Part shown: positions 1 through 60,280 of the stretch, in pieces
Layout: each line of letters begins with the position of its first letter
Numbering within the stretch: the first letter of the stretch is position 1
Translations under genes and position numbers: made by a program
Source: Bacteroidota bacterium
GTDB taxonomy: Bacteria > Bacteroidota > Bacteroidia > Cytophagales > Cyclobacteriaceae
DNA: 60,280 bases
Direction: 5' to 3'
NCBI GenBank assembly: GCA_018267285.1
Contig: JAFDYU010000001.1
Span: 1 to 60,280, forward strand
Notes under the pieces: generated by a model
Told to the model about the DNA's origin: nothing
Seen by the model: the letters and a program-made list of their open reading frames with translations, nothing else
Databases searched by the model: none

Positions 1-70
1 GTGTAGCGTAGCCCGGTATCGCGCTTGGTTTGGGACCAAGAGATCGTCAGTTCGAATCTGGCCACCCCGA
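1..70 (+). tRNA. tRNA-Pro (anticodon TGG), 5' end outside the window
   Basis: The first four bases of the acceptor stem lie before the window. What remains folds as a tRNA: anticodon stem CTTGG/CCAAG closing the loop TTTGGGA (anticodon TGG, proline), variable loop AGATC, T-arm GTCAG-TTCGAAT-CTGGC, and the 3' acceptor strand CACCCCG with discriminator A at 70. CCA is not encoded. A terminator follows directly. The 3' half of this gene is copied twice downstream, in front of two further GIY-YIG units. Confidence 0.93.
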
Positions 71-71
71 C

Positions 72-102
72 AAAGCCTCATCATTCTTGGTGAGGCTTTT
101 TT
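72..102 (+). terminator. Intrinsic terminator after tRNA-Pro
   Basis: The stem AAAGCCTCA/TGAGGCTTT is followed by a T run. The same hairpin is repeated at about 396-428 and 736-766 in the two downstream units, each time between a tRNA 3' relic and a nuclease ORF. Confidence 0.8.
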
Positions 103-109
103 ATTGAAA

Positions 110-358
110 ATGCCCCACACCGTTTACATCCTTTTCAGCAAAAAAATTGGCAAGTATTACACCGGCCAAACTAATAATTTTCAAAACAGATTGGCCGAGC
201 ACAATGCGGGCGAGACCCGTTCCATAAAAAACGGAACGCCTTGGGAACTCGCCTGGAAAACTGAACTGCCTTCACGATCGGAGGCTGTCAAACTAGAAAA
301 TAAAATCAAAAAAAGAGGCGCTAAACGATTTCTCGATGACTTATCGCGTGGCGCTTGA
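110..358 (+). CDS. Small single-domain GIY-YIG nuclease, unit 1
   Basis: 82 residues. It is a stand-alone GIY-YIG domain of the UPF0213/YhbQ-like type. The signature is VYI at the start and YTG about ten residues later, then a conserved Arg in NRLAEHN and the metal-binding Glu in KLENKIK. The family cuts DNA, but the cellular role of these short forms is unknown. I chose ATG 110, just after the terminator T run; TTG 104 is in frame. The frame is open upstream through the tRNA T-arm, so a longer read-through product is possible. The sequence is nearly identical to units 2 and 3, which indicates recent tandem amplification. Its stop overlaps a TTG at 355 that opens unit 2. Confidence 0.8.
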   Translation: MPHTVYILFSKKIGKYYTGQTNNFQNRLAEHNAGETRSIKNGTPWELAWKTELPSRSEAVKLENKIKKRGAKRFLDDLSRGA

Positions 359-359
359 G

Positions 360-394
360 CGCCAAGATCGTCAGTTCGAATCTGGCCACCCCGA
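360..394 (+). repeat. tRNA-Pro 3'-half relic, copy 2
   Basis: This copy begins in the 3' arm of the anticodon stem and runs through the T-arm to the acceptor strand and discriminator base of the tRNA at 1-70. Two bases of the variable region are missing. It has no 5' half, so it cannot form a tRNA. It sits about 324 bp downstream of the original and is followed by a copy of the same terminator. Confidence 0.85.
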
Positions 395-429
395 CAAAAG
401 CCTCATCATTCTTGGTGAGGCTTTTTTTA

Positions 430-685
430 TTGACAAAGCCCTACACCGCTTACATCCTTTTCAGCAAAACCATTGGCAAGTATTACACCGGCCAAACCAA
501 TAATTTTCAAAACAGATTGGCCGAGCACAATGCGGGCGAGACCCGTTCCATAAAAAACGGAATGCCGTGGGAACTCACCTGGGAAACTGAACTACCTTCA
601 CGATCTGAGGCTGTCAAGCTCGAAAACAAAAATCAAAAAAAGAGGCGCTAAACGATTTCTCGATGACTTATCGCGTGGCGCTTGA
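430..685 (+). pseudogene. GIY-YIG nuclease, unit 2, frameshifted
   Basis: This is a close copy of unit 1. The ATG is lost (the equivalent bases read ACAAAG), leaving TTG 430 or the upstream TTG 355 as possible starts. An extra A in the run after the LEN motif (about 630-635) shifts the frame, so translation ends at 651 and the C-terminal helix is lost. The original frame would have ended at 685. The GIY-YIG core, Arg and Glu remain, so partial function cannot be excluded. Confidence 0.75.
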
Positions 686-686
686 G

Positions 687-734
687 CGCCAAGATCGTCA
701 GTTCTCCCGCCCTTTGGCGGGATGGCCACCCCGA
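687..734 (+). repeat. tRNA-Pro 3'-half relic, copy 3, with a palindromic insertion
   Basis: This is the third copy of the tRNA 3' half. The T-loop is replaced at 705-722 by a perfect 7-bp hairpin (TCCCGCC, loop CTTT, GGCGGGA). The acceptor strand CACCCCG and the terminator follow as in the other units. Confidence 0.8.
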
Positions 735-773
735 CAAAGCCTCATCATTTTTGGTGAGGCTTTTTTATTGAAA

Positions 774-1049
774 ATGCCCCACACCGTTTACATCCTTTTC
801 AGCAAAAACATTGGCAAGTATTACACCGGCCAAACAAATAATAATTTTCAAAACAGATTGGCCGAGCACAATGCGGGCGAGACCCGTTCCATAAAAAACG
901 GAATGCCGTGGGAACTCGCCTGGAAAACTGAACTGCCTTCACGATCGGAGGCTGTCAAGCTCGAAAACAAAATCATAAAAAGAGGCGCTAAACGATTTCT
1001 CGATGACTTATCGCGTGGGCGCTTGAGCAAGCTTTTTATTCAAGTCTGA
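774..1049 (+). CDS. Small single-domain GIY-YIG nuclease, unit 3
   Basis: 91 residues from ATG 774. The VYI...YTG signature, the Arg and the Glu of the GIY-YIG fold are all present. Compared with unit 1 it has one extra Asn codon in the NN run, and an extra G near 1018 that changes the C-terminus to a longer tail. The repeat ends at about 1027, so the tail comes from the flanking DNA. The frame is open upstream to 663, through the tRNA relic and the hairpin insertion. Confidence 0.75.
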   Translation: MPHTVYILFSKNIGKYYTGQTNNNFQNRLAEHNAGETRSIKNGMPWELAWKTELPSRSEAVKLENKIIKRGAKRFLDDLSRGRLSKLFIQV

Positions 1050-1081
1050 ACTTTTCCTCTACTTTCGTGCTTTAAGTCTTT

Positions 1082-1492
1082 ATGAAAATTGCTGTTTCAA
1101 GGAAAGAACATTTCAATGCGGCTCATCGGCTCTACAATCCGGATTGGAACGATGAAAAAAATTTTCAGGTATTTGGTAAATGTAGCAACCCCCACTTCCA
1201 TGGCCATAATTATGAATTGATTGTAACATTGATTGGAGAACCCAACCACGAAACCGGATACGTATATGATATGAAACTGCTTAGTGATATTATTAAAGAA
1301 AATATCATCAGTCTTTTTGACCATAAAAACCTTAACTTAGATACGGTTTATTTTAAAAACCTTAACCCTACTGCCGAAAATATTGCACTGGTTGTTTGGC
1401 GTATACTAAGGCAAAAAATTGAAAATGAGTTTGAATTAAAAGTCAAGTTATATGAGACAGAAAGAAATTTCGTTGAATATCCGGCCCATTAG
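1082..1492 (+). CDS. 6-pyruvoyl-tetrahydropterin synthase family protein (PTPS-II-type motif)
   Basis: 136 residues. The family converts 7,8-dihydroneopterin triphosphate to 6-pyruvoyl-tetrahydropterin (PTPS) or to 6-carboxy-tetrahydropterin (QueD, queuosine pathway). Zinc ligands are His15 in FNAAH and His40/His42 in HGH; the catalytic Cys is Cys34. Spacing is C-x5-HGH, which is the motif of true PTPS (PTPS-II) rather than the C-x3-HGH of QueD. DHKNLN and YETERN complete the active site. The downstream folE overlaps it by 41 bp and supplies the substrate. The pair therefore looks like tetrahydrobiopterin synthesis, with queuosine synthesis as the alternative. Confidence 0.85.
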   Translation: MKIAVSRKEHFNAAHRLYNPDWNDEKNFQVFGKCSNPHFHGHNYELIVTLIGEPNHETGYVYDMKLLSDIIKENIISLFDHKNLNLDTVYFKNLNPTAENIALVVWRILRQKIENEFELKVKLYETERNFVEYPAH

Positions 1493-2135
1493 ACACGCGG
1501 ATGAGGACGATGAGCACCCGGTGAGTTCGTACGACACCCCGTTGCGCGATGACGCCTTTGTGCTTTCGGATGAGCAAAAGATTGACAAGATCGAAACACA
1601 CTTCCGCGAAATTATGAACACATTAGGCCTCGACTTGAATGACGATAGCCTCAACGGCACACCGCATCGCGTAGCTAAAATGTTTGTGAAGGAAGCATTT
1701 AGCGGACTTAACCCCGCGAACCGCCCGCACGTAAGGCTGTTTGAAAACAAATACAAGTACGATCAAATGCTGGTTGAGAAAGAGATCACTTTCTATTCGC
1801 ATTGCGAGCATCACTTCGTCCCTATTTATGGCAAGGCACACGTAGCCTATTTCTCATCGGGTAAAGTAATTGGTTTAAGTAAGATCAATCGTTTTGTTCA
1901 GTATTTCGCTAAACGCCCACAAGTACAAGAACGGTTGACGGTACAAATTGGAAAAGAACTCGAAAGGGTACTCAATACGTCCGATGTTGCCGTAGTGATC
2001 GATGCAAACCACTTGTGTGTTGCTTCTCGTGGTGTTGTGGATACCAGCAGCAAAACAGGCACGGCTTATTTTTCGGGAAAATTCAAAGACGAAAATATCA
2101 AACGCGAGTTTTTAAACTACATAAATACAAAGTAA
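1452..2135 (+). CDS. folE: GTP cyclohydrolase I
   Basis: 227 residues. It converts GTP to 7,8-dihydroneopterin triphosphate, the entry to folate, biopterin and queuosine. The type I signature is clear: GTPHRVAKM, the zinc-binding CEHHFVP, GLSKINR, and LCVASRG with the second zinc Cys. An acidic N-terminal extension of about 40 residues precedes the catalytic core. The chosen ATG lies inside the 3' end of the PTPS gene, so translation is coupled; a later internal start would still leave the core intact. Confidence 0.95.
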   Translation: MRQKEISLNIRPIRHADEDDEHPVSSYDTPLRDDAFVLSDEQKIDKIETHFREIMNTLGLDLNDDSLNGTPHRVAKMFVKEAFSGLNPANRPHVRLFENKYKYDQMLVEKEITFYSHCEHHFVPIYGKAHVAYFSSGKVIGLSKINRFVQYFAKRPQVQERLTVQIGKELERVLNTSDVAVVIDANHLCVASRGVVDTSSKTGTAYFSGKFKDENIKREFLNYINTK

Positions 2136-2166
2136 CCGATGTACCAGATGTTCGTTTTGAATCTAT

Positions 2167-2174
2167 TATCTTTG
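2167..2174 (+). promoter_or_regulatory. -7 box of the mtaB promoter
   Basis: TATCTTTG matches the Bacteroidota -7 consensus TAnnTTTG. The expected start of transcription, about seven bases downstream, falls only a few bases before ATG 2185, so the leader would be almost absent. No clear TTG is found at -33. Confidence 0.5.
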
Positions 2175-2184
2175 CAGCTTGGCC

Positions 2185-3504
2185 ATGAAAAAAGTTGCAT
2201 TTTATACACTAGGTTGTAAGCTTAATTATTCCGAGACCTCTACCATTGCCCGAAAATTTGAAGAAAGCGGATACCGGAAAGTAGAGTTCACCGACAGTCC
2301 GGATATTTTCATAATTAATACGTGTTCGGTTACTGAAAATGCCGACAAAAAATGTCATAAAATAGTGCGAGAGGCACGGGCTATTTCTCCAAATGCCTAT
2401 GTGGCCATCATCGGATGTTACGCCCAGCTAAAACCTAAAGAGATTTCTGAAATCCCCGGTGTGGACGCTGTGCTGGGGGCATCGGAGAAATTCAGGCTCA
2501 TGGAATTGCTCGATGGTTTTGTTCGCCCGGAGCAAGCCCAAGTTTTTAATTCTGAAATAGAAAAAGCAAGCACCTTCAACACCTCCTATTCGTTGTTTGA
2601 TCGTACACGTACTTTCCTTAAAGTACAAGACGGCTGCGATTACTCCTGTACATTCTGTACCATACCATTGGCCCGTGGCAACAGCAGAAGTGACCGTGTA
2701 GAAAACATTGTAAAGACGGCACAAGAAATTGCACTTACCGAAGTTAAAGAAATAGTGCTCACCGGGGTAAACACCGGAGATTTCGGTCTGCAAGACGGTG
2801 TTCGCAAGGAGCGTTTCATCGATCTCATTAAAGCCCTGGACGAAGTGAGTGGCATTGAAAGATTCAGGGTTTCATCTATCGAGCCTAATCTTTTAAACGA
2901 TGAGATTCTTGAATTTATAGCCACCTCAAAAAGGTTTGTTCCTCACTTTCATATCCCTTTGCAATCGGGTTCTAATAAAATCCTTAAACTGATGCGCAGA
3001 CGATATTTGCGCGAACTGTATACCGCACGAGTGGAAAAAATTAAATCGTTGATGCCGCACGCGTGCATTGGAGTGGATGTGATTGTGGGGTTCCCAGGAG
3101 AAACGCAGGATGACTTTTTAGAAACCTACCAATTTCTTAACGAACTAAATATTTCATACCTGCATGTGTTTACCTACTCGGAGCGCGAGAACACCGTGGC
3201 TGCCGATATGCCAGATTCTGTTCCGATAAAAGACCGGAATGAACGCTCGCGCATGCTTCACATTCTGTCGGATAAAAAACGAAGGGCATTTTACGAAGCA
3301 AATCTTGGGCAAGAATTTAATGTATTGTTCGAAAATGATGTTAGAGATGGCCTGATGTATGGATTTACTGAAAACTACATTCGTGTTTCGGCCAAGTACG
3401 ATCCCGTGCTGATCAATGAATTAAAAAATACCAAATTACAGTCCATAACGGAAGATGGAACGGTAAGTGTAAGTGAGGTTGAGACCCCAATCTTGATTCA
3501 TTAG
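2185..3504 (+). CDS. mtaB: tRNA (t6A37) C2-methylthiotransferase MtaB
   Basis: 439 residues. This radical-SAM methylthiotransferase converts t6A37 to ms2t6A in tRNAs that read ANN codons. The N-terminal UPF0004 domain carries Cys11 (LGCKLN), Cys47 (NTCSVT) and Cys78 (IGCYAQ), which bind the auxiliary cluster. The radical-SAM motif is Cys151-x3-Cys155-x2-Cys158. A C-terminal TRAM-like region follows. The start is ATG 2185; TTG 2179 is in frame but less likely, given the -7 box just upstream. It converges on lolD with stop codons overlapping by 3 bases (3502-3504 and 3501-3503). Confidence 0.93.
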   Translation: MKKVAFYTLGCKLNYSETSTIARKFEESGYRKVEFTDSPDIFIINTCSVTENADKKCHKIVREARAISPNAYVAIIGCYAQLKPKEISEIPGVDAVLGASEKFRLMELLDGFVRPEQAQVFNSEIEKASTFNTSYSLFDRTRTFLKVQDGCDYSCTFCTIPLARGNSRSDRVENIVKTAQEIALTEVKEIVLTGVNTGDFGLQDGVRKERFIDLIKALDEVSGIERFRVSSIEPNLLNDEILEFIATSKRFVPHFHIPLQSGSNKILKLMRRRYLRELYTARVEKIKSLMPHACIGVDVIVGFPGETQDDFLETYQFLNELNISYLHVFTYSERENTVAADMPDSVPIKDRNERSRMLHILSDKKRRAFYEANLGQEFNVLFENDVRDGLMYGFTENYIRVSAKYDPVLINELKNTKLQSITEDGTVSVSEVETPILIH

Positions 3505-4151
3505 ACAATAACACCATCTTTTATTTCGAGTTTTCGATCGGCCATCGAGGCAAATTCTTGATTGTGGGTAACGATTACAAAGGTCTGTTCGAAATCCTTT
3601 CTGAGCTGAAAAAATAGCCCATGCAATTCGGTTGCATTCTTAGAGTCGAGGTTGCCGCTGGGCTCATCGGCAAAAATTACAGAGGGTGAATTTATCAACG
3701 CTCGTGCCACCGCCACGCGTTGCTGCTCGCCCCCCGAAAGTTCGGATGGCTTGTGAAAAACCCGATGCTCCAGTCCAAGTGATTTTAGAGTATCCGATGC
3801 TAAAGATTTCACTTTTGAAAATTCTTGTTTAGCAATGAGCCCCGGTAGCATCACATTTTCCAAAGCTGTAAACTCCGGCAACAAATTATGAAACTGAAAC
3901 ACAAAGCCGATGTTGCTGCTTCTGAAATTTGCCAACGCTCGGGGTGATTGAGAGAATAGATCCGTGCCATTAATCTTCACCTCGCCTTCGTCTGGCGAAT
4001 CAAGCGAGCCAAGAATATGTAATAAGGTACTTTTGCCCGCCCCAGACGCTCCGACTATTGCCACCACCTCTCCTTTCTGAATCTCAATATCGACACCACG
4101 CAACACCGGAAGGGAGCGATACGACTTTTTTATACCCGCAGCTTTAAGCAT
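3501..4151 (-). CDS. lolD: LolD-like ABC transporter ATP-binding protein
   Basis: 216 residues from ATG 4151; a longer open frame runs to 4316 but would enter sucC. It is the ATPase of a MacB/LolCDE-class transporter that extracts lipoproteins from the inner membrane or drives a related mechanotransmission pump. Walker A is GASGAGKST at 34-42, the signature is LSGGEQQR, Walker B is [12 protein letters not shown], and the H-loop is VTHN. No permease gene is adjacent, which is common for LolD in this phylum. Substrate assignment is by family. Confidence 0.85.
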
Positions 4152-4210
4152 GTTATTTAATTTGAAATAAAGATTTAAAAAAAGTAGCTTGCTTCCAAAA
4201 TTAAATTCAG

Positions 4211-5422
4211 ATGAACATCCACGAATACCAGGCCAAAGAGCTTTTGAAAAAATACGGAGTAGCTGTGCAACGCGGTATCGTTGCCGATACGCCCGACAAA
4301 GCAGTTGCTGCCGCAAAAGGAATCAACTCAGAAACAGGTTCAAAATGGTTTGTGGTTAAATCTCAGATTCATGCCGGAGGCCGCGGAAAAGGTACCATAA
4401 AAGAAACCGGGTCTAAAGGAGTTGTTCTCGCTAAAAGCATAGACGAAGTTTACGAAAAATCCAAAGCAATTTTAGGTGGCACGCTAGTTACTCTGCAAAC
4501 CGGAGCGGCCGGAAAAAAAGTAAACAAAGTACTAATTGCGGAAGATGTTTACTACCCGGGCGAAAGCGAGCCCAAAGAATATTATATGAGCATTTTGCTG
4601 GACCGTGCGACCAGCAAGCCTGTTATTATGGCCAGCACAGAAGGCGGTATGAACATTGAAGAGGTAGCTGCAACGCACCCGGATAAAATTGTAAAAGAAT
4701 GGATTGACCCTGCCATTGGCTTGCTACCCTTTCAAGCTCGTAAAATAGCTTTTTCTTTGGGGTTGGAAGGAAATGCCTTTAAAGAAATGGTGAAATTTGT
4801 AAACGCACTCTATGCAGCTTATGTTGGCTTAGATGCGTCTATGTTTGAGATAAATCCGGTATTAAAAACATCGGACAACAAAATTATGGCCGTTGATGGA
4901 AAGGTCAATTTAGACGACAACGCGCTCTTCCGCCACAAAGACCTTGAAGAACTTCGCGACATAACCGAAGAAGACCCCCTCGAAGTGGAGGCCGGCAAAT
5001 CAGGATTGAATTATGTAAAACTTGATGGCAACGTGGGGTGTATGGTGAATGGAGCAGGGCTTGCCATGGCAACCATGGACATCATTAAATTGTCGGGTGG
5101 CGAACCTGCTAACTTTCTTGATGTAGGCGGTGGCGCCAACGCAGAAACGGTTGAAGCGGGATTTAGGATAATCTTAAAAGATCCGAATGTAAAAGCAATT
5201 CTTATTAATATTTTCGGTGGCATTGTGCGATGCGACAGGGTTGCAAATGGTGTTGTGGAAGCGTACAAAAAAGTTGGGAATATTCCGGTTCCAATTATAG
5301 TACGCCTGCAAGGCACGAACGCGGAAGAAGGAGCAAAAATCATTAAGGAATCCGGGCTAAAAGTATTCTCGGCCATCCTGTTAAAAGAAGCCGCAGAGCG
5401 CATCAAAGAAGTGCTTGCCTAA
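4211..5422 (+). CDS. sucC: Succinyl-CoA synthetase (ADP-forming) beta subunit
   Basis: 403 residues, full length. It binds the nucleotide in the TCA-cycle step between succinyl-CoA and succinate. The ATP-grasp domain starts at MNIHEYQAKELL. Mg-binding FEINP and the AVDGKVNLDDNA stretch follow, and the C-terminal ligase half holds FLDVGGGA and FGGIVRCDRVANG. The alpha subunit (sucD) is not in the window. It is divergent from lolD with a 59-bp gap. Confidence 0.95.
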   Translation: MNIHEYQAKELLKKYGVAVQRGIVADTPDKAVAAAKGINSETGSKWFVVKSQIHAGGRGKGTIKETGSKGVVLAKSIDEVYEKSKAILGGTLVTLQTGAAGKKVNKVLIAEDVYYPGESEPKEYYMSILLDRATSKPVIMASTEGGMNIEEVAATHPDKIVKEWIDPAIGLLPFQARKIAFSLGLEGNAFKEMVKFVNALYAAYVGLDASMFEINPVLKTSDNKIMAVDGKVNLDDNALFRHKDLEELRDITEEDPLEVEAGKSGLNYVKLDGNVGCMVNGAGLAMATMDIIKLSGGEPANFLDVGGGANAETVEAGFRIILKDPNVKAILINIFGGIVRCDRVANGVVEAYKKVGNIPVPIIVRLQGTNAEEGAKIIKESGLKVFSAILLKEAAERIKEVLA

Positions 5423-5473
5423 CAGGTTTCCTTTTGGGTGTTATTTATATTAAATTGCATCATATCTGTTTAT

Positions 5474-6340
5474 ATGAGCAGGATTATTTCTGTGTTTTTA
5501 TTTACAATACCAAGCTTGTTGCAAGGCCAAAGTTTTTTTTCCGTGCGGCAAGACCGGTCCTTGATTCTTACCGCTGGCACGGGTACTTGTACCTATCTTG
5601 GCGATTTAACCAACCCGGGTACTATCATTAAACTTCAGCCTAACTTTAATGTAGGCCTACAATTATTTGTTTCTCCGAGGGTAAGCGTACGAACAGAGTT
5701 GAATTGGTTTGTAATGCAGGGCTCGGATAATATTGCCAGCGAAGCCAGCAGAAAATTGAGAGGTTTATCGTTTCATTCCAGCTGCTTTGAGATAAGCGCT
5801 ACTGGAGAAGTAAACTTATTCGCCAACGGAAATCGGTACTATCGAAGGCCAACTTTCAATGTATATGGCTTTGCAGGTGTTGGCGTTCTTTATTTTAATC
5901 CAAAAGCCGACTACAACGGCCAGAGCTATTCATTAGAACCGATGCATACTGAGGGCGTTAGCTATAGCCGTGTTGTGCCGGTTATCCCATTCGGTCTTGG
6001 TGTACGACTAAAAATGACCCCCAACTTAAACCTCGCTATCGAGGGCGGCTTACGAAAAACCTTTACCGATTATTTAGATGATGTGAGCAACAGATATGTT
6101 GCAACGAGCTCAGACCCTATTGTAGCACATTTTCAAAACCCCAATAGTGCGGTAAATAATTTTAAGCCTGGATCAAAAAGAGGTAGCCCTGACTATAAGG
6201 ACGCTTATTTCCTTTTAAATGCTAAAATCGAATACTACTTGCCTCTAAATTCACTTTACTCGAAGCGCCCTGGATCTAGAATGAAAAAGAAAGGATCAAT
6301 GTTCCGCTACAACAAACGGGGTGGAGTAAAGAGAAGATAA
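5474..6340 (+). CDS. DUF6089-like outer-membrane beta-barrel protein
   Basis: 288 residues from ATG 5474; a GTG at 5438 is in frame, but the ATG gives a proper signal peptide ending LLQGQS. The mature part resembles the Bacteroidota DUF6089 barrel family: a GTCTYLGDL strand near the start, alternating strands with GFAGVGVLYFNP, and a glycine-rich centre. The last 20 residues are strongly basic (RMKKKGSMFRYNKRG). The function is not established. It lies next to the polysaccharide locus but points away from it. Confidence 0.7.
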   Translation: MSRIISVFLFTIPSLLQGQSFFSVRQDRSLILTAGTGTCTYLGDLTNPGTIIKLQPNFNVGLQLFVSPRVSVRTELNWFVMQGSDNIASEASRKLRGLSFHSSCFEISATGEVNLFANGNRYYRRPTFNVYGFAGVGVLYFNPKADYNGQSYSLEPMHTEGVSYSRVVPVIPFGLGVRLKMTPNLNLAIEGGLRKTFTDYLDDVSNRYVATSSDPIVAHFQNPNSAVNNFKPGSKRGSPDYKDAYFLLNAKIEYYLPLNSLYSKRPGSRMKKKGSMFRYNKRGGVKRR

Positions 6341-6345
6341 TACAA

Positions 6346-8253
6346 TTACCCCTTATCTAGAACTTCATACCGAGAATAGTTGCTTTTGTATTCCGGCACT
6401 AACTCTTTCATGAGCGCAACACTTTTCAACTCATTTTTATCATATATTAAATCTTCGAAAAGCTCCACATACCGGTTGATTTCCTCATACTCGTAATGCG
6501 AAACTTTGGCAATCATGATCTTTTTATGATGTGTTTGCACAGCGTTTTCTTCTGTGTTTAGCAATTCTTCATACAGTTTCTCTCCTTCACGAAGTCCGGT
6601 AAAAACAATGTCTATATCTTTTCTGGGTTCCAGCCCCGAAAGCCAAATCATTTTCTCTGCGAGGTCAAGTATTTTAACCGACTTCCCCATATCGAAAATA
6701 AAAATCTCGCCTCCTTTGCCCATTGTGCCAGCCTCTAAAACAAGTTGACAGGCTTCCGGAATCGTCATAAAATAGCGCGTGATCTCCGGGTGGGTTACCG
6801 TAATAGGGCCGCCTTCTTCAATCTGCTTTTTAAACAAAGGAATTACTGAACCGTTGGAACCCAACACATTGCCAAAACGTGTGGTTACAAATGCGGTGCG
6901 ATTTTTTCCGTTCTTCTCAATATAGTCATTGTACGATTGTACATAAATTTCCGCTATCCGTTTAGAGCATCCCATCACATTGGTGGGGTTAACGGCTTTG
7001 TCGGTAGAAATCATTACAAACTTGGCAACGCCATATTCCACAGACAGGTCGGCCATTACCTTTGTGCCTAATATGTTGCAGGTGATCGCTTCGGATGGAT
7101 TGGCCTCCATCACAGGCACGTGTTTATAGGCCGCAGCGTGGTAAACTATAGACGGACGGTGCTCTTCAAAGATAGAGCGCATTCTATCTTTGTTATTTAC
7201 ATCTGCTAAATACCAATTTAGATGAGCACCGGTTTCCATAGATCGAGACTCGCATTCCAATTCATACAAAGCAGATTCTGCCTGATCGATAAGTGTAATG
7301 GAGTTTGGATTAGCGAGAGAAACTTGCCTGAAAATTTCCGAGCCAATTGAGCCGGCCGCTCCTGTTATTAGCACGCGTTTCCCTCTAAGGTCAGACTCAA
7401 TGTTTTTGTTTTTAATTTTGATAGTCTCCCTACCGAGCAACTCTTCGATGTTAATTTCTTTAATTTGATTGAGGCTAAGTTCTCCCTTCACCCATTTTTC
7501 TACCGGAGGTACGGTTCGAACTCTAACTTGACAATGAATGCAAGCATCAACAACTTCATTTTTCCTCTCCAACGAAATCTCTTTTGCAGTAAATATCAAT
7601 TCGTCAATCGAGTATTCGGAGAGCAGTTGAGAAAGTTGAGAAGTATTTCCATCAAAAATAGGAATTCCGTCTATCACCTTGCCGGCCTTATCTGGCGCGT
7701 CTTCAATAAAACCTACCACCATCATACGCGGAGTCGATTCAAGTACGTGGCGCGTGATTATCCCCGTCTGTCCGGCACCGAAGATGAACACACGCGCCTG
7801 ATTGATCACCGAATTTTTGTAATACGAAAATATATACTTAACAAGCAACCGATAATTTAACAGGAGAAGAAAAGCAGAAAGCAGACTTATCAAAACAACC
7901 GAGTACGGCACAAGATTGGCCTGACCATTTAGCTTGAAAGCTATGTTCGCTGCAGAGACTAACGCCACATTGACCAGATTCATGTAAAATATTCTGGCAC
8001 TATCCTGTATCCCTGTATAGCGGATGATGCCCCGATGGCTGTTGGTAATTAAAATGGAAATGAGTCCACAAAAAGTATAGACCAGGATTCCCGTTTTAAA
8101 ATTATAGTGAGTTAATTCACTAACAGAAAAGTTGAGTCGTAAAATATATCCTAGGAAGACCGAAAATGCTATAATGGCTACATCAATAAAAATAATCACC
8201 CAAGGGGGTAATATTTTCAGATTGCGAATAAACTTAATAAAAAAGCGAACCAC
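6346..8253 (-). CDS. PglF/FlaA1/CapD-type UDP-GlcNAc 4,6-dehydratase, membrane form
   Basis: 635 residues. It probably removes water from UDP-GlcNAc to give UDP-4-keto-6-deoxy-GlcNAc, the first step to bacillosamine-type sugars. Four N-terminal membrane helices lie within residues 1-130. A CoA-binding-like Rossmann domain (FIFGAGQTG) precedes a catalytic SDR domain (ITGAAGSIGSE). The usual YxxxK is MGCSK, with Met for Tyr, as in PglF and WbpM. STDKAVNP is conserved. It is 8 bp downstream of the small 8262-8468 gene and probably shares its transcript. It supplies the substrate for the aminotransferase at 14430. Confidence 0.88.
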   Translation of the reverse strand: MVRFFIKFIRNLKILPPWVIIFIDVAIIAFSVFLGYILRLNFSVSELTHYNFKTGILVYTFCGLISILITNSHRGIIRYTGIQDSARIFYMNLVNVALVSAANIAFKLNGQANLVPYSVVLISLLSAFLLLLNYRLLVKYIFSYYKNSVINQARVFIFGAGQTGIITRHVLESTPRMMVVGFIEDAPDKAGKVIDGIPIFDGNTSQLSQLLSEYSIDELIFTAKEISLERKNEVVDACIHCQVRVRTVPPVEKWVKGELSLNQIKEINIEELLGRETIKIKNKNIESDLRGKRVLITGAAGSIGSEIFRQVSLANPNSITLIDQAESALYELECESRSMETGAHLNWYLADVNNKDRMRSIFEEHRPSIVYHAAAYKHVPVMEANPSEAITCNILGTKVMADLSVEYGVAKFVMISTDKAVNPTNVMGCSKRIAEIYVQSYNDYIEKNGKNRTAFVTTRFGNVLGSNGSVIPLFKKQIEEGGPITVTHPEITRYFMTIPEACQLVLEAGTMGKGGEIFIFDMGKSVKILDLAEKMIWLSGLEPRKDIDIVFTGLREGEKLYEELLNTEENAVQTHHKKIMIAKVSHYEYEEINRYVELFEDLIYDKNELKSVALMKELVPEYKSNYSRYEVLDKG

Positions 8254-8261
8254 GTTTTAAG

Positions 8262-8468
8262 TTATTGTGTCTTCTTAGCAGAAGCCTTCATCAACTTGCG
8301 AGCCCCTAAAAATGCACCAACACCAAGCAATACCTCAATACCTGAAATTGGAACAGGCGGAGGGCAAGGAGGCCTGGGGCATGGTTTTCCTCCCCCACCG
8401 CCAGGCTGGGCAGATAAACCAAAAAACAAGAAAAAAGCAAATAGAAGACTGGCTGAGTATTTTTTCAT
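8262..8468 (-). CDS. Short exported protein with PID-CTERM-like sorting tail
   Basis: 68 residues. A signal peptide ends at about LSAQ. A Gly- then Pro-rich linker follows (with CPRPPC), and then a tripartite C-terminus: the turn PISG, a hydrophobic helix EVLLGVGAFLGA, and a basic end RKLMKASAKK. This layout is that of C-terminal sorting signals, and the PI-x-G start resembles the Bacteroidota PID-CTERM class. It lies between the giant T9SS protein (6 bp) and the dehydratase (8 bp), about 7.5 kb from the exosortase genes. I infer it is a processed surface protein, possibly an XrtF substrate. A plain small membrane protein is the alternative. Confidence 0.6.
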   Translation of the reverse strand: MKKYSASLLFAFFLFFGLSAQPGGGGGKPCPRPPCPPPVPISGIEVLLGVGAFLGARKLMKASAKKTQ

Positions 8469-8474
8469 CTTTAA

Positions 8475-11400
8475 TTATTCTTTAACAATACGAACCACCC
8501 AAACCCTGCCTCCTTGATTTATTCTTGCGTAATAAATACCGCTACTCTGATTCCCAAAAAAGTAATTGGCTGAATTATTTTGACCATTAAAACTGAAATT
8601 AATGGGTGAGATATGTTGCCCAACAGAATTATATACGTCTCCTTTGGTTTCTGATGCACCCGATACTTCTACTTTCATCATTTCTCTTACCGGGTTAGGG
8701 TAAACATTTATACCGTTTTCTGATCCGGCAATACTTGTGATAACCATTTCTTTCTCTGTAGATACCGAGCACCCCTGAGATGTAACTTCAACCTTGTAAA
8801 TACCAGACTCTTCAACTTTCAAAACCTGATCCGTTGCCCCGGGAATGGGTTGATCATTCAAATACCACTGATTCCCTTTGTTGTAGCTTGATTGAAGTGT
8901 TTGGAGATCAACTACTGAAATAGATACAGGAGTTAAAGAAACAACGTTGGCCATTACCGGTATCCGGTTGCCTTCACATCCCAGACTATTAGAAATTGAA
9001 ACATAAAAATCCTTGCTCTTACTCAATGTATTGGTAGTAAATTCAGCTGTTTGGGTTGCATAGCTTGATGTCGCGTTCAGCGAATCATACCAATTGTAAT
9101 GTCCACCATTCGGAGCACCGGATGCCGTAAGGGTTACTGGGCCAGACCCGCACGACAACGATGAAGAAACCGTTGCAGGAGTACCGGGTGCAGCCACATA
9201 CGAAACCGAAACACTGTCTGCGGCAGTCAAAGAATAGCAATACCTGCCTTTTTCTAAAATGATAAATTTATTCGAACCGGCCACAATCTTATTAGATGGG
9301 ATAGCAAAGCTCAAATCGCCTCCGGTACCTGCTACTGAAGGTATAATCACCGATTGATCAGAAGCAGACGCTAAAGAATAACTGAAATCGGTCGAGCTGT
9401 TTTGTATTGTAATTTTTGCCTGGGTGGAATCGCACACGGAACTATTTTGAGTCGTGATTGGCACAACACCTCCCTGATAAGAAAACATAAGGCTAAACCT
9501 ACTTGCTCCAAATGTTGCGGCTGTATTTTGATCTACAGAAAAGGAATAGGTTTGATTGGTTCTAATATCAGTAGTAGAGTTCGTATAGTTATCTTTCAGT
9601 TGAATTGTCATGGAAGAAGGTAGCCCGGCATAATCGCTAAACGATAAACTATACGTTCCGGTGGCTACGTCACTCACATCCAATGCCATGTTCATAGCGC
9701 AATCGTGGAAGGGCAAACCATTGATCGCATAATTTTCGTTTTTAGCCGACACGGAAGAAAGATTCAAATACCAATATTGATTTCTTCTTTTCAACGCATC
9801 GTATTTTTTGTCAAAATCGGCTGTGGTTGAATCTGAAAAATAGATTACCGTTTCGTCTTTTTGATTATCTGAATTGAGTGTAACCCGAATCAAATTGGTG
9901 GGCGCGGCTTGACGGTAAAAGGCAGATTGCAGACCCGGCACTAGAACCGTGTTTACTTTTGAAGACTCGGTTAACTGAATGGAGGGGCTGGCAGCATTTG
10001 CCTTCACCCAAAATCCCTGACCAGCCGCAATATAGTTTGCGGGAATGCTGTTGAAGTTGTTTGTAGAAACTCCGGCCACATAAGATACAAAAACAGGGGT
10101 TGCTGTTGAGTAATCATCGAAGTAAATGGCATCGTCAACGTTGGTTAAGGTAGCCGTAGTCCAATCTATTGTAGATGGATATGGGTTTCCCACCAGGTTC
10201 CAGCCATTATTTGCAACACCACTGCCTTTGTCGGTGTAAGTAACCGGCAGGCTAATATTTCCACTGTGAATCGGCCCTCTCAACGACCAAAGATCGGCAC
10301 CATTGGTTTCTGAATCGGCACCAAAGATAAAAATTGAGTACCCCTGCCCCGTTGTAAAGCTTTCGGTATTTGTTGAAACAGGGAAATCAGCCCAGCCGTC
10401 ATCTAAGGTAACTTGGCTGTCTCCGTTTGTATCAGTAGTAGTTGTTTCCGTGTATTGCTGCATCGAAGACGATGTATTGGAAGCACCCGACACAGAGCTC
10501 GCTCCGGTAAACGGGCCGGTAACAGGCAAAGAACTTTGTAGGTCGGCTACATCAGAAGTAACGGGTGCAGAAATATCGCGCCACACCTGATAGTTGTAGG
10601 CCGGGTCACCTATCCTAGCCATGTAGCGTTGAACCGTTACATTTCCGGTAACTGCGCCCCCTGTTTGTATAGGGGCAATGCTTGCATCGGTCACTGGTTT
10701 TTCGGCAGACGATATGAGTCTAAATACCCTGTTGCCGGCTGAACCGTCTGCATCAAACGTGGCAGCCCCAACATCCAGTATATTTATTAAATCAGCTCCT
10801 GACGAGTTTTCCAGTCTTAAGTCAGTAGCAGGTACTCCATCGGTGACTGATATATTGTAAAAAGTGAATTTTGAACTACCTGCTATTTGAGCCGTTGCAT
10901 TGTTCGGTGCGAATGTAACGATGCCGGAATTGTGTGTAAATGTACCGTCATTTTGTAGCGTTCCTATCAGGTTCAGGCTTGAAGGCGCGCTGAATGTTGC
11001 ACCGCTATTAACTGTGATTGAGCTAAAATTAGTAGCTCCAGCACCTGTAATTGTTTGAGCAGACGTTCCGGCAAATATTATTTCACCATTATTAGCCGTG
11101 AACGTTCCCCCGGTTACAGTCAAATTCCCCGATGTAAGAGTGAGCGTACTGCTTGGCTCAGTGAATACGCCACCATTAAGGTTCATCTGTAGAGCAGATA
11201 TTGCATTGGCTCCAGAAGAAAAATTACCGCTTGTTTGTGTAAACCCGGATGTGCCTGTAACGTTCATTGGATCGGTGAGGGTAACCGTAGCCCCACTTGT
11301 GGCAGCAACAGTTACATTTAAAAGCACTCCTCCGGAAGTAGGAACTTCAAAGCCTGTGTTATAATTAGCAGTATTTGAATAGGTCAAATCCCAAGAACCG

Positions 11401-14273
11401 GATGGGCTTGATGTGGTTATTCTTCCGGCCACTACATCAATTGATGCGCCACTGTTCATGTTTAACAAGTTACCCGTGATTGACAGTGTTCCGCGAGTGA
11501 GAGTTATATTATTAGTGACTGTTTGTGCAGAGCTAATGGTAACCGTATTACCATTAACGCTTTTATTTAGCGTGAGATTGTAAAACTGAGTATTTGATGT
11601 TCCCGACACTGTCTCCGTTGTATTACTTCCAAAAGATACTGTATTACTGCCCGCTGTAAACGATCCATTATTGGTAAAATCTCCGGTTAGATTAAGGGTT
11701 GAAGGAGAAACAAGGGTTGCCCCCGAATTAATTACAACTGTGCGAAAAGTTGTTGTAGATGCATTTGATCCTAAAATATTTTGAGGTGAGCTCCCGGCAA
11801 ATATTAATTGACCTGAGTTGTGGGTGTATATACCGTTAATCGATATATCCCCTGTCAAAGTCAACGTTGTGTTTGGTGCCGTGAATGTACCCGAGGTTAT
11901 GGTTACTGTTGGCGTTGAAACGGCATTAGCCCCGCAACTAAAATTTCCACTTGTTAAGGTAAACCCCGCAGTACCTACGGTCATAGCACTACTGAGGGTG
12001 ACGGTGCGGGTATTGGTAACAACCGTAACCCCAAGCAGGCTACCGCCTCCCGATGTTGGTATTTCCAATCCGGTGGTGTAAGCTGCAGTAGTGCCTGTGT
12101 ACGTTAAATTCCACGCACCTGTGGGGCTGGAAGTAGTTACCAAACCTCTGACAACATTTACGGTTACACCACTGGTGAGTGATAGTAAATTGCTTGTGAT
12201 TGCCAACGTGCCAGCAGTTAACAAAGCCACACCGGAGGGGTTGGTCATAGAGACTGCTGCATTTACGTTGCACGTACCCTGAGTTAGCGTAAAGTTATTG
12301 GTAATGGTTTGTGCCGAACTGATTGTTACCGTGTTTGCAGCAGCAGTTTTGGCAACTGTCAAATCATAGAATTGTGTATTTGACGAACCCGAAACAGTTT
12401 GGTTTGCACTATTCTCAAAACTAACCGTGTTTGTACCTGCTGTAAAAGTGCCATTGTTTGTAAAATCACCGTAAACATTAAGGGTAGCTGGTGAAACTAA
12501 AGTAGCTCCTGAATTGATGATAATCGTATTAAAATTAGTGGTCGAAGCATTCGTACCCAGAATTGATTGTGCGGTGCTCCCAGCGAATATCAATTGACCG
12601 GAGTTGTGGGTATATGTACCGCTCACCGAAATATCGCCTGTTAGTGTAAGCGTTGAGCTTGGAGCGGTAAAAATGCCACTCGAAATGGACAGGCTGGAAG
12701 TTGAAACGGCATTGGCTCCACAGGTAAACCTCCCAGCGGTTTCAGTTAAACCTCCACTACCAATAGTAAGGGCTTGATTCAGTGTAATAGTACCGGTGTT
12801 TGATGTAGTCAATCCATTTAATATACCTGAGGCGGGTATCTCCGGGCCTGTTGTTTTCGAAGTAGTGCCGGAATAATTTAAAGTCCAGGGGCCGCCTGTA
12901 GGGGATTGTGATATGGTGGTTGGAGAAGCAGCAGCTGTTGAATTAAAATTAAAAACAGATCCCGAAGACAAATTTAAGCCGGAACTGATATCAAATAAAC
13001 CATCCGTCAGAGTTAGGGTATTGGTTACATTCAAGCCCGATGCCCCAACCTGCACCGAAGTTCCGGTATTTGTTTTATTGATGGTAAGGCTCTGCAACGT
13101 ATTGTTGGAACCAACAAAATTAATGGGCGATGTCAACGGTGTTGAGCCTGTTAACGTAAGGGAGGATGCACCACTTGCAGAGAGAAGGCCACTCGAAGTA
13201 AAATTATTCGCCATGGAAAGCGATTGTCCATCAAAAGCGAGTACCGTGCCCGAAGCCATTGACACAGCACCTGTGATAGAAGTCGCTGCCCCAACTATTA
13301 CCGTTCCTGCATTTATCGACACAGCTCCTGTAATAGAAGTAGTTCCGCCAAATGTTACGGTGCCTGAATTTACCGTTGCAGTGCCGGTAATTGAAAGGTC
13401 ATTATTGAAAGTGATAGACCCTGACGTTCTATTAAACGTAAGGTTTCTCATAGTCTGGCTACCGCTTGGAAAGGGGAATGTTCCAAGTGCCCCTGTTCCA
13501 TTTACCGTGAGGCTATTACTTGTTCCTGAAAAATTTATGTGATTTAAGTTAGAGGTAATATTACCGTTAAGTGTAAGCGATGATGTGCCCACAATGTTTA
13601 AATCTCCATTTGTTAAAATTAGATCGCCTGGAATAGTGACTGTACCGCTTGATGAAACTCCACTATTGTTATTTATTTCAGTTATTACTCCAGAGATTGT
13701 AGGTTGTCCATTGCCAATAAATTGTGCACCTGCACCTGCATAAACTATGGTAGCACCTGAGTTGTAGATTCTGTTGGCCACTGTTGTCCTAATATTGCCC
13801 CGGCTTGTATTCGCTACCAAGGCTCCCGTAGTATTAAGCGATCCATTTTGCAACGTTCCGTTAACAACGAAGGATCCACTAGGGGCGAGTGTTCCACCAC
13901 CACCTCTTAATATAGATTCTGCTAACATATTTAACGTTCCATTCACAACAAGGGCATTTATTACACCCCTGAGTGTAAGCGTAATGGCATCGGAGACTAC
14001 TAGCGTACCTCCTACATCAACAGTTGTTTGGTCAATTGTTACGTTTGCAGAAACAGTAACTACATCATTTGCCCTAATCTCAATTGTGTTGCTCGCTGAA
14101 GTTGGTGTACTCGAAGCAGCCACCCACGTACCTGATCCATTGGGTGTTTCTACCTGCCAGGTTGTGGTTGCGGACCAAAGCCCACCGCCTGTGCCGTTAG
14201 ACCTGAAGTTGGTCTGAGCCGAACCGGCCAGTGAAAATAAAATTAAGCTTGCAAGCAGTGCATATCTTTTCAT
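8475..14273 (-). CDS. Giant repetitive surface protein with T9SS type A sorting domain
   Basis: 1932 residues from ATG 14273 (M-K-R-Y-A-L-L signal peptide ending AGSAQ); other in-frame ATGs lie just upstream. The first 1100 or so residues are Thr/Ser/Asn/Gly-rich beta-solenoid-like repeats with GDFTNNG and HNSGQLIFAGS motifs. The middle contains a region typical of T9SS surface proteins (GQGFWVKA), then two Ig-like segments with single Cys pairs. The last 80 residues are the T9SS sorting domain (VYPNPVREMMKVEV, ending SGIYYARI and VRIVKE). It is probably an adhesin or sheath protein exported by T9SS. It follows the exosortase operon by about 150 bp on the same strand. Confidence 0.88.
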   Translation of the reverse strand: MKRYALLASLILFSLAGSAQTNFRSNGTGGGLWSATTTWQVETPNGSGTWVAASSTPTSASNTIEIRANDVVTVSANVTIDQTTVDVGGTLVVSDAITLTLRGVINALVVNGTLNMLAESILRGGGGTLAPSGSFVVNGTLQNGSLNTTGALVANTSRGNIRTTVANRIYNSGATIVYAGAGAQFIGNGQPTISGVITEINNNSGVSSSGTVTIPGDLILTNGDLNIVGTSSLTLNGNITSNLNHINFSGTSNSLTVNGTGALGTFPFPSGSQTMRNLTFNRTSGSITFNNDLSITGTATVNSGTVTFGGTTSITGAVSINAGTVIVGAATSITGAVSMASGTVLAFDGQSLSMANNFTSSGLLSASGASSLTLTGSTPLTSPINFVGSNNTLQSLTINKTNTGTSVQVGASGLNVTNTLTLTDGLFDISSGLNLSSGSVFNFNSTAAASPTTISQSPTGGPWTLNYSGTTSKTTGPEIPASGILNGLTTSNTGTITLNQALTIGSGGLTETAGRFTCGANAVSTSSLSISSGIFTAPSSTLTLTGDISVSGTYTHNSGQLIFAGSTAQSILGTNASTTNFNTIIINSGATLVSPATLNVYGDFTNNGTFTAGTNTVSFENSANQTVSGSSNTQFYDLTVAKTAAANTVTISSAQTITNNFTLTQGTCNVNAAVSMTNPSGVALLTAGTLAITSNLLSLTSGVTVNVVRGLVTTSSPTGAWNLTYTGTTAAYTTGLEIPTSGGGSLLGVTVVTNTRTVTLSSAMTVGTAGFTLTSGNFSCGANAVSTPTVTITSGTFTAPNTTLTLTGDISINGIYTHNSGQLIFAGSSPQNILGSNASTTTFRTVVINSGATLVSPSTLNLTGDFTNNGSFTAGSNTVSFGSNTTETVSGTSNTQFYNLTLNKSVNGNTVTISSAQTVTNNITLTRGTLSITGNLLNMNSGASIDVVAGRITTSSPSGSWDLTYSNTANYNTGFEVPTSGGVLLNVTVAATSGATVTLTDPMNVTGTSGFTQTSGNFSSGANAISALQMNLNGGVFTEPSSTLTLTSGNLTVTGGTFTANNGEIIFAGTSAQTITGAGATNFSSITVNSGATFSAPSSLNLIGTLQNDGTFTHNSGIVTFAPNNATAQIAGSSKFTFYNISVTDGVPATDLRLENSSGADLINILDVGAATFDADGSAGNRVFRLISSAEKPVTDASIAPIQTGGAVTGNVTVQRYMARIGDPAYNYQVWRDISAPVTSDVADLQSSLPVTGPFTGASSVSGASNTSSSMQQYTETTTTDTNGDSQVTLDDGWADFPVSTNTESFTTGQGYSIFIFGADSETNGADLWSLRGPIHSGNISLPVTYTDKGSGVANNGWNLVGNPYPSTIDWTTATLTNVDDAIYFDDYSTATPVFVSYVAGVSTNNFNSIPANYIAAGQGFWVKANAASPSIQLTESSKVNTVLVPGLQSAFYRQAAPTNLIRVTLNSDNQKDETVIYFSDSTTADFDKKYDALKRRNQYWYLNLSSVSAKNENYAINGLPFHDCAMNMALDVSDVATGTYSLSFSDYAGLPSSMTIQLKDNYTNSTTDIRTNQTYSFSVDQNTAATFGASRFSLMFSYQGGVVPITTQNSSVCDSTQAKITIQNSSTDFSYSLASASDQSVIIPSVAGTGGDLSFAIPSNKIVAGSNKFIILEKGRYCYSLTAADSVSVSYVAAPGTPATVSSSLSCGSGPVTLTASGAPNGGHYNWYDSLNATSSYATQTAEFTTNTLSKSKDFYVSISNSLGCEGNRIPVMANVVSLTPVSISVVDLQTLQSSYNKGNQWYLNDQPIPGATDQVLKVEESGIYKVEVTSQGCSVSTEKEMVITSIAGSENGINVYPNPVREMMKVEVSGASETKGDVYNSVGQHISPINFSFNGQNNSANYFFGNQSSGIYYARINQGGRVWVVRIVKE
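10900..12760 (-). repeat. Internal long tandem repeats in the giant T9SS gene
   Basis: Two blocks share long identical stretches at a period of about 786 bp (262 codons); compare the sequence around 12601 with that around 11815. Both encode HNSGQLIFAGS, INSGATLVSP and DFTNNG in the same order. A third, more diverged block lies near 11085. The size and similarity make this region prone to copy-number change and to assembly collapse. Confidence 0.8.
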
Positions 14274-14429
14274 ATCCATCATTCTTAAATACCAAGGTGC
14301 TGTTTGCATGTGAACTAAAGTAATCAATTTCACCCTAAAAACACAAAAATAGCAAATATTGCGGTTATAGATAACCTGCATTTAATGCTACAAGTTTTGC
14401 AAGTGTAACCCTTACTTTACAAGTAGAAA

Positions 14430-15548
14430 TCACATCTTAGACCTAATATTATCAACAATAAAGCCAATCTCTTCCTCGGTAAGGTTTGAGCCAGAAGGAA
14501 GGCAGAGACCCTTCAAAAAAAGTGATTCCGACACTCCATTGACATAAGCCGGAGCATTTTTAAAAATAGGCTGTACGTGCATGGGTTTCCAAAGGCGTCT
14601 TCCTTCTATATTTTTTGTCTCAAGTTGGGTCAATACTTCCCCAACTTTATGTTCGAAATTCGATTTTATCAAAACAGTGGTAAGCCAACGGTTCGAAACC
14701 GAATTTTCAGCTTCCAATTGAAAAGAAAACTGCTCTTCTCCAAGTTTATTTTTGTAAGTGCAAAAATTTGCCCTCCTCGTTTTGATTCGCTCCTCTAAAA
14801 CATGCATCTGGCCCAAGCCGATGCTCGCACAGATGTTGCTCAACTGATAATTATAACCGACTTCCTCGTGCAGATAATACGGAGCCGGAGTTCGCGACTG
14901 GCTTGAGAGAAATCGCGCCCGGTCAATCCATTCTTTACAGAAAGAAACCATTGCCCCTCCACCCGAAGTAGTTATGATTTTATTTCCGTTAAATGAAAAT
15001 ATGCCAATATCTCCAATCGTTCCGGCTTTTCGTCCATTGTAAATTGACCCGAGGGCCTCGGCTGCATCTTCAATCACGGGTATTTCATGTTGTTTTGCTA
15101 TCGGCATAATCTTATCCATGTTGGCCGGCATTCCAAAAAGGTGAACCACAATAATCGCCTTCGGTTTTTTTCCAAGTCGTATTCGATCTTGAATGGCCTG
15201 CTCTAACAAAGTGGGATCCATGTTCCAGCTTTCCGGTTCGGAATCTATAAATACTGGCGTTGCAGATTGATACATGATTGGATTACAAGAGCCCGAAAAC
15301 GTAAACGAAGAGCAAATCACTTCATCGCCTTTGCCAACCCCTAGTGTAATGAGAGCCAAATGAATGGCTGCTGTGCCCGAACTCACCGCTACACAATGAT
15401 CGATGGCATTATACTGTGCAAGTTTATTTTCAAACTCGGTGATGGCTGGGCCAACGGGCGCGATCCAATTGGATTTGAAAGCACGTTCGATATATTTTTG
15501 CTCTTCGCCACACATGTGTGGAGGCGACAGGTAAATCCGTTTGCTCAT
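14430..15548 (-). CDS. DegT/DnrJ/EryC1/StrS aminotransferase (PglE-like)
   Basis: 372 residues. It is a PLP enzyme that transfers an amino group to a 4-keto sugar nucleotide; PglE makes UDP-4-amino-4,6-dideoxy-GlcNAc. The PLP Lys is Lys190 in SFNGNK. Asp161 in EDAAEALG binds the PLP ring nitrogen. SSGTAAIHLAL and the C-terminal LCLPSG are family features. Its start overlaps the stop of the XrtF-associated gene by 4 bp. PglF-like, PglD-like and PglC-like neighbours point to bacillosamine; other amino sugars are possible. Confidence 0.88.
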   Translation of the reverse strand: MSKRIYLSPPHMCGEEQKYIERAFKSNWIAPVGPAITEFENKLAQYNAIDHCVAVSSGTAAIHLALITLGVGKGDEVICSSFTFSGSCNPIMYQSATPVFIDSEPESWNMDPTLLEQAIQDRIRLGKKPKAIIVVHLFGMPANMDKIMPIAKQHEIPVIEDAAEALGSIYNGRKAGTIGDIGIFSFNGNKIITTSGGGAMVSFCKEWIDRARFLSSQSRTPAPYYLHEEVGYNYQLSNICASIGLGQMHVLEERIKTRRANFCTYKNKLGEEQFSFQLEAENSVSNRWLTTVLIKSNFEHKVGEVLTQLETKNIEGRRLWKPMHVQPIFKNAPAYVNGVSESLFLKGLCLPSGSNLTEEEIGFIVDNIRSKM

Positions 15549-15964
15549 CCTCTTGCCGAAAATTTCTGGAAATATACAGCAGGGATTAACAAAATCATCA
15601 ACGTAGGGTTAATGATCAAACGATGGAATTGCGACAATAAAGGAGATGATATTTCTGAGCTTCCTTCAACGGAGAGTTTGATGGCCAGATAAATCGGCAA
15701 CAAAATTAAACCATCAATAAGTTGAATCGCGATAGCCAGCCTCGTGATTCGCCAATCTTTAAACCAGGCTATAATAAAAATCAGCATGAAAAAATCGTTT
15801 AGCAAAACACGCAAGATTTTTTTTGTAATAAACTTCAGGTTTTCGGAGAGGTGAAATGCATCTACAAAAGAAAACTCTTGAAACAAAAAAGTAAGAGCGA
15901 TGCCGGATACTGAAATAGCCAACAGCAATCTGTTTAATTTAGGGTCTTCTAAAATCTTATTCAT
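15545..15964 (-). CDS. Exosortase F system-associated membrane protein
   Basis: 139 residues from ATG 15964, which overlaps the XrtF stop by 4 bp (ATGA). There are about four hydrophobic helices, the motif RVLLNDFFML in the middle, and NPTLMILLIPAVYFQK near the end. This is the conserved small partner found next to XrtF in Bacteroidota; its biochemical role is unknown. Overlap with genes on both sides makes co-translation with XrtF and the PglE-like aminotransferase likely. Confidence 0.8.
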   Translation of the reverse strand: MNKILEDPKLNRLLLAISVSGIALTFLFQEFSFVDAFHLSENLKFITKKILRVLLNDFFMLIFIIAWFKDWRITRLAIAIQLIDGLILLPIYLAIKLSVEGSSEISSPLLSQFHRLIINPTLMILLIPAVYFQKFSARG

Positions 15965-16488
15965 GTTTTTACGCTTCGCACCCAGAAATACCACAACACG
16001 AAAACAACCACATAGATGATTCCCGTAAAAAGATATTTGTGAAAAAAGTACAGCTGCTCCGGAAAATAAAAGGCAACCCCATAAAGCAAACCGATACGTG
16101 CAATATTTAACACATGAATGCTTATTAATCCAATGCCGGCATATTTTGCAAATAGTTTTACCGGTCCACTGAATGCTACGATAAAACTAAAATATACAAT
16201 GACAACGTTCACACCATTGCAGCCTTCAAAAACATAAATCAGTGTTTCTCGGTCATTTCCTACAGCAACGTATTCCGAAAAACCAGAAGGGAAACTTGCA
16301 ATAGAACTATCAAAAAAAGAAAGAAACCAAACTACCTGACTGCTCACTGAGCGTGTAATCGGATCTGACGTAGGCAAAAAAGTTTGAGTATAAAAACCAT
16401 ATATCGTATTCAGGCCGATGTAAAGCGCAACGAAGACAAGCAAAAATGTAATTGCCTTTTTGTTTTGTTTAATAAAATCAAAATTCAT
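15961..16488 (-). CDS. xrtF: Exosortase family protein XrtF
   Basis: 175 residues. Exosortases are membrane transpeptidases that cut C-terminal sorting tails and probably transfer the protein to another molecule. The three family catalytic residues are visible: Cys90 in FEGCNGVNV, Arg131 in NIARI, and His150 in FFHKYLF. About five membrane helices surround them, and a short C-terminal helix ends VRSVKT. Its start overlaps the acetyltransferase stop and its stop overlaps the partner's start, both ATGA junctions. This places it in the middle of a glycan operon. Confidence 0.88.
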   Translation of the reverse strand: MNFDFIKQNKKAITFLLVFVALYIGLNTIYGFYTQTFLPTSDPITRSVSSQVVWFLSFFDSSIASFPSGFSEYVAVGNDRETLIYVFEGCNGVNVVIVYFSFIVAFSGPVKLFAKYAGIGLISIHVLNIARIGLLYGVAFYFPEQLYFFHKYLFTGIIYVVVFVLWYFWVRSVKT

Positions 16489-17132
16489 GACTTTGAAATA
16501 ACTCTTGCGGGCACTCCCATAATTTTTTTGTCACTTGCGAACGATTTGGTCACCACAGACCCGGCTCCTATAATACAAGACTGCCCTATTTTTACACCTT
16601 GAATCAGCCTTGATCCGGTTCCAAGCAGGCAACACGCACCAATGCTAATGTTTCCGGATATGCTGCACGCTGGCATTACCGTGCAAAAATCGCCCACACA
16701 TACATCGTGACCAATTGTTGTTGAAAGATTGATGATGGCAAAATCACCAATAGATATTCCGGTAGTGAGAATGGCTCCTGCTGTTACGATACTGCCTTTT
16801 CCAAATTTATTTTTTAATTGATCGCCAAGCATGGATGAAGGATGAGCCAATACCGGGAACTCAATATTTTTGTTTGTTATTTTAGACACCAACTGTTTTC
16901 GGGTTAGCGGGTCTGCCACCGCAACACATAACGAAATTGACGATGGAAATGAGTTCAATTCATGGATTCCCCCAAGAACCATAGATCCTTCAACGGTTTC
17001 ATTTTTCGGGATACCGTCATCAAAAAAACCAACCAAATCCCAAGTAGGCGTAACTTCATTGATCTGCGAAATCATGAGCAGCATTTCGCGACCAAAGCCA
17101 CCCGCGCCATAAATTGCAATCTTGTTTTTCAA
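16485..17132 (-). CDS. PglD/NeuD-type sugar O/N-acetyltransferase
   Basis: 215 residues. An N-terminal Rossmann-like domain starts KIAIYGAGGFG, and a left-handed beta-helix of hexapeptide repeats fills the C-terminal half. The catalytic His is in TTIGHDVCVGD. The family acetylates 4-amino sugars (PglD) or sialic acid (NeuD). Next to dehydratase and aminotransferase genes, N-acetylation of UDP-4-amino-4,6-dideoxy-GlcNAc is the likely reaction. It overlaps the PglC-like gene upstream and xrtF downstream by 4 bp each. Confidence 0.88.
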   Translation of the reverse strand: MKNKIAIYGAGGFGREMLLMISQINEVTPTWDLVGFFDDGIPKNETVEGSMVLGGIHELNSFPSSISLCVAVADPLTRKQLVSKITNKNIEFPVLAHPSSMLGDQLKNKFGKGSIVTAGAILTTGISIGDFAIINLSTTIGHDVCVGDFCTVMPACSISGNISIGACCLLGTGSRLIQGVKIGQSCIIGAGSVVTKSFASDKKIMGVPARVISKS

Positions 17133-17698
17133 TTACCGGTAAATTTTCCTTCGTTCAAAGATACATCCTTCTTAAATGATAGCAGTAAAGCAATAGTTTT
17201 TATCAAGATCAACACATCAAGCCGAATGGAAACATGTTTGATGTAATACAAATCGAGATCGAATTTCTTCTTCCAATTTATTTCATGCCTGCCATTTACC
17301 TGCGCCCATCCGGTGATGCCCGGCAAAACCCGATGTCGTTGTTTTTGGTATTCGGCCATTAAGGGCAAATACTCTAAAGGCAATGGCCGTGGGCCGATGA
17401 GCGACATCTCCCCTTTCAACACATTCCACAACTGTGGAAGCTCATCGAAAGAAAAAAAGCGCAAAAAATCACCCCACAAAAATCTACGCTTATCCAAGTG
17501 TTCTGCTTTAAGAGTACGGAATTTGTAAAGCGTGAATGATTTATTCTCTTTCCCAATCCTTTCTTGTGAAAAGAATACAGGAAATTGCCAAGTGAGTATG
17601 TAGACCATCAGAATAAAAAGGAAAAACCAGCTCAGGCAAACGATCAATATTAAAGCCAATGTGAAATCTAAAATTCGTTTGATGAAATTAAGATACAT
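17129..17698 (-). CDS. PglC-like monotopic phosphoglycosyltransferase
   Basis: 189 residues from ATG 17698; ATG 17728 is in frame and adds 10 residues. It transfers a sugar phosphate to undecaprenyl phosphate. The single re-entrant hydrophobic segment (residues 8-35), the QERIGKENKSF region, the catalytic Asp-Glu in FSFDELPQ, and the SLIGPRPLP and PGITGWAQVNGRHE motifs identify the bacterial sugar transferase family. The short length is that of PglC, without the WbaP N-terminal domain. It overlaps the WecA-like gene. Confidence 0.9.
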   Translation of the reverse strand: MYLNFIKRILDFTLALILIVCLSWFFLFILMVYILTWQFPVFFSQERIGKENKSFTLYKFRTLKAEHLDKRRFLWGDFLRFFSFDELPQLWNVLKGEMSLIGPRPLPLEYLPLMAEYQKQRHRVLPGITGWAQVNGRHEINWKKKFDLDLYYIKHVSIRLDVLILIKTIALLLSFKKDVSLNEGKFTGN

Positions 17699-18674
17699 GG
17701 CTAAGGTTTTGTGTCTTGATTTTAACAAGTACCCGGTATCGTAAAATCAAATAAGTAATTCCATAAGCTAGTACTACAATAATTGGGACGAATCGGTTGT
17801 GCTGAGTGAAACCCCATATCAATATTCCATTAAAAAAAGCTTGACTCAGCGCATAGCAGCATGAAACAACAAGCTGAGGGAGTTTCATTTCGTTGGATAG
17901 ATATTGAAACAGATGAGTTCGGTGGGCTTTAAAAATATTTTCTTTCCGCATCAACCTGTACACAATGGTAACAATTGAATCAATGCCATACACCAGAAAC
18001 AGAAAGATCCAAAAAAAACTGTGCGTGGCAACCATCAACTGTATCATAACAAAGATTAAAATCAATGCGATGGTAACGCTACCCACATCGCCCGCAAAAC
18101 AACGTGCTGTTTTGCGGAAATTAAAAAAAAGAAAAATTACTACCGAAGTTAAGACAAACAACAACAAGTGGGTATCGGTAAAGTGAACCACCCAACCATG
18201 AATAAAAACAAAAGTAATTAAGGTGACCAATGCATAGATTCCGGTAATGCCGTTAATGCCATCCATAAAATTAAAGGCATTCATCGTGCCGATAAAAATA
18301 ATTAACAAGAAGAGCAACATAAACCATGACCAATCGATCGGCCACTGTTGATAAAAAATCAAGAGTACCGAAAACAACTGAACCAAAAAACGAAGGATGG
18401 GCTTAACCGAAGAAATGTCGTCTAAAAAACTGATTGTGGCGATCAGCAAAATTGAAAATGTAAACCAAGGCCAATTGAATTTGCTTTGAATAAACCAAAA
18501 CAAAACACTGAATAAAAATATTATTCCGCCTCCGCGAATAATTGGGTGTTCGTGCGAACTTCTCGCGTTGGGTTTGTCGATTATTTTAAACCTCTCCGCT
18601 AATTTAAAATAAAATAATTCTGCAGCGAGCAACAAAACAGTTACTGCAAATATGGAGATCAAGTTAATTTCCAT
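17688..18674 (-). CDS. WecA/WbpL-like polytopic glycosyl-1-phosphate transferase
   Basis: 328 residues with about ten membrane helices. It belongs to the MraY/WecA/WbpL family, which links a HexNAc phosphate to undecaprenyl phosphate. The family motifs are present: DKPNARSSHEHP...RGGG near the N-terminus, FLDDISS (Mg-binding Asp pair), NFMDGINGITG, and CFAGDVGSV, with an HRTH motif in the last cytoplasmic loop. It is followed by a second initiating enzyme, and preceded by its typical epimerase partner (WbpV-like), overlapping by 11 bp. Confidence 0.88.
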   Translation of the reverse strand: MEINLISIFAVTVLLLAAELFYFKLAERFKIIDKPNARSSHEHPIIRGGGIIFLFSVLFWFIQSKFNWPWFTFSILLIATISFLDDISSVKPILRFLVQLFSVLLIFYQQWPIDWSWFMLLFLLIIFIGTMNAFNFMDGINGITGIYALVTLITFVFIHGWVVHFTDTHLLLFVLTSVVIFLFFNFRKTARCFAGDVGSVTIALILIFVMIQLMVATHSFFWIFLFLVYGIDSIVTIVYRLMRKENIFKAHRTHLFQYLSNEMKLPQLVVSCCYALSQAFFNGILIWGFTQHNRFVPIIVVLAYGITYLILRYRVLVKIKTQNLSHVS

Positions 18675-19581
18675 CGAACGATCGAATTGTTTTTATCAAT
18701 CCTGCTTCTAAGCTAAGCGGCATAGAACTGCCCATTGCTTCGGAAATTTTATTATTTGAAACCATCATATCCTCTGTCAATTTATTGAGCATTGAAGTTT
18801 TACCTACCAATGCCGCGCAACCTTCCATTATTTTTCTCGGCACATGCACCACTCTTGAATTCTTACCTAGGCTTTTTGCAATGATGTGGTACAATTGGGA
18901 TGTAGATAAAAATCCATTATCTGCTAAATGGTAAATTCCGGAATCAATATCTTTTTCAATCAAAGCTTGAATCACAAAACAAAAATTATCAATACCATGA
19001 AAAGAACGTTGATTGTGGAATGCACCCAAAGGAAAGGGCAACCCATATTTTACAAACCGATACAGTAAATTTAAATTTCCTTTGTTGCCGGGGCCGTGCA
19101 TCATAGCCGGGCGTAGAATAAAAATTTTTTTACTTCCCCACTCTTTCGACAGAATGTATTCTTCTGCTTTCCGTTTAGATTTTCCGTAATGAGTAACCGG
19201 CAGTGGAGCTATTGATTCTAATGCGGGAGTCGAAGAAACATCGCATGCGGCTTTAATGGAGCTTACGAAAATAAATTTTGTGGCCTTTGATTTTAAGAAT
19301 TGATCTACAATGCTTTTCGTGCCTTCGTAGTTCACAGTATAATAGTCTTCCGGTTGGTAGTTTCCTTTCAAATCGTGTGCGATCCCGGCCAAATGAACAA
19401 CCGTATCCACTTTGTTTTCATCTAATGTTATTGAGTTACCATTTTCAAGAAAAACAAAATCTTGACACGTTGTCTGTTTCCTTCCGTAACCAAACAACTT
19501 GTAGTGTGGTAGATTCTTAAAATGCGCTACCAAGTTAGAGCCCACAAATCCCGATATACCTGTAATTAAAATCGTGCTCAT
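18664..19581 (-). CDS. NAD-dependent epimerase/dehydratase (WbpV-like)
   Basis: 305 residues. It is an extended SDR with the NAD-binding GISGFVGSN at residues 8-16, a catalytic YGKSK, and VHLAGIAHD. Such proteins are regularly encoded beside WecA/WbpL-like transferases and reduce or epimerise the 4-keto sugar of the priming nucleotide (as in UDP-QuiNAc formation). The exact product cannot be read from the sequence. It overlaps the GT2 gene by one base. Confidence 0.82.
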   Translation of the reverse strand: MSTILITGISGFVGSNLVAHFKNLPHYKLFGYGRKQTTCQDFVFLENGNSITLDENKVDTVVHLAGIAHDLKGNYQPEDYYTVNYEGTKSIVDQFLKSKATKFIFVSSIKAACDVSSTPALESIAPLPVTHYGKSKRKAEEYILSKEWGSKKIFILRPAMMHGPGNKGNLNLLYRFVKYGLPFPLGAFHNQRSFHGIDNFCFVIQALIEKDIDSGIYHLADNGFLSTSQLYHIIAKSLGKNSRVVHVPRKIMEGCAALVGKTSMLNKLTEDMMVSNNKISEAMGSSMPLSLEAGLIKTIRSFDGN

Positions 19582-20324
19582 CAGATCAGTTCGAATATTT
19601 TGCGAAAATATTTACTGTAAACCATAAACGCATTTGAGTAGATGCCATTCTCGCGGCAAGCACGTACAATCTCGCGGTTTAACACCACGTTGCTCATAAA
19701 ATTTTTGGAGCTTACGCCACCTTTGCGCATGGTTACCATGGTAAGCGGAATGTATTTGTATTTTAATCTATTCACCAACAAAAAACGAATGAGCAATTCG
19801 TAGTCTGCAGCGATCTGATAATCTGTTTTAAACAATCCAAGCTGGTCGTAATATTTTCTCCGAACAAAAAAAGTGGGGTGCGGAGGCATAAAACCCCAGG
19901 CAAATTTTTTAGGGTTCCAGTGAGATGCCGAATAAGTACGAAGAACCTTAGATAAATTTTTTGGATCTACGAATACCAGATTACCAAATACGGCATCAAC
20001 AGAGTGGTCAACAAATTCATTGGCCACCTGAGAGACGATCGTATGGCTCGCATAAAAATCGTCCGAATTTAAAATGCCTACCACTTCGCCCGTGGCCATC
20101 TTCAATGCTTTGTTCATCGCATCGTAAATTCCGCGGTCGGGTTCGCTGATCCATTTATCTATTCGTCCTTCATTTTGCCTGATTATATCAAGAGTGCCGT
20201 CCGTTGAGTTGCCGTCCACCACAATGTATTCGATGTCTTTGTAATCTTGCGACCGCACTGAATTTATTGTATCACCGATAGTAGCTGCCGAATTAAAGGC
20301 AACTGTGATCAACGAAATTTTCAT
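19581..20324 (-). CDS. Glycosyltransferase family 2
   Basis: 247 residues. GT-A fold: SLITVAFNSAATI at the start, IVVDGNSTDGTLD, and a metal-binding NSDDFY. The PDRGIYDAMNKAL motif is typical of the WcaA/WfgS-like branch that extends O-antigen or exopolysaccharide units. It is the first gene of the eight-gene operon. A possible promoter lies 30-60 bp upstream on the minus strand (TATTTTG near 20353-20359 with TTTTG about 16 bases before it). Confidence 0.85.
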   Translation of the reverse strand: MKISLITVAFNSAATIGDTINSVRSQDYKDIEYIVVDGNSTDGTLDIIRQNEGRIDKWISEPDRGIYDAMNKALKMATGEVVGILNSDDFYASHTIVSQVANEFVDHSVDAVFGNLVFVDPKNLSKVLRTYSASHWNPKKFAWGFMPPHPTFFVRRKYYDQLGLFKTDYQIAADYELLIRFLLVNRLKYKYIPLTMVTMRKGGVSSKNFMSNVVLNREIVRACRENGIYSNAFMVYSKYFRKIFELI

Positions 20325-20399
20325 TCGGTAAATTGTATTTTATTTTCCCGCACCAAAATACGCGAGAAACAAACTGCAAAAAAACATCGAATAGAAAAT

Positions 20400-20873
20400 T
20401 TATTGCTTCGGAGGTCCATCTGAAGAATCGGTGCCGGTAGTTGTTGGCTTAGGGAGCCAGCTACCCTCAAACTTAAATTTTAATTTACCCAACCAATCGC
20501 TGCTGTAAAACGCTACCCGATCGAGGGTTGCATTTACTTCGTTGATATCCAGTCCGTCTGCTTCGCGAAGAAACATAACGTAAGTCCAATCGTTCTTTTT
20601 GCAAATCCACGATCCGTACAGCGAGTGATTGATTTCGAGCAGATTTTGATAAAAACTTTCCAAGTTCTTATCGGGTACGGCCAACAATGGGCTCATCACC
20701 TGAAAATACCAGCGTGCGGGGTTGTCTTGAAAACTAAAAACATCAATCCATACGGTAGCACCCTTGTAAATAATAGACCACTGACCGGGCTTTTGGCCAC
20801 GGCATAGTGCCGGATCAACTTTAAGGCCACGAATACTGTCTTCAACTAACGCAGAGGTCTGATTTAAGTCCAT
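20400..20873 (-). CDS. YbjN domain-containing protein
   Basis: 157 residues, cytoplasmic. The pattern of an early GQWSIIYKGATVWIDVF strand pair, then YFQVMSPL, FYQNLLEINHSLYG and MFLREADGLDINE, matches the YbjN/type III chaperone-like fold common in Bacteroidota. The last 20 residues are a Thr/Pro/Ser-rich tail. No catalytic residues are expected. The function is unknown. It is divergent from ahcY. Confidence 0.6.
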   Translation of the reverse strand: MDLNQTSALVEDSIRGLKVDPALCRGQKPGQWSIIYKGATVWIDVFSFQDNPARWYFQVMSPLLAVPDKNLESFYQNLLEINHSLYGSWICKKNDWTYVMFLREADGLDINEVNATLDRVAFYSSDWLGKLKFKFEGSWLPKPTTTGTDSSDGPPKQ

Positions 20874-20976
20874 AGTGATTTGATTTGTTTGTAAGCCGAA
20901 GGTAAAAATTTTTTTATGAGTTTTTACTCAACATACTACAGCAAGCATCAAAAACCTATCTACAAAAATTGAACTG

Positions 20977-21006
20977 TATGTCTTAATTCTTTATGTATTA
21001 TCTTTG
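20977..21006 (+). promoter_or_regulatory. ahcY promoter candidate
   Basis: The -7 box TATCTTTG (20999-21006) matches the Bacteroidota consensus exactly. At -33 there is only TATG (20977-20980), 18 bases upstream. The ATG of ahcY is 30 bases downstream. Confidence 0.5.
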
Positions 21007-21035
21007 CACACGAAATTAAAAAACGAGAAAAACTT

Positions 21036-22340
21036 ATGGTAGCCGAAAAAATTGCATACAAAGTAAAAGACATGGCGCTGGCCGCTTGGGGCCGTAAAGA
21101 AATAAAACTGGCCGAAGCAGAGATGCCCGGATTGATGGCGCTGCGCGAGGAGTTTGGCACAAAAAAGCCCCTAAAAGGAGCTCGCATTGCGGGTTGCCTG
21201 CACATGACTATACAAACAGCTGTGCTGATCGAAACGTTGAAAGAACTTGGTGCAGAAGTGAGCTGGAGTTCGTGCAACATTTTTTCCACACAAGATCATG
21301 CCGCGGCTGCCATTGCGGCTGCCGGGATTCCGGTGTACGCCTGGAAAGGCATGAACGAAAAAGAATTCGATTGGTGCATCGAACAAACCCTTTATGCTTT
21401 TGAGGGGAACAAGCCATTGAACATGATTTTAGATGACGGTGGCGACCTTACCAACATGGTGTTGGATCGTTACCCCGAATTGGTTGCCGGTATCAAAGGC
21501 ATATCGGAAGAAACAACCACGGGTGTTCACCGCCTGATCGAGCGCGAGCAAAACGGCAAACTTCCTCTGCCCGCCATTAATATTAACGACTCGGTAACGA
21601 AATCTAAATTTGATAACAAATACGGTTGCAAAGAATCTTTAGTGGATGCAATACGCAGAGCTACCGATGTGATGATGGCGGGAAAGGTTGCCGTAGTTGC
21701 CGGCTATGGCGATGTGGGCAAAGGTTCTGCTGCTTCGTTGCGCGGTGCTGGCGCACGTGTAGTTGTAACCGAGATCGACCCCATCTGTGCGTTGCAAGCT
21801 GCGATGGATGGATTTGCCGTAAAGAAAATGGACGAGGCTGTAAAAGGTGCCGACATTATTGTAACCGCTACCGGAAACTTTGGAATTGTTTTAGGCCGAC
21901 ATTTCGAAAGCATGAAAGACAAAGCCATTGTTTGTAACATCGGGCATTTTGATAATGAGATTGATGTGGCCTGGCTGAACAAAAACGCAACGAAAGATAC
22001 GGTTAAGCCTCAAGTTGATATTTATACGTTGAAGAACGGAAATCAGGTGATCCTCCTTGCCGAAGGCCGTTTGGTAAACTTAGGTTGTGCCACCGGGCAT
22101 CCTTCGTTTGTAATGTCTAATTCGTTTTCCAACCAAACCATTGCGCAACTTGAACTTTGGACAAACTCCGATAAGTACGAGAACAAAGTGTATATGCTGC
22201 CCAAGCACCTCGATGAAAAAGTAGCTCAACTCCACTTGAAAAAAATCGGTGTTGAACTGGATACGCTTACTCCCGACCAAGCCAAATATATTGGCGTGGA
22301 AGTGAAGGGGCCTTTCAAGCCGGATTACTACCGTTATTAG
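21036..22340 (+). CDS. ahcY: Adenosylhomocysteinase (SAH hydrolase)
   Basis: 434 residues, full length. It hydrolyses S-adenosylhomocysteine to adenosine and homocysteine and so relieves inhibition of methyltransferases. Seen here: [13 protein letters not shown] near the N-terminus, [30 protein letters not shown], the NAD-binding [16 protein letters not shown], and the conserved C-terminal KPDYYRY. The enzyme is cytoplasmic and works as an NAD-containing tetramer. It has its own promoter and terminator. Confidence 0.97.
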
Positions 22341-22360
22341 TTATTGATTACAGTAAAAGA

Positions 22361-22392
22361 AAAGCCCACGATGAAAATCTTGGGCTTTTTTT
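22361..22392 (+). terminator. Intrinsic terminator of ahcY
   Basis: The stem AAGCCCA/TGGGCTT, extended by GAT/ATC, is followed by a run of seven T. An A run on the other side allows it to serve the minus-strand SUI1 gene as well. Confidence 0.85.
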
Positions 22393-22431
22393 ATTGCGGG
22401 TTGCCTGCTCAATTTTCAAACATGGATAGGC

Positions 22432-22773
22432 CTATCGTTTGGTTTTATACCCTTCTTTTGCAAGTACTTGCATCGTTTTATCGCGCACATCGCCCTGCAA
22501 AATAATTTCTCCATCTTTAGCAGAGCCTCCTACTCCGCATTTTGTTTTCAAAAGTTTTGTAAGCGATTCGAGATCGTCTCGTTTTCCAATAAACCCTGTA
22601 ACTAAGGTAACTTGCTTTCCCGCTCTTCCGTTTTTGTCGAGCGTTATTTTTAGGTTTTGCTGTTGCACCGGTAACGTGTTTTGTTCCTCACTTCCGGCAA
22701 ATTCATATTGAAAATTTTGGTTGGTTGAGTAAACCACACCTTCGCGATTTTTCCATTCGTTTTTCTTTGCCAT
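22432..22773 (-). CDS. SUI1/eIF1-like translation factor (YciH family)
   Basis: 113 residues. The C-terminal 70 residues are the SUI1 domain: KITLDKNGRAGKQVTLVTGF, LKTKCGVGGSAKDGEI (the conserved GxGG loop), and LQGDVRDK. Bacterial homologues resemble eIF1, but their role in initiation is not settled. It lies 5 bp after the DnaJ-domain gene, in one operon. Confidence 0.88.
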   Translation of the reverse strand: MAKKNEWKNREGVVYSTNQNFQYEFAGSEEQNTLPVQQQNLKITLDKNGRAGKQVTLVTGFIGKRDDLESLTKLLKTKCGVGGSAKDGEIILQGDVRDKTMQVLAKEGYKTKR

Positions 22774-22778
22774 ACTAT

Positions 22779-23570
22779 TCAGAATTTATGCACTTGCAAA
22801 AATACAAGGGTTAGTAAAAACAAAAGTAAGTTGACGACACCCATATTGAAACGAAACTCCACGCCTTTCCAATAAAAAGTTCCGACCAACGAAGTGAGCA
22901 GCAGCAATATCGGCCAAAAAATAAAATTGCCATAAATGGATATTTCAATGGGTGTTTGAAAATGTGTTTGTTCATTTTCCAACATACGGGGAATAGAAAA
23001 CCAAGCCGAACGGTAAATATTCAACTTAGTGGTTTGCCTTAGGCGGCCTGCCGCCTTGCGGGAAACACGCACTGTTTTTCCACCACGTAGTTCCAACCTG
23101 AAATTTGAGCCTCGGTCGATTGGGCTCTCCGCTAACACCTCGGTCTGAATTTTCACCGGGGGTAAAGAGTAATCTGCTATCAGAACTACCGAAAACAACA
23201 ATGTTACTTTAGAGATCAACAGCGAGTAGCGAAGGTTGGCCGCCATCATGGCCAAAATTTCTTCACGGTGTGTCGGCCTGCGTTGCCGTGGCATATCTTT
23301 TGGCTGTGGCCTATAGCGGGGATCTCGATGCTTGGGTGGTTCGGGCTGCGGTGTAGCTTCTTCACCTTTTAGCATCTGGTCGTAAATGGCTTTGCGAATG
23401 GGATCGCCCAGGCATTCGTAGGCTTCGTTTACTTCTTTGAAAATCTCTTCGGCTTCGGGCGATTTATTTTTGTCGGGGTGGAATTGTAACGCAAGCCTGC
23501 GGTAGGCTTGCTTAATTTCATCCGCGCTTGCATAAATATTCAGGCTTAATATGAAATAATAATTTTTCAC
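22779..23570 (-). CDS. Membrane-anchored J-domain protein
   Basis: 263 residues. The first 67 residues are a J-domain with the HPD motif (FHPDKN), which stimulates DnaK ATPase. A basic, Pro-rich linker (residues 70-105) follows. Then come a hydrophobic segment [17 protein letters not shown], a soluble stretch of about 70 residues, and two more hydrophobic segments near the end ([17 protein letters not shown] and [15 protein letters not shown]). There is no zinc-finger or substrate domain, so it is not DnaJ itself. It may recruit DnaK to the inner membrane. Confidence 0.8.
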
Positions 23571-23592
23571 AACGGTGCAAAGTTAAAAATAA

Positions 23593-23613
23593 AAGCCCCG
23601 AAAAACGGGGCTT
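23593..23613 (-). terminator. Intrinsic terminator of the universal stress gene
   Basis: On the minus strand, AAGCCCCG, an A/T loop and CGGGGCTT are followed by TTTATTTTT. It lies between the usp stop and the J-domain gene start, so it separates these two transcripts. Confidence 0.8.
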
Positions 23614-23641
23614 CATTTTCTATCAAAAAAACTTTAGTTGG

Positions 23642-24490
23642 CTAACGCTTCACTACAAAAGTGAGTACCGGTCTTTTCGATTGCCCTACCACATCTTCGG
23701 CAATGCTTCCGGCCAATACTTGTGCAAAACCGGAACGGCCGTGCGTAGCCATGGCAATTAAATCGGCATTAATGCTGTCGGCAAAATAAACGATCCCTTC
23801 TTCTTCCGATAATTCATTGTACACATTGATGGTAAAATTCTTTAAGCTCAAACGTTTCGCAAACTTTGCCAGTGCATCTTTAGCAATTGAATCGCGTTGG
23901 AAACTACCGGGCGTATTGATGCGAACCAAATGAATGGTAGATCCATAAATTTGCTGTGTATTTTTTACAAATCGTGAAAAAATATCTTCATCGGGCGACA
24001 TGGCCGTGGCGTACACTACATTTTTAAAATTGGTTGTAGATGGTTTGCTCTGCACCGTCAACACCGGGCATCGTGAATGCCTGACTACTTTTTCGGTGTT
24101 TGTTCCGATCACCATTTCCTGAATTTTGGTGTGCCCCTTGGTGCCCATCACCACCAGATCAACTTTCTTTTCGGTAATAATCGTTGTAATACCATGGAAT
24201 GGATTCCCCACGCGTTGCTCACCCGTAATTTTAACCGCATCGTATTTTGGGTCGTTAACTAATTTTTCCAGTTGTGTTCTTGACTTCTTTAACATCTCAA
24301 ACGTAAATATTCTGTCTTCCCAATCCGCTTTGTGCCATTCGCCCGTAACACGATACGAATCCGTAGTAATTTCTTCTACCACATTCATGGCGATGAGTTC
24401 GGCTCCGCTTTTCTTGGCAATATCAAAGGCTACATCAAAAGCAGTTGCCGATGTTTTTGAAAAATCTACAGGTACAAGAATTTTTTTCAT
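23642..24490 (-). CDS. Universal stress protein with two UspA domains
   Basis: 282 residues. The first UspA domain (1-150) begins KKILVPVDFSKTS and ends with the ATP-binding-type MGTKGHTKIQEMVIGTNTE and CPVLTV. The second (155-282) has a weaker start but keeps MATHGRSGFAQVLAGSIAE and RPVLTF. Tandem Usp proteins respond to stress and may bind ATP; the partner is unknown. It is monocistronic, with its own terminator. Confidence 0.9.
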   Translation of the reverse strand: MKKILVPVDFSKTSATAFDVAFDIAKKSGAELIAMNVVEEITTDSYRVTGEWHKADWEDRIFTFEMLKKSRTQLEKLVNDPKYDAVKITGEQRVGNPFHGITTIITEKKVDLVVMGTKGHTKIQEMVIGTNTEKVVRHSRCPVLTVQSKPSTTNFKNVVYATAMSPDEDIFSRFVKNTQQIYGSTIHLVRINTPGSFQRDSIAKDALAKFAKRLSLKNFTINVYNELSEEEGIVYFADSINADLIAMATHGRSGFAQVLAGSIAEDVVGQSKRPVLTFVVKR

Positions 24491-24558
24491 GGCTATATAT
24501 ATTTGATTGATTGTGCAATCAAGGTAGTGATTTTATTAAAACAATAAAATGAGATTTA

Positions 24559-25449
24559 TCAGGCAAGTAACTCGCCCAACCCAAATAACAGCACAAACAA
24601 AAGCGTGGATAGTGCCATCTGTTTCAACATAGGGTCGAGTTTTTCAGAAGGAAGTGTTGAAACTTTTTTTCCATTTACTGCTAAAAGTGGGGCTGCTAAG
24701 AGAAATAAAAACTGAATCGGTGATTTGAAATTGGTAAGTACAAAAGCAACAGCGCATAATATACCACCCAACAAAAGTACCCAATGATATTGCACGGCAT
24801 TTTCACGGCCAATCCTAACCGGGATTGAAAATTTTCCTGCCGATCGGTCCGATTCAATGTCGCGAATGTTGTTGATGTTAAGCACAGCGATAGAAAAAAA
24901 ACCACAACTTAATGCTGGCAAAATAAATGGCCACGAAAATTCTTTTGTGAACAAATATTGAGAGCCCATCACCCCTACCAAGCCAAAGAAAATCAAAACG
25001 GATAGGTCGCCCAAACCAACGTATCCATAAGGTTTTTTCCCAACGGTGTACGCAATGGCTGCAGCAATGGAAAGCAACCCCAACCCCAGGAAGTACAAAA
25101 TCGATTTCAACTCCAGCCCAAAAGCGGCATAGAGCAACGTGATTCCACTTACTAAACACAACAAGACAAAAAGAATAATAGCGTTTTTCATTTGTGCTGA
25201 CGAAATAGCCCCCGACTGCACAGCACGTTGTGGCCCAACCCGCTCCGCGTGGTCAGCACCGTGTACTGTATCGCCATAGTCGTTGGAGAGATTGGATAAA
25301 ATTTGCAAGAAGATGGTGGTACTGCAACACAGAAAAAAAATCAATCCGTTAAACTTATGTTGTGAAGCCGCCAAGAAGCCTCCCATGCCGATGCAGGCAA
25401 GTGAAAGCGGCAACGTGCGCAGGCGAAACGCCTCAATCCAAACCTTCAT
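24559..25449 (-). CDS. menA: 1,4-dihydroxy-2-naphthoate polyprenyltransferase
   Basis: 296 residues with eight or nine membrane helices. It prenylates 1,4-dihydroxy-2-naphthoate in menaquinone synthesis. The two Asp-rich UbiA motifs are visible: NLSNDYGDTVHGAD in the first loop and NNIRDIESDRSAGK in the second. The AERVGPQRAVQSG stretch is characteristic of MenA as opposed to UbiA. No other men genes lie nearby. Confidence 0.93.
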   Translation of the reverse strand: MKVWIEAFRLRTLPLSLACIGMGGFLAASQHKFNGLIFFLCCSTTIFLQILSNLSNDYGDTVHGADHAERVGPQRAVQSGAISSAQMKNAIILFVLLCLVSGITLLYAAFGLELKSILYFLGLGLLSIAAAIAYTVGKKPYGYVGLGDLSVLIFFGLVGVMGSQYLFTKEFSWPFILPALSCGFFSIAVLNINNIRDIESDRSAGKFSIPVRIGRENAVQYHWVLLLGGILCAVAFVLTNFKSPIQFLFLLAAPLLAVNGKKVSTLPSEKLDPMLKQMALSTLLFVLLFGLGELLA

Positions 25450-25474
25450 TATTAATAGTGTTAAATGTTAACCG

Positions 25475-25597
25475 TTGATGTTACGCAAACTATATATTGA
25501 CTGTCAGGTTGAGTTTATCGAAACCTGATTTCGATGCACAAAAACGCCTTCGACTTGCTCAGGCTGACAATGTTTTGAATAGTTTGCGTAACATCAA
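25475..25597. repeat. Nested inverted-repeat element (MITE/REP-like), copy 1
   Basis: A perfect 19-bp inverted repeat (TTGATGTTACGCAAACTAT at 25475-25493 and its reverse complement at 25579-25597) encloses an imperfect one (TGTCAGGTTGAG at 25502-25513; CTCAGGCTGACA at 25558-25569). No ORF is inside. A related core occurs at 35572-35632. It sits between menA and the glutathione peroxidase pair. Confidence 0.75.
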
Positions 25598-25653
25598 TTA
25601 ACAGCAAATATCAAAACTATTCCTGTTAACTTTTAACTATAAATGATAACTTT

Positions 25654-26220
25654 TTACCGATTAACTAAAGCGAGGATATCTTTATCTAATGGCTGCACGC
25701 CCGACTTAAAGAATTTGATTGTAGTACCGTCTTCGTTCACAAAATATTTAGCAAAATTCCAATCGGGTTTGTGGCCTGTTTTCGATTGCAGCCATTGGTA
25801 AAGCGGATGCTGGTCTCTCCCCTTCACCGAGATTTTTTCAAACATCTGAAATTTCACTCCGTAATTTCTTTCGCAGAACTCGGCAATCTCGGCATTGCTG
25901 CCCGGTTCCTGCCACAAAAAATTATTGGCCGGGAAGCCGAGGACTTTTATTTTGTCGCCATACTGCTCGTGCAGTTTTTCAAGATCGGCATACTGTGGAG
26001 TTTTGCCACATTTCGAGGCCGTATTTACGATTAACAATTTTTGCCCTTTGTATTCGCTAAAGTCAATCTCTTTGCCATCGAGCGATTTCATTTTAAAATC
26101 ATAGATAGAACCACTTATGCTTTCGCCTTTATCGGCAGGTGATCGGTCTCTTAAAAAAGAAATCATGGTTATGGCAGCAGGAATTAAAACTACACCAAAA
26201 GTTATTTGTTTAAAGTTCAT
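25654..26220 (-). CDS. Exported glutathione-peroxidase-family protein, paralogue 2
   Basis: 188 residues. An N-terminal hydrophobic segment (residues 7-22) anchors or exports it. The peroxidase fold has the catalytic Cys71 in TASKCGKTPQY, the resolving Cys116 in EFCERNYG, and Trp/Asn of the tetrad in DWNFAKY. The tetrad Gln is Asn100 (FPANNF instead of FPCNQF). Bacterial homologues use thioredoxin to reduce peroxides. Its start overlaps the stop of the upstream paralogue by 11 bp, so the two are translated together. Confidence 0.88.
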   Translation of the reverse strand: MNFKQITFGVVLIPAAITMISFLRDRSPADKGESISGSIYDFKMKSLDGKEIDFSEYKGQKLLIVNTASKCGKTPQYADLEKLHEQYGDKIKVLGFPANNFLWQEPGSNAEIAEFCERNYGVKFQMFEKISVKGRDQHPLYQWLQSKTGHKPDWNFAKYFVNEDGTTIKFFKSGVQPLDKDILALVNR

Positions 26221-26710
26221 CCGTGATTTGTTTATCGAGCGGCTTCACTTTTGAGTTGAAGAATTTTACCTTGCCATCGGGCTTCACCAGATATTTACAG
26301 AAATTCCAGGTGGGTTCTTGCCCTGTTTTTTCTTTGAGCCACGCATAAAGCGGGTGTTGGTCTTCGCCTTTCACCGAAATTTTTTCAAACATCTGAAAGG
26401 TTACGCCATAATTTTTCTTGCAGAACTCTCCAATTTCTGCGTTGGTGCCGGGTTCTTGCCCACCGAAATTGTTGGCCGGGAAACCCAGCAGCGTTACTTT
26501 CTCGCCATACAGTTCGTGCAGCTTTTGTAAATCGGCATACTGTGGCGTGTTGCCACACTTTGAGGCTGTGTTCACTATCAAAAGTGTTTTGCCCTTGTAT
26601 TGAGAAAAATCAATCTCCTTGCCTTCGAGCGAATTCATTTTAAAATCGTAAAGAGATGAAGACGATGACATCAAAGTCAAAATAACGGAAAGAATTGCTG
26701 CAATTTTCAT
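26210..26710 (-). CDS. Exported glutathione-peroxidase-family protein, paralogue 1
   Basis: 166 residues with a signal peptide of about 19 residues. The catalytic Cys52 is in TASKCGNTPQY, the possible resolving Cys97 in GEFCKKNYG, and Trp135/Asn136 in TWNFCKY. The FPANNFGGQEPG loop carries Asn where most family members have the tetrad Gln. It is about 60 percent identical by eye to paralogue 2, indicating a tandem duplication. It is probably a periplasmic thioredoxin-dependent peroxidase. Confidence 0.88.
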   Translation of the reverse strand: MKIAAILSVILTLMSSSSSLYDFKMNSLEGKEIDFSQYKGKTLLIVNTASKCGNTPQYADLQKLHELYGEKVTLLGFPANNFGGQEPGTNAEIGEFCKKNYGVTFQMFEKISVKGEDQHPLYAWLKEKTGQEPTWNFCKYLVKPDGKVKFFNSKVKPLDKQITDEL

Positions 26711-26768
26711 AAGTGGTCGGGTTAATGTTTCAACAAATTACTGAAAAAAGTTTTGAGTAAAGTAGAAC

Positions 26769-27320
26769 TTATTCGTCAATCGGTAAAAGTTTGCTCCATT
26801 CGGTTTTCAATATGCGGAAGATGTTTACTTTATTCCCCTTATATGTGGTAGTTTTTTCTTTAACCATTCCATTTTTAATTGCCACTTTTTCTGATGCGAT
26901 GTTTGTCAGGCTAATGATAGATATCAAAGAATCGGTCCATTCGTTTTGAAAGGCAGAGTCTCTGCAAAACGTTGCTGCTTCAAAAGCATAACCTCTATTC
27001 CAATACTCAGGTAATATCGAGTAAGCGATTTCAAGTTCATTAACACCATCAACGATTTGCACAAGAAGTCCGCAATGACCAACAAGCTTTCCGTTTTGCT
27101 TTTCAACGAGCGCGTTCATCCCGCCAAGGTTATTTTCATAACGACCAAATTGTTTCTTATACCACTTCGCACATTCAATCTCGGGAGTTTCTTTTTCTTC
27201 AATCCAATGTTCAGAAGTTTTGGGGTCTCTGAAAAACGTAAGCCATTGATCAAAATCTGATTCCTGAATTTTTCGGAAGATCAATCGTTCTGTTTGCTCA
27301 CCGTTGAGGAGGTATTTCAT
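26769..27320 (-). CDS. GNAT family N-acetyltransferase
   Basis: 183 residues. The RimJ/RimL-like layout starts with TERLIFRKIQESDFD. The acetyl-CoA loop lies in ILPEYWNRGYAFEAA, followed by NIASEKVAIKNGM, as in ribosomal-protein or small-molecule acetyltransferases. The substrate is unknown. A degenerate copy of the first dozen codons occurs at 29591-29634, among other gene relics. Confidence 0.85.
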   Translation of the reverse strand: MKYLLNGEQTERLIFRKIQESDFDQWLTFFRDPKTSEHWIEEKETPEIECAKWYKKQFGRYENNLGGMNALVEKQNGKLVGHCGLLVQIVDGVNELEIAYSILPEYWNRGYAFEAATFCRDSAFQNEWTDSLISIISLTNIASEKVAIKNGMVKEKTTTYKGNKVNIFRILKTEWSKLLPIDE

Positions 27321-27435
27321 TCAAAAATAGAAATTGTTTGTAAAGTAACGGGTTAGGTATCAATTACCACTCAACAAATTTTTATTAAGGATTAAGATAT
27401 TCTTTGATTACCTTCCCTCATTAACTCACAAACTC

Positions 27436-29343
27436 ATGCAAAAGTTTATACTTTATATTTTCGTATTCTTTATCGGTTTATCTGCTGCTTTTTCGCAAGT
27501 ACCCGATTCTGTTTACATCAAATCGCATTACGACAAGCTGGAGGTTTCAATTGCTATGCGCGATGGCATCAAACTCTTCACCTCGATTTACACACCCAAA
27601 GACAAATCAAAAGCATATCCCATACTTATGCAACGCACGTGCTATAGTGTGGCTCCTTACGGAGAAAATAAATTCAGGAGAAACCTTGGGCCATCCCCTT
27701 TCTTGATGAAAGACGGTTATATTTTTGTTTATCAGGATGTGCGCGGCCGTTGGATGAGTGAAGGCACATTCGATAACATGCGCCCCAATATCCCCGGCAA
27801 CGATCGCAAAAACAAAACCTCTACCGATGAGTCTTCAGATACGTGGGATACGATAGATTGGCTGATCAAAAACATAAAAGGCAACAACGCGCGTGTAGGT
27901 CAGTGGGGCATATCCTATCCGGGGCATTATACGGCAGCCGGCATACCCGATGCACACCCGGCTTTAAAAGCATCTTCACCTCAGGCACCGATCAGCGATT
28001 TTTTCTTCGATGACTTTCACCACCAGGGAGCTTACCTTCAAAGCTATACGGCTGCTTTTGCCGTGTTTGGTTATCAACACGACAAGCCCACCAACAAAGA
28101 TTGGTATGGAGACAAGATTGGAAGGTTTTATACCAACCCACCCAAAGACGGATACGACTTCAACTTAAAGCTGGGGCCGCTCAAAAATATTACCGAGAAA
28201 TATCATTTCGATAATTTCTTTTGGCAACAAATTATCGATCATCCAAACTACGATGAGTTTTGGCAGAAGCGAAGCATCCTCCCCCACCTCACCAATGTAA
28301 AGCACGCGGTGATGACCGTGGGCGGATGGTTTGATGCCGAAGATTTGTATGGCCCGCTCAATATTTACAAGAAAATTGAAAACAGCAGCTCCAATTTAAA
28401 CACGATCGTGATGGGACCGTGGAGCCATGGCGACTGGGCCCGTGAAAGAGGTTTTCAGCAAGTGAACCACATTTATTTTGGCGACAGCATCTCTACTTTT
28501 TATCAACGCGAAATCGAACGTAAGTTTTTCAATTCCATTTTAAAAGAGTCCGCTCTGCCAAGCCTGCCGGAAGCGTATATGTACGACTGTGGCTTGAAAA
28601 CCTGGAAACAGTTTGCTGAGTGGCCGCCCAAAGATATTCCTCCGGTAAAGTTATATTTTAGCGCGAATGGTAAGCTCTCCATAAACGCACCCACACCTGC
28701 TGAAGCAGTTTTTGATTATGTGAGCAACCCGCAGAAACCGGTACCCTACACTTCGCAAACCGAAGGTCTGGTATTTACCCCTCGCAGGTTTATGAGCGAT
28801 GACCAACGCGAAGCTTCGCGCAGACCCGATGTGCTCACGTTTCAAACCGAACCTCTAACGGAAGCGGTTACACTCGCAGGAGAAATCGCTGCCAAATTAA
28901 AGGTCTCCTTGTCATCGACCGATGCCGACTTTGTAGTGAAAATTATTGATGTCTATCCGGATGATACACCCAACGATACGAAGCACAACCCGGCAAACAT
29001 TGTGATGGCAGGTTATCAGCAACTGATTCGCAGCGAAGTTTTCAGAGCGAGATTCCGCAACAGTTTTGAAAAACCTGAACCTTTTACACCCAATCAAATT
29101 ACCGATGTAAATTTTGCCCTACAAGACTTATTTCACACCATAAAAAAAGGACACCGGCTGATGGTGCAGATACACAGCACCTGGTTTCCGTATATCGACA
29201 GAAACCCACAGAAATATGTTGACAATATTTACAAAGCCAACGAAGAAGACTTTGTGAAGCAAACCATTAAAGTATATGGCTCGTCTGTGGTAGAAATTGG
29301 CGGAGGTGAGAAATTGAAGGCCAAGATTGAGCAGAAAAAATAA
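27436..29343 (+). CDS. CocE/NonD family hydrolase (X-Pro dipeptidyl-peptidase type)
   Basis: 635 residues with a signal peptide ending AAFSQ. The N-terminal alpha/beta-hydrolase domain has the catalytic Ser160 in GISYPGHY, Asp300 in GWFDAED and His331 in GPWSHGDW. The C-terminal jelly-roll domain (from about residue 390) is the PepX_C type. Homologues act on acyl esters, beta-lactam side chains or X-Pro peptides; the substrate here is unknown. The enzyme is periplasmic. The last 32 bp of the gene are repeated exactly at 29526-29557. Confidence 0.9.
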   Translation: MQKFILYIFVFFIGLSAAFSQVPDSVYIKSHYDKLEVSIAMRDGIKLFTSIYTPKDKSKAYPILMQRTCYSVAPYGENKFRRNLGPSPFLMKDGYIFVYQDVRGRWMSEGTFDNMRPNIPGNDRKNKTSTDESSDTWDTIDWLIKNIKGNNARVGQWGISYPGHYTAAGIPDAHPALKASSPQAPISDFFFDDFHHQGAYLQSYTAAFAVFGYQHDKPTNKDWYGDKIGRFYTNPPKDGYDFNLKLGPLKNITEKYHFDNFFWQQIIDHPNYDEFWQKRSILPHLTNVKHAVMTVGGWFDAEDLYGPLNIYKKIENSSSNLNTIVMGPWSHGDWARERGFQQVNHIYFGDSISTFYQREIERKFFNSILKESALPSLPEAYMYDCGLKTWKQFAEWPPKDIPPVKLYFSANGKLSINAPTPAEAVFDYVSNPQKPVPYTSQTEGLVFTPRRFMSDDQREASRRPDVLTFQTEPLTEAVTLAGEIAAKLKVSLSSTDADFVVKIIDVYPDDTPNDTKHNPANIVMAGYQQLIRSEVFRARFRNSFEKPEPFTPNQITDVNFALQDLFHTIKKGHRLMVQIHSTWFPYIDRNPQKYVDNIYKANEEDFVKQTIKVYGSSVVEIGGGEKLKAKIEQKK

Positions 29344-29365
29344 GTGTTTTTTTTCTTCTTAAGCT

Positions 29366-29396
29366 GTTAGCTGGTGATTGATTCACACCAGCTAAC
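29366..29396 (+). terminator. Hairpin after the CocE-type hydrolase
   Basis: A perfect 11-bp stem (GTTAGCTGGTG/CACCAGCTAAC) closes a 9-base loop. It is followed by AAAATCTTTT, not a strong T run. It is probably a terminator, or an end structure of the inserted relic. Confidence 0.55.
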
Positions 29397-29401
29397 AAAA
29401 T

Positions 29402-29525
29402 CTTTTCGTTCATCGAATTGAAGCAGCGGCTGCCAGTTCAAACATGTCGCAGTGAAAAATTAGATACCGTTATCCATGTTTCAAATTTAACATTTTGTGA
29501 TGGTGTGATAACACCGACCACGGGC
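29402..29525 (-). pseudogene. Relic of a transposase 5' end, copy 1
   Basis: This copy is almost identical to 29870-29971. On the minus strand it reads M-D-N-G-I, a stop, then FFTATCLNWQPLLQFDERK. This resembles the N-terminus of Bacteroidota REP-associated (Y1/RayT-type) transposases. It has an internal stop and no downstream domain. It shares a further GATAACACCGAC segment with copy 2. Confidence 0.5.
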
Positions 29526-29590
29526 AATTGAAGGCCAAGATTGAGCAGAAAAAATAAAGCGATCCGATTTAGTAATTCTTTAATTTTTTA

Positions 29591-29634
29591 AGAGATCAAT
29601 AGCTCGGTCTGCCCCCTTTAAGAAGGTATTTCAT
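29591..29634 (-). pseudogene. Relic of a GNAT gene start
   Basis: On the minus strand ATG 29634 opens MKYLLKGGRPSY followed by a stop. The DNA is clearly similar to the first 40 bases of the GNAT gene at 27320 (MKYLLNGEQTERLI). Its ATG overlaps the stop of the serine-hydrolase relic (ATGA), as in an operon. Only the first dozen codons remain. Confidence 0.45.
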
Positions 29635-29810
29635 TTCTTATAAAATAGTTCTGCAATCTTCTCCATATCAAACGCAGCGCCCTCCTGACCATTGGCTACA
29701 AATGCTAAGACTAAATCATCATCCGGATAGATTAGAAGATGAGAGCTGCAGCTAAAGCCATCTCCTGAATGATGCCAATACCGATGCCCATTTTTGTCTT
29801 TACCGACATA
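29631..29810 (-). pseudogene. C-terminal fragment of a serine hydrolase (beta-lactamase-like)
   Basis: About 60 codons encode YSLGWYVGKDKNG, WHHSGDGFSCSSHL and YPDDDLVLAFVAN. This is the last part of a class C beta-lactamase-like (DUF/PBP4-type) serine hydrolase, including the HSG triad that serves as the KTG box. The catalytic SxxK half is absent. The fragment directly abuts the transposase relic at 29821. A signal-peptide start at 30095 may be the other end of the same broken gene. Confidence 0.65.
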
Positions 29811-29820
29811 CCATCCCAAG

Positions 29821-29946
29821 CTATATCCGGTTGTCTTTAACCAAAAATCTCAAACTGTTCATCACTATGTCTTTCCGTTCATCGAATTGAAGCAGCGGCT
29901 GCCAGTTCAAACAGGTTGCAGTGAAAAATTCGATACCGTTATCCAT
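29821..29946 (-). pseudogene. Relic of a transposase 5' end, copy 2
   Basis: A 41-codon frame reads MDNGIEFFTATCLNWQPLL, continues with IVMNSLRFLVKDNRI, and then stops. The pattern (FFTAT, W-x-x-LL, FLV) is that of the N-terminus of Bacteroidota REP-associated tyrosine transposases. The catalytic HUH motif and Tyr are not present. The fragment is joined to a serine-hydrolase fragment on one side and followed by a repeat shared with copy 1. Confidence 0.55.
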
Positions 29947-30021
29947 GTTTCAAATTTAACATTTTGTGATGGAGATATTTTGTGGCGGTGTGGTGGTGCG
30001 GTGATAACACCGACAACGGCA

Positions 30022-30095
30022 GAAATGATTTGAGAGAATGAAGATTGAATTACAAAAATAGAGCCGAGTAAGAAGATTATTTTTGCAAATGACAT
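30022..30095 (-). pseudogene. 5' remnant of an exported protein gene
   Basis: ATG 30095 opens a good signal peptide (MSFAKIIFLLGSIF then VIQSSFSQ), after which the frame runs into the transposase-relic repeat at about 30021. It may be the start of the serine-hydrolase gene whose end is at 29631, split by the inserted relic. This is inference from position and strand only. Confidence 0.45.
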
Positions 30096-30125
30096 TTGAT
30101 TGGCATTTTAGTTGTGATTAAACAA

Positions 30126-31913
30126 TTACATTTTTTCCGGCACCTGAATCCCCAAAAGTTTCATCGACTTTTTAAGAACATCTGCAACTACTTCTGAAAA
30201 TGCTATCCTGAATTTCAGTTTTACAGCATCCGTTTCATTAAAAATTGGAATGGATTGGTAGAATTGATTGTACCCTTTGGCAAGGTCAAAAGCAAAGTTG
30301 GCAATTACGGCAGGTGAATAATCGCGTGCAGCTTCGTTCAGTTTATTGATATAATTATTGAGTATAAAAATCCCGTCACGCTCAGAATCTTCAAGCGAAG
30401 TCACTTGAGATAAATCTGATTCCGTTGGCTTCACTCCCATCGACTCGGCCTTGCGCACGATGGCGCGAATGCGGGCGTGGGTGTATTGAATGAACGGCCC
30501 GGTATGTCCTAGTAATTGAATCGATTCATTCGGGTCGAAGAGCATGCGTTTCTTCGGGTCAACTTTCAACAAGAAAAACTTCAACGCACCAAGCCCGATC
30601 ATTTCCGAAAGGTCTTTAATCTGTTGTTCATTTAATTCTTCAATCTTACCGAGTTCGCGGGTTTGCTTCTCGGCTTCATCGGCCATCTCCTGCATCAGGT
30701 CATCGGCATCTACTACCGTTCCTTCGCGCGATTTCATTTTTCCGGAAGGAAGATCGACCATTCCGTACGAAAGGTGATAGCATTTCTCTGCCCACTGGTA
30801 ACCGAGTTTTTTCAAGATCAAAAATAAAACTTTAAAGTGATATTCTTGCTCATTACCAACCGTGTAAACCTGCCCCTCTATTTTCGGGAAATCTTTGAAG
30901 CGTAAAATGGCAGTACCGATGTCTTGTGTCATATACACCGAAGTGCCATCGGCACGCAACAATACCTTTTGATCTAATCCATCCGAAGTAAGGTCAATCC
31001 AAACCGAACCATCCTCTTTCTTGAAGAAAATTCCTTTCTCCTCTCCTTTCAATACTTCTTCTTTGCCGAGTAAATAGGTATTCGATTCATAATATAATTT
31101 TTCAAAGTCAACGCCCATGCGTTTGTAGGTTTTTTCAAAACCTTCATACACCCAGCCGTTCATCGTCTTCCAAAGTTGCAGTGTCTCGGCATCTTTGGCT
31201 TCCCACTTTCGCAGCATGTCTGAAGCGAGCTGCATGATGGGTGATTGTTTTTCCGCATCGGCTTCGCTCACACCTTTATCAACAAGCTCTTTCATTTGAG
31301 CTTTATGGTTCTTATCAAACTCTACATAATATTTTCCAACGAGTTTATCACCTTTCATGCCGCTGCTTTGTGGAGTCTCGCCATGGCCAAACAATTTCCA
31401 CGCAGCCATGCTCTTGCAAATGTGAATGCCACGATCGTTGATGATCTGCACTTTGTGCACTTTGTAGCCAAGCGCTTTGTATATCTCGGCAACTGAATAG
31501 CCCAAAAAATTATTTCTCAAATGACCGAGGTGCAAGGGCTTGTTGGTATTGGGCGAAGAGTACTCCACCATCAACTCTTTTCCGTTGGATGGAAGGAGAC
31601 CAAAGTCTTTATTGGAATAAATGGATTTAAAAACTTCTACCCAGGCTTTGTCGGCAATCACCAGATTCAAAAAACCTTTCACCACATTGAAGCGCGAAAC
31701 AATTCCGGAGTTAGCAACCAAATATTCGCCAATCGCTGTGGCTGTCTGCTCCGGGTCTTTCTTCGAAATTTTTGTCAATGGAAAACACACCAGCGTATGC
31801 GATCCTTCAAACTCAGCGTTGGTTGGTTGAATTTGTAAGTTATCAACAGGCTGGCCGAACAACGAGTCCGTAGCCTTTCTTATTTCAGTACGTAGGACAA
31901 AATCTAAATTCAT
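30126..31913 (-). CDS. argS: Arginyl-tRNA synthetase
   Basis: 595 residues. This class I synthetase charges tRNA-Arg. The N-terminal Add1-type tRNA-binding domain (1-110) leads to the HIGH motif, here HLGHL in SSPNTNKPLHLGHLRNN. The KMSKS region reads SGKMKSREG, and the DALR anticodon-binding domain covers the last 110 residues. Length and motifs indicate an intact essential gene. Confidence 0.96.
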   Translation of the reverse strand: MNLDFVLRTEIRKATDSLFGQPVDNLQIQPTNAEFEGSHTLVCFPLTKISKKDPEQTATAIGEYLVANSGIVSRFNVVKGFLNLVIADKAWVEVFKSIYSNKDFGLLPSNGKELMVEYSSPNTNKPLHLGHLRNNFLGYSVAEIYKALGYKVHKVQIINDRGIHICKSMAAWKLFGHGETPQSSGMKGDKLVGKYYVEFDKNHKAQMKELVDKGVSEADAEKQSPIMQLASDMLRKWEAKDAETLQLWKTMNGWVYEGFEKTYKRMGVDFEKLYYESNTYLLGKEEVLKGEEKGIFFKKEDGSVWIDLTSDGLDQKVLLRADGTSVYMTQDIGTAILRFKDFPKIEGQVYTVGNEQEYHFKVLFLILKKLGYQWAEKCYHLSYGMVDLPSGKMKSREGTVVDADDLMQEMADEAEKQTRELGKIEELNEQQIKDLSEMIGLGALKFFLLKVDPKKRMLFDPNESIQLLGHTGPFIQYTHARIRAIVRKAESMGVKPTESDLSQVTSLEDSERDGIFILNNYINKLNEAARDYSPAVIANFAFDLAKGYNQFYQSIPIFNETDAVKLKFRIAFSEVVADVLKKSMKLLGIQVPEKM

Positions 31914-31925
31914 CTTTCTTGCATT

Positions 31926-32455
31926 ACCTCTGTGTACCTCCGCTTCCTCTGGGGTTAAAATGCATTCAACCGCAAAGAGCGCAAAGGAGCGCAGAAAGTT
32001 TATAGTTTATTTGCTACCCGTTTAATTCCACTTTTCATTAGTACTACATTGAAATTCATGAGTAACCCTAACTTGCACTTCGAGAGCTTAAGATAGGTTA
32101 ATATCTGCGCCATGTGTATATCATTCAGCGCCTCAACCGATTTTACTTCGATCACAACTTTATTCTCGACCATCAAGTCCAATCGATAGCCGCACTCTAG
32201 TTTAACTTCTTTATATATTAAAGGAAGAGGCTTTTGCTTTTCTACTAAAAGGCCAGCTTGGATCAACTCAAAATAAAGGCATTCTTCATAGGAAGATTCT
32301 AAAAGTCCAGGACCGAGTTCCCGATGAACCTGAATAGCACAGCCAATAATCTTTTCCGAAATCTCGTTCTCAGTCATAAATGCATTTTAAACCGCAAAGA
32401 GCGCAAAGAACCGCAAAGATTTAATTGTATTGTTCGCGCCCTCTGCGGTTAAAGG
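31926..32455. mobile_element. GxxExxY cassette with flanking repeats
   Basis: A 19-bp direct repeat (AACCGCAAAGAGCGCAAAG) lies on both sides of the GxxExxY gene, at 31968-31986 and 32390-32408, each preceded by ATGCATT. Each side also carries a partly complementary CTCTG..GGTT stretch, so both ends can form imperfect hairpins. The unit sits between argS and the deoxyhypusine-synthase-like gene. I infer a mobile or amplified unit. Confidence 0.55.
32000..32377 (-). CDS. GxxExxY family protein
   Basis: 125 residues. The family motif is present as GPGLLESSYEECL near residue 22. The C-terminal half has DLMVENKVVIEVKSVEAL, the D-ExK arrangement of PD-(D/E)XK nuclease-like folds, followed by QILTYLKL. 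The function of the family is unknown; the motif suggests DNA binding or cleavage. It is flanked by 19-bp direct repeats. Confidence 0.8.
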   Translation of the reverse strand: MTENEISEKIIGCAIQVHRELGPGLLESSYEECLYFELIQAGLLVEKQKPLPLIYKEVKLECGYRLDLMVENKVVIEVKSVEALNDIHMAQILTYLKLSKCKLGLLMNFNVVLMKSGIKRVANKL

Positions 32456-32459
32456 TATT

Positions 32460-33434
32460 TTACATGTCCAGTATGAACGCAAACATCAATGGAGCTACAA
32501 TAGTGGCATCGCTCTCCACAATAAACTTTGGCGTATCAATGCTCAACTTTCCCCATGTTATTTTTTCGTTAGGCACTGCACCGGAGTACGAACCGTAACT
32601 GGTTGTACTATCGCTGATCTGGCAGAAGTAACTCCAGAACGGCACATTGTCTCGTTCCAAATCCTGGTGCAACATCGGCACCACGCAGATTGGAAAATCG
32701 CCTGCAATGCCTCCTCCAATCTGGAAGAAACCGATTCCATCTTTACCCGAATTGTTGGTGTACCAATCCGCGAGCCACACCATATACTCAATACCGCTTT
32801 TCATTGTTGAGGCTTTCAACTCACCGGTTAATACATAGCTGGCAAAAATATTTCCCATGGTAGAATCTTCCCATCCGGGCACAACCATCGGCATATTTTT
32901 TTCGGCAGCCGCAATCATCCAACTGTTTTTCGGGTCGATCTCATAGTGCTGTTTCAATTCTCCGCTGTTCAAAATCCTAAACATAAATTCGTGCGGAAAC
33001 AATCGCTCACCTTTGTTCTCGGCATCTTTCCACACTTTAAATAAATGCGACTGCAGTTTGCGAAACGCCTCTTCTTCGGGGATACAGGTATCGGTAACAC
33101 GGTTCAAGTGGTTTTGTAGCAAATCCCACTCTTGCTCAGGAGTAAGGTCTCTATAATTGGGTATGCGCTTGTAGTGCGAGTGTGCCACAAGGTTCATGAT
33201 GTCTTCCTCCAGGTTGGCACCCGTGCAAGAGATGATGTGCACCTTGTTTTGGCGGATCATCTCTGCAAAACTGATGCCCAGCTCTCCAGTGCTCATAGCG
33301 CCCGCGAGGGTCACCATCATTTTTTTTCCATCGGCAATGTGTTTTTTATAGGCTTTGGCTGCGTCTACCAGCGCGGCAGCATTAAAGTGCAAGTAATTCT
33401 TCTCGATAAATGCTGAAATGGGGCGATTGCTCAT
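32460..33434 (-). CDS. Deoxyhypusine synthase-like protein
   Basis: 324 residues from ATG 33434. It resembles deoxyhypusine synthase: MVTLAGAMSTGELG near the N-terminus, SCTGANLEED, and near the C-terminus VPNEKITWGKL, where the Lys matches the enzyme-intermediate Lys of the eukaryotic protein. Bacteria lack eIF5A, so the substrate differs; a spermidine- or agmatine-linked reaction is possible. No polyamine genes are adjacent. Confidence 0.8.
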   Translation of the reverse strand: MSNRPISAFIEKNYLHFNAAALVDAAKAYKKHIADGKKMMVTLAGAMSTGELGISFAEMIRQNKVHIISCTGANLEEDIMNLVAHSHYKRIPNYRDLTPEQEWDLLQNHLNRVTDTCIPEEEAFRKLQSHLFKVWKDAENKGERLFPHEFMFRILNSGELKQHYEIDPKNSWMIAAAEKNMPMVVPGWEDSTMGNIFASYVLTGELKASTMKSGIEYMVWLADWYTNNSGKDGIGFFQIGGGIAGDFPICVVPMLHQDLERDNVPFWSYFCQISDSTTSYGSYSGAVPNEKITWGKLSIDTPKFIVESDATIVAPLMFAFILDM

Positions 33435-33487
33435 AGTGTTGGAGTAAATTTTTGACGCGAAAATAATCAAATAGTTGTTAGCTTTTT

Positions 33488-33605
33488 CATGCGGCCTGGC
33501 GCGAAGCGCGCCACCAGGCTATCCGCTTTACTCCTCGCGCCAACTCACATGCCTAAGCAGCTGCGGGGTATCGCTCCTATCCTTGGCCGAACAGCCAATA
33601 CTGAA
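33488..33605. repeat. G+C-rich intergenic hairpin region
   Basis: It contains GCCTGGCGCG-AAG-CGCGCCACCAGGC, a strong imperfect palindrome, followed by a G+C-rich stretch with no coding frame. Composition is well above that of the flanks. It may be one copy of a dispersed repeat; no second copy is in the window. Confidence 0.45.
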
Positions 33606-33694
33606 ATTTTCAATCCGAAAAGAAATGATCGTAAAAAAAACAAGTAATAGAGATACAGGCTATCGGATAAACATTTGATTTTTACATTAAAATT

Positions 33695-33723
33695 TTTGAA
33701 ATGTCTATTTTGAAATAGGTTTG
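33695..33723 (+). promoter_or_regulatory. Promoter of the 33742 lipoprotein gene
   Basis: TTTG (33695-33698), a 17-base spacer and TAGGTTTG (33716-33723) match both boxes of the Bacteroidota promoter. The ATG is 19 bases downstream. Confidence 0.65.
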
Positions 33724-33741
33724 TAAAAAAAAACAAACCTT

Positions 33742-34461
33742 ATGAAAAAATTAAACCTTTCATTTCTTGTCTTACTAACAGTGGCTTTTGCCTGTTCAAA
33801 AACAGCAACATCGCCCACTCCCGCGCTCACCAATACTCAGGTTACCACTACCCCAATCACGGCTCCGGCAGCGCTAACCTCAAGTTCAGATGTTCATGCC
33901 CAGGAAGTTTCCGCCTACATCTCTTCGGCTAATGCTCTTTCCACCTGGGTTAATTACTTCAAAGTTCCTGCTTCTGGTGCCTCTAAGTCAAGCGCAACCA
34001 TTAAAGCATCTAACGGCCGGGTGAGTGCAACACAAGCAACTTCGGATACTTATACCTGGACAGACACCCAAACCGGAAATTCGGTGGCCTACCAGATTAC
34101 CGATAATGGAACCTCCTATACCTGGGAATACTTCTTAAAAATTTCTGGAGCTAACTGGCTGAAAGTAGTAGACGCCAACGAAATGAAAGACGGCAGCATC
34201 GGCTATTTGCGTGTGTTCGATGCCAACGGAAGCGATCCCTCTGTTATTACCGGGCGGTACGACTGGACCAAAACATCTGCACTCTACACGTTTAAGTTGA
34301 CTACCTCAACCGACTATTTCAATCTCACATACAATTTAACAACAAAAGCCGGCACCATTGATTATTATGAAGACTCTGTTGAAGATGCAAAATTGACTTG
34401 GGACAACACGGGGCACGGAACATGGCAGACCTTTGATCCTGCCGCAAGTGGTTCTTGGTAA
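33742..34461 (+). CDS. Predicted lipoprotein, function unknown
   Basis: 239 residues. The signal peptide ends with a lipobox (TVAFAC, Cys18). A Thr/Pro/Ala-rich linker of about 35 residues precedes a beta-rich domain with many Trp and Tyr (TYTWTDTQTGN, SYTWEYFLKISG, GRYDWTKTSALYTF). The alternating pattern suggests a calycin- or jelly-roll-like barrel. No family was recognised. It has a good promoter and a terminator, so it is monocistronic. Confidence 0.75.
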   Translation: MKKLNLSFLVLLTVAFACSKTATSPTPALTNTQVTTTPITAPAALTSSSDVHAQEVSAYISSANALSTWVNYFKVPASGASKSSATIKASNGRVSATQATSDTYTWTDTQTGNSVAYQITDNGTSYTWEYFLKISGANWLKVVDANEMKDGSIGYLRVFDANGSDPSVITGRYDWTKTSALYTFKLTTSTDYFNLTYNLTTKAGTIDYYEDSVEDAKLTWDNTGHGTWQTFDPAASGSW

Positions 34462-34472
34462 CCGAACGAAAC

Positions 34473-34503
34473 AAAGGAGGCTGAGCTAAAAACAGTCTCC
34501 TTT
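34473..34503 (+). terminator. Terminator after the 33742 lipoprotein gene
   Basis: AAAGGAG-CTG pairs with CAG-CTCCTTT (one mismatch) around an A-rich loop, and a pyrimidine-rich stretch follows. Confidence 0.6.
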
Positions 34504-34548
34504 CTCCTTTCTCTTTTGTTTCGAATCTATTCTTCCAAATAAGAAAAT

Positions 34549-35019
34549 CTAATTCACTAATTTCTTGATCATCGAGATTTGGCCAAGGTGGTAAATATCG
34601 TGCTGAACAATGCCTTGAAGCATTAATCTGAAATTATATTTTCTTCCGGTAACCGGAGCGCTCAACTGCGCCTCTGAAAGCTTCTCAACTTGTTGGAGAA
34701 ATTCTGTTTGGCAGCTTTGCAAGCTATCTTTGATTGACTTCCATTCCGGCTCGTTCAATGATTTTATGTTTCGCCAGTTCAACTCAGTATCCCACACTTC
34801 ATACTCGGCATTGCCTTTTATTTTTTCAATCACAAATTGTCGCCAGGCTGTAATGTGGCAGACAATTTCAGCTATGGAATGATTCAATTTATGCGGTCTG
34901 TTTGCAGCCGCATCAGCCGAGACATCGGATAGCATCTTCACCATATTGTCTCCGTACCAAGGTTGCCCATCGTAAACCGCAGCAATATTTTTATAAATTC
35001 GTTTGATCTCTTCATTCAT
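34549..35019 (-). CDS. DinB-like four-helix protein
   Basis: 156 residues. The DinB/YfiT fold is suggested by three separated His residues that can bind a metal: His55 region (EIVCHITAWR) and HDIYHLGQI near the end. The helical pattern and PWYGDNMVKML start fit. Members include thiol-dependent transferases; the reaction here is unknown. Confidence 0.75.
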   Translation of the reverse strand: MNEEIKRIYKNIAAVYDGQPWYGDNMVKMLSDVSADAAANRPHKLNHSIAEIVCHITAWRQFVIEKIKGNAEYEVWDTELNWRNIKSLNEPEWKSIKDSLQSCQTEFLQQVEKLSEAQLSAPVTGRKYNFRLMLQGIVQHDIYHLGQISMIKKLVN

Positions 35020-35115
35020 AACTAAAAATTTAGAATAGGAAATTCGATCTTCTTTTGTAGAAAATCAAATATTGTGCTATGAAATCCTTTTAACCAGCAC
35101 TAAACCAAAAACAAT

Positions 35116-35535
35116 ATGCGCGAAACATTTTTGATTATCCACTTCATTGGTTTAACCATGGCGGTGGGCACGGGGTTTGCAAATCTTTTTTTAGGCGTAG
35201 CGGCCTCGAAATTGAACCCTGAAGAACGCGGCAGCTTCATGTCGAAGATAAGTATATTAATGCGCATGGGCCATATTGGTTTGGGGCTGTTGCTTTTGTC
35301 TGGATTTTATTTGGCAACGCCCTTTTGGAAGTCGCTTTCGGATATGCCTCTGTTTATAACCAAACTTATCTTCGTAGGTGTTCTGATTATTCTCATCTCC
35401 GTGATTTCCATTCGTGCAGCTAAAGCCAAGAAAGCAAACGACCCCGCTCAGCTTGCAAAACTCAAACCATTGGGTATGCTCATTTTTTTAACGGGCATTA
35501 CAACATTAATCATAGCCGTGTTGACATTTCGCTGA
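35116..35535 (+). CDS. Small four-helix membrane protein
   Basis: 139 residues, with four hydrophobic helices (about 5-27, 45-65, 76-98 and 116-138). His9 and the MGHIGLGLLLLSGFY segment resemble small membrane proteins of the DUF2269/CopD-like type, but I cannot assign a family firmly. There is no signal peptide. It stands alone between DinB and the nested repeat. Confidence 0.6.
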   Translation: MRETFLIIHFIGLTMAVGTGFANLFLGVAASKLNPEERGSFMSKISILMRMGHIGLGLLLLSGFYLATPFWKSLSDMPLFITKLIFVGVLIILISVISIRAAKAKKANDPAQLAKLKPLGMLIFLTGITTLIIAVLTFR

Positions 35536-35562
35536 TCTCAAAATAAAAGTTGACATCTGGAA

Positions 35563-35658
35563 AAGTAGCTTCGTCAGGTTGAGTTTCTGAAAACTGATTT
35601 TTATAGGATCTCCTTCAAAAACTTAGGCTGACCTGGTTTAACAATTTTGAGGCTACTT
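35563..35658. repeat. Nested inverted-repeat element (MITE/REP-like), copy 2
   Basis: The outer arms are AAGTAGCTTC and its near complement GAGGCTACTT. The core GTCAGGTTGAG...TTAGGCTGAC matches the core of 25475-25597. It lies between two converging genes, where it may also stop transcription. Confidence 0.6.
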
Positions 35659-35662
35659 AAAA

Positions 35663-36061
35663 CTATTTTGCTCTCTTGAGCAGTCCACTGGGGAATAAAA
35701 AAGTGGCAAACGAAAAGATGAGGAGAAAGTTGAACTCAACACCATTTCTCCCCCCACCTACTACATACCATCCTTCAGCACCGTGAATCATTACAATGCC
35801 TGCTATAAAAATTAAGATGTTGAGTAACGCAAAAATTTTCAGGTATCTGTTCATCAATAAGGCGAAGATGGTTACCACATGAGTGGCCTTAATTGCGATG
35901 GCGAGCGGCACTCCTAAAATCCCAAAATATCCTTCAAGCCAGTTGCCAAAATCCATAACCGACATATCGATAAAAGAAGGTATGCCGTGCATAACCATAA
36001 TCACGGCAAGGGCAAAGCGCAGGAGAAAAGTTTGATCAAGGTTTTTAGAAATCCAATTCAT
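35663..36061 (-). CDS. DoxX family membrane protein
   Basis: 132 residues with four membrane helices. The DoxX pattern is seen: LRFALAVIMVMHGIPSF at the start, GVPLAIAIKATHVVTIFALL, and GAEGWYVVGGGRNGVEFNFLL near the end. Family members link to sulfur or redox metabolism, but the role of this type is unknown. Confidence 0.82.
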   Translation of the reverse strand: MNWISKNLDQTFLLRFALAVIMVMHGIPSFIDMSVMDFGNWLEGYFGILGVPLAIAIKATHVVTIFALLMNRYLKIFALLNILIFIAGIVMIHGAEGWYVVGGGRNGVEFNFLLIFSFATFLFPSGLLKRAK

Positions 36062-36192
36062 GGTGATTTTAATTATAGTTTGGACACTAAATTGGTAAAT
36101 CTTATCTTTATTTTAAAAGATAATTCACGGCATCTACCGACTGTAAAAAAGAAATATTTTTGCCATAACTTCAAACACCACAAACAGCCGCT

Positions 36193-36579
36193 ATGTTTCT
36201 TTCGCAACGCGTTACTCAAATTTGCCTGTTCCTTTTTGCGGCCATCGCCATCTTTGGCGGATGTGTGCAAATGTATCTGGGCGAGCCAGACACTACCCCA
36301 CGTCTGGATAACATACATAGATTTCTATCAGGCATTTATCTAGGCTGTGGTTTCATCTGCGGGTGGACTGCACTTACCATCCAAAAACAAAATACTCTTG
36401 TATTTCTTATTTGCACTGCTGTATTCTTAAGCGGTATAGGCAGGCTTATCTCCATGAACCTTGTTGGTCTGCCGGAACCTCGCGGGCTTTGGCTGGGGTA
36501 CGTAAGCTCTGAAATTATTGTTCCGATCACTGCTTTTATTGGTCAAATCATAACGAATAGAAAACTTCAGATCAAGTAA
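36193..36579 (+). CDS. DUF4345 domain membrane protein
   Basis: 128 residues with four membrane helices. RFLSGIYLGCGF and FLSGIGRLISM are typical of the DUF4345 family; the function is unknown. It ends 1 bp before nth starts, so the two share a transcript. A TATTTTTG -7 box lies at 36155-36162. Confidence 0.75.
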   Translation: MFLSQRVTQICLFLFAAIAIFGGCVQMYLGEPDTTPRLDNIHRFLSGIYLGCGFICGWTALTIQKQNTLVFLICTAVFLSGIGRLISMNLVGLPEPRGLWLGYVSSEIIVPITAFIGQIITNRKLQIK

Positions 36580-36580
36580 T

Positions 36581-37210
36581 ATGCCCTCAATTAATTGGAA
36601 AAAAGAAATTCAACCGCTGCTGGAAAAATACAAAGGCAAAAAACATCCGCTCGACTACAACAATTTTTATGAGCTCATCGTGATGGTTGTGCTTTCAGCT
36701 CAGGATTCCGACCGCCACATCAACCAACTTGCCCCCTCTTTGTTTAGTGTGTTTCCGGACATGAAGTCACTTTCAAAAGCAACAGCAGAATCGTTGTTTC
36801 CAATCGTCAATTCGGTGAGAAACTTCGGCAACAAAACAAAATGGTTACTGGAACTTGCTGCCACGGTTAAAGACAATAAAAATATACCCAACACACTGGA
36901 GGCGTTAACCGAGTTGCCGGGCATTGGCCGAAAATCAGCCAATGTTATTTTGCGTGAGATGGGGCAACCGGCCGAAGGTATCATTGTAGATTTACACGTA
37001 GTACGTGTTGCACCCCGGCTGGGAATTGCACAGGGTACCGACCCAAAAAAACTGGAAAAGCAAATGATGGAAACCCTGGATAAGAAAGACTGGGGCGAAG
37101 CAGGCATGGCTATTTCTTTTCTCGGGCGCGAAACATGCCGTCCTTCCAACCCGAAATGCAAAGAGTGTGTGATGCAAAAATCTTGCGCCTATTTCCTGGC
37201 TGCGAATTAA
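36581..37210 (+). CDS. nth: Endonuclease III (DNA glycosylase/AP lyase)
   Basis: 209 residues. It removes oxidised pyrimidines in base-excision repair. The helix-hairpin-helix LPGIGRKSA holds the catalytic Lys118, and Asp137 lies in VDLHVVRV. The C-terminal [4Fe-4S] loop is C-x6-C-x2-C-x5-C (CRPSNPKCKECVMQKSC). All key residues are in place. Confidence 0.95.
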   Translation: MPSINWKKEIQPLLEKYKGKKHPLDYNNFYELIVMVVLSAQDSDRHINQLAPSLFSVFPDMKSLSKATAESLFPIVNSVRNFGNKTKWLLELAATVKDNKNIPNTLEALTELPGIGRKSANVILREMGQPAEGIIVDLHVVRVAPRLGIAQGTDPKKLEKQMMETLDKKDWGEAGMAISFLGRETCRPSNPKCKECVMQKSCAYFLAAN

Positions 37211-37221
37211 ATTAACTAGTG

Positions 37222-38313
37222 TTACGGCAAAACAATTTCCATTAAGGTACCCTTGCCCAATTCGCTTTCTATACGCAACGTAGCACCCATTCGCTTAAGT
37301 AAGTCGTTGCAAAGCATGATACCAATGCCCAAACCTTTTTCGCCTGCCGTGCCCACCGATGAAGAGTAATTGCTCGACAATATCCTTTTTGCAGTAGAAG
37401 CGTCCATGCCTATACCGGTATCTCTTACAATTATTGATTTGACAGAATTATTTCTGGCAGCCGCAACTTCAATACTCCCCTGCTCATTTGTAAATTTGAT
37501 GGCGTTCGATAGTAAGTTTCGCAAAACGGTAACAATTATTTCGCGGTCTGCCTTTACCGTAAAAGTTGGGTCAACCGATAGTATCATCCGAATGTTTTTG
37601 TCGGAACAATTTGCTTCGTAAATCTGGATCACTTCTTCGGCCACGGGCCTCAATTCTATTTCTTCACGCTTCACACGGATCGCATCAAAATTAGATTTAG
37701 CCCAAGTAAGTGTGGTGGCAAGAAACTCCATACTCTGCGTAGCCTTGTCGTTCACGTTGGCAATCAGTTTCATAAACTCTTCCTGTGTAACCTGTTGTTT
37801 CGAGGCCATCCGCGAAAGCGAGTATAATTGCCCCATCGGCCCGCGTAAATCGTGCCCCAATACCGAGAGCACACGATCTCGATTTTGGTTGAGCATCTTT
37901 AAATTCTCTTCTTGCGATTTGGATGCGTGAATATCTATAAAGGCTATCATTTGCGGGTCGTCCAGTGAGGCTTTCACTTCGTACCAACGATTGTTAAAGT
38001 GTTTGGTGCGAATGAGAGCCTGCACCGAAATAGAATTTTGCCCTGATGCATTTGCTTCTTCCGTTTTGGAAGACCACTCTGCTTCAACTTGTTTCCGGTA
38101 TTCAATATCCGGGTACGCCAGTTCAAACCATTTATTAATGGTGGGAACTTCCTTTATGGAGTAACCAATCTCATCTACAAATCTTTTGTTGACATAGGCA
38201 TTGGTCCAAACACCTTTTTTTAAACGTGCAACCGCAAATGGGTAGGGCAAAAAATCTAAAATCCTTTGCAGGGTATCACCGCTAACAATCAGACGACCAA
38301 GCTGAATGTCCAT
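37222..38313 (-). CDS. Soluble PAS-type sensor histidine kinase
   Basis: 363 residues with no membrane segment. A PAS-like sensor domain (10-130) is followed by HisKA with His154 in LGHDLRGPMG. The HATPase has the N box LLSNAIKFTN, the G1 box DTGIGMD and the G2 box EKGLGIGI. There is no receiver domain and no adjacent regulator, so its partner is elsewhere (orphan kinase). Confidence 0.9.
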   Translation of the reverse strand: MDIQLGRLIVSGDTLQRILDFLPYPFAVARLKKGVWTNAYVNKRFVDEIGYSIKEVPTINKWFELAYPDIEYRKQVEAEWSSKTEEANASGQNSISVQALIRTKHFNNRWYEVKASLDDPQMIAFIDIHASKSQEENLKMLNQNRDRVLSVLGHDLRGPMGQLYSLSRMASKQQVTQEEFMKLIANVNDKATQSMEFLATTLTWAKSNFDAIRVKREEIELRPVAEEVIQIYEANCSDKNIRMILSVDPTFTVKADREIIVTVLRNLLSNAIKFTNEQGSIEVAAARNNSVKSIIVRDTGIGMDASTAKRILSSNYSSSVGTAGEKGLGIGIMLCNDLLKRMGATLRIESELGKGTLMEIVLP

Positions 38314-38573
38314 TTTAAAATGATTAAGCCGAACTAACTTACAAAAAAAGTACGATATGGAAAACCGTATGTAGTTTATGACTTCTGAATTGTTGCAATC
38401 GCTTCCACAAACGTTTGATGAAAAGTTTTTTTTAATTCTTTTGCTTAAAAAGTAAAATCTCTTTCACTTTATCAAACAAGCTTTAATCTAAGACTCCGAG
38501 TTACGAGTGATGAGAATGGTTTGGGCAAGAGTCAACTGTACTAGAAACCTTTAACCTAAAACCAATTATATCT

Positions 38574-39971
38574 ATGATCATTCGAACAAAAACTAAGGTA
38601 GCCTTGTGGGCTAGCCTGTCCATGCTGATTGGGTGCACACCCCAGACGGAAAGCACACAAACCCGGCAGCAAAAAGAAATCCAGATAACCAACACACCAA
38701 ACGATCCGGTGAACGGCCGCGTGGCAGGGCCTGGTGGTGGCGTAATCATGCAGGCATTCTATTGGGATGTTCCCTCGGGGGGCACGTGGTGGAATACTGT
38801 GAAGGGCAAAATAACCGCGTGGGACAACACGGGTATATCAGCCATCTGGCTTCCGCCTTCATCCAAAGCACAGAATGGCCCCTTCTCTATGGGGTATGAT
38901 CCTTTCGATTATTACGATTTCGGAAGTTACAATCAAATGGGGTCAACCGAAACACGATTCGGATCAAAAAGTGAACTTCAGTCGCTTATTTCCACGGCAC
39001 ACTCCAAAAATATTCAAGTGTATGCCGATATTGTAATTAATCACAATAGCGGGGGAAGTTCCGAAAGCAACCCATATACTGGCTCAAGCACCTACACCAA
39101 ATTTACTCCCTTGTCTGGGAAATTTTCAAGAAGTTATTCCGACTTCCATCCCAACAATATACACAGCTCCGATGAAGGATCTTTTGGAGGCTACCCCGAC
39201 CTCTGCCATGCACAAACTCACGTGCAAGATTGGTTGTGGAATCGCACCGATGCCATGGGAAAATATTACAAGAGCACGATGGGGTATGATGGCTGGAGGT
39301 TTGATTATGTAAAAGGATTTGGAGCCTGGGTGGTTCAAAATTGGGTAAACAATAATGGGGGTTTTGCGGTAGGCGAAAATTGGGACGGCAACGCGGGCAA
39401 TTTGCAATCGTGGGTAAACGGCACCGGTCGTACCTCTTCGGCATTTGATTTTGCGTGCTACTATGCGATGGATGCCGCCTTCGATAATAATGATCTAAAC
39501 CATTTGAATGACGACATGCTCTGGAAAAGAGATCCTTACAAAGCCGTAACATTTGTTACCAATCATGATACGGACATTATTTATGACGGTAAGTTAAATG
39601 CATACGCCTACATCTTGACACACGAAGGCTATCCGTGCATATTTTATCGCGACTACGAAGAGTGGCTGGATAAGGCCAAGATGGATAACCTGATATGGAT
39701 TCACCGCAATCTGGCAGTTGGAAATACCACCCTACTTTATGTGGACAATGACGAGTATGTTGCCCGAAGAAATGGTTCGCCAGGTTTGATCGTGTACTTC
39801 AATAACTCTACTTCGTGGCAAGAACGTTGGATACAAACCAATTGGACAAGCACGGGTATCCATGATTACACCGGCCAATCCGGATGGTGGCCTACCACAC
39901 AAAGCGATAAGTGGGTAAAAATTCAGGCACCGCCCAAGAGTTATTCTGTGTGGTCGCCTAACGGGTTGTGA
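38574..39971 (+). CDS. GH13 alpha-amylase lipoprotein, archaeal (GH13_7-like) type
   Basis: 465 residues. A lipobox (MLIGC, Cys21) suggests a cell-surface or periplasmic lipoprotein. The catalytic domain is close to the alpha-amylases of Pyrococcus/Thermococcus: IMQAFYWDVPSGG, SMGYDPFDYYDFG, TRFGSKSEL, and YRDYEEWL. The catalytic triad is Asp244 (GWRFDYVKG), Glu268 (VGENWDG) and Asp332 (TNHDTD). It should cut alpha-1,4 glucans. No SusC/SusD genes are nearby, so it is not in a typical utilisation locus. Confidence 0.92.
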   Translation: MIIRTKTKVALWASLSMLIGCTPQTESTQTRQQKEIQITNTPNDPVNGRVAGPGGGVIMQAFYWDVPSGGTWWNTVKGKITAWDNTGISAIWLPPSSKAQNGPFSMGYDPFDYYDFGSYNQMGSTETRFGSKSELQSLISTAHSKNIQVYADIVINHNSGGSSESNPYTGSSTYTKFTPLSGKFSRSYSDFHPNNIHSSDEGSFGGYPDLCHAQTHVQDWLWNRTDAMGKYYKSTMGYDGWRFDYVKGFGAWVVQNWVNNNGGFAVGENWDGNAGNLQSWVNGTGRTSSAFDFACYYAMDAAFDNNDLNHLNDDMLWKRDPYKAVTFVTNHDTDIIYDGKLNAYAYILTHEGYPCIFYRDYEEWLDKAKMDNLIWIHRNLAVGNTTLLYVDNDEYVARRNGSPGLIVYFNNSTSWQERWIQTNWTSTGIHDYTGQSGWWPTTQSDKWVKIQAPPKSYSVWSPNGL

Positions 39972-40003
39972 GTTTCGTATCGTTAAAATTGTAAACCTTT
40001 TAA

Positions 40004-40044
40004 AAATTGTTCCTTCGATTTGAAACACAGTCGAGGAACAATTT
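40004..40044 (+). terminator. Terminator of the amylase gene
   Basis: The stem AAATTGTTCCTTCGA with its near-perfect complement TCGAGGAACAATTT closes a 12-base loop and is followed by TATTTTG. Confidence 0.8.
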
Positions 40045-40059
40045 TATTTTGCTCATTCC

Positions 40060-41004
40060 ATGAATAAATTCGCTCGCTATCTTTTTATATCATCATTCCT
40101 GATGCAAAGCTGTTTTTCAAACAGAGAAACAGAATCGGTTTTGGTATATCCAACAGTGCAAATAGAGTTTGGCCATGAAATTCCTTTTGAAATAAAGAAA
40201 GTGATATGCCGGAAAGATTCTAACTGGCTTCGCGTAACACTTACACTTAATAATCCAACCCTCAATACTGTTGGCATTGCCCTTACCGATTGGGAAATAG
40301 AGACGCAAGAGGGTATACGGTCTCCCGCAATAAACACAAGTGATTCGGTGATCCAAATCGGATCAAATAAAATTTCAAAAATAGAATTGCTTTTCGACCC
40401 CATAAATTCCTTAAAGTTATTTCGGCAAACGGGTATTAAAGGGTCACTGCTTCAATCGTACAAACTAAATTACCGTGAAACAAAGGGGCATATTTACCTT
40501 GCAGCTTCAAAAAAAACTTATGAAGCTTATTTAAAAAATCAAGAACGGCCAAAAATTTTCTTCATTGATACAATGAACCTATTTAAAAAACAGGAATTGA
40601 ATTATCTGCAAGCCAATTTGGGTCTCAACAAAAATGGTGTGGAGATTCACGATGAAGAATTTTTGATTAACGGGCTGAATCTTATACTAAATATTTATGC
40701 CTACAAGGATACTGTATATTTAAAAATGAAGGTTGTTAATCATTCCGTTTTCCCAATCAATATTAAGCCCGGAGCGATAACCCTACGTACGGAAAGCAAC
40801 ATATACAACTCTGTTGCACAGCACAAAACAGATTCGGCAACAATACCTCGTAGCCAGCGCGGTTACTTGGAAGAACGGTATCCTGTTAAAAATTTCCGAG
40901 ACCGTTATTTCTTTATTGATATCTCTTCAATTTCTTTCTTAACCCCGAAGCCTATCTCGGTTTTTTATTGCAAAGATCTGCGCGCAAACCAATTTGGTGA
41001 CTGA
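40060..41004 (+). CDS. Predicted lipoprotein, function unknown
   Basis: 314 residues. A lipobox (MQSC, Cys18) follows a short signal peptide. The mature part has two beta-rich halves of similar size, each with a strand pattern like an Ig or beta-sandwich domain (RVTLTLNNPTLNTVGIAL; YLKMKVVNHSVFPINIKPG). No family was recognised. It converges on the response-regulator gene with an 18-bp gap. Confidence 0.7.
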   Translation: MNKFARYLFISSFLMQSCFSNRETESVLVYPTVQIEFGHEIPFEIKKVICRKDSNWLRVTLTLNNPTLNTVGIALTDWEIETQEGIRSPAINTSDSVIQIGSNKISKIELLFDPINSLKLFRQTGIKGSLLQSYKLNYRETKGHIYLAASKKTYEAYLKNQERPKIFFIDTMNLFKKQELNYLQANLGLNKNGVEIHDEEFLINGLNLILNIYAYKDTVYLKMKVVNHSVFPINIKPGAITLRTESNIYNSVAQHKTDSATIPRSQRGYLEERYPVKNFRDRYFFIDISSISFLTPKPISVFYCKDLRANQFGD

Positions 41005-41021
41005 AGCGTACTAATACAGTT

Positions 41022-41654
41022 TTATATCAATTTCTCCGAATTGGCCTTCGCAATCGCTTCCGATTTACAGTTCACCTGCAATTTGGCGTAGATGTTTTTA
41101 ATGTGTGTCTTGGAAGTTTCTTTCGATATAAAAAGTTGCTCGGAAATTTGTGTGTACGTTTTCCCTTCGGATATCAACTGTAAAATTTCGGTTTCTCGCT
41201 TGGTCAACGGGCTGTTTGGGTTTACGTGAAAATTGTCAATTACCAAACGGGCAATCTTGCTGCTCATTGGTGCACCGCCTTTACTCATTTCTTCGAGTGC
41301 CGTTAGCAACTCTCTATAGTTGGCACTCTTGGTAATGTAACCACTTGCTCCGGCCTTCAATGCTTCAAATACCAAATCACTATCTTCGTAAACGGTAACC
41401 ATAATAACATCGACCGTAGGCAATTTATCTTTGATTGTCTTTGCGCCTTTAATTCCGTTCATGCCACCCGGCAATTCAATATCCATCAAAACAATATCCG
41501 GTTTGTCGGTATTTAAATGTTTGATTGCTTCTTCGCACGATCCATAGCCATTGACCACAAAAAACTGTGAGGAGCTATTGACAATAACTACAAAACTATT
41601 TCTGATTTCCTTGTCGTCTTCAACAATCAAAACACGTTTTTTATTTTCGTTCAT
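41022..41654 (-). CDS. LuxR/NarL-type response regulator
   Basis: 210 residues. The receiver domain has the acidic EDD at 12-14 and the phosphoacceptor Asp58 in LMDIELPG. The C-terminal LuxR helix-turn-helix (SPLTKRETEILQLISEG, then QISEQLFISKETSKTHI) binds DNA. Its start overlaps the stop of the propeller kinase by 4 bp, so it is the cognate regulator. Confidence 0.93.
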   Translation of the reverse strand: MNENKKRVLIVEDDKEIRNSFVVIVNSSSQFFVVNGYGSCEEAIKHLNTDKPDIVLMDIELPGGMNGIKGAKTIKDKLPTVDVIMVTVYEDSDLVFEALKAGASGYITKSANYRELLTALEEMSKGGAPMSSKIARLVIDNFHVNPNSPLTKRETEILQLISEGKTYTQISEQLFISKETSKTHIKNIYAKLQVNCKSEAIAKANSEKLI

Positions 41655-44545
41655 ATTTTTTGGGTTTTAAATTCAGGAATTAATAATTGAACTCGGGTGC
41701 CCCGGTTGGGCCCGCTTTCAATTGTTACTTTCGATTTGATTCTGGCCGAACGAACATTCATGTTACCGATTCCATTCGGATTAACTTCGTTGATCAAAAA
41801 TCCTTTTCCATCGTCTTTCAATTCCATGGCATAGCCATCGTCTGTTTTTTGTAAGGTAAACGAAACGTTGCTTGAGTTGGAATGGTTAAACGCATTGGTC
41901 ATGGCTTCTTTAATAATTAAATTGGCCTCCCGGCTAAACCCGTACGGCAATTTTACTTTCTCTTTTAATTCGTTGTAGGCGCGAAAGTGAATTCCCTTTT
42001 CCTCAAACAGTTTTTCGCCAAAGTCGCGTATATGAAAAAATAACTTAGAAAGTTCATCGTTAACCGGATCAATGCTCCAAATAAAATCGCGCGTGCCGGT
42101 ATACAGATATTTTGCCGAAGTCTCCACTTTATTGTAAAACTCAACCGCCTGGCCGTTATGGCTGAGCTTCATCAAACTGATATAGTTAATGATGCGGGTG
42201 AGTTGATTCCCCATTTCGTCATGAAAATCACGTGCAATCTCTTTTCTTAAGTTTTCTTGTTCTTGCTGGCGGATGCGTTCCCGCTCTACCGCATTGCGCA
42301 TGCGAGACCGTACTTTGTTATAGGAAATGATAAAGATCAAACCCGCAGCAAATGAAATAGATAGAATAGTAAACTCGGCAGTTTGATAAAATGGGGCTTT
42401 GATGGTAAACGAATAACGGAGCGGAACTTTGTCCCACATGCCCTGGTGGTTAATGGCTTTAACATTAAACACATAGTTTCCGGCCGGCAAATTTCCGTAG
42501 GTAACCATGCCCCTGTCTGTTGGTATAGACCAGGTTTTATCGAACCCATCTAAAAAATATTTATACTGCACACCCGTTGGGTTTTGTTTATCCACTCGGT
42601 TAAAATAAAACGTGATGTGGCTGTTGCTGGAGGGCAACACCGGTTTGTACGGGAGCTTAAAAAAACCGGAAAGGCTATCGGAGTAATTGCGGCTAGATAC
42701 CTCGCCATAGGCCACTTCAACATTGGTTAGGTGCAACGGATAAGAGAATGTGTTTGCTTCTTTTCGTTCGTTGAATTGATAAATACCATCGACCAACCCA
42801 AAATATTTTTCTTTACCGAGGAAGAAAGCATTTTGATTTGTCTCAACTCCGGTTAGGCCATTGTCGTAACCATAATTCACAATTTCAGCAATGTCGAAAT
42901 GTTGATCCAGGCGTATTCGGCTGATTCCCTGCTCCGTTCCTACCCATATCAAATCTTTTTCATCTGGAGCTACAAAATAAATTAAGTTGGAGGGCAGGCC
43001 GTCTTTAGATGAAATCGTTTTCTTGTTTTTGGAGATCGGATCGAAAATCAAAATTCCTGCACCGGACGATCCGAGCAAAAGTACGGAGTCTTTGTAAACG
43101 CCTGTAGAGATCACTTGCGAATTAGCCAGTTCGGGCAACTCGTATTTTTCAATTTTGTTTTTTGATATCGCCTTGATGCCGCTTTCGTAACAGGCGAACA
43201 ATGTTTTCAGTTTAGAAAAATAGCGGATCGAAAAAATTCCGCGTCCACTCGGTTTGTCACGCTGCGAAAGATTTTTGAACGTTTTTCCATCGAAAGAATT
43301 AAGGCCTCCGTCTGTAGAGCCGCACCAAAGTACGCCTTCGTCATCAAAGTCAAGCGAAGAAATATATTGACTGGTTAGGCCATCTTGACGGGTGTACCAT
43401 TTGAATGTATCATTTATACTATCGTATCTACCTAAGCCCGACAAGGAAGCTACCCACAACTCACCTTTTTTATTTATTTTAATATCCATCACTTCGCTGA
43501 TTTCATTGCTTCCCAGTTTGTACTTTTTAATTTTCCCATGATGGATTTTTATCAGCGTACGAGCCCCAATCCATATTGCACCGTTGCGATCTTCGGCAAT
43601 CGCCATTACCGAACCTAATTTATCGGAACCACATTTGTCAAAGTCGCGGATAAAATATTTAATCAGTCCGCTACCCGAGGTGGCAATCCAGGCATTGCCC
43701 TCGCGATCGAATAAAATCTGGCTCACATTTATATCGGCCAGCACAAGTTCGGGCGGTTGATTATTTTGTTGTTTGTAGATGCCGTCTTTGCGTTCGAGCC
43801 AAAATGTTTTGGTTGCCTTGTCGTAGGCCACGATTCGGTCTTTAAAAGAGAAATCGGTTTTGGTAAATGTTTTTTTCTTTACATCGAGCACAAAAAAGCC
43901 CAGATCGGTTTCGATGAGCACAGCGCCCTCATAATTAACCATCATCTTTACCGTATTAAAAATTCCTTTAAAAGAAATTTTTTGACGTAGGCCATCGGGC
44001 ATAAAAACGAGAAAACTACTGTCGCTCAAGTAATAGCATATCTCATGAGCTTTTGTGCGAACACTAAAATAAATCCTTTTGCCGGGCAAAACGGGTTCGT
44101 TGTAGCTTACAAAAGCATCGTTAACTATTTTTCCGTGCATCCCTTGTGAGCCAACCTGAAAAAAAATGGTGTCGTTTTGATCAAAAAGTTTCCAAACGTA
44201 TTTCTGGTCGGTAGATGGAAGTTTTATCTGCTTAAAACTACTGCCGTTGAATTTGGTTATGCCCCGAGGGTGCACAATCCAAATATTTTGATGCGAATCG
44301 ATTTGTAGTGAATTAACCTCGTTGCTCAAAAGGCCATCGAGTGTTGTATATGTTTTAAACTCCCGGCCATCAAACCGGGCGAGGCCTCCACCCACGGTGC
44401 CCACCCACAGGTAGCCGTTTTGATCTTCTACCATGGCACTGACCTGCGATTGTGGCAGGCCATCTAACGCCTTGTAGTATCGCATTGAATACTGTTGAGC
44501 CCAAACATTAACCGATACGATCCACAGTAAAATAAAAAGCCGCAT
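41651..44545 (-). CDS. Two-component-propeller sensor histidine kinase (HisKA_3)
   Basis: 964 residues. A signal peptide ends NVWAQ. A periplasmic domain of repeated propeller units follows (GYLWVGTVGGGLARFDG; ELWVASLSGLGRYD; GVLWCGSTDGGLNSFDG). Next come a Y_Y_Y-type domain (about 610-720), one membrane helix (about 727-750), a HisKA_3 domain with His775 in DFHDEMGNQ, and an HATPase ending with DDGKGF and GIGNM. It senses an unknown periplasmic signal and phosphorylates the 41022 regulator. Unlike many Bacteroidota propeller kinases it has no fused receiver. Confidence 0.93.
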   Translation of the reverse strand: MRLFILLWIVSVNVWAQQYSMRYYKALDGLPQSQVSAMVEDQNGYLWVGTVGGGLARFDGREFKTYTTLDGLLSNEVNSLQIDSHQNIWIVHPRGITKFNGSSFKQIKLPSTDQKYVWKLFDQNDTIFFQVGSQGMHGKIVNDAFVSYNEPVLPGKRIYFSVRTKAHEICYYLSDSSFLVFMPDGLRQKISFKGIFNTVKMMVNYEGAVLIETDLGFFVLDVKKKTFTKTDFSFKDRIVAYDKATKTFWLERKDGIYKQQNNQPPELVLADINVSQILFDREGNAWIATSGSGLIKYFIRDFDKCGSDKLGSVMAIAEDRNGAIWIGARTLIKIHHGKIKKYKLGSNEISEVMDIKINKKGELWVASLSGLGRYDSINDTFKWYTRQDGLTSQYISSLDFDDEGVLWCGSTDGGLNSFDGKTFKNLSQRDKPSGRGIFSIRYFSKLKTLFACYESGIKAISKNKIEKYELPELANSQVISTGVYKDSVLLLGSSGAGILIFDPISKNKKTISSKDGLPSNLIYFVAPDEKDLIWVGTEQGISRIRLDQHFDIAEIVNYGYDNGLTGVETNQNAFFLGKEKYFGLVDGIYQFNERKEANTFSYPLHLTNVEVAYGEVSSRNYSDSLSGFFKLPYKPVLPSSNSHITFYFNRVDKQNPTGVQYKYFLDGFDKTWSIPTDRGMVTYGNLPAGNYVFNVKAINHQGMWDKVPLRYSFTIKAPFYQTAEFTILSISFAAGLIFIISYNKVRSRMRNAVERERIRQQEQENLRKEIARDFHDEMGNQLTRIINYISLMKLSHNGQAVEFYNKVETSAKYLYTGTRDFIWSIDPVNDELSKLFFHIRDFGEKLFEEKGIHFRAYNELKEKVKLPYGFSREANLIIKEAMTNAFNHSNSSNVSFTLQKTDDGYAMELKDDGKGFLINEVNPNGIGNMNVRSARIKSKVTIESGPNRGTRVQLLIPEFKTQKI

Positions 44546-44583
44546 TTCACCCGAAAGTTAGCTTTTTATTAAGCTACAAAGAA

Positions 44584-44641
44584 TACCCCATCGTTGGGTA
44601 ACTACCTGCTTATCTAAAATAGATGTAAGGGTGCAACCCTT
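44584..44641. promoter_or_regulatory. Two short inverted repeats between the kinase and permease genes
   Basis: TACCC...GGGTA at about 44584-44600 and the perfect AAGGGT-GCA-ACCCTT at 44627-44641 lie in the 136-bp divergent gap. They could be operators for the LuxR-type regulator. This is inference from position only. Confidence 0.3.
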
Positions 44642-44681
44642 TGTTCTATAATTGAGTCTTAAGATCAAAAAAAATAAATAT

Positions 44682-47084
44682 ATGCTCAAAAACTACTTGC
44701 TTGCCACAGTAAGAAGCCTGCAAAAGCATTTTTACTATTCGGCTGTTAATGTTTCAGGAATCGGCCTTGGACTTGCCACCTGTGTTTTGCTTTTCTTGTG
44801 GATTCAGCACGAATTGAGCTTCGATCAATTTCATGAAAATGCAGACCGCATTTACCGCGGTTCGCTGGAGTACAGCTTTGGCGGACAAACGGCTAAAACC
44901 TCGGTCTCTCCTACTGCGCTTCTTCCGGTGTTGAAGAAAAATTTCACGGAAGTAGAAACGGGAGTTCGGATTTACAATATGTCGTCCACAAATCCTTTCA
45001 TCATCAAAACAGGCGATAACATTTTTCAGGAAAAGAAATTCTATTTTGCAGACAGCACCTTCTTCGATGTTTTTTCTTTTCCATTGTTGCGTGGCAACTC
45101 AGCAAAAGCATTAACAGAGCCTCATTCGATTTTACTGACTCAAGCGATGGCCAAAAAATATTTCGACACCGAGGATGTAATTGGAAAACTCCTAACCGTT
45201 AATTCAACCGAATATAAAATTACAGGACTGCTGCAAGATCCACCCTCCAATTCAATGATCCAGTTAGATTTTGTTGCTTCCTTCTCTTCGCTTGGTGCTT
45301 CGAAAGAACAAATTTGGTGGAGTGCCAATTACCAAACTTTTTTCCTACTCAACAAGAACACGGATGTTAATTTATTTGGTAAAAAAGTAAATGCGCTTGT
45401 AAAAAAAGAGCTCGCAACAGAATTAAGCAACCCGGGCGATTATGTGGTTTACAACTTCACCCCCCTAACCAACATCTATTTAAGGTCGGATGTGGACGAA
45501 CCCGAGATCGTTGGCAACATACAATACGTATATATTTTTTCGGCCATCGCCATTTTGGTGCTTGCCATTGCGTGTATCAACTACATAAACCTTGCAACTG
45601 CAAAAGCAGTAGACCGCGCCAGAGAAGTGGGCGTTCGTAAAGTGGCCGGAGCACAGCGCGGACAATTATTTATTCAATTTATTACCGAGTCGATGGTAAT
45701 TACATTGCTTGGTTTTGGTGTGGCTTTTATACTCTCCTCAATCGGGTTGTCTTTCTTCAATTCGTTAACCGGCAAAAATTTTATTCTTAACGATATCTTC
45801 AATCCGGAATTCCTCATGTATTGTGGCCTGATCTGGCTGGTGATTTCTTTTCTTTCTGGAATTTACCCCGCACTTGCCATTGCTTCGTACAAACCTGTGA
45901 GTGTACTAAAGGGGAATTTCAAAAATTCGGGCAACGGAATGTGGCTCAGGCAATCGCTCGTTGTAATACAATTTTCTGTTTCCATAATGTTGATGATCGG
46001 TACGGCCGTGATCTTGAACCAGCTTGATTATATCCAAAACAAAAAACTAGGCTACGATAAAGAAAATGTTATTGTGTTACCTCTCGATAGCAAAACACGC
46101 CAAGTGTACGATCAACTCAAAACAGAATTTATACGCAGCGGGAAAGTAGTGTCCGTGGCGCGCGCCACTGAGCCCCCCACTAAAATCAATGGCGGTTATA
46201 CTATAAAATCAGAAGGCAGTTCAAGTCGCGGAATTATTGTTACGGCCATGGCCATCGACCAGGATTTCATTCCCACCGTGAACATGAAAATAATGGAAGG
46301 AAGAAATTTTACCGAAGCCGATTTTAAAAAACAAGATACCGATTCGGTAATGTCGCTCCTTGTAAACCAAGCTGCTTTAAAGGCGATCGGGTTAACGCCA
46401 ACGGAAGCCATAGGCAGGATCATGGAGTTTCAAGGTAGCAAAGCAGTGATTGCAGGTGTGGTGGAAGATTTTCATTTCTCTTCGTTGCACGAAAAAATAT
46501 CTCCGCTCGTTTTATTTACGCTGCAACCCGGTGCCGATTGGCAAGCGCGGAATGCTTTTGTAAAACTGAGCCCCGGCAACATCAACGAATCGCTCGATCA
46601 ACTGAAGGCAATTTGTAGCTCGCTGCTCACCCACCGTCCGTTTGAATACGAATTTTTAGATCAGCAATACCAAAAGATGTACAGTAAAGAACAACGTATG
46701 GGTAAAGTTACCACGGTATTTTCTGCACTCGCCATTGCAATCGCCTGTCTTGGCTTGCTTGGGCTGGTGGCTTTTGCGGCTACACAAAAGACCAAAGAGA
46801 TTGGCATTCGAAAAGTTTTGGGGGCATCGTCCGTAAGTGTAGTTGCGCTCATCACAAGAAGTTATCTTAAACCGATCGTTGTTGCACTGGCCATCGGTAT
46901 TCCGTCTGCCTACTTTATTATGAACGAATGGTGGCTGCAAAGTTTTGCGTATCATTCTTCCGTGAGTTGGATTGCCCTGCTGGTTGCTCCGCTTATTTGC
47001 ATTGGTATTGCAATGATCACAGCAAGTTTGCAGGCTTTAAGGGCCGCATTGGCAGATCCCGTAAGGACATTGAGAAGTGAGTAG
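44682..47084 (+). CDS. FtsX/MacB-type ABC transporter permease
   Basis: 800 residues from ATG 44682; a TTG at 44652 is in frame. Two MacB periplasmic domains alternate with two FtsX domains. The first helix is at about 20-40 (NVSGIGLGLATCVLLFLWI), and further helices lie near 280-310, 335-365, 375-400, 425-445, 685-710, 735-755 and 770-790. REVGVRKVAGAQ and KEIGIRKVLGAS are the coupling-helix motifs. Such large permeases handle antimicrobials, lipids or cell-envelope signals. No ATPase gene is adjacent. Confidence 0.88.
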   Translation: MLKNYLLATVRSLQKHFYYSAVNVSGIGLGLATCVLLFLWIQHELSFDQFHENADRIYRGSLEYSFGGQTAKTSVSPTALLPVLKKNFTEVETGVRIYNMSSTNPFIIKTGDNIFQEKKFYFADSTFFDVFSFPLLRGNSAKALTEPHSILLTQAMAKKYFDTEDVIGKLLTVNSTEYKITGLLQDPPSNSMIQLDFVASFSSLGASKEQIWWSANYQTFFLLNKNTDVNLFGKKVNALVKKELATELSNPGDYVVYNFTPLTNIYLRSDVDEPEIVGNIQYVYIFSAIAILVLAIACINYINLATAKAVDRAREVGVRKVAGAQRGQLFIQFITESMVITLLGFGVAFILSSIGLSFFNSLTGKNFILNDIFNPEFLMYCGLIWLVISFLSGIYPALAIASYKPVSVLKGNFKNSGNGMWLRQSLVVIQFSVSIMLMIGTAVILNQLDYIQNKKLGYDKENVIVLPLDSKTRQVYDQLKTEFIRSGKVVSVARATEPPTKINGGYTIKSEGSSSRGIIVTAMAIDQDFIPTVNMKIMEGRNFTEADFKKQDTDSVMSLLVNQAALKAIGLTPTEAIGRIMEFQGSKAVIAGVVEDFHFSSLHEKISPLVLFTLQPGADWQARNAFVKLSPGNINESLDQLKAICSSLLTHRPFEYEFLDQQYQKMYSKEQRMGKVTTVFSALAIAIACLGLLGLVAFAATQKTKEIGIRKVLGASSVSVVALITRSYLKPIVVALAIGIPSAYFIMNEWWLQSFAYHSSVSWIALLVAPLICIGIAMITASLQALRAALADPVRTLRSE

Positions 47085-47310
47085 TACGGAATTCATAGTA
47101 CTTAAAAATTTTATATAGGTAGTATGGGTTCTCAAAAAGGTTACTGAGTGTAAGGGATTGATGAAATTCGAGTATAAATACGGCAATAAAGTGACCCTAT
47201 AATATAATCAAAAGGGAGCTAACCAGTTACAACTTATTGTAAATCCTTACAAAAGTGTAATCTTTTTACGAATTTGCCGTAAACATAAACCTTTTGCTAA
47301 CCCTAAAATC

Positions 47311-50288
47311 ATGTTTAAGAGAATCATTGTTGAAAGCTTATTGCTCACACTACTTTCTTTTAGCGCATTCACTCAGGCAATTAAATTAGCTGATCTTAAA
47401 TCTTGTGACGCTTCATTTATTTCAGACGTAGGCGTTGTGCTTATTAGCAGATTCGATCAATTAACAATTACAGACGGCACAATAGCTGGCACTAAAAACA
47501 CAACACTCCCTGCCTTTGCTCAAGAATTCAAACAAATAGGTAATGATATTTATTTCTTTTCGTATGATAGAATTTCAGATTACCACTCACTTAACAAATT
47601 CTCATGTGTTACCAATCAACTTGTTTCTTTGGGGAAAGTAAATAAATACAATCAACGGAATTTAGTTCGACTGGCAACGGTGATCTCCGAAAAATTATAT
47701 TTTATCGCGATGGATTCAAGCAATAATCCACAGCTCTGGCAAAGTGACGGAACGTTGAGCGGAACAATAAATCTGCATTATCCATTCTCTAATTTTTACA
47801 ATCAAGGCAAAACAATTTCATACTTAGCCACATTTAACGATAAGTTGTTAATCGCAAATTATGGTGAACTTTGGATTACAGATGGATTTTCTTCAACCAC
47901 AAAAATAAAAGAGGCTGATGCGAATAAAGATTATTCAACTATTTATCTTGGTTCATTTGCAGAACTAAATGGTTTTTTATACTTCAGTGCTTATGACTCT
48001 ATGCATGGGCAGGAGGTATGGCGAACCGATGGCACTTCAAGTGGAACTACTTTATTTCAAGATTTATCGCCTGGTTTTTTACCCTACAATCCCTCGCTCG
48101 CAAGTAGCTCATATCCTGGAGATTTCAGAAGAATAGGTAACTTCATTTATTTTACAACCAATTATTCTTCTTTACTATGGCGAACTGATGGAACAATGCA
48201 AGGCACAATTCTGCTAAAAAAGTGTGATAATAATGATGAATACTGTATTCGTAACCTTAGTAAATTTAATGACAAATTAATTTTTACATACAATGATTCA
48301 ACGACAGGTAAAGAGCCTTGGATAACGGACGGAACTGTTGGCAAAACTATGTTAGTAAAAGATATTTGGCAAGGTCCTGCCAGTTCAATATCCTCCGATC
48401 ACTCATTCATTTCTGATGATGTAAATTGTTATCTACCTGCTGATGATGGTACCAATGGGCAACAGATATGGGAAATTGACAGCTTAGGCAATGCTAAAGT
48501 GGCGATGTACACAACAATGGATAAGTCAATATCTTCCATGCCATTCGTTTATGAGTTTAACAATAAATTGATCTATGTGTCTGATAAAGAAAATAGCTCA
48601 CAGCTTTTCTCTATAGAAAATTCATTATTTTCATTTGTTGACTTTACCCCCAATCCTAGGCTGCCAGCAGATTACTGGTTTCAAACCATAGGAGCTGAAG
48701 GTTACAATCCAGGCATAGTTTTCAACTATGACATGGCTGTTTCTACCACCAACGACATCATATTGGCCGGAGTCTATATTGGCAATCGGCTTATATTTTA
48801 TGATAATCAAATTACTACACCGTTTGATTTTTCAACGACAAAAGCCTTCCTTTCCAAATTTAATAGCAATGGTATTTTGGTATGGACTAAAGAGCTGCAA
48901 ACTACTGAAGCATTTTATAGAAAATACGCATCGATAGCTACAGGTACAGATGGAGTCGTCTATTACGCCACTACCTCCAACAAATCAAAATTTATAGACT
49001 TAGCACCCACAGATAAAAATATAAATGCTTATTTGGTAAAGCTTGACAAAACCGGGAACAGTGAATGGTTAAGTGGTGGCTACGCAGGTAAGGATATTCA
49101 AATTAGTAATCTTAAAGTTGACAATGAAGGCAACATCTTTATGACTGGCCTTTACTTTGGTTTTTCTTTTCGGTGGGGTAATTCAATTTTAACATCTAAT
49201 GTGTCTCCGGCTTATTTCATACAAAAATTTGATCCTAAAGGCAACTCGATTTGGGCAAAGAACATCTCCACAGGGTGGAAGGAATACGGTGACATAACTG
49301 ACATGGAAATAGACTATTCAAATAAGCGAATCATTTTATTAATTAGTCAGGGGGGCAGAAATGTTTCTAGTTCTTGTGAATATGAACGGTGGCCTGCGCA
49401 GATAAAGTGCTATAATTTTGAAGGAAATTTGTATTGGCAAAAGCAATTTGATTGTTCTGATCTAATGACTGCCAATAGTTTGGCTGTTGGGCCTAATGGA
49501 GACATAGTTATAGTAGGCCGTTACAGGGGAACCTTGGCCTGGGACTCGATAAAGCTGACATCAGCCTACAAAAATGGCTGCCACATCAATACTTCTTTTG
49601 TTGCCCGAATAAATAGTGATTGTGAATTAAAAGCACTGAATACAGATAACCCAAATAATATTGAACCTTTCGAGATTCAATTTCTAAAAAATGGAAATTA
49701 CCTGATATCAGGTATTGAGAGACACATGGATAATAGTTATTATATCGGTTATGATTCACCCTACCCGAGCAGTAGCACACATATGTTCATTCGAGAATAT
49801 GACTATGGGGGCGATCTGCTTGCTGAACGAAAATTCAATAAATACGAAAATGATTTTTATGAGTCAAACCCGATCGTCAGAGTTGATAGCAATAAAGACA
49901 TAATATTTTCTGAAAGAAGTTCGGGAAAGTTTGATTCTATCTCGTACTCGGTCAATCAATGGGGAAGCCTGAGTTTAGTGATGATGAAAACTAATCTAAA
50001 GCTTTTCAAGGATGAAGCCGAATCACACGAATTAGGAGAAAAAGTACAGATTTTTCCAAATCCAACACATGCCGCGCATATTTAAAAATATGGAGAGATC
50101 AGTTCAAAGATCAAAATTTTTCAATTCAAATTTTTGATGTAGTAGGTCATTCGGTTTACGAAAAGGACCATATAACGAATGAAGATGTCCTTGCAATAGA
50201 AACGTCTAACTTATCTTCCGGTATTTATCTTTTTCGAATAACGAATTCAGAAACAAGCATAGTCCAAAGGTTAGTGGTAAATCATTAA
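47311..50288 (+). pseudogene. ELWxxDGT-repeat T9SS protein with a frameshift in the sorting domain
   Basis: The first frame ends at 50085 (924 residues) within the T9SS sorting domain (VQIFPNPTHAAHI, then stop). The rest of the domain continues in another frame from about 50090 to 50288 (IQIFDVVGHSVYEKD, SSGIYLFRI, ending VQRLVVNH). One missing base near 50079-50092 explains this. The N-terminal part has ELWxxDGT-type repeats (LWQSDGTLSGT, VWRTDGTSSGT, LLWRTDGTMQGT). The C-terminal half resembles SBBP/Kelch-like beta-propeller repeats. Without the sorting domain the product would not be held on the surface by T9SS. A sequencing or assembly error is possible. Confidence 0.8.
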
Positions 50289-50418
50289 TTGCTCCAGAGT
50301 TAAAGATCGATTTCCCTTAGGCTGTCTCACCCCAACTAAAAATACCCACACTTGGATGATGGTGCAGCACATAAAGAAAATATAGCTTGCACACAGTTTT
50401 ATGTCTCATAGGTCTTAG

Positions 50419-50446
50419 GTGCCTTACGCTTTCGGGTGTAAGGCAC
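50419..50446 (+). terminator. Terminator between the T9SS and SMP-30-like genes
   Basis: The perfect 9-bp stem GTGCCTTAC/GTAAGGCAC closes a 10-base loop and is followed by TTTGATTTT. Confidence 0.7.
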
Positions 50447-50475
50447 TTTGATTTTAATGGTGTTATCTTAGTTCC

Positions 50476-51729
50476 ATGAAAGCAATTCTTCTCTCCTTTT
50501 TTATTTTGGTTTCTGCTTGCGGGTACAGCCAACTTGTGCAAACTCTTTACCGCGATGCCATGGATGCCTACAAGAAAAAAAACCATACTGATTTTTATCA
50601 AAAAATAAAGGAAGCCAATAAAATACGCCCCAATCACCAAGGAATACTTTATCAACTCGGTATTGCCTGTGCTCTTAACGGAAAAAAAGACGAGGCCAAC
50701 GCGAACCTAAAAAAAGCGATCCTCATCAATACCGATTTTAAATTGGAGGGCGTGGCAGACTTCAACTCAATAAAAGACACAGACGGTTTCAAAAAATTAT
50801 TGAGCCTGCAAACCGAGTGGCAAACACCTCTAATCCATTCTAAAGTTGCTTTTACTCTTAAAGACCGTGCCCTCCACACAGAAGGAATTGAATACGATGC
50901 CGTGCACCAAACATTTTACCTTGGCAGCATTCACAAACGAAAAATCGTTAAAGTAGATGCCCAAGGGAATGTTTCCGATTTTTGCACAAGTGGTTTCAGT
51001 GGGATGGCGAGCGTATTCGGCATCAAGGTCGACACCAAACGAAATGTGTTGTGGGCATGCACCTCGCCCATGCAAGAAATGGAAAACTACGATTCTGCAG
51101 CAAAGCCTGCTGTGTTTAAATTTGAATTGAGTTCCGGCAAACTCATCCGCAAATACACATCGTATAAACCCGGAGTTTATGGTGATCTCATCATCAATAA
51201 AAGCGGAAATGTGTTTGTCTCCGACAGCCAGACGAACGAGATTTTTACCATCGATGAGAAGAAAAATCAAATCGTTCCTTTTTTTTCATCGAATGAATTC
51301 ATCAGCCTTCAAGGGTTGGCGTTTTCAGCCGATGAAAAATATCTGTTCATAGCCGACTACCCAAATGGAATTTTCCGGCTCAACATCAAATCGCGCGAGC
51401 TGATCGAAATTAAAACAACTCTTGATGTGTCGCTGAAAGGTGTGGATGGACTTTACGCTTACAACCATTCCCTTATCGCCATTCAAAACGGAGTATTCCC
51501 AAGCCGAAGCGCTCGCTATTTTCTCAACAAAAATTTAAACGAGATCACCGGGTTTGAAATTATCGACCGAAAGCATCCCGATTTTAACGAACCAACCCTG
51601 GGCGTAATTGTCGGAAAAACATTTTACTATATTGCCAACAGCCAGTGGGGCAGCTACGATGACAAGCACCAAATCAAACCCCACGAGCAACTTCAGGATA
51701 TAGTGGTGTTGAAATATGAGTTGAAGTAA
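50476..51729 (+). CDS. Exported TPR-SMP-30/gluconolactonase-like protein
   Basis: 417 residues. The signal peptide ends LVSACGYSQ; VSAC could also be a lipobox (Cys15). Residues 20-110 form two or three TPR-like helices (QGILYQLGIACALNGKKDE). From about 125 a six-bladed beta-propeller of the SMP-30/NHL type follows (HTEGIEYDAVHQTFYLGSI, GDLIINKSGNVFVSDS, FSADEKYLFIADY). Members act as lactonases; catalytic metal ligands could not be confirmed here. Confidence 0.75.
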   Translation: MKAILLSFFILVSACGYSQLVQTLYRDAMDAYKKKNHTDFYQKIKEANKIRPNHQGILYQLGIACALNGKKDEANANLKKAILINTDFKLEGVADFNSIKDTDGFKKLLSLQTEWQTPLIHSKVAFTLKDRALHTEGIEYDAVHQTFYLGSIHKRKIVKVDAQGNVSDFCTSGFSGMASVFGIKVDTKRNVLWACTSPMQEMENYDSAAKPAVFKFELSSGKLIRKYTSYKPGVYGDLIINKSGNVFVSDSQTNEIFTIDEKKNQIVPFFSSNEFISLQGLAFSADEKYLFIADYPNGIFRLNIKSRELIEIKTTLDVSLKGVDGLYAYNHSLIAIQNGVFPSRSARYFLNKNLNEITGFEIIDRKHPDFNEPTLGVIVGKTFYYIANSQWGSYDDKHQIKPHEQLQDIVVLKYELK

Positions 51730-51823
51730 TCCATCCCTTCAACATTTCCGCTCACCTTTTAAATATAGATGGTGAAATTATCCTCTAAAACAATAATGTG
51801 TGGGAGAAGTTTAATACAAACGC

Positions 51824-51831
51824 TAAATTTG
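51824..51831 (+). promoter_or_regulatory. -7 box before the ACMSD-like gene
   Basis: TAAATTTG fits TAnnTTTG; ATG 51851 is 20 bases downstream. No good TTG was seen at -33. Confidence 0.4.
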
Positions 51832-51850
51832 CGGATTGCCCAAAAATGAA

Positions 51851-52873
51851 ATGCTGAAAATCGACAGCCACACGCACATCCTACCCAAGAAAATGCCCAA
51901 TTGGAGCGAGAAGTTTGGCTATGGCGATTTCATTTACCTGCAACAACACAAAAAAGGTGCGGCTAAAATGATGCGCGGCAATCAGTTCTTCCGCGAGATC
52001 ACCGAAAATTCGTGGAATGCAGAATTGAGAATAGACGAGTACAATAAATTTAACACACAAGTACAAGTAGTGTGCACCGTTCCGGTGATGTTTTCGTATT
52101 GGGCAAAACCGTTAGACTGCCTGACGCTATCACAATTTCTAAACGACCAAATCGGCAAAGTGGTTAAAAACTATCCTAAAAATTATATTGGCCTGGGCAC
52201 TGTGCCCATGCAGGATGCCGAACTGGCGGTAAAAGAATTAGCACGTTTAAGAAAGATCGGTCTAAAGGGGATACAGATCGGTTCCAACATCAATGACGAG
52301 AACCTGAATGAAGAGCGGTTCTTCCCGGTTTTTCAGGCTTGCGAAAAATTAGGCCTTGCCGTTCTTGTTCACCCGTGGAATATGATGGGGCAAAAGAAAA
52401 TGCAACGCTATTGGCTGCCGTGGTTGGTGGGTATGCCGGCCGAAACTTCGCGTGCAATATGTTCTATGATTTTTGGCGGGATATTTGAGAGGCTTCCGAA
52501 GCTGCGCGTGATGTTTGCCCACGCAGGCGGTTCGTTCTTACCAACGATAGGCAGAATTACACACGGCTTTAATTGTAGGCCCGATCTGGTGGCCATCGAC
52601 AACCCCATCGATCCCAGAAAATACCTTGGCCAATTTTGGGTGGACAGCGTAACGCACGACAGCCTCATGCTGGAGTACGTATTAAAGCTGCAGGGATCTA
52701 AACGTGTGATGCTTGGAACCGACTATCCGTTTCCGTTGGGCGATTTGGAGGTGGGAAAATTTATCGAAGAAATGGAGTTGACTAAAAAAATTAAAGAAGA
52801 TATTTTTCATAACGCGGCATTAGAATGGCTCGATATGAAAAAAGGAGATTTTACAAACGAAAAGAAAAAATGA
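51851..52873 (+). CDS. ACMSD-like amidohydrolase (metal-dependent decarboxylase)
   Basis: 340 residues from ATG 51851; a TTG at 51836 is in frame. It resembles 2-amino-3-carboxymuconate-6-semialdehyde decarboxylase of the kynurenine pathway. Metal ligands: HTH in IDSHTHILP, His in VLVHPWNMMG, and Asp in GTDYPFPLG; HAGGSFLPTIGRI is also conserved. The catalytic TIM barrel is complete. No other kynurenine genes are in the window. It overlaps the next gene by 4 bp. Confidence 0.88.
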   Translation: MLKIDSHTHILPKKMPNWSEKFGYGDFIYLQQHKKGAAKMMRGNQFFREITENSWNAELRIDEYNKFNTQVQVVCTVPVMFSYWAKPLDCLTLSQFLNDQIGKVVKNYPKNYIGLGTVPMQDAELAVKELARLRKIGLKGIQIGSNINDENLNEERFFPVFQACEKLGLAVLVHPWNMMGQKKMQRYWLPWLVGMPAETSRAICSMIFGGIFERLPKLRVMFAHAGGSFLPTIGRITHGFNCRPDLVAIDNPIDPRKYLGQFWVDSVTHDSLMLEYVLKLQGSKRVMLGTDYPFPLGDLEVGKFIEEMELTKKIKEDIFHNAALEWLDMKKGDFTNEKKK

Positions 52874-53502
52874 TTGAGAAGAAAATTTTAGCATTGATTT
52901 TAATTTTATGGTCGGCACAAGGTTTTGCCCAATCGCAAGCCGAAAAAGAAAAAATCAAAGAATTGGAGATGATGCGGCAGATGGAACGCACGCGTAAAGT
53001 CACCATGAAAATGGATTCGGCTGTTCAACTCACAGACGAGGGGAAATACCAGGAAGCCGATGCCAAGTTCAGGGCAGTGTTAAAATCAATTCGCAGTGTC
53101 CCTTCAGACTTGACGTATCATTTTGGCAAAAACTCGTACTTCCTCGGCAAATACCGGCAAAGTGTGGATTGGCTTAATAAGTACATTCAACTTAAAGGCA
53201 CGCAAGGGCGTTACTCAGCCGATGCCATCGCGTGGCTCGCCAAGGCCGAAAACGAATTGCTCAAAGAACATGAAAAAGAAAACAAACACGCTGCCGAAGT
53301 TTTGTCGGGCGATTATTATATCGACTGCGGCCCTACCGGCAAAGTAGTGTGCCCAACGTGCCGCGGCTCTGCGGTAGTAGTGAAGAAAAATTATTTTGGC
53401 GATGTGTACAAAGACTGCCCCGTGTGCAACAAATTAGGTTACCTCACCTGCGATGAGTACAACAAGTTATTGAAAGGCAAATTGGTGACTGAACCCAATT
53501 AA
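52870..53502 (+). CDS. Exported TPR protein with DnaJ-like CxxC motifs
   Basis: 210 residues from ATG 52870, which overlaps the stop of the ACMSD-like gene (ATGA). A signal peptide ends GFAQS. A charged helical stretch is followed by two TPR-like repeats (about 45-120). At the C-terminus CPTCRG and CPVCNKLGYLTC make a zinc-binding pair like that of the DnaJ cysteine-rich domain. The function is unknown. Confidence 0.7.
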   Translation: MIEKKILALILILWSAQGFAQSQAEKEKIKELEMMRQMERTRKVTMKMDSAVQLTDEGKYQEADAKFRAVLKSIRSVPSDLTYHFGKNSYFLGKYRQSVDWLNKYIQLKGTQGRYSADAIAWLAKAENELLKEHEKENKHAAEVLSGDYYIDCGPTGKVVCPTCRGSAVVVKKNYFGDVYKDCPVCNKLGYLTCDEYNKLLKGKLVTEPN

Positions 53503-53512
53503 TTTATCTTTG
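53482..53512 (+). promoter_or_regulatory. trhO promoter
   Basis: TTG (53482-53484), a 20-base spacer and TATCTTTG (53505-53512) match the Bacteroidota consensus; ATG 53531 is 18 bases downstream. It lies over the end of the preceding gene. Confidence 0.65.
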
Positions 53513-53530
53513 CATTTTGAATAGATCGAA

Positions 53531-54556
53531 ATGCTTCATAATCGGGCGAATGGTAAGGAATTAAAAGAAAAGCTCCGGCACTCTGGTGAGCAGCGCACTA
53601 CCATTTCTTTTTACAAGTATCATAAAATAGAAGACCCACAGCAGTTTCGAAACGAGTTGTACCTGCTGTTTAATTCCATCGGAGTGATGGGCCGGATTTA
53701 CATTGCACACGAGGGAATCAACGCACAGATCAGTGTGCCAACCGAAAACCTGGAGTTGTTCAAAAACAAACTTTTTGAAATCGGGTTTTTAAAAGGAATA
53801 CGATTGAACCTTGCCATAGAAGATAACGGCAAATCCTTTTTTAAACTCAAAATTCTGGTGCGAAAAAAAATCGTGGCCGATGGCTTGAATGACGATTCGT
53901 TTGATGTGACCAACAGCGGTGTGCACGTAAATGCCAAAGAATTTAACCAACTGGCCGAAGACAAGAATACGGTTATTGTGGATATGCGCAACCACTACGA
54001 AAGCGAAGTGGGCCATTTTAAAAATGCACTTTGCCCGGATGCCGACACCTTTCGCGAAGAACTGAAGATTGCCGAACAACTGCTCGCCAACGAAAAAGAT
54101 AAAAATATTGTGATGTATTGCACCGGTGGCATCCGTTGCGAAAAAGCAAGCGCGTGGATGAAACACATCGGCTTTAAAAATGTTTTTCAATTGAATGGCG
54201 GCATCATCGAATACGCAAGGCAGGTAAAAGAACAAGGCCTGGAAAATAAATTCATCGGGAAAAACTTTGTGTTTGACGAACGGCTGGGCGAGCGCATCTC
54301 GCACGACATCATCAGCCATTGCCATCAATGCGGCAAACCCTGCGACAAACACACCAACTGCAAAAATGACGGCTGCCACCTGCTGTTCATTCAGTGCAAC
54401 GAATGCAACGAAAAATACAACGGCTGTTGCTCGGCAGAATGCAAAGGCATTATTGAATTGCCCCCCGAAAAACAAAAAGAAATACGCAGGGGAATTAATA
54501 AAGGAAGACAGGTTTTTAAAAAAGGAAGAGTGGAGAAATTACGAATTGCGAATTAA
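53531..54556 (+). CDS. trhO: tRNA uridine hydroxylase TrhO (rhodanese-related)
   Basis: 341 residues. It hydroxylates U34 of tRNA with oxygen. An N-terminal acylphosphatase-like domain (20-110) is followed by the rhodanese domain with the catalytic Cys197 and Cys203 in YCTGGIRCEKASAW. A C-terminal Cys-rich region follows (CHQCGKPCDKHTNC). The last six codons (KLRIAN) and the stop lie in the left inverted repeat of the next element, so the original C-terminus may have been replaced. Confidence 0.9.
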   Translation: MLHNRANGKELKEKLRHSGEQRTTISFYKYHKIEDPQQFRNELYLLFNSIGVMGRIYIAHEGINAQISVPTENLELFKNKLFEIGFLKGIRLNLAIEDNGKSFFKLKILVRKKIVADGLNDDSFDVTNSGVHVNAKEFNQLAEDKNTVIVDMRNHYESEVGHFKNALCPDADTFREELKIAEQLLANEKDKNIVMYCTGGIRCEKASAWMKHIGFKNVFQLNGGIIEYARQVKEQGLENKFIGKNFVFDERLGERISHDIISHCHQCGKPCDKHTNCKNDGCHLLFIQCNECNEKYNGCCSAECKGIIELPPEKQKEIRRGINKGRQVFKKGRVEKLRIAN

Positions 54557-54955
54557 GAGTTACGGATGAAAAGTAATAACGTAATCCAAGATAAAAGTTT
54601 TGCATTTGCTGTAAAAGTTATTAATACCTCGAAACTTCTACAATCAAAACACGAATACATTCTTTCAAAGCAATTCCTTAAAAGTGGCACTTCAATTGGA
54701 GCAAATATTGAAGAAGCAATAGGCGCGCAATCAAAAGCAGATTTTATTTCAAAGCTTTCAATAGCATATAAAGAAGCAAGAGAAACACTATATTGGGTAA
54801 AGCTTCTTTCCGCAACTGAATTTTTATCGATGGAAATAACCGAGGATCTAATTTCAGACGCAGAAGAAATCTGTAGAATTATTGGAAAAATCTTAATCAC
54901 TACAAAAGGGGTCGATCCTTAAAAACTCTTAATTCTTAATTTTTAATTCGTAATT
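54537..54955. mobile_element. Four-helix-bundle cassette with inverted repeats
   Basis: AATTACGAATT (54537-54547) and GAATTAAGAGTT (54550-54561) on the left have exact reverse complements at 54945-54955 and 54924-54935 on the right. The element holds only the four-helix-bundle gene. The left repeat includes the end of trhO; the right one ends 5 bp before mogA. It appears inserted between these two genes. Confidence 0.65.
54566..54922 (+). CDS. Four-helix-bundle protein (23S rRNA IVS family)
   Basis: 118 residues of the family first seen in intervening sequences of 23S rRNA. The pattern is FAVKVINTSKLL, then LKSGTSIGANIEEA, SKADFISKLSIAYKEARETLYWVKLL, and a fourth helix at the end. No catalytic residues are known; members may bind nucleic acid. 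It is flanked by inverted repeats and lies far from any rRNA gene. Confidence 0.85.
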   Translation: MKSNNVIQDKSFAFAVKVINTSKLLQSKHEYILSKQFLKSGTSIGANIEEAIGAQSKADFISKLSIAYKEARETLYWVKLLSATEFLSMEITEDLISDAEEICRIIGKILITTKGVDP

Positions 54956-54959
54956 AGAA

Positions 54960-55484
54960 ATGATTCGAATAGGGATCATCAACATCTCAGACCGCGCAAG
55001 CCAGGGAATCTACGAAGACACCCCCGGTCAAGCAATCGTTTCCATATTAAAAGAATACCTGAAGAGTGCGTGGGAAAAAGAATACGCAGTCATCCCCGAT
55101 GAACAACCGCTTATCGAAGCGACCATGATCGACATGGCCGATCAAAAAAACTGTTGTTTAATTATTACATCGGGCGGCACAGGCCCAGCTCTGCGCGATG
55201 TTACCCCCGAGGCTACGGAATCGGTATGTGGTAAACTTTTGCCGGGCTTTGGCGAACTCATGCGCGCAACAAGCCTTACCTATGTACCTACGGCCATCCT
55301 TTCGCGCCAAACGGCCGGCATCCGAAATCGAACTTTAATTGTAAATTTGCCCGGCAAACCTAAGGCCATACGTCAATGTCTGGAGGCGGTGTTCCCCGCA
55401 ATCCCCTATTGCATTGATTTAATTGGCGGGCCTTTTATGGAATGCCACGAAAGTGCAATACGCATTTTCAGACCCGTGCAGTAG
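54960..55484 (+). CDS. mogA: Molybdopterin adenylyltransferase (MogA/MoaB family)
   Basis: 174 residues. It adenylylates molybdopterin before molybdenum insertion. The family motifs are visible: GIINISDRASQG at the start, TSGGTGPALRDVTPEAT (MPT binding), and NLPGKPKAI. No other molybdenum cofactor genes lie nearby. Its original upstream neighbour may have been trhO before the cassette. Confidence 0.9.
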   Translation: MIRIGIINISDRASQGIYEDTPGQAIVSILKEYLKSAWEKEYAVIPDEQPLIEATMIDMADQKNCCLIITSGGTGPALRDVTPEATESVCGKLLPGFGELMRATSLTYVPTAILSRQTAGIRNRTLIVNLPGKPKAIRQCLEAVFPAIPYCIDLIGGPFMECHESAIRIFRPVQ

Positions 55485-55509
55485 GGATTTTTTTAGAGTT
55501 AAAATAACT

Positions 55510-56490
55510 ATGGCCAGAATAAAATATTATTACGACACCGTAACCTGTAAGTACGAACGTATTAAAACCACCTCGGGCGATATTATTCTTAACACGCTCG
55601 GCATCCTTTCGCTTACCCTTGCCATGGCCGTGGGCTTGCTGTTGTTGGGTGGCAATTATTTCGAATCGCCCCGTGAATTGTTTCTAAAAAATGAAGTAAA
55701 GGAAATGGAGTTCTACTATCAAAACATGGAAGCAGAACTCCGCAAACTTGAAACACAGTTGGCCAGCATGGAATACCGTGACGACAATATTTACCGTGCC
55801 GTACTCGGTGCCGAACCCGTAGATAAAGGAGTGCGGGGCGGAGGCATTGGCGGAGCCGACCGTTTCGAAGATATCCGCGCCAAAAACATCGACCACGATG
55901 AGGTCATCATCAAAATGGAAGAACTGCTCACGCGCCTGAAACGAAAAGTTTACATCGAATCGAAATCGCAGGACGATGTAGTGGCGCTTGCCGAGAATAA
56001 AGAAAAATTATTTGCCGCCATACCGGCCATTCAGCCCGTAGCCAACAAGGAATTGATAGCGCTTGCATCGGGCTACGGCTTGCGCATACACCCGGTTTAC
56101 AAAGTTTTTAAAATGCACACTGGTCTGGATTTTGCGGCCACCATAGGCACACCCATCCACGCCACGGCCGATGGCGTAATTGATAAAGCACAAGTTAATT
56201 TCAGTGGTTATGGAAAGATGATTGAAATAGACCACGGCTATGGCTACCGCACCCGCTACGCACACATGCACGGCTTTGCCGTTCGCGAAGGTCAGAAAGT
56301 AAAACGCGGTGACCTGATCGGTTACGTAGGTGACACCGGGCTCTCCACCGCCCCGCATTTGCACTACGAAGTATTTGTGAATGGCGTGCACGTAAACCCG
56401 GTGCATTATTTCTTCAACGACCTCAACCCGGCCGAGTACGAAAAAATTATAGAGCTCGCTTCTATTGAAAATCAATCGCTTGGGATGTAA
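55510..56490 (+). CDS. M23 family metallopeptidase, membrane-anchored
   Basis: 326 residues from ATG 55510. One membrane helix (about 27-47) and a coiled coil (55-90) precede the LytM/M23 domain. Zinc ligands are His203 and Asp207 in HTGLDF and His285 in HLHYE, with His283 also conserved. It would cut peptidoglycan cross-links or activate other hydrolases in the periplasm. It lies upstream of the barrel and CHAT genes on the same strand. Confidence 0.92.
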   Translation: MARIKYYYDTVTCKYERIKTTSGDIILNTLGILSLTLAMAVGLLLLGGNYFESPRELFLKNEVKEMEFYYQNMEAELRKLETQLASMEYRDDNIYRAVLGAEPVDKGVRGGGIGGADRFEDIRAKNIDHDEVIIKMEELLTRLKRKVYIESKSQDDVVALAENKEKLFAAIPAIQPVANKELIALASGYGLRIHPVYKVFKMHTGLDFAATIGTPIHATADGVIDKAQVNFSGYGKMIEIDHGYGYRTRYAHMHGFAVREGQKVKRGDLIGYVGDTGLSTAPHLHYEVFVNGVHVNPVHYFFNDLNPAEYEKIIELASIENQSLGM

Positions 56491-56552
56491 CCGCTTTTAT
56501 CCCGCAGGTACAGAATGAATGTGTAATTTGTAACTCCTAACCAAACCCAACG

Positions 56553-57515
56553 GTGCGTAGTTTACTGCTTTACTTCGCTTGTGTATTGATTTCTGTGAAC
56601 TCTCAGGCTCAAGGCTGCAGCGATGCAGGCTTCTGCACCATGGGTGCCATGAAGCCCGATCAGCCCTACAACAAAAAGATTAAAGTAAAACTCCGGTCGA
56701 TCGAGTTCAGTCAATATTATGGCCACACTCATTTCAACAATTATATATACGTTTCTACCGTTGAAGCCAACATCGGTATCGGTAAGAAATACGTTGCACA
56801 GGCAAAAATACCCTACCAGGTTTCGCACGGCCACCTCGGCACCTACCAAAGCTTGAGCGATATTTCGCTGAGCCTCACGCGCAATGTGGTGAGCACCGAT
56901 GCGTTTGACATCAACGTAACGGTAGGCACAAAACTCCCTTCCAACAACGGAGACAAACAACAACTTAACGGGCTGAGCTTGCCCATGTACTATCAAACCA
57001 GCCTCGGCACATACGATTTGATTTTTGGTGCTTCCGTCATCAGCCGGCAATGGCTGTTTGCGGTGGGATACCAACAGGCTCTGAATAAAAATCAGAACGG
57101 TTTTTGGTGGGGCGAGTGGCAAGCCGATCAACCTCAAGATTTTACATACATCCGGCAGTACGCACAATCCAATCTTTTACAACGTGGCAAAGATGTGATG
57201 ATGCGCGTAGAACGGAATTTCCGTTTGTCGCGCTTCAACGCAAGCATTGGGTTGTTGCCCATTTATCGCATAAGCCAAGATGTGGTGTCTATCCCCGACA
57301 TCAATCATCGGGGCGACCCATCGTTTAACACGGTAAAAAAATCGGTTGGCAGCGATGGCCTGGCGCTTTCCGGGATTTATACCTTAGGCTATAATTTTAA
57401 TGTGAAGTCTGGGATAAAACTGTTGGTGGGCAACCGGATTTTCCAACGTGACAAAAACCCGGATGGCCTCTCGCGCGAGTTTGTTGCTTCGTTTACGTAT
57501 ATGTATAGATTCTGA
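56553..57515 (+). CDS. Outer-membrane beta-barrel protein
   Basis: 320 residues with a GTG start and a signal peptide ending VNSQAQ. The mature part has alternating hydrophobic strands and ends in aromatic FTYMYRF, as outer-membrane barrels do. GIGKKYVAQAKIPYQ and VTVGTKLPSNNG resemble transporter barrels of the phenol-degradation MetA type, but this is uncertain. It overlaps the CHAT gene by one base. Confidence 0.65.
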   Translation: MRSLLLYFACVLISVNSQAQGCSDAGFCTMGAMKPDQPYNKKIKVKLRSIEFSQYYGHTHFNNYIYVSTVEANIGIGKKYVAQAKIPYQVSHGHLGTYQSLSDISLSLTRNVVSTDAFDINVTVGTKLPSNNGDKQQLNGLSLPMYYQTSLGTYDLIFGASVISRQWLFAVGYQQALNKNQNGFWWGEWQADQPQDFTYIRQYAQSNLLQRGKDVMMRVERNFRLSRFNASIGLLPIYRISQDVVSIPDINHRGDPSFNTVKKSVGSDGLALSGIYTLGYNFNVKSGIKLLVGNRIFQRDKNPDGLSREFVASFTYMYRF

Positions 57516-60157
57516 TGAGAATTGCACTCATAACTATATTCAACATCGTTCTACTGCTTCCGTGCAGGGGGCAATCTTCAGTCGAAAAAAAAATCGACTC
57601 CTTGATCGCCCATGGCGACTACACCGATGCGGGCACGCTAATCGATTTGCAAAAAGATAACCCTGCTTTTTGGCTGAACAAAAAATCGGAAGTCTTACTT
57701 TTTCAAGGCAAGCTTGATGAAGCTCAAAAATTGCTTTCGCAACTAAATTATGGAAATGACGGTTTTGCAAAAGCAATTACGCTAAACAATTTTGGGTACC
57801 TCAACTTACTTAAAGGCCGAAGCGATAAAGCACAGGACTATCTTGAACAAGCGCGCGATGAATTTAAAAAGATAGGTAAAGACAACACCCGCGAAGCTGC
57901 AAAATGTTTTTCTAACCTAGGCTTATTGTTTTGGAGTTTGGGCAAATACAACCAAGCCGAAGACAATGCCCGCATAGCGCTACAGTTGCGGCAAACCCTA
58001 TTTGGAAACGAAAGCGAAGAAGTTGCTGCTTCGCTGAACAACCTGGGCCTGATTTACGGAAATACCAATGCCGATGAGGGGCTCTCCTATTACGAAAAAG
58101 CTTTGGTGGTTTACGAAAGATTATACGGAAAAGAGAATCCGAAAATTGCCGTTGCCAGCACCAACATCGGCCTGATGTACCTCAAGTTGCAGCTCTATGG
58201 CGATGCGGTAAACAATTTTGAGACCGCACTTACCATTTGGAAAAAGACGTATCCCGGTGGGCATCCCAACGAGGCGCTGGTGCTCGTAAATCTGGGGCGC
58301 ACGTATATACAAATGAAAAACACAAAAGCTGCGCTGGACTATTTCGAAAAGGCGTTGAGTATCTACAGAAAAAGTTATGGCGACAAGCATCCGGATATGG
58401 CGGTTGTGTATAATCAAATCGGGCTCATTAAACTTTCGGACAATAAGTTTAGCGATGCCCTGAATGATTTTCAAAATGCACTGTGCGCCAACTCTCCTAC
58501 GTTTGCTTCCCTTGATCTATCCGTTAATCCAAGTGTACAATCATTTTACAACGGAAAAGTTCTGCTCTTCAGCCTTCGCCTGAAGGCACAAGCCTTGGAG
58601 TCGCTCTACTACGGTCAAACCTTAAAATTGCAAAATCTAAAATCGGCTTTATCATCACTCCAGTCGTGCGATACCTTGATAGACAACATCCGACATGGCA
58701 GCAACAACGAAAACGATAAAATAGAATTAGGGGCAATAGCAAACGAAGCCTACGAAGATGGCGTTCGGATTTCACAATCCATCAGCCAGCTCACCCCTCG
58801 CTCCAAACAATTTAAAGAGCTGGCATTTTATTTTGCCGAAAAAAGTAAATCGGCTGTATTGCAAGAATCTATTGCCGATACACAGGCCAAATCCTTTGCG
58901 GGGATTCCCGAAGAATTGCTGGAAGAGGAGAAAAACAAAAAATCTACAATAGCCCTTTTGAATCAAAAACTTTCTGAAAAGCCGGAAGGTAATGAAGAAA
59001 AATATTTACGCACTGCTTTGTTCAACAGCAGCCTTGAGTACGATCAGTTCATAAAAAAGCTTGAATTGGATTATCCGGCCTATTACAACCTGAAGTTCAA
59101 CTCTTCAACAGCATCGGTGCAGGAAATTCAAAAACTATTAAGCCCCACTAAAGCCGTAGTAAGTTTTTTTGTAGCCGAGAAAAGCAAAAAGGTTTATCAG
59201 TTTGTAGTTACACCGCACCGGTTAAACGTTTTTGTAAAGTCATTGCCCGATAATTTTGACCGACTGTGCAAAGGGTTTATCAACAGCCTGCTGTACAGCA
59301 ATATAGAGACGTATCAATCCGCTCAAGATCTCTTTCGGCTCCTCAAACCACGTGTTCCATCTCATGTTAAGAGTATCGTAATAATTCCATCGGACAAGAT
59401 AAGCACCTTGCCTTTCGAGGCTTTTGCATTAAGCCCTAAGCACCATAAAGATTTTACCGGCATTCCTTTTTTTATTAACCGATGGACCATCAGTTATGAA
59501 TTTGCTGCGGGGCTCATGCTTCAGAAAAGCAAAGAGAAAGAAGAAATTGCTTCTGAGATTTTTTTATGCGCACCTGTAAAATTTAACCCCGACTTAAACC
59601 TCAACGATTTACCTGGCACAAAAGACGAAGTTGAATCGATTGCTAAGTTGTTTACTTCAAAGGCAAAAATATCAACGTATGCCGAAGCCAACGAATCCTT
59701 TATCAAGTCTAAAGAAATAGAAAAATATAATTATTTACATTTCGCCACCCATGGCATTGTAGATTCTACCGATCCGGCATCGTCCGAAATATTTCTAAAC
59801 AGCGGAGGCACTGACGATGGAAATTTATTTTGTCGGGAAATCTACAATTTAAAGTTGGGCGCAGACTTGGTGGTGCTCTCCGCTTGCGAGACAGGCTTGG
59901 GAAAATTTTCTAAAGGCGAAGGCGTGATTGGTTTGTCGCGCGCCCTTACGTATGCAGGCGCAAATAATATTATTGTTTCGTTTTGGAAAGTGGCGGACAA
60001 ATCTACTTCCGAATTAATGATTGCATTTTATAAACATCTGCTCGAAGATAAAAACAGTTACAGCCATGCCCTACAACAGGCTAAATTAGACATCATCCGG
60101 CAAAGCAAATATGCCTCACCGTACTATTGGGCACCGTTTGTGCTCATCGGAAAATAA
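57515..60157 (+). CDS. Secreted TPR-CHAT domain protein
   Basis: 880 residues. A signal peptide (MRIALITIFNIVLLLP) precedes about ten TPR repeats (50-420) of the kinesin-light-chain type (AASLNNLGLIYG; VLVNLGRTYIQ). A helical linker follows, and then the C-terminal CHAT domain, a caspase-like fold with His746 in FATHGI and Cys791 in SACETGLG. The catalytic pair is intact, so it may be a protease. In cytoplasmic CHAT proteins this domain acts in defence or cell death; here the protein is exported. It is translationally coupled to the barrel. Confidence 0.9.
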   Translation: MRIALITIFNIVLLLPCRGQSSVEKKIDSLIAHGDYTDAGTLIDLQKDNPAFWLNKKSEVLLFQGKLDEAQKLLSQLNYGNDGFAKAITLNNFGYLNLLKGRSDKAQDYLEQARDEFKKIGKDNTREAAKCFSNLGLLFWSLGKYNQAEDNARIALQLRQTLFGNESEEVAASLNNLGLIYGNTNADEGLSYYEKALVVYERLYGKENPKIAVASTNIGLMYLKLQLYGDAVNNFETALTIWKKTYPGGHPNEALVLVNLGRTYIQMKNTKAALDYFEKALSIYRKSYGDKHPDMAVVYNQIGLIKLSDNKFSDALNDFQNALCANSPTFASLDLSVNPSVQSFYNGKVLLFSLRLKAQALESLYYGQTLKLQNLKSALSSLQSCDTLIDNIRHGSNNENDKIELGAIANEAYEDGVRISQSISQLTPRSKQFKELAFYFAEKSKSAVLQESIADTQAKSFAGIPEELLEEEKNKKSTIALLNQKLSEKPEGNEEKYLRTALFNSSLEYDQFIKKLELDYPAYYNLKFNSSTASVQEIQKLLSPTKAVVSFFVAEKSKKVYQFVVTPHRLNVFVKSLPDNFDRLCKGFINSLLYSNIETYQSAQDLFRLLKPRVPSHVKSIVIIPSDKISTLPFEAFALSPKHHKDFTGIPFFINRWTISYEFAAGLMLQKSKEKEEIASEIFLCAPVKFNPDLNLNDLPGTKDEVESIAKLFTSKAKISTYAEANESFIKSKEIEKYNYLHFATHGIVDSTDPASSEIFLNSGGTDDGNLFCREIYNLKLGADLVVLSACETGLGKFSKGEGVIGLSRALTYAGANNIIVSFWKVADKSTSELMIAFYKHLLEDKNSYSHALQQAKLDIIRQSKYASPYYWAPFVLIGK

Positions 60158-60280
60158 GTAGTGCTTTCAACAACCTCAACATTTTTTTTATTGACCAATT
60201 CGCACTGCACGAAATGGACTATTATTGCATTTGTAATTCATTCATTTTTATACTTATGGTACTAGGCTGCTTTTTTTGAA
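60158..60280. other. Intergenic end of the window
   Basis: No gene is seen. A TTG at about 60192 and TGCATTTG near 60227 are weak promoter-like matches and may serve a gene beyond the window. Confidence 0.3.

Follow-up and report, generated by a model that had tools for sequence, protein, structure and literature searches.

Among the described systems closest to the locus analysed here is the XrtF/TIGR04127 pair of Flavobacterium johnsoniae (Fjoh_1448-1449). According to passages of PMC10936215, deletions of xrtF, of its partner gene, of the DegT aminotransferase gene Fjoh_0334, of porU and of porZ show the same phenotype row, which includes much less biofilm, and the loss of XrtF costs F. 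johnsoniae most of its biofilm. The mutant in the hypothetical gene Fjoh_0651 has the same phenotype row, and therefore no single pathway is singled out. A passage of a 2025 paper states that the target proteins of XrtF are not yet known (PMC12188702). What is new in the window (the whole stretch of 60,280 nucleotides analysed) is, very probably, a candidate substrate for XrtF, namely a mini-protein encoded in the same cluster. A single 68-aa candidate with a short sorting motif, together with a near-exclusive co-occurrence, makes the function of XrtF directly testable, and the locus ties together genetically three surface systems: an exosortase, an amino-sugar pathway and the type IX secretion system (T9SS).

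With the F. johnsoniae system the window shares an exosortase of the same family, scoring above the curated cut-off, and a partner of the same family. However, in loci of the flavobacterial type PglC, PglD and PglE were found within 9 kb of XrtF in none of 21 cases, and the mini-proteins found in these genomes are located away from XrtF. XrtX (NF046081) and PID-CTERM (NF046080) of NCBIfam form a cognate pair. Like our candidate, the PID-CTERM proteins are short, secreted and encoded near an Xrt gene; their tail reads V-P-I-D-G-G. The window XrtF also scores against the XrtX model, reaching 94.8 bits where the cut-off is 170, and the motif of the mini-proteins of its clade is P-I-(T/S)-G-(I/V)-E. 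A further comparison is with Gram-positive sortases and LPXTG. The V-P-I-T-G of mini-proteins resembles L-P-X-T-G, and the LPXTG model gives weak scores on two of them (14.0 bits for L051 and 15.2 bits for L059, below the cut-off of 15.9); the enzymes, however, are not homologous, and the likeness, including a Cys-His-Arg triad, would be convergence.

PEP-CTERM systems typically act on numerous substrates of larger size, in contrast to the single tiny candidate with another motif found here. The likeness to PEP-CTERM/EpsH resides in the tripartite tail (motif, helix and basic end) and in the association with glycan genes, both described in PMC7468200. The same paper describes how the T9SS of P. 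gingivalis joins a surface protein C-terminally to a modified amino sugar, and WbpE (3nu7) is a distant relative of the PglE-like protein of the window (E 3.4e-37); there, PorU is the sortase and the sugar derives from the Wbp/Vim pathway, whereas the window encodes an exosortase and enzymes of a bacillosamine-type pathway. Enzymes of the PglF, PglE, PglD and PglC types are common to the Pgl bacillosamine pathway of Campylobacter and to this cluster, but here XrtF and its partner are inserted within the gene order. Searches of the open-licence literature gave no match for an exosortase together with bacillosamine, nor for PID-CTERM, and reports in print elsewhere are possible.

All the genes considered here lie on the minus strand. 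The operon spans positions 20324 to 14430 and starts with a GT2 glycosyltransferase gene (19581..20324; PF00535, E 7.9e-25), followed by those for an NAD-dependent epimerase/dehydratase (18664..19581; PF01370, E 6.2e-23), a WecA/MraY-like polyprenyl-phosphate sugar-phosphate transferase (GT4; 17688..18674; PF00953, E 1.5e-20), a PglC-like phosphoglycosyl transferase (17129..17728, with ATG at 17698; PF02397, E 3.6e-56) and a PglD/NeuD-family acetyltransferase with a TTG start (16485..17132; TIGR03570, 188.5 bits, cut-off 160.8). The exosortase XrtF (15961..16488, 175 aa) and an exosortase F-associated membrane protein (15545..15994, likely ATG at 15964, 139 aa) come next, and a PglE-like DegT-family sugar aminotransferase (14430..15548; PF01041, E 1.1e-97) closes the series. 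The first-pass annotation had described eight genes overlapping serially by 1-11 bp, with XrtF and its partner placed between the PglD-like and PglE-like genes and joined to both by overlaps. The ORF map and coordinates confirm this arrangement: using ATG 17698 for PglC and ATG 15964 for the partner, all seven junctions overlap, by 1, 11, 11, 4, 4, 4 and 4 bp in operon order, those linking the exosortase pair to PglD and PglE being of 4 bp each. Gene overlaps are ordinary in operons. Scans for promoters (38 candidates against a shuffle mean of 37.6) and for terminators (15 against 14.5) gave no excess over shuffled sequences.

Downstream of the operon lie a giant surface protein of 1968 aa with a T9SS type A sorting domain (8475..14381), the 68-aa mini-protein (8262..8468) and a PglF/WbpM-like UDP-GlcNAc 4,6-dehydratase (6346..8253; PF02719, E 3.3e-120), so that homologues of PglF, PglE, PglD and PglC are all present together in the cluster, as judged from Pfam, TIGR and PDB sequence matches. 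The best PDB match of the PglC-like protein is 8e37 (E 2.6e-46), entitled 'N,N'-diacetylbacilliosaminyl-1-phosphate transferase', and that of PglF is 5bju (E 2.6e-87), entitled 'WlaL protein'. PglD matches 4m9c (5.1e-27) and 2npo (1.4e-12), and the PglE-like protein matches 1o61 (1.9e-105) and 4ztc (1.2e-104); the best matches of PglF, PglE and PglC are presumably Campylobacter Pgl enzymes. The PglE-like protein scored 378.9 bits against the LegC-family model, below the cut-off of 420. The product of a bacillosamine pathway would be UDP-diNAcBac, handed on to a polyprenyl phosphate, and PglD could use an acyl donor different from that of the Pgl pathway.

XrtF scored 116.5 bits against TIGR04128 (cut-off 90) and 41.4 bits against the exosortase/archaeosortase model TIGR04178 (cut-off 23), of which it is the sole match in the genome. 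The retention of Cys90, Arg131 and His150, claimed at first pass, is borne out: an alignment of 54 XrtF/XrtX proteins shows these residues of the catalytic triad in all 54. In the tree, XrtF falls in a branch of 50 rows (support 100/99), composed of 21 flavobacterial-type and 29 Cytophagales-type rows and lying apart from XrtX-like rows. The partner scored barely above the TIGR04127 cut-off (36.6 versus 35 bits), and its residues R52, N56, F68, R115 and P120 are invariant across 42 aligned sequences. In both types of locus, flavobacterial and Cytophagales, the exosortase gene almost always overlaps that of the partner. Fold searches in the PDB with the structure models of XrtF (pLDDT 96.5) and of the partner (pLDDT 84.2) matched nothing at E<=0.001, and therefore the mechanism and the partner function cannot be read from solved structures.

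The mini-protein, translated from positions 8468 to 8262 between the giant and PglF, consists of a signal peptide ending between A and Q, the segment QPGGGGGKPCPRPPCPPPVPIS, then G-I-E with a hydrophobic helix, and a basic tail. About 20 Pro/Gly-rich residues follow the signal peptide and precede V-P-I-S-G; across mini-proteins, the mature peptide is predicted to be 13-22 residues long, and the segment between QPG and PI(T/S) is poorly conserved. P-I-(T/S)-G is present in 16 of the 20 rows of the tail profile A1. At E<=1 the window mini-protein matched no NCBIfam or Pfam model, including PID-CTERM (cut-off 26), and it is the sole tail-profile match in a genome having a single exosortase gene.

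The first-pass annotation had hinted that the protein at 8262 is the XrtF substrate, and this receives strong support from both gene order and co-occurrence. The mini-protein lies just upstream of PglF in 20 of 20 loci, window included, of the 29-row Cytophagales-type clade whose fetched stretch reaches the downstream PglF, a count that is descriptive, because the same loci supplied the rows of profile A1. In L040 the mini-protein stands behind the giant although PglF is located elsewhere, and all 29 distinct clade mini-proteins directly follow a T9SS-domain gene. The co-occurrence tests mix XrtF with XrtX, since any TIGR04128 match at E<=1e-3 was counted as XrtF/X-positive. With this definition, the tail profile A2 (E<=1e-3) found a match in 95 of 115 positive Bacteroidota genomes versus 0 of 280 negative ones, and in 77 of 97 versus 0 of 279 once genomes possibly contributing rows to A2 were left out. 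The order sample, scanned with profile A1, gave 69/80 versus 2/161, and a later one-per-genus set of 40 genomes with a PglE homologue gave 15/16 versus 0/24. A tail match was thus missing from 20 of the 115 positives and from 11 of the 80 in the order sample; 6 of the 43 genomes above the XrtF cut-off were without one, all belonging to genus g12 of family f6. Among 20 further PglE loci, the five with XrtF within 8 kb all had both the T9SS giant and the mini-protein, while the mini-protein was absent in 14 of the 15 with no XrtF within that distance.

The link between XrtF and PglC/D/E which had been anticipated for other genomes holds in one part of the tree: 27 of 29 Cytophagales-type rows have PglD and PglE no more than 3 kb from XrtF, versus 0 of 21 flavobacterial-type rows, 4 of these 21 loci having a PglF-like gene within 9 kb. 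A link throughout Bacteroidota is thereby rejected. The overlap between PglD and XrtF is conserved: among 25 pairs of these genes no more than 200 bp apart, it occurs in 21 and measures exactly 4 bp in 15, with start codons picked mechanically. A different family shows a second PglD-PglE linkage, with an XrtX-like gene, in 4 of 6 rows, the genes upstream of PglC differ among loci, and an XrtF/XrtX match is absent from 24 of 40 family genomes selected for a PglE homologue. PglE without XrtF/X, as well as flavobacterial-type XrtF without PglC/D/E, imply that the acceptor may be something other than the sugar.

We propose that XrtF acts as an intramembrane cysteine sortase dedicated to the 68-aa mini-protein, a substrate assignment that we regard as highly probable. 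The signal peptide would export the mini-protein and be removed behind Ala, so that the mature form would begin with Gln, probably in the form of pyroglutamate, while the C-terminal helix would retain the protein. XrtF, with its partner, would then cut near V-P-I-(T/S)-G, before the Gly, and transfer the freed C-terminal end of the Pro/Gly-rich peptide, 13-22 residues long, to an amine, transfer appearing somewhat more probable than mere cleavage. The amine would most plausibly be carried by a lipid-linked product of the PglF/E/D/C pathway of the same cluster. The first-pass suggestion of an attachment to a glycan or lipid primed with bacillosamine fits the gene order, and we put this acceptor forward tentatively. 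The resulting peptide-tagged glycan or glycolipid may function on the cell surface in partnership with the T9SS-secreted giant encoded nearby. Leaving the identity of the acceptor aside, we lean slightly towards this explanation as a whole.

Placement of XrtF within a glycan operon could also reflect merely the tendency of exosortases to accompany exopolysaccharide clusters, noted in a passage of PMC10936215, the Pgl sugar entering a surface polysaccharide chemically unlinked to XrtF. This would agree with the PglE genomes devoid of XrtF/X, with the flavobacterial-type loci devoid of PglC/D/E and with the variable genes upstream of PglC; nevertheless, the close and mostly overlapping position of XrtF behind PglD in the clade, and the second PglD-PglE link with an XrtX-like gene, argue against it, and we consider it rather unlikely. 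Cleavage alone, by which XrtF would free a pyroGlu-capped peptide that serves as a signal or as an unbound component of the matrix and is not attached to a glycan, is compatible with the shortness of the mature stretch and its poorly conserved middle. It appears unlikely, however, given that siting beside PglC/D/E/F is maintained across the whole clade and that archaeosortase A, the most closely studied member of the wider group, cuts and also attaches a lipid according to a passage of PMC7157517.

The T9SS-domain giant is a fixed neighbour, all 20 proteins scanned at its position, window included, scoring above the TIGR04183 cut-off of 23 (the window giant reaches 29.1 bits as a whole protein and 41.5 bits over its last 130 aa). 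This could indicate that XrtF processes the giant, or several other secreted proteins, with the mini-protein as an accessory. Yet the C-terminus of the giant carries a T9SS type A domain, which a passage of PMC7468200 describes as targeted by the outer-membrane sortase PorU, in place of a helix and basic tail; moreover, the genome holds 23 T9SS-domain matches versus one mini-protein and one exosortase match, and we judge this reading very improbable. A two-sortase anchor, in which XrtF would join the mini-peptide to a bacillosamine-type amino sugar at the inner membrane and this peptide-glycolipid would serve the giant T9SS adhesin encoded directly upstream as its anchor or as a partner for docking, is a speculative and quite unlikely extension of our proposal; if true, an exosortase would build the tether for a product of type IX secretion. 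Use of the N-terminal amine of the peptide as the PorU nucleophile was rated low because of the N-terminal Gln rule given in PMC5837995, which speaks against the peptide amine only and leaves docking or a sugar amine unaffected.

In G671, where the mini-protein is linked to neither XrtF nor PglE, it likewise directly follows a T9SS-domain gene. Hydropathy alone, used to look for tails in the vicinity of Xrt genes, yielded 21 matches, two of which (L041 and L050) were productive. Against PID-CTERM, the L041 protein reached 20.6 bits; in a scan of 10 mini-proteins with this model, L045 alone, at 27.1 bits, exceeded the cut-off of 26.

The chain of eight overlapping genes described by the first-pass annotation was confirmed: all lie on the minus strand (20324-14430), with overlaps of 1, 11, 11, 4, 4, 4 and 4 bp, lengths which presuppose ATG starts at 17698 (PglC-like) and 15964 (the TIGR04127 partner of XrtF). 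All 54 aligned proteins share the proposed XrtF catalytic residues Cys90, Arg131 and His150. XrtF scores 116.5 bits against the XrtF model TIGR04128 (cut-off 90) and, under the cut-off of 170, 94.8 bits against the XrtX model, while the partner reaches 36.6 bits against TIGR04127 (cut-off 35). Downstream of the operon, on the same strand, lie a giant T9SS protein of 1968 aa (14381-8475) and, after it, a PglF-type dehydratase (8253-6346). The best PDB sequence matches strongly back the PglE, PglC and PglF types, and favour the PglD/VioB/perosamine acetyltransferase group for PglD.

In the same operon, two adjoining genes, WecA/MraY-like (17688-18674) and PglC-like (17129-17728), each encode an initiating sugar-phosphate transferase, from separate families; an epimerase gene precedes them, and the arrangement may resemble the WbpV/WbpL pair. 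The partner (15545-15964) is a small membrane protein in which R52, N56, F68, R115 and P120 are invariant among 42 aligned sequences; a PDB fold search with it returned no match.

The conservation of the link between XrtF and the Pgl genes was assessed on 105 XrtF/XrtX loci (24 from a scan of named genomes, 80 further stretches and the window), reduced to 102 by removing three duplicates; the 24 named loci are close relatives, since they were found through XrtF similarity. In the resulting tree XrtF forms one branch of 50 rows (support 100/99), which splits into 21 flavobacterial-type rows (families f6 and f7 and one named row, L054, Flavobacteriaceae) and 29 Cytophagales-type rows (support 100/98), whose named members include Cyclobacteriaceae, Chryseotaleaceae and one labelled Chitinophaga. 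The claimed link holds in the Cytophagales-type clade, where PglD and PglE both lie within 3 kb of XrtF in 27 of 29 rows, but fails in the flavobacterial-type one (0/21). Of the two rows without the pair, L053 lies on a contig that starts 717 bp before XrtF and carries PglE downstream, and L043 lacks both genes. Within 9 kb of XrtF, none of the 21 flavobacterial-type rows shows PglC, PglD or PglE, and four show a PglF-like gene. In a second set of 40 family genomes, one per genus and picked for a PglE homologue, 11 exceed the XrtF cut-off; by coordinates, XrtF lies about 3 kb or less from that PglE in seven (G642, G635, G653, G638, G631, G634, G662), but not near it in G643, G671, G647 and G648. 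All together, these tree and per-genus counts indicate that the XrtF-PglD/PglE link is genuine, restricted to a clade and not without exceptions.

In two loci of one flavobacterial-type genus (L095, L113), a full-length PglF-like gene stands within 600 bp of XrtF, and PglC, PglD and PglE were not found in the stretch.

The search for a substrate started from a neighbourhood scan for exosortase-like tails; secreted proteins of 62 aa came up in L041, L049 and L050, and PID-type ones at other loci. Searching the window's genome with the L041 protein gave a single match (E 2.9e-4), which falls inside the cluster, namely a 68-aa mini-protein at 8262-8468 on the minus strand (MKKYSASLLFAFFLFFGLSAQPGGGGGKPCPRPPCPPPVPISGIEVLLGVGAFLGARKLMKASAKKTQ); this genome holds a single mini-protein match and a single match to the exosortase/archaeosortase model TIGR04178. 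The mini-protein lies immediately upstream of PglF in all 20 clade loci with a downstream PglF in the fetched stretch (window included, some near-copies), a count that is descriptive because those loci supplied the rows of the tail profile A1. In L040 it follows the giant, with PglF elsewhere. It was not found in the fetched stretches of the remaining eight of the 29 clade loci, six of which (L036, L038, L043, L046, L048, L056) stop 1.0 to 5.1 kb past XrtF, while L057 and L069 extend to 9.0 kb; same-genome matches were located just outside the stretch for L057 (G186), on another contig for L056 (G553) and about 28 kb away for L069 (G400). Upstream of six PglF-like genes outside the clade, it was found in none.

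In most of the 20 A1 sequences the signal peptide is followed by A-Q-P-G, and the motif V-P-I-(T/S)-G-(I/V)-E occurs at the helix, with P-I-(T/S)-G in 16 and PIDG, PLGG or PFGG (twice) in the others; 13-22 residues separate the presumed signal-peptide and sortase cuts. The window's mini-protein matched nothing in NCBIfam at E<=1, and five mini-proteins matched nothing in Pfam. The PID-CTERM cut-off of 26 (NF046080) was exceeded by one of ten in one set (L045, 27.1 bits) and by two of ten from flavobacterial-type XrtF genomes (L140, L148).

Co-occurrence was examined in genome samples, and these tests are not tied to the A1-source loci as the 20/20 count is. At the threshold used, a TIGR04128 match means XrtF or XrtX. 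In the order sample (241 genomes, 80 positive), tail-reaching A1 matches at E<=1e-3 appeared in 69 of 80 positive versus 2 of 161 other genomes (G471, G577); within the window's family, the figures are 9/9 versus 0/16, two of the negatives (G561, G591) giving sub-threshold matches at E of about 0.04-0.05. With A2, a tail profile built from 30 sequences, PID and flavobacterial-type ones among them, the phylum sample (395 genomes, 115 positive) gave 95/115 versus 0/280 at E<=1e-3, and 77/97 versus 0/279 after removal of genomes possibly contributing A2 rows. The Fisher values, 8.5e-46 (order) and 5.7e-72 (phylum), both overstate the case because the genomes are related. The one-per-genus set is a fairer test: the mini-protein occurs in 15 of 16 positive genomes (miss G650) versus 0 of 24 negative ones, G320, G585 and G591 having been searched earlier and G638, the genome of L045, being a source of A1 and A2 rows. 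In the phylum sample, 43 genomes exceed the XrtF cut-off; a tail match was present in 37 of them, and the six misses all belong to genus g12.

In that genus (family f6), five loci (L099, L104, L105, L106, L114) have XrtF well over the cut-off and no mini-protein tail at E<=1e-3; it may use another sorting signal.

Stretches around PglE in 20 further genomes offered a natural comparison. XrtF lies within 8 kb in five (L167, L168, L169, L177 and L172, the last identical to L045), and each of them also has a T9SS giant and the mini-protein. In the other 15, XrtF is not nearby (four of these genomes, G643, G671, G645 and G648, have XrtF/XrtX elsewhere), and 14 showed no mini-protein. In eight of these 14 stretches (L171, L174, L176, L178, L181, L184, L185, L186) a T9SS-domain gene was not found either, and PglF lies no more than 3.1 kb behind PglE or overlaps with it. 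L170 (G643) is the exception: giant and mini-protein stand at PglE, and XrtF is about 27 kb off on that contig. For G671, the mini-protein is on yet another contig (L188), still directly after a T9SS protein.

All 20 giant-position proteins scanned, window included, exceed the cut-off of the T9SS model TIGR04183. Using a home-made model of this domain, we found a T9SS-domain gene ending within 50 bp of the mini-protein open-frame start in all 39 clade-type rows (29 distinct genes by our count). With 23 TIGR04183 matches in the window's genome, few such neighbours are expected by chance. Outside the clade, 12 of 42 distinct mini-proteins directly follow such a gene within 60 bp (L065, L068, L071, L086, L088, L116, L157, L193, L197, L199, L201, L203; L086 and L197 through weak domain matches), and none was found within that distance for the other 30, nearly all flavobacterial-type ones included. 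The T9SS/mini-protein pairing may thus be wider than XrtF.

The tripartite tail, the invariant Cys-Arg-His, the near-exclusive co-occurrence and the shared cluster make the mini-protein the likely XrtF substrate. Judging from the motif position and its LPXTG likeness, XrtF would cut between (T/S) and G, and could transfer the peptide to an acceptor by analogy with archaeosortase A, for which a passage of PMC7157517 describes lipid attachment. According to PMC5837995, signal peptidase I cleavage in Bacteroidetes exposes a Gln at most sites, and this Gln is cyclised to pyroglutamate; the N-terminus of the mini-peptide would therefore probably be blocked. Gene order alone would suggest a Pgl-made sugar as acceptor, an idea weakened by the flavobacterial-type XrtF genes without PglC/D/E neighbours. 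The first-pass reading of an exosortase coupled to a glycan is supported in part: its observation stands, and the Pgl link extends to one clade and not to the flavobacterial type. Table 2 of PMC10936215 gives Flavobacterium johnsoniae mutants in xrtF, its partner, Fjoh_0334 (DegT aminotransferase), Fjoh_0651 (hypothetical), porU and porZ one common phenotype row, which is consistent with one pathway, but would also fit any kind of impaired surface adhesion. PMC12188702 states that the targets of this exosortase family are unknown, and the mini-protein provides a new, concrete and testable candidate substrate.

As for XrtX-like genes, a separate group of them in family f24 has PglD and PglE alongside in four of six rows, directly upstream in L115, L117, L118 and L123, apparently a second exosortase association with these sugar genes. 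In addition, genome G627 (L195, L202, L205) combines an XrtX-like gene (61 bits) with 12 mini-protein tails, versus one or two in genomes of the window's clade.
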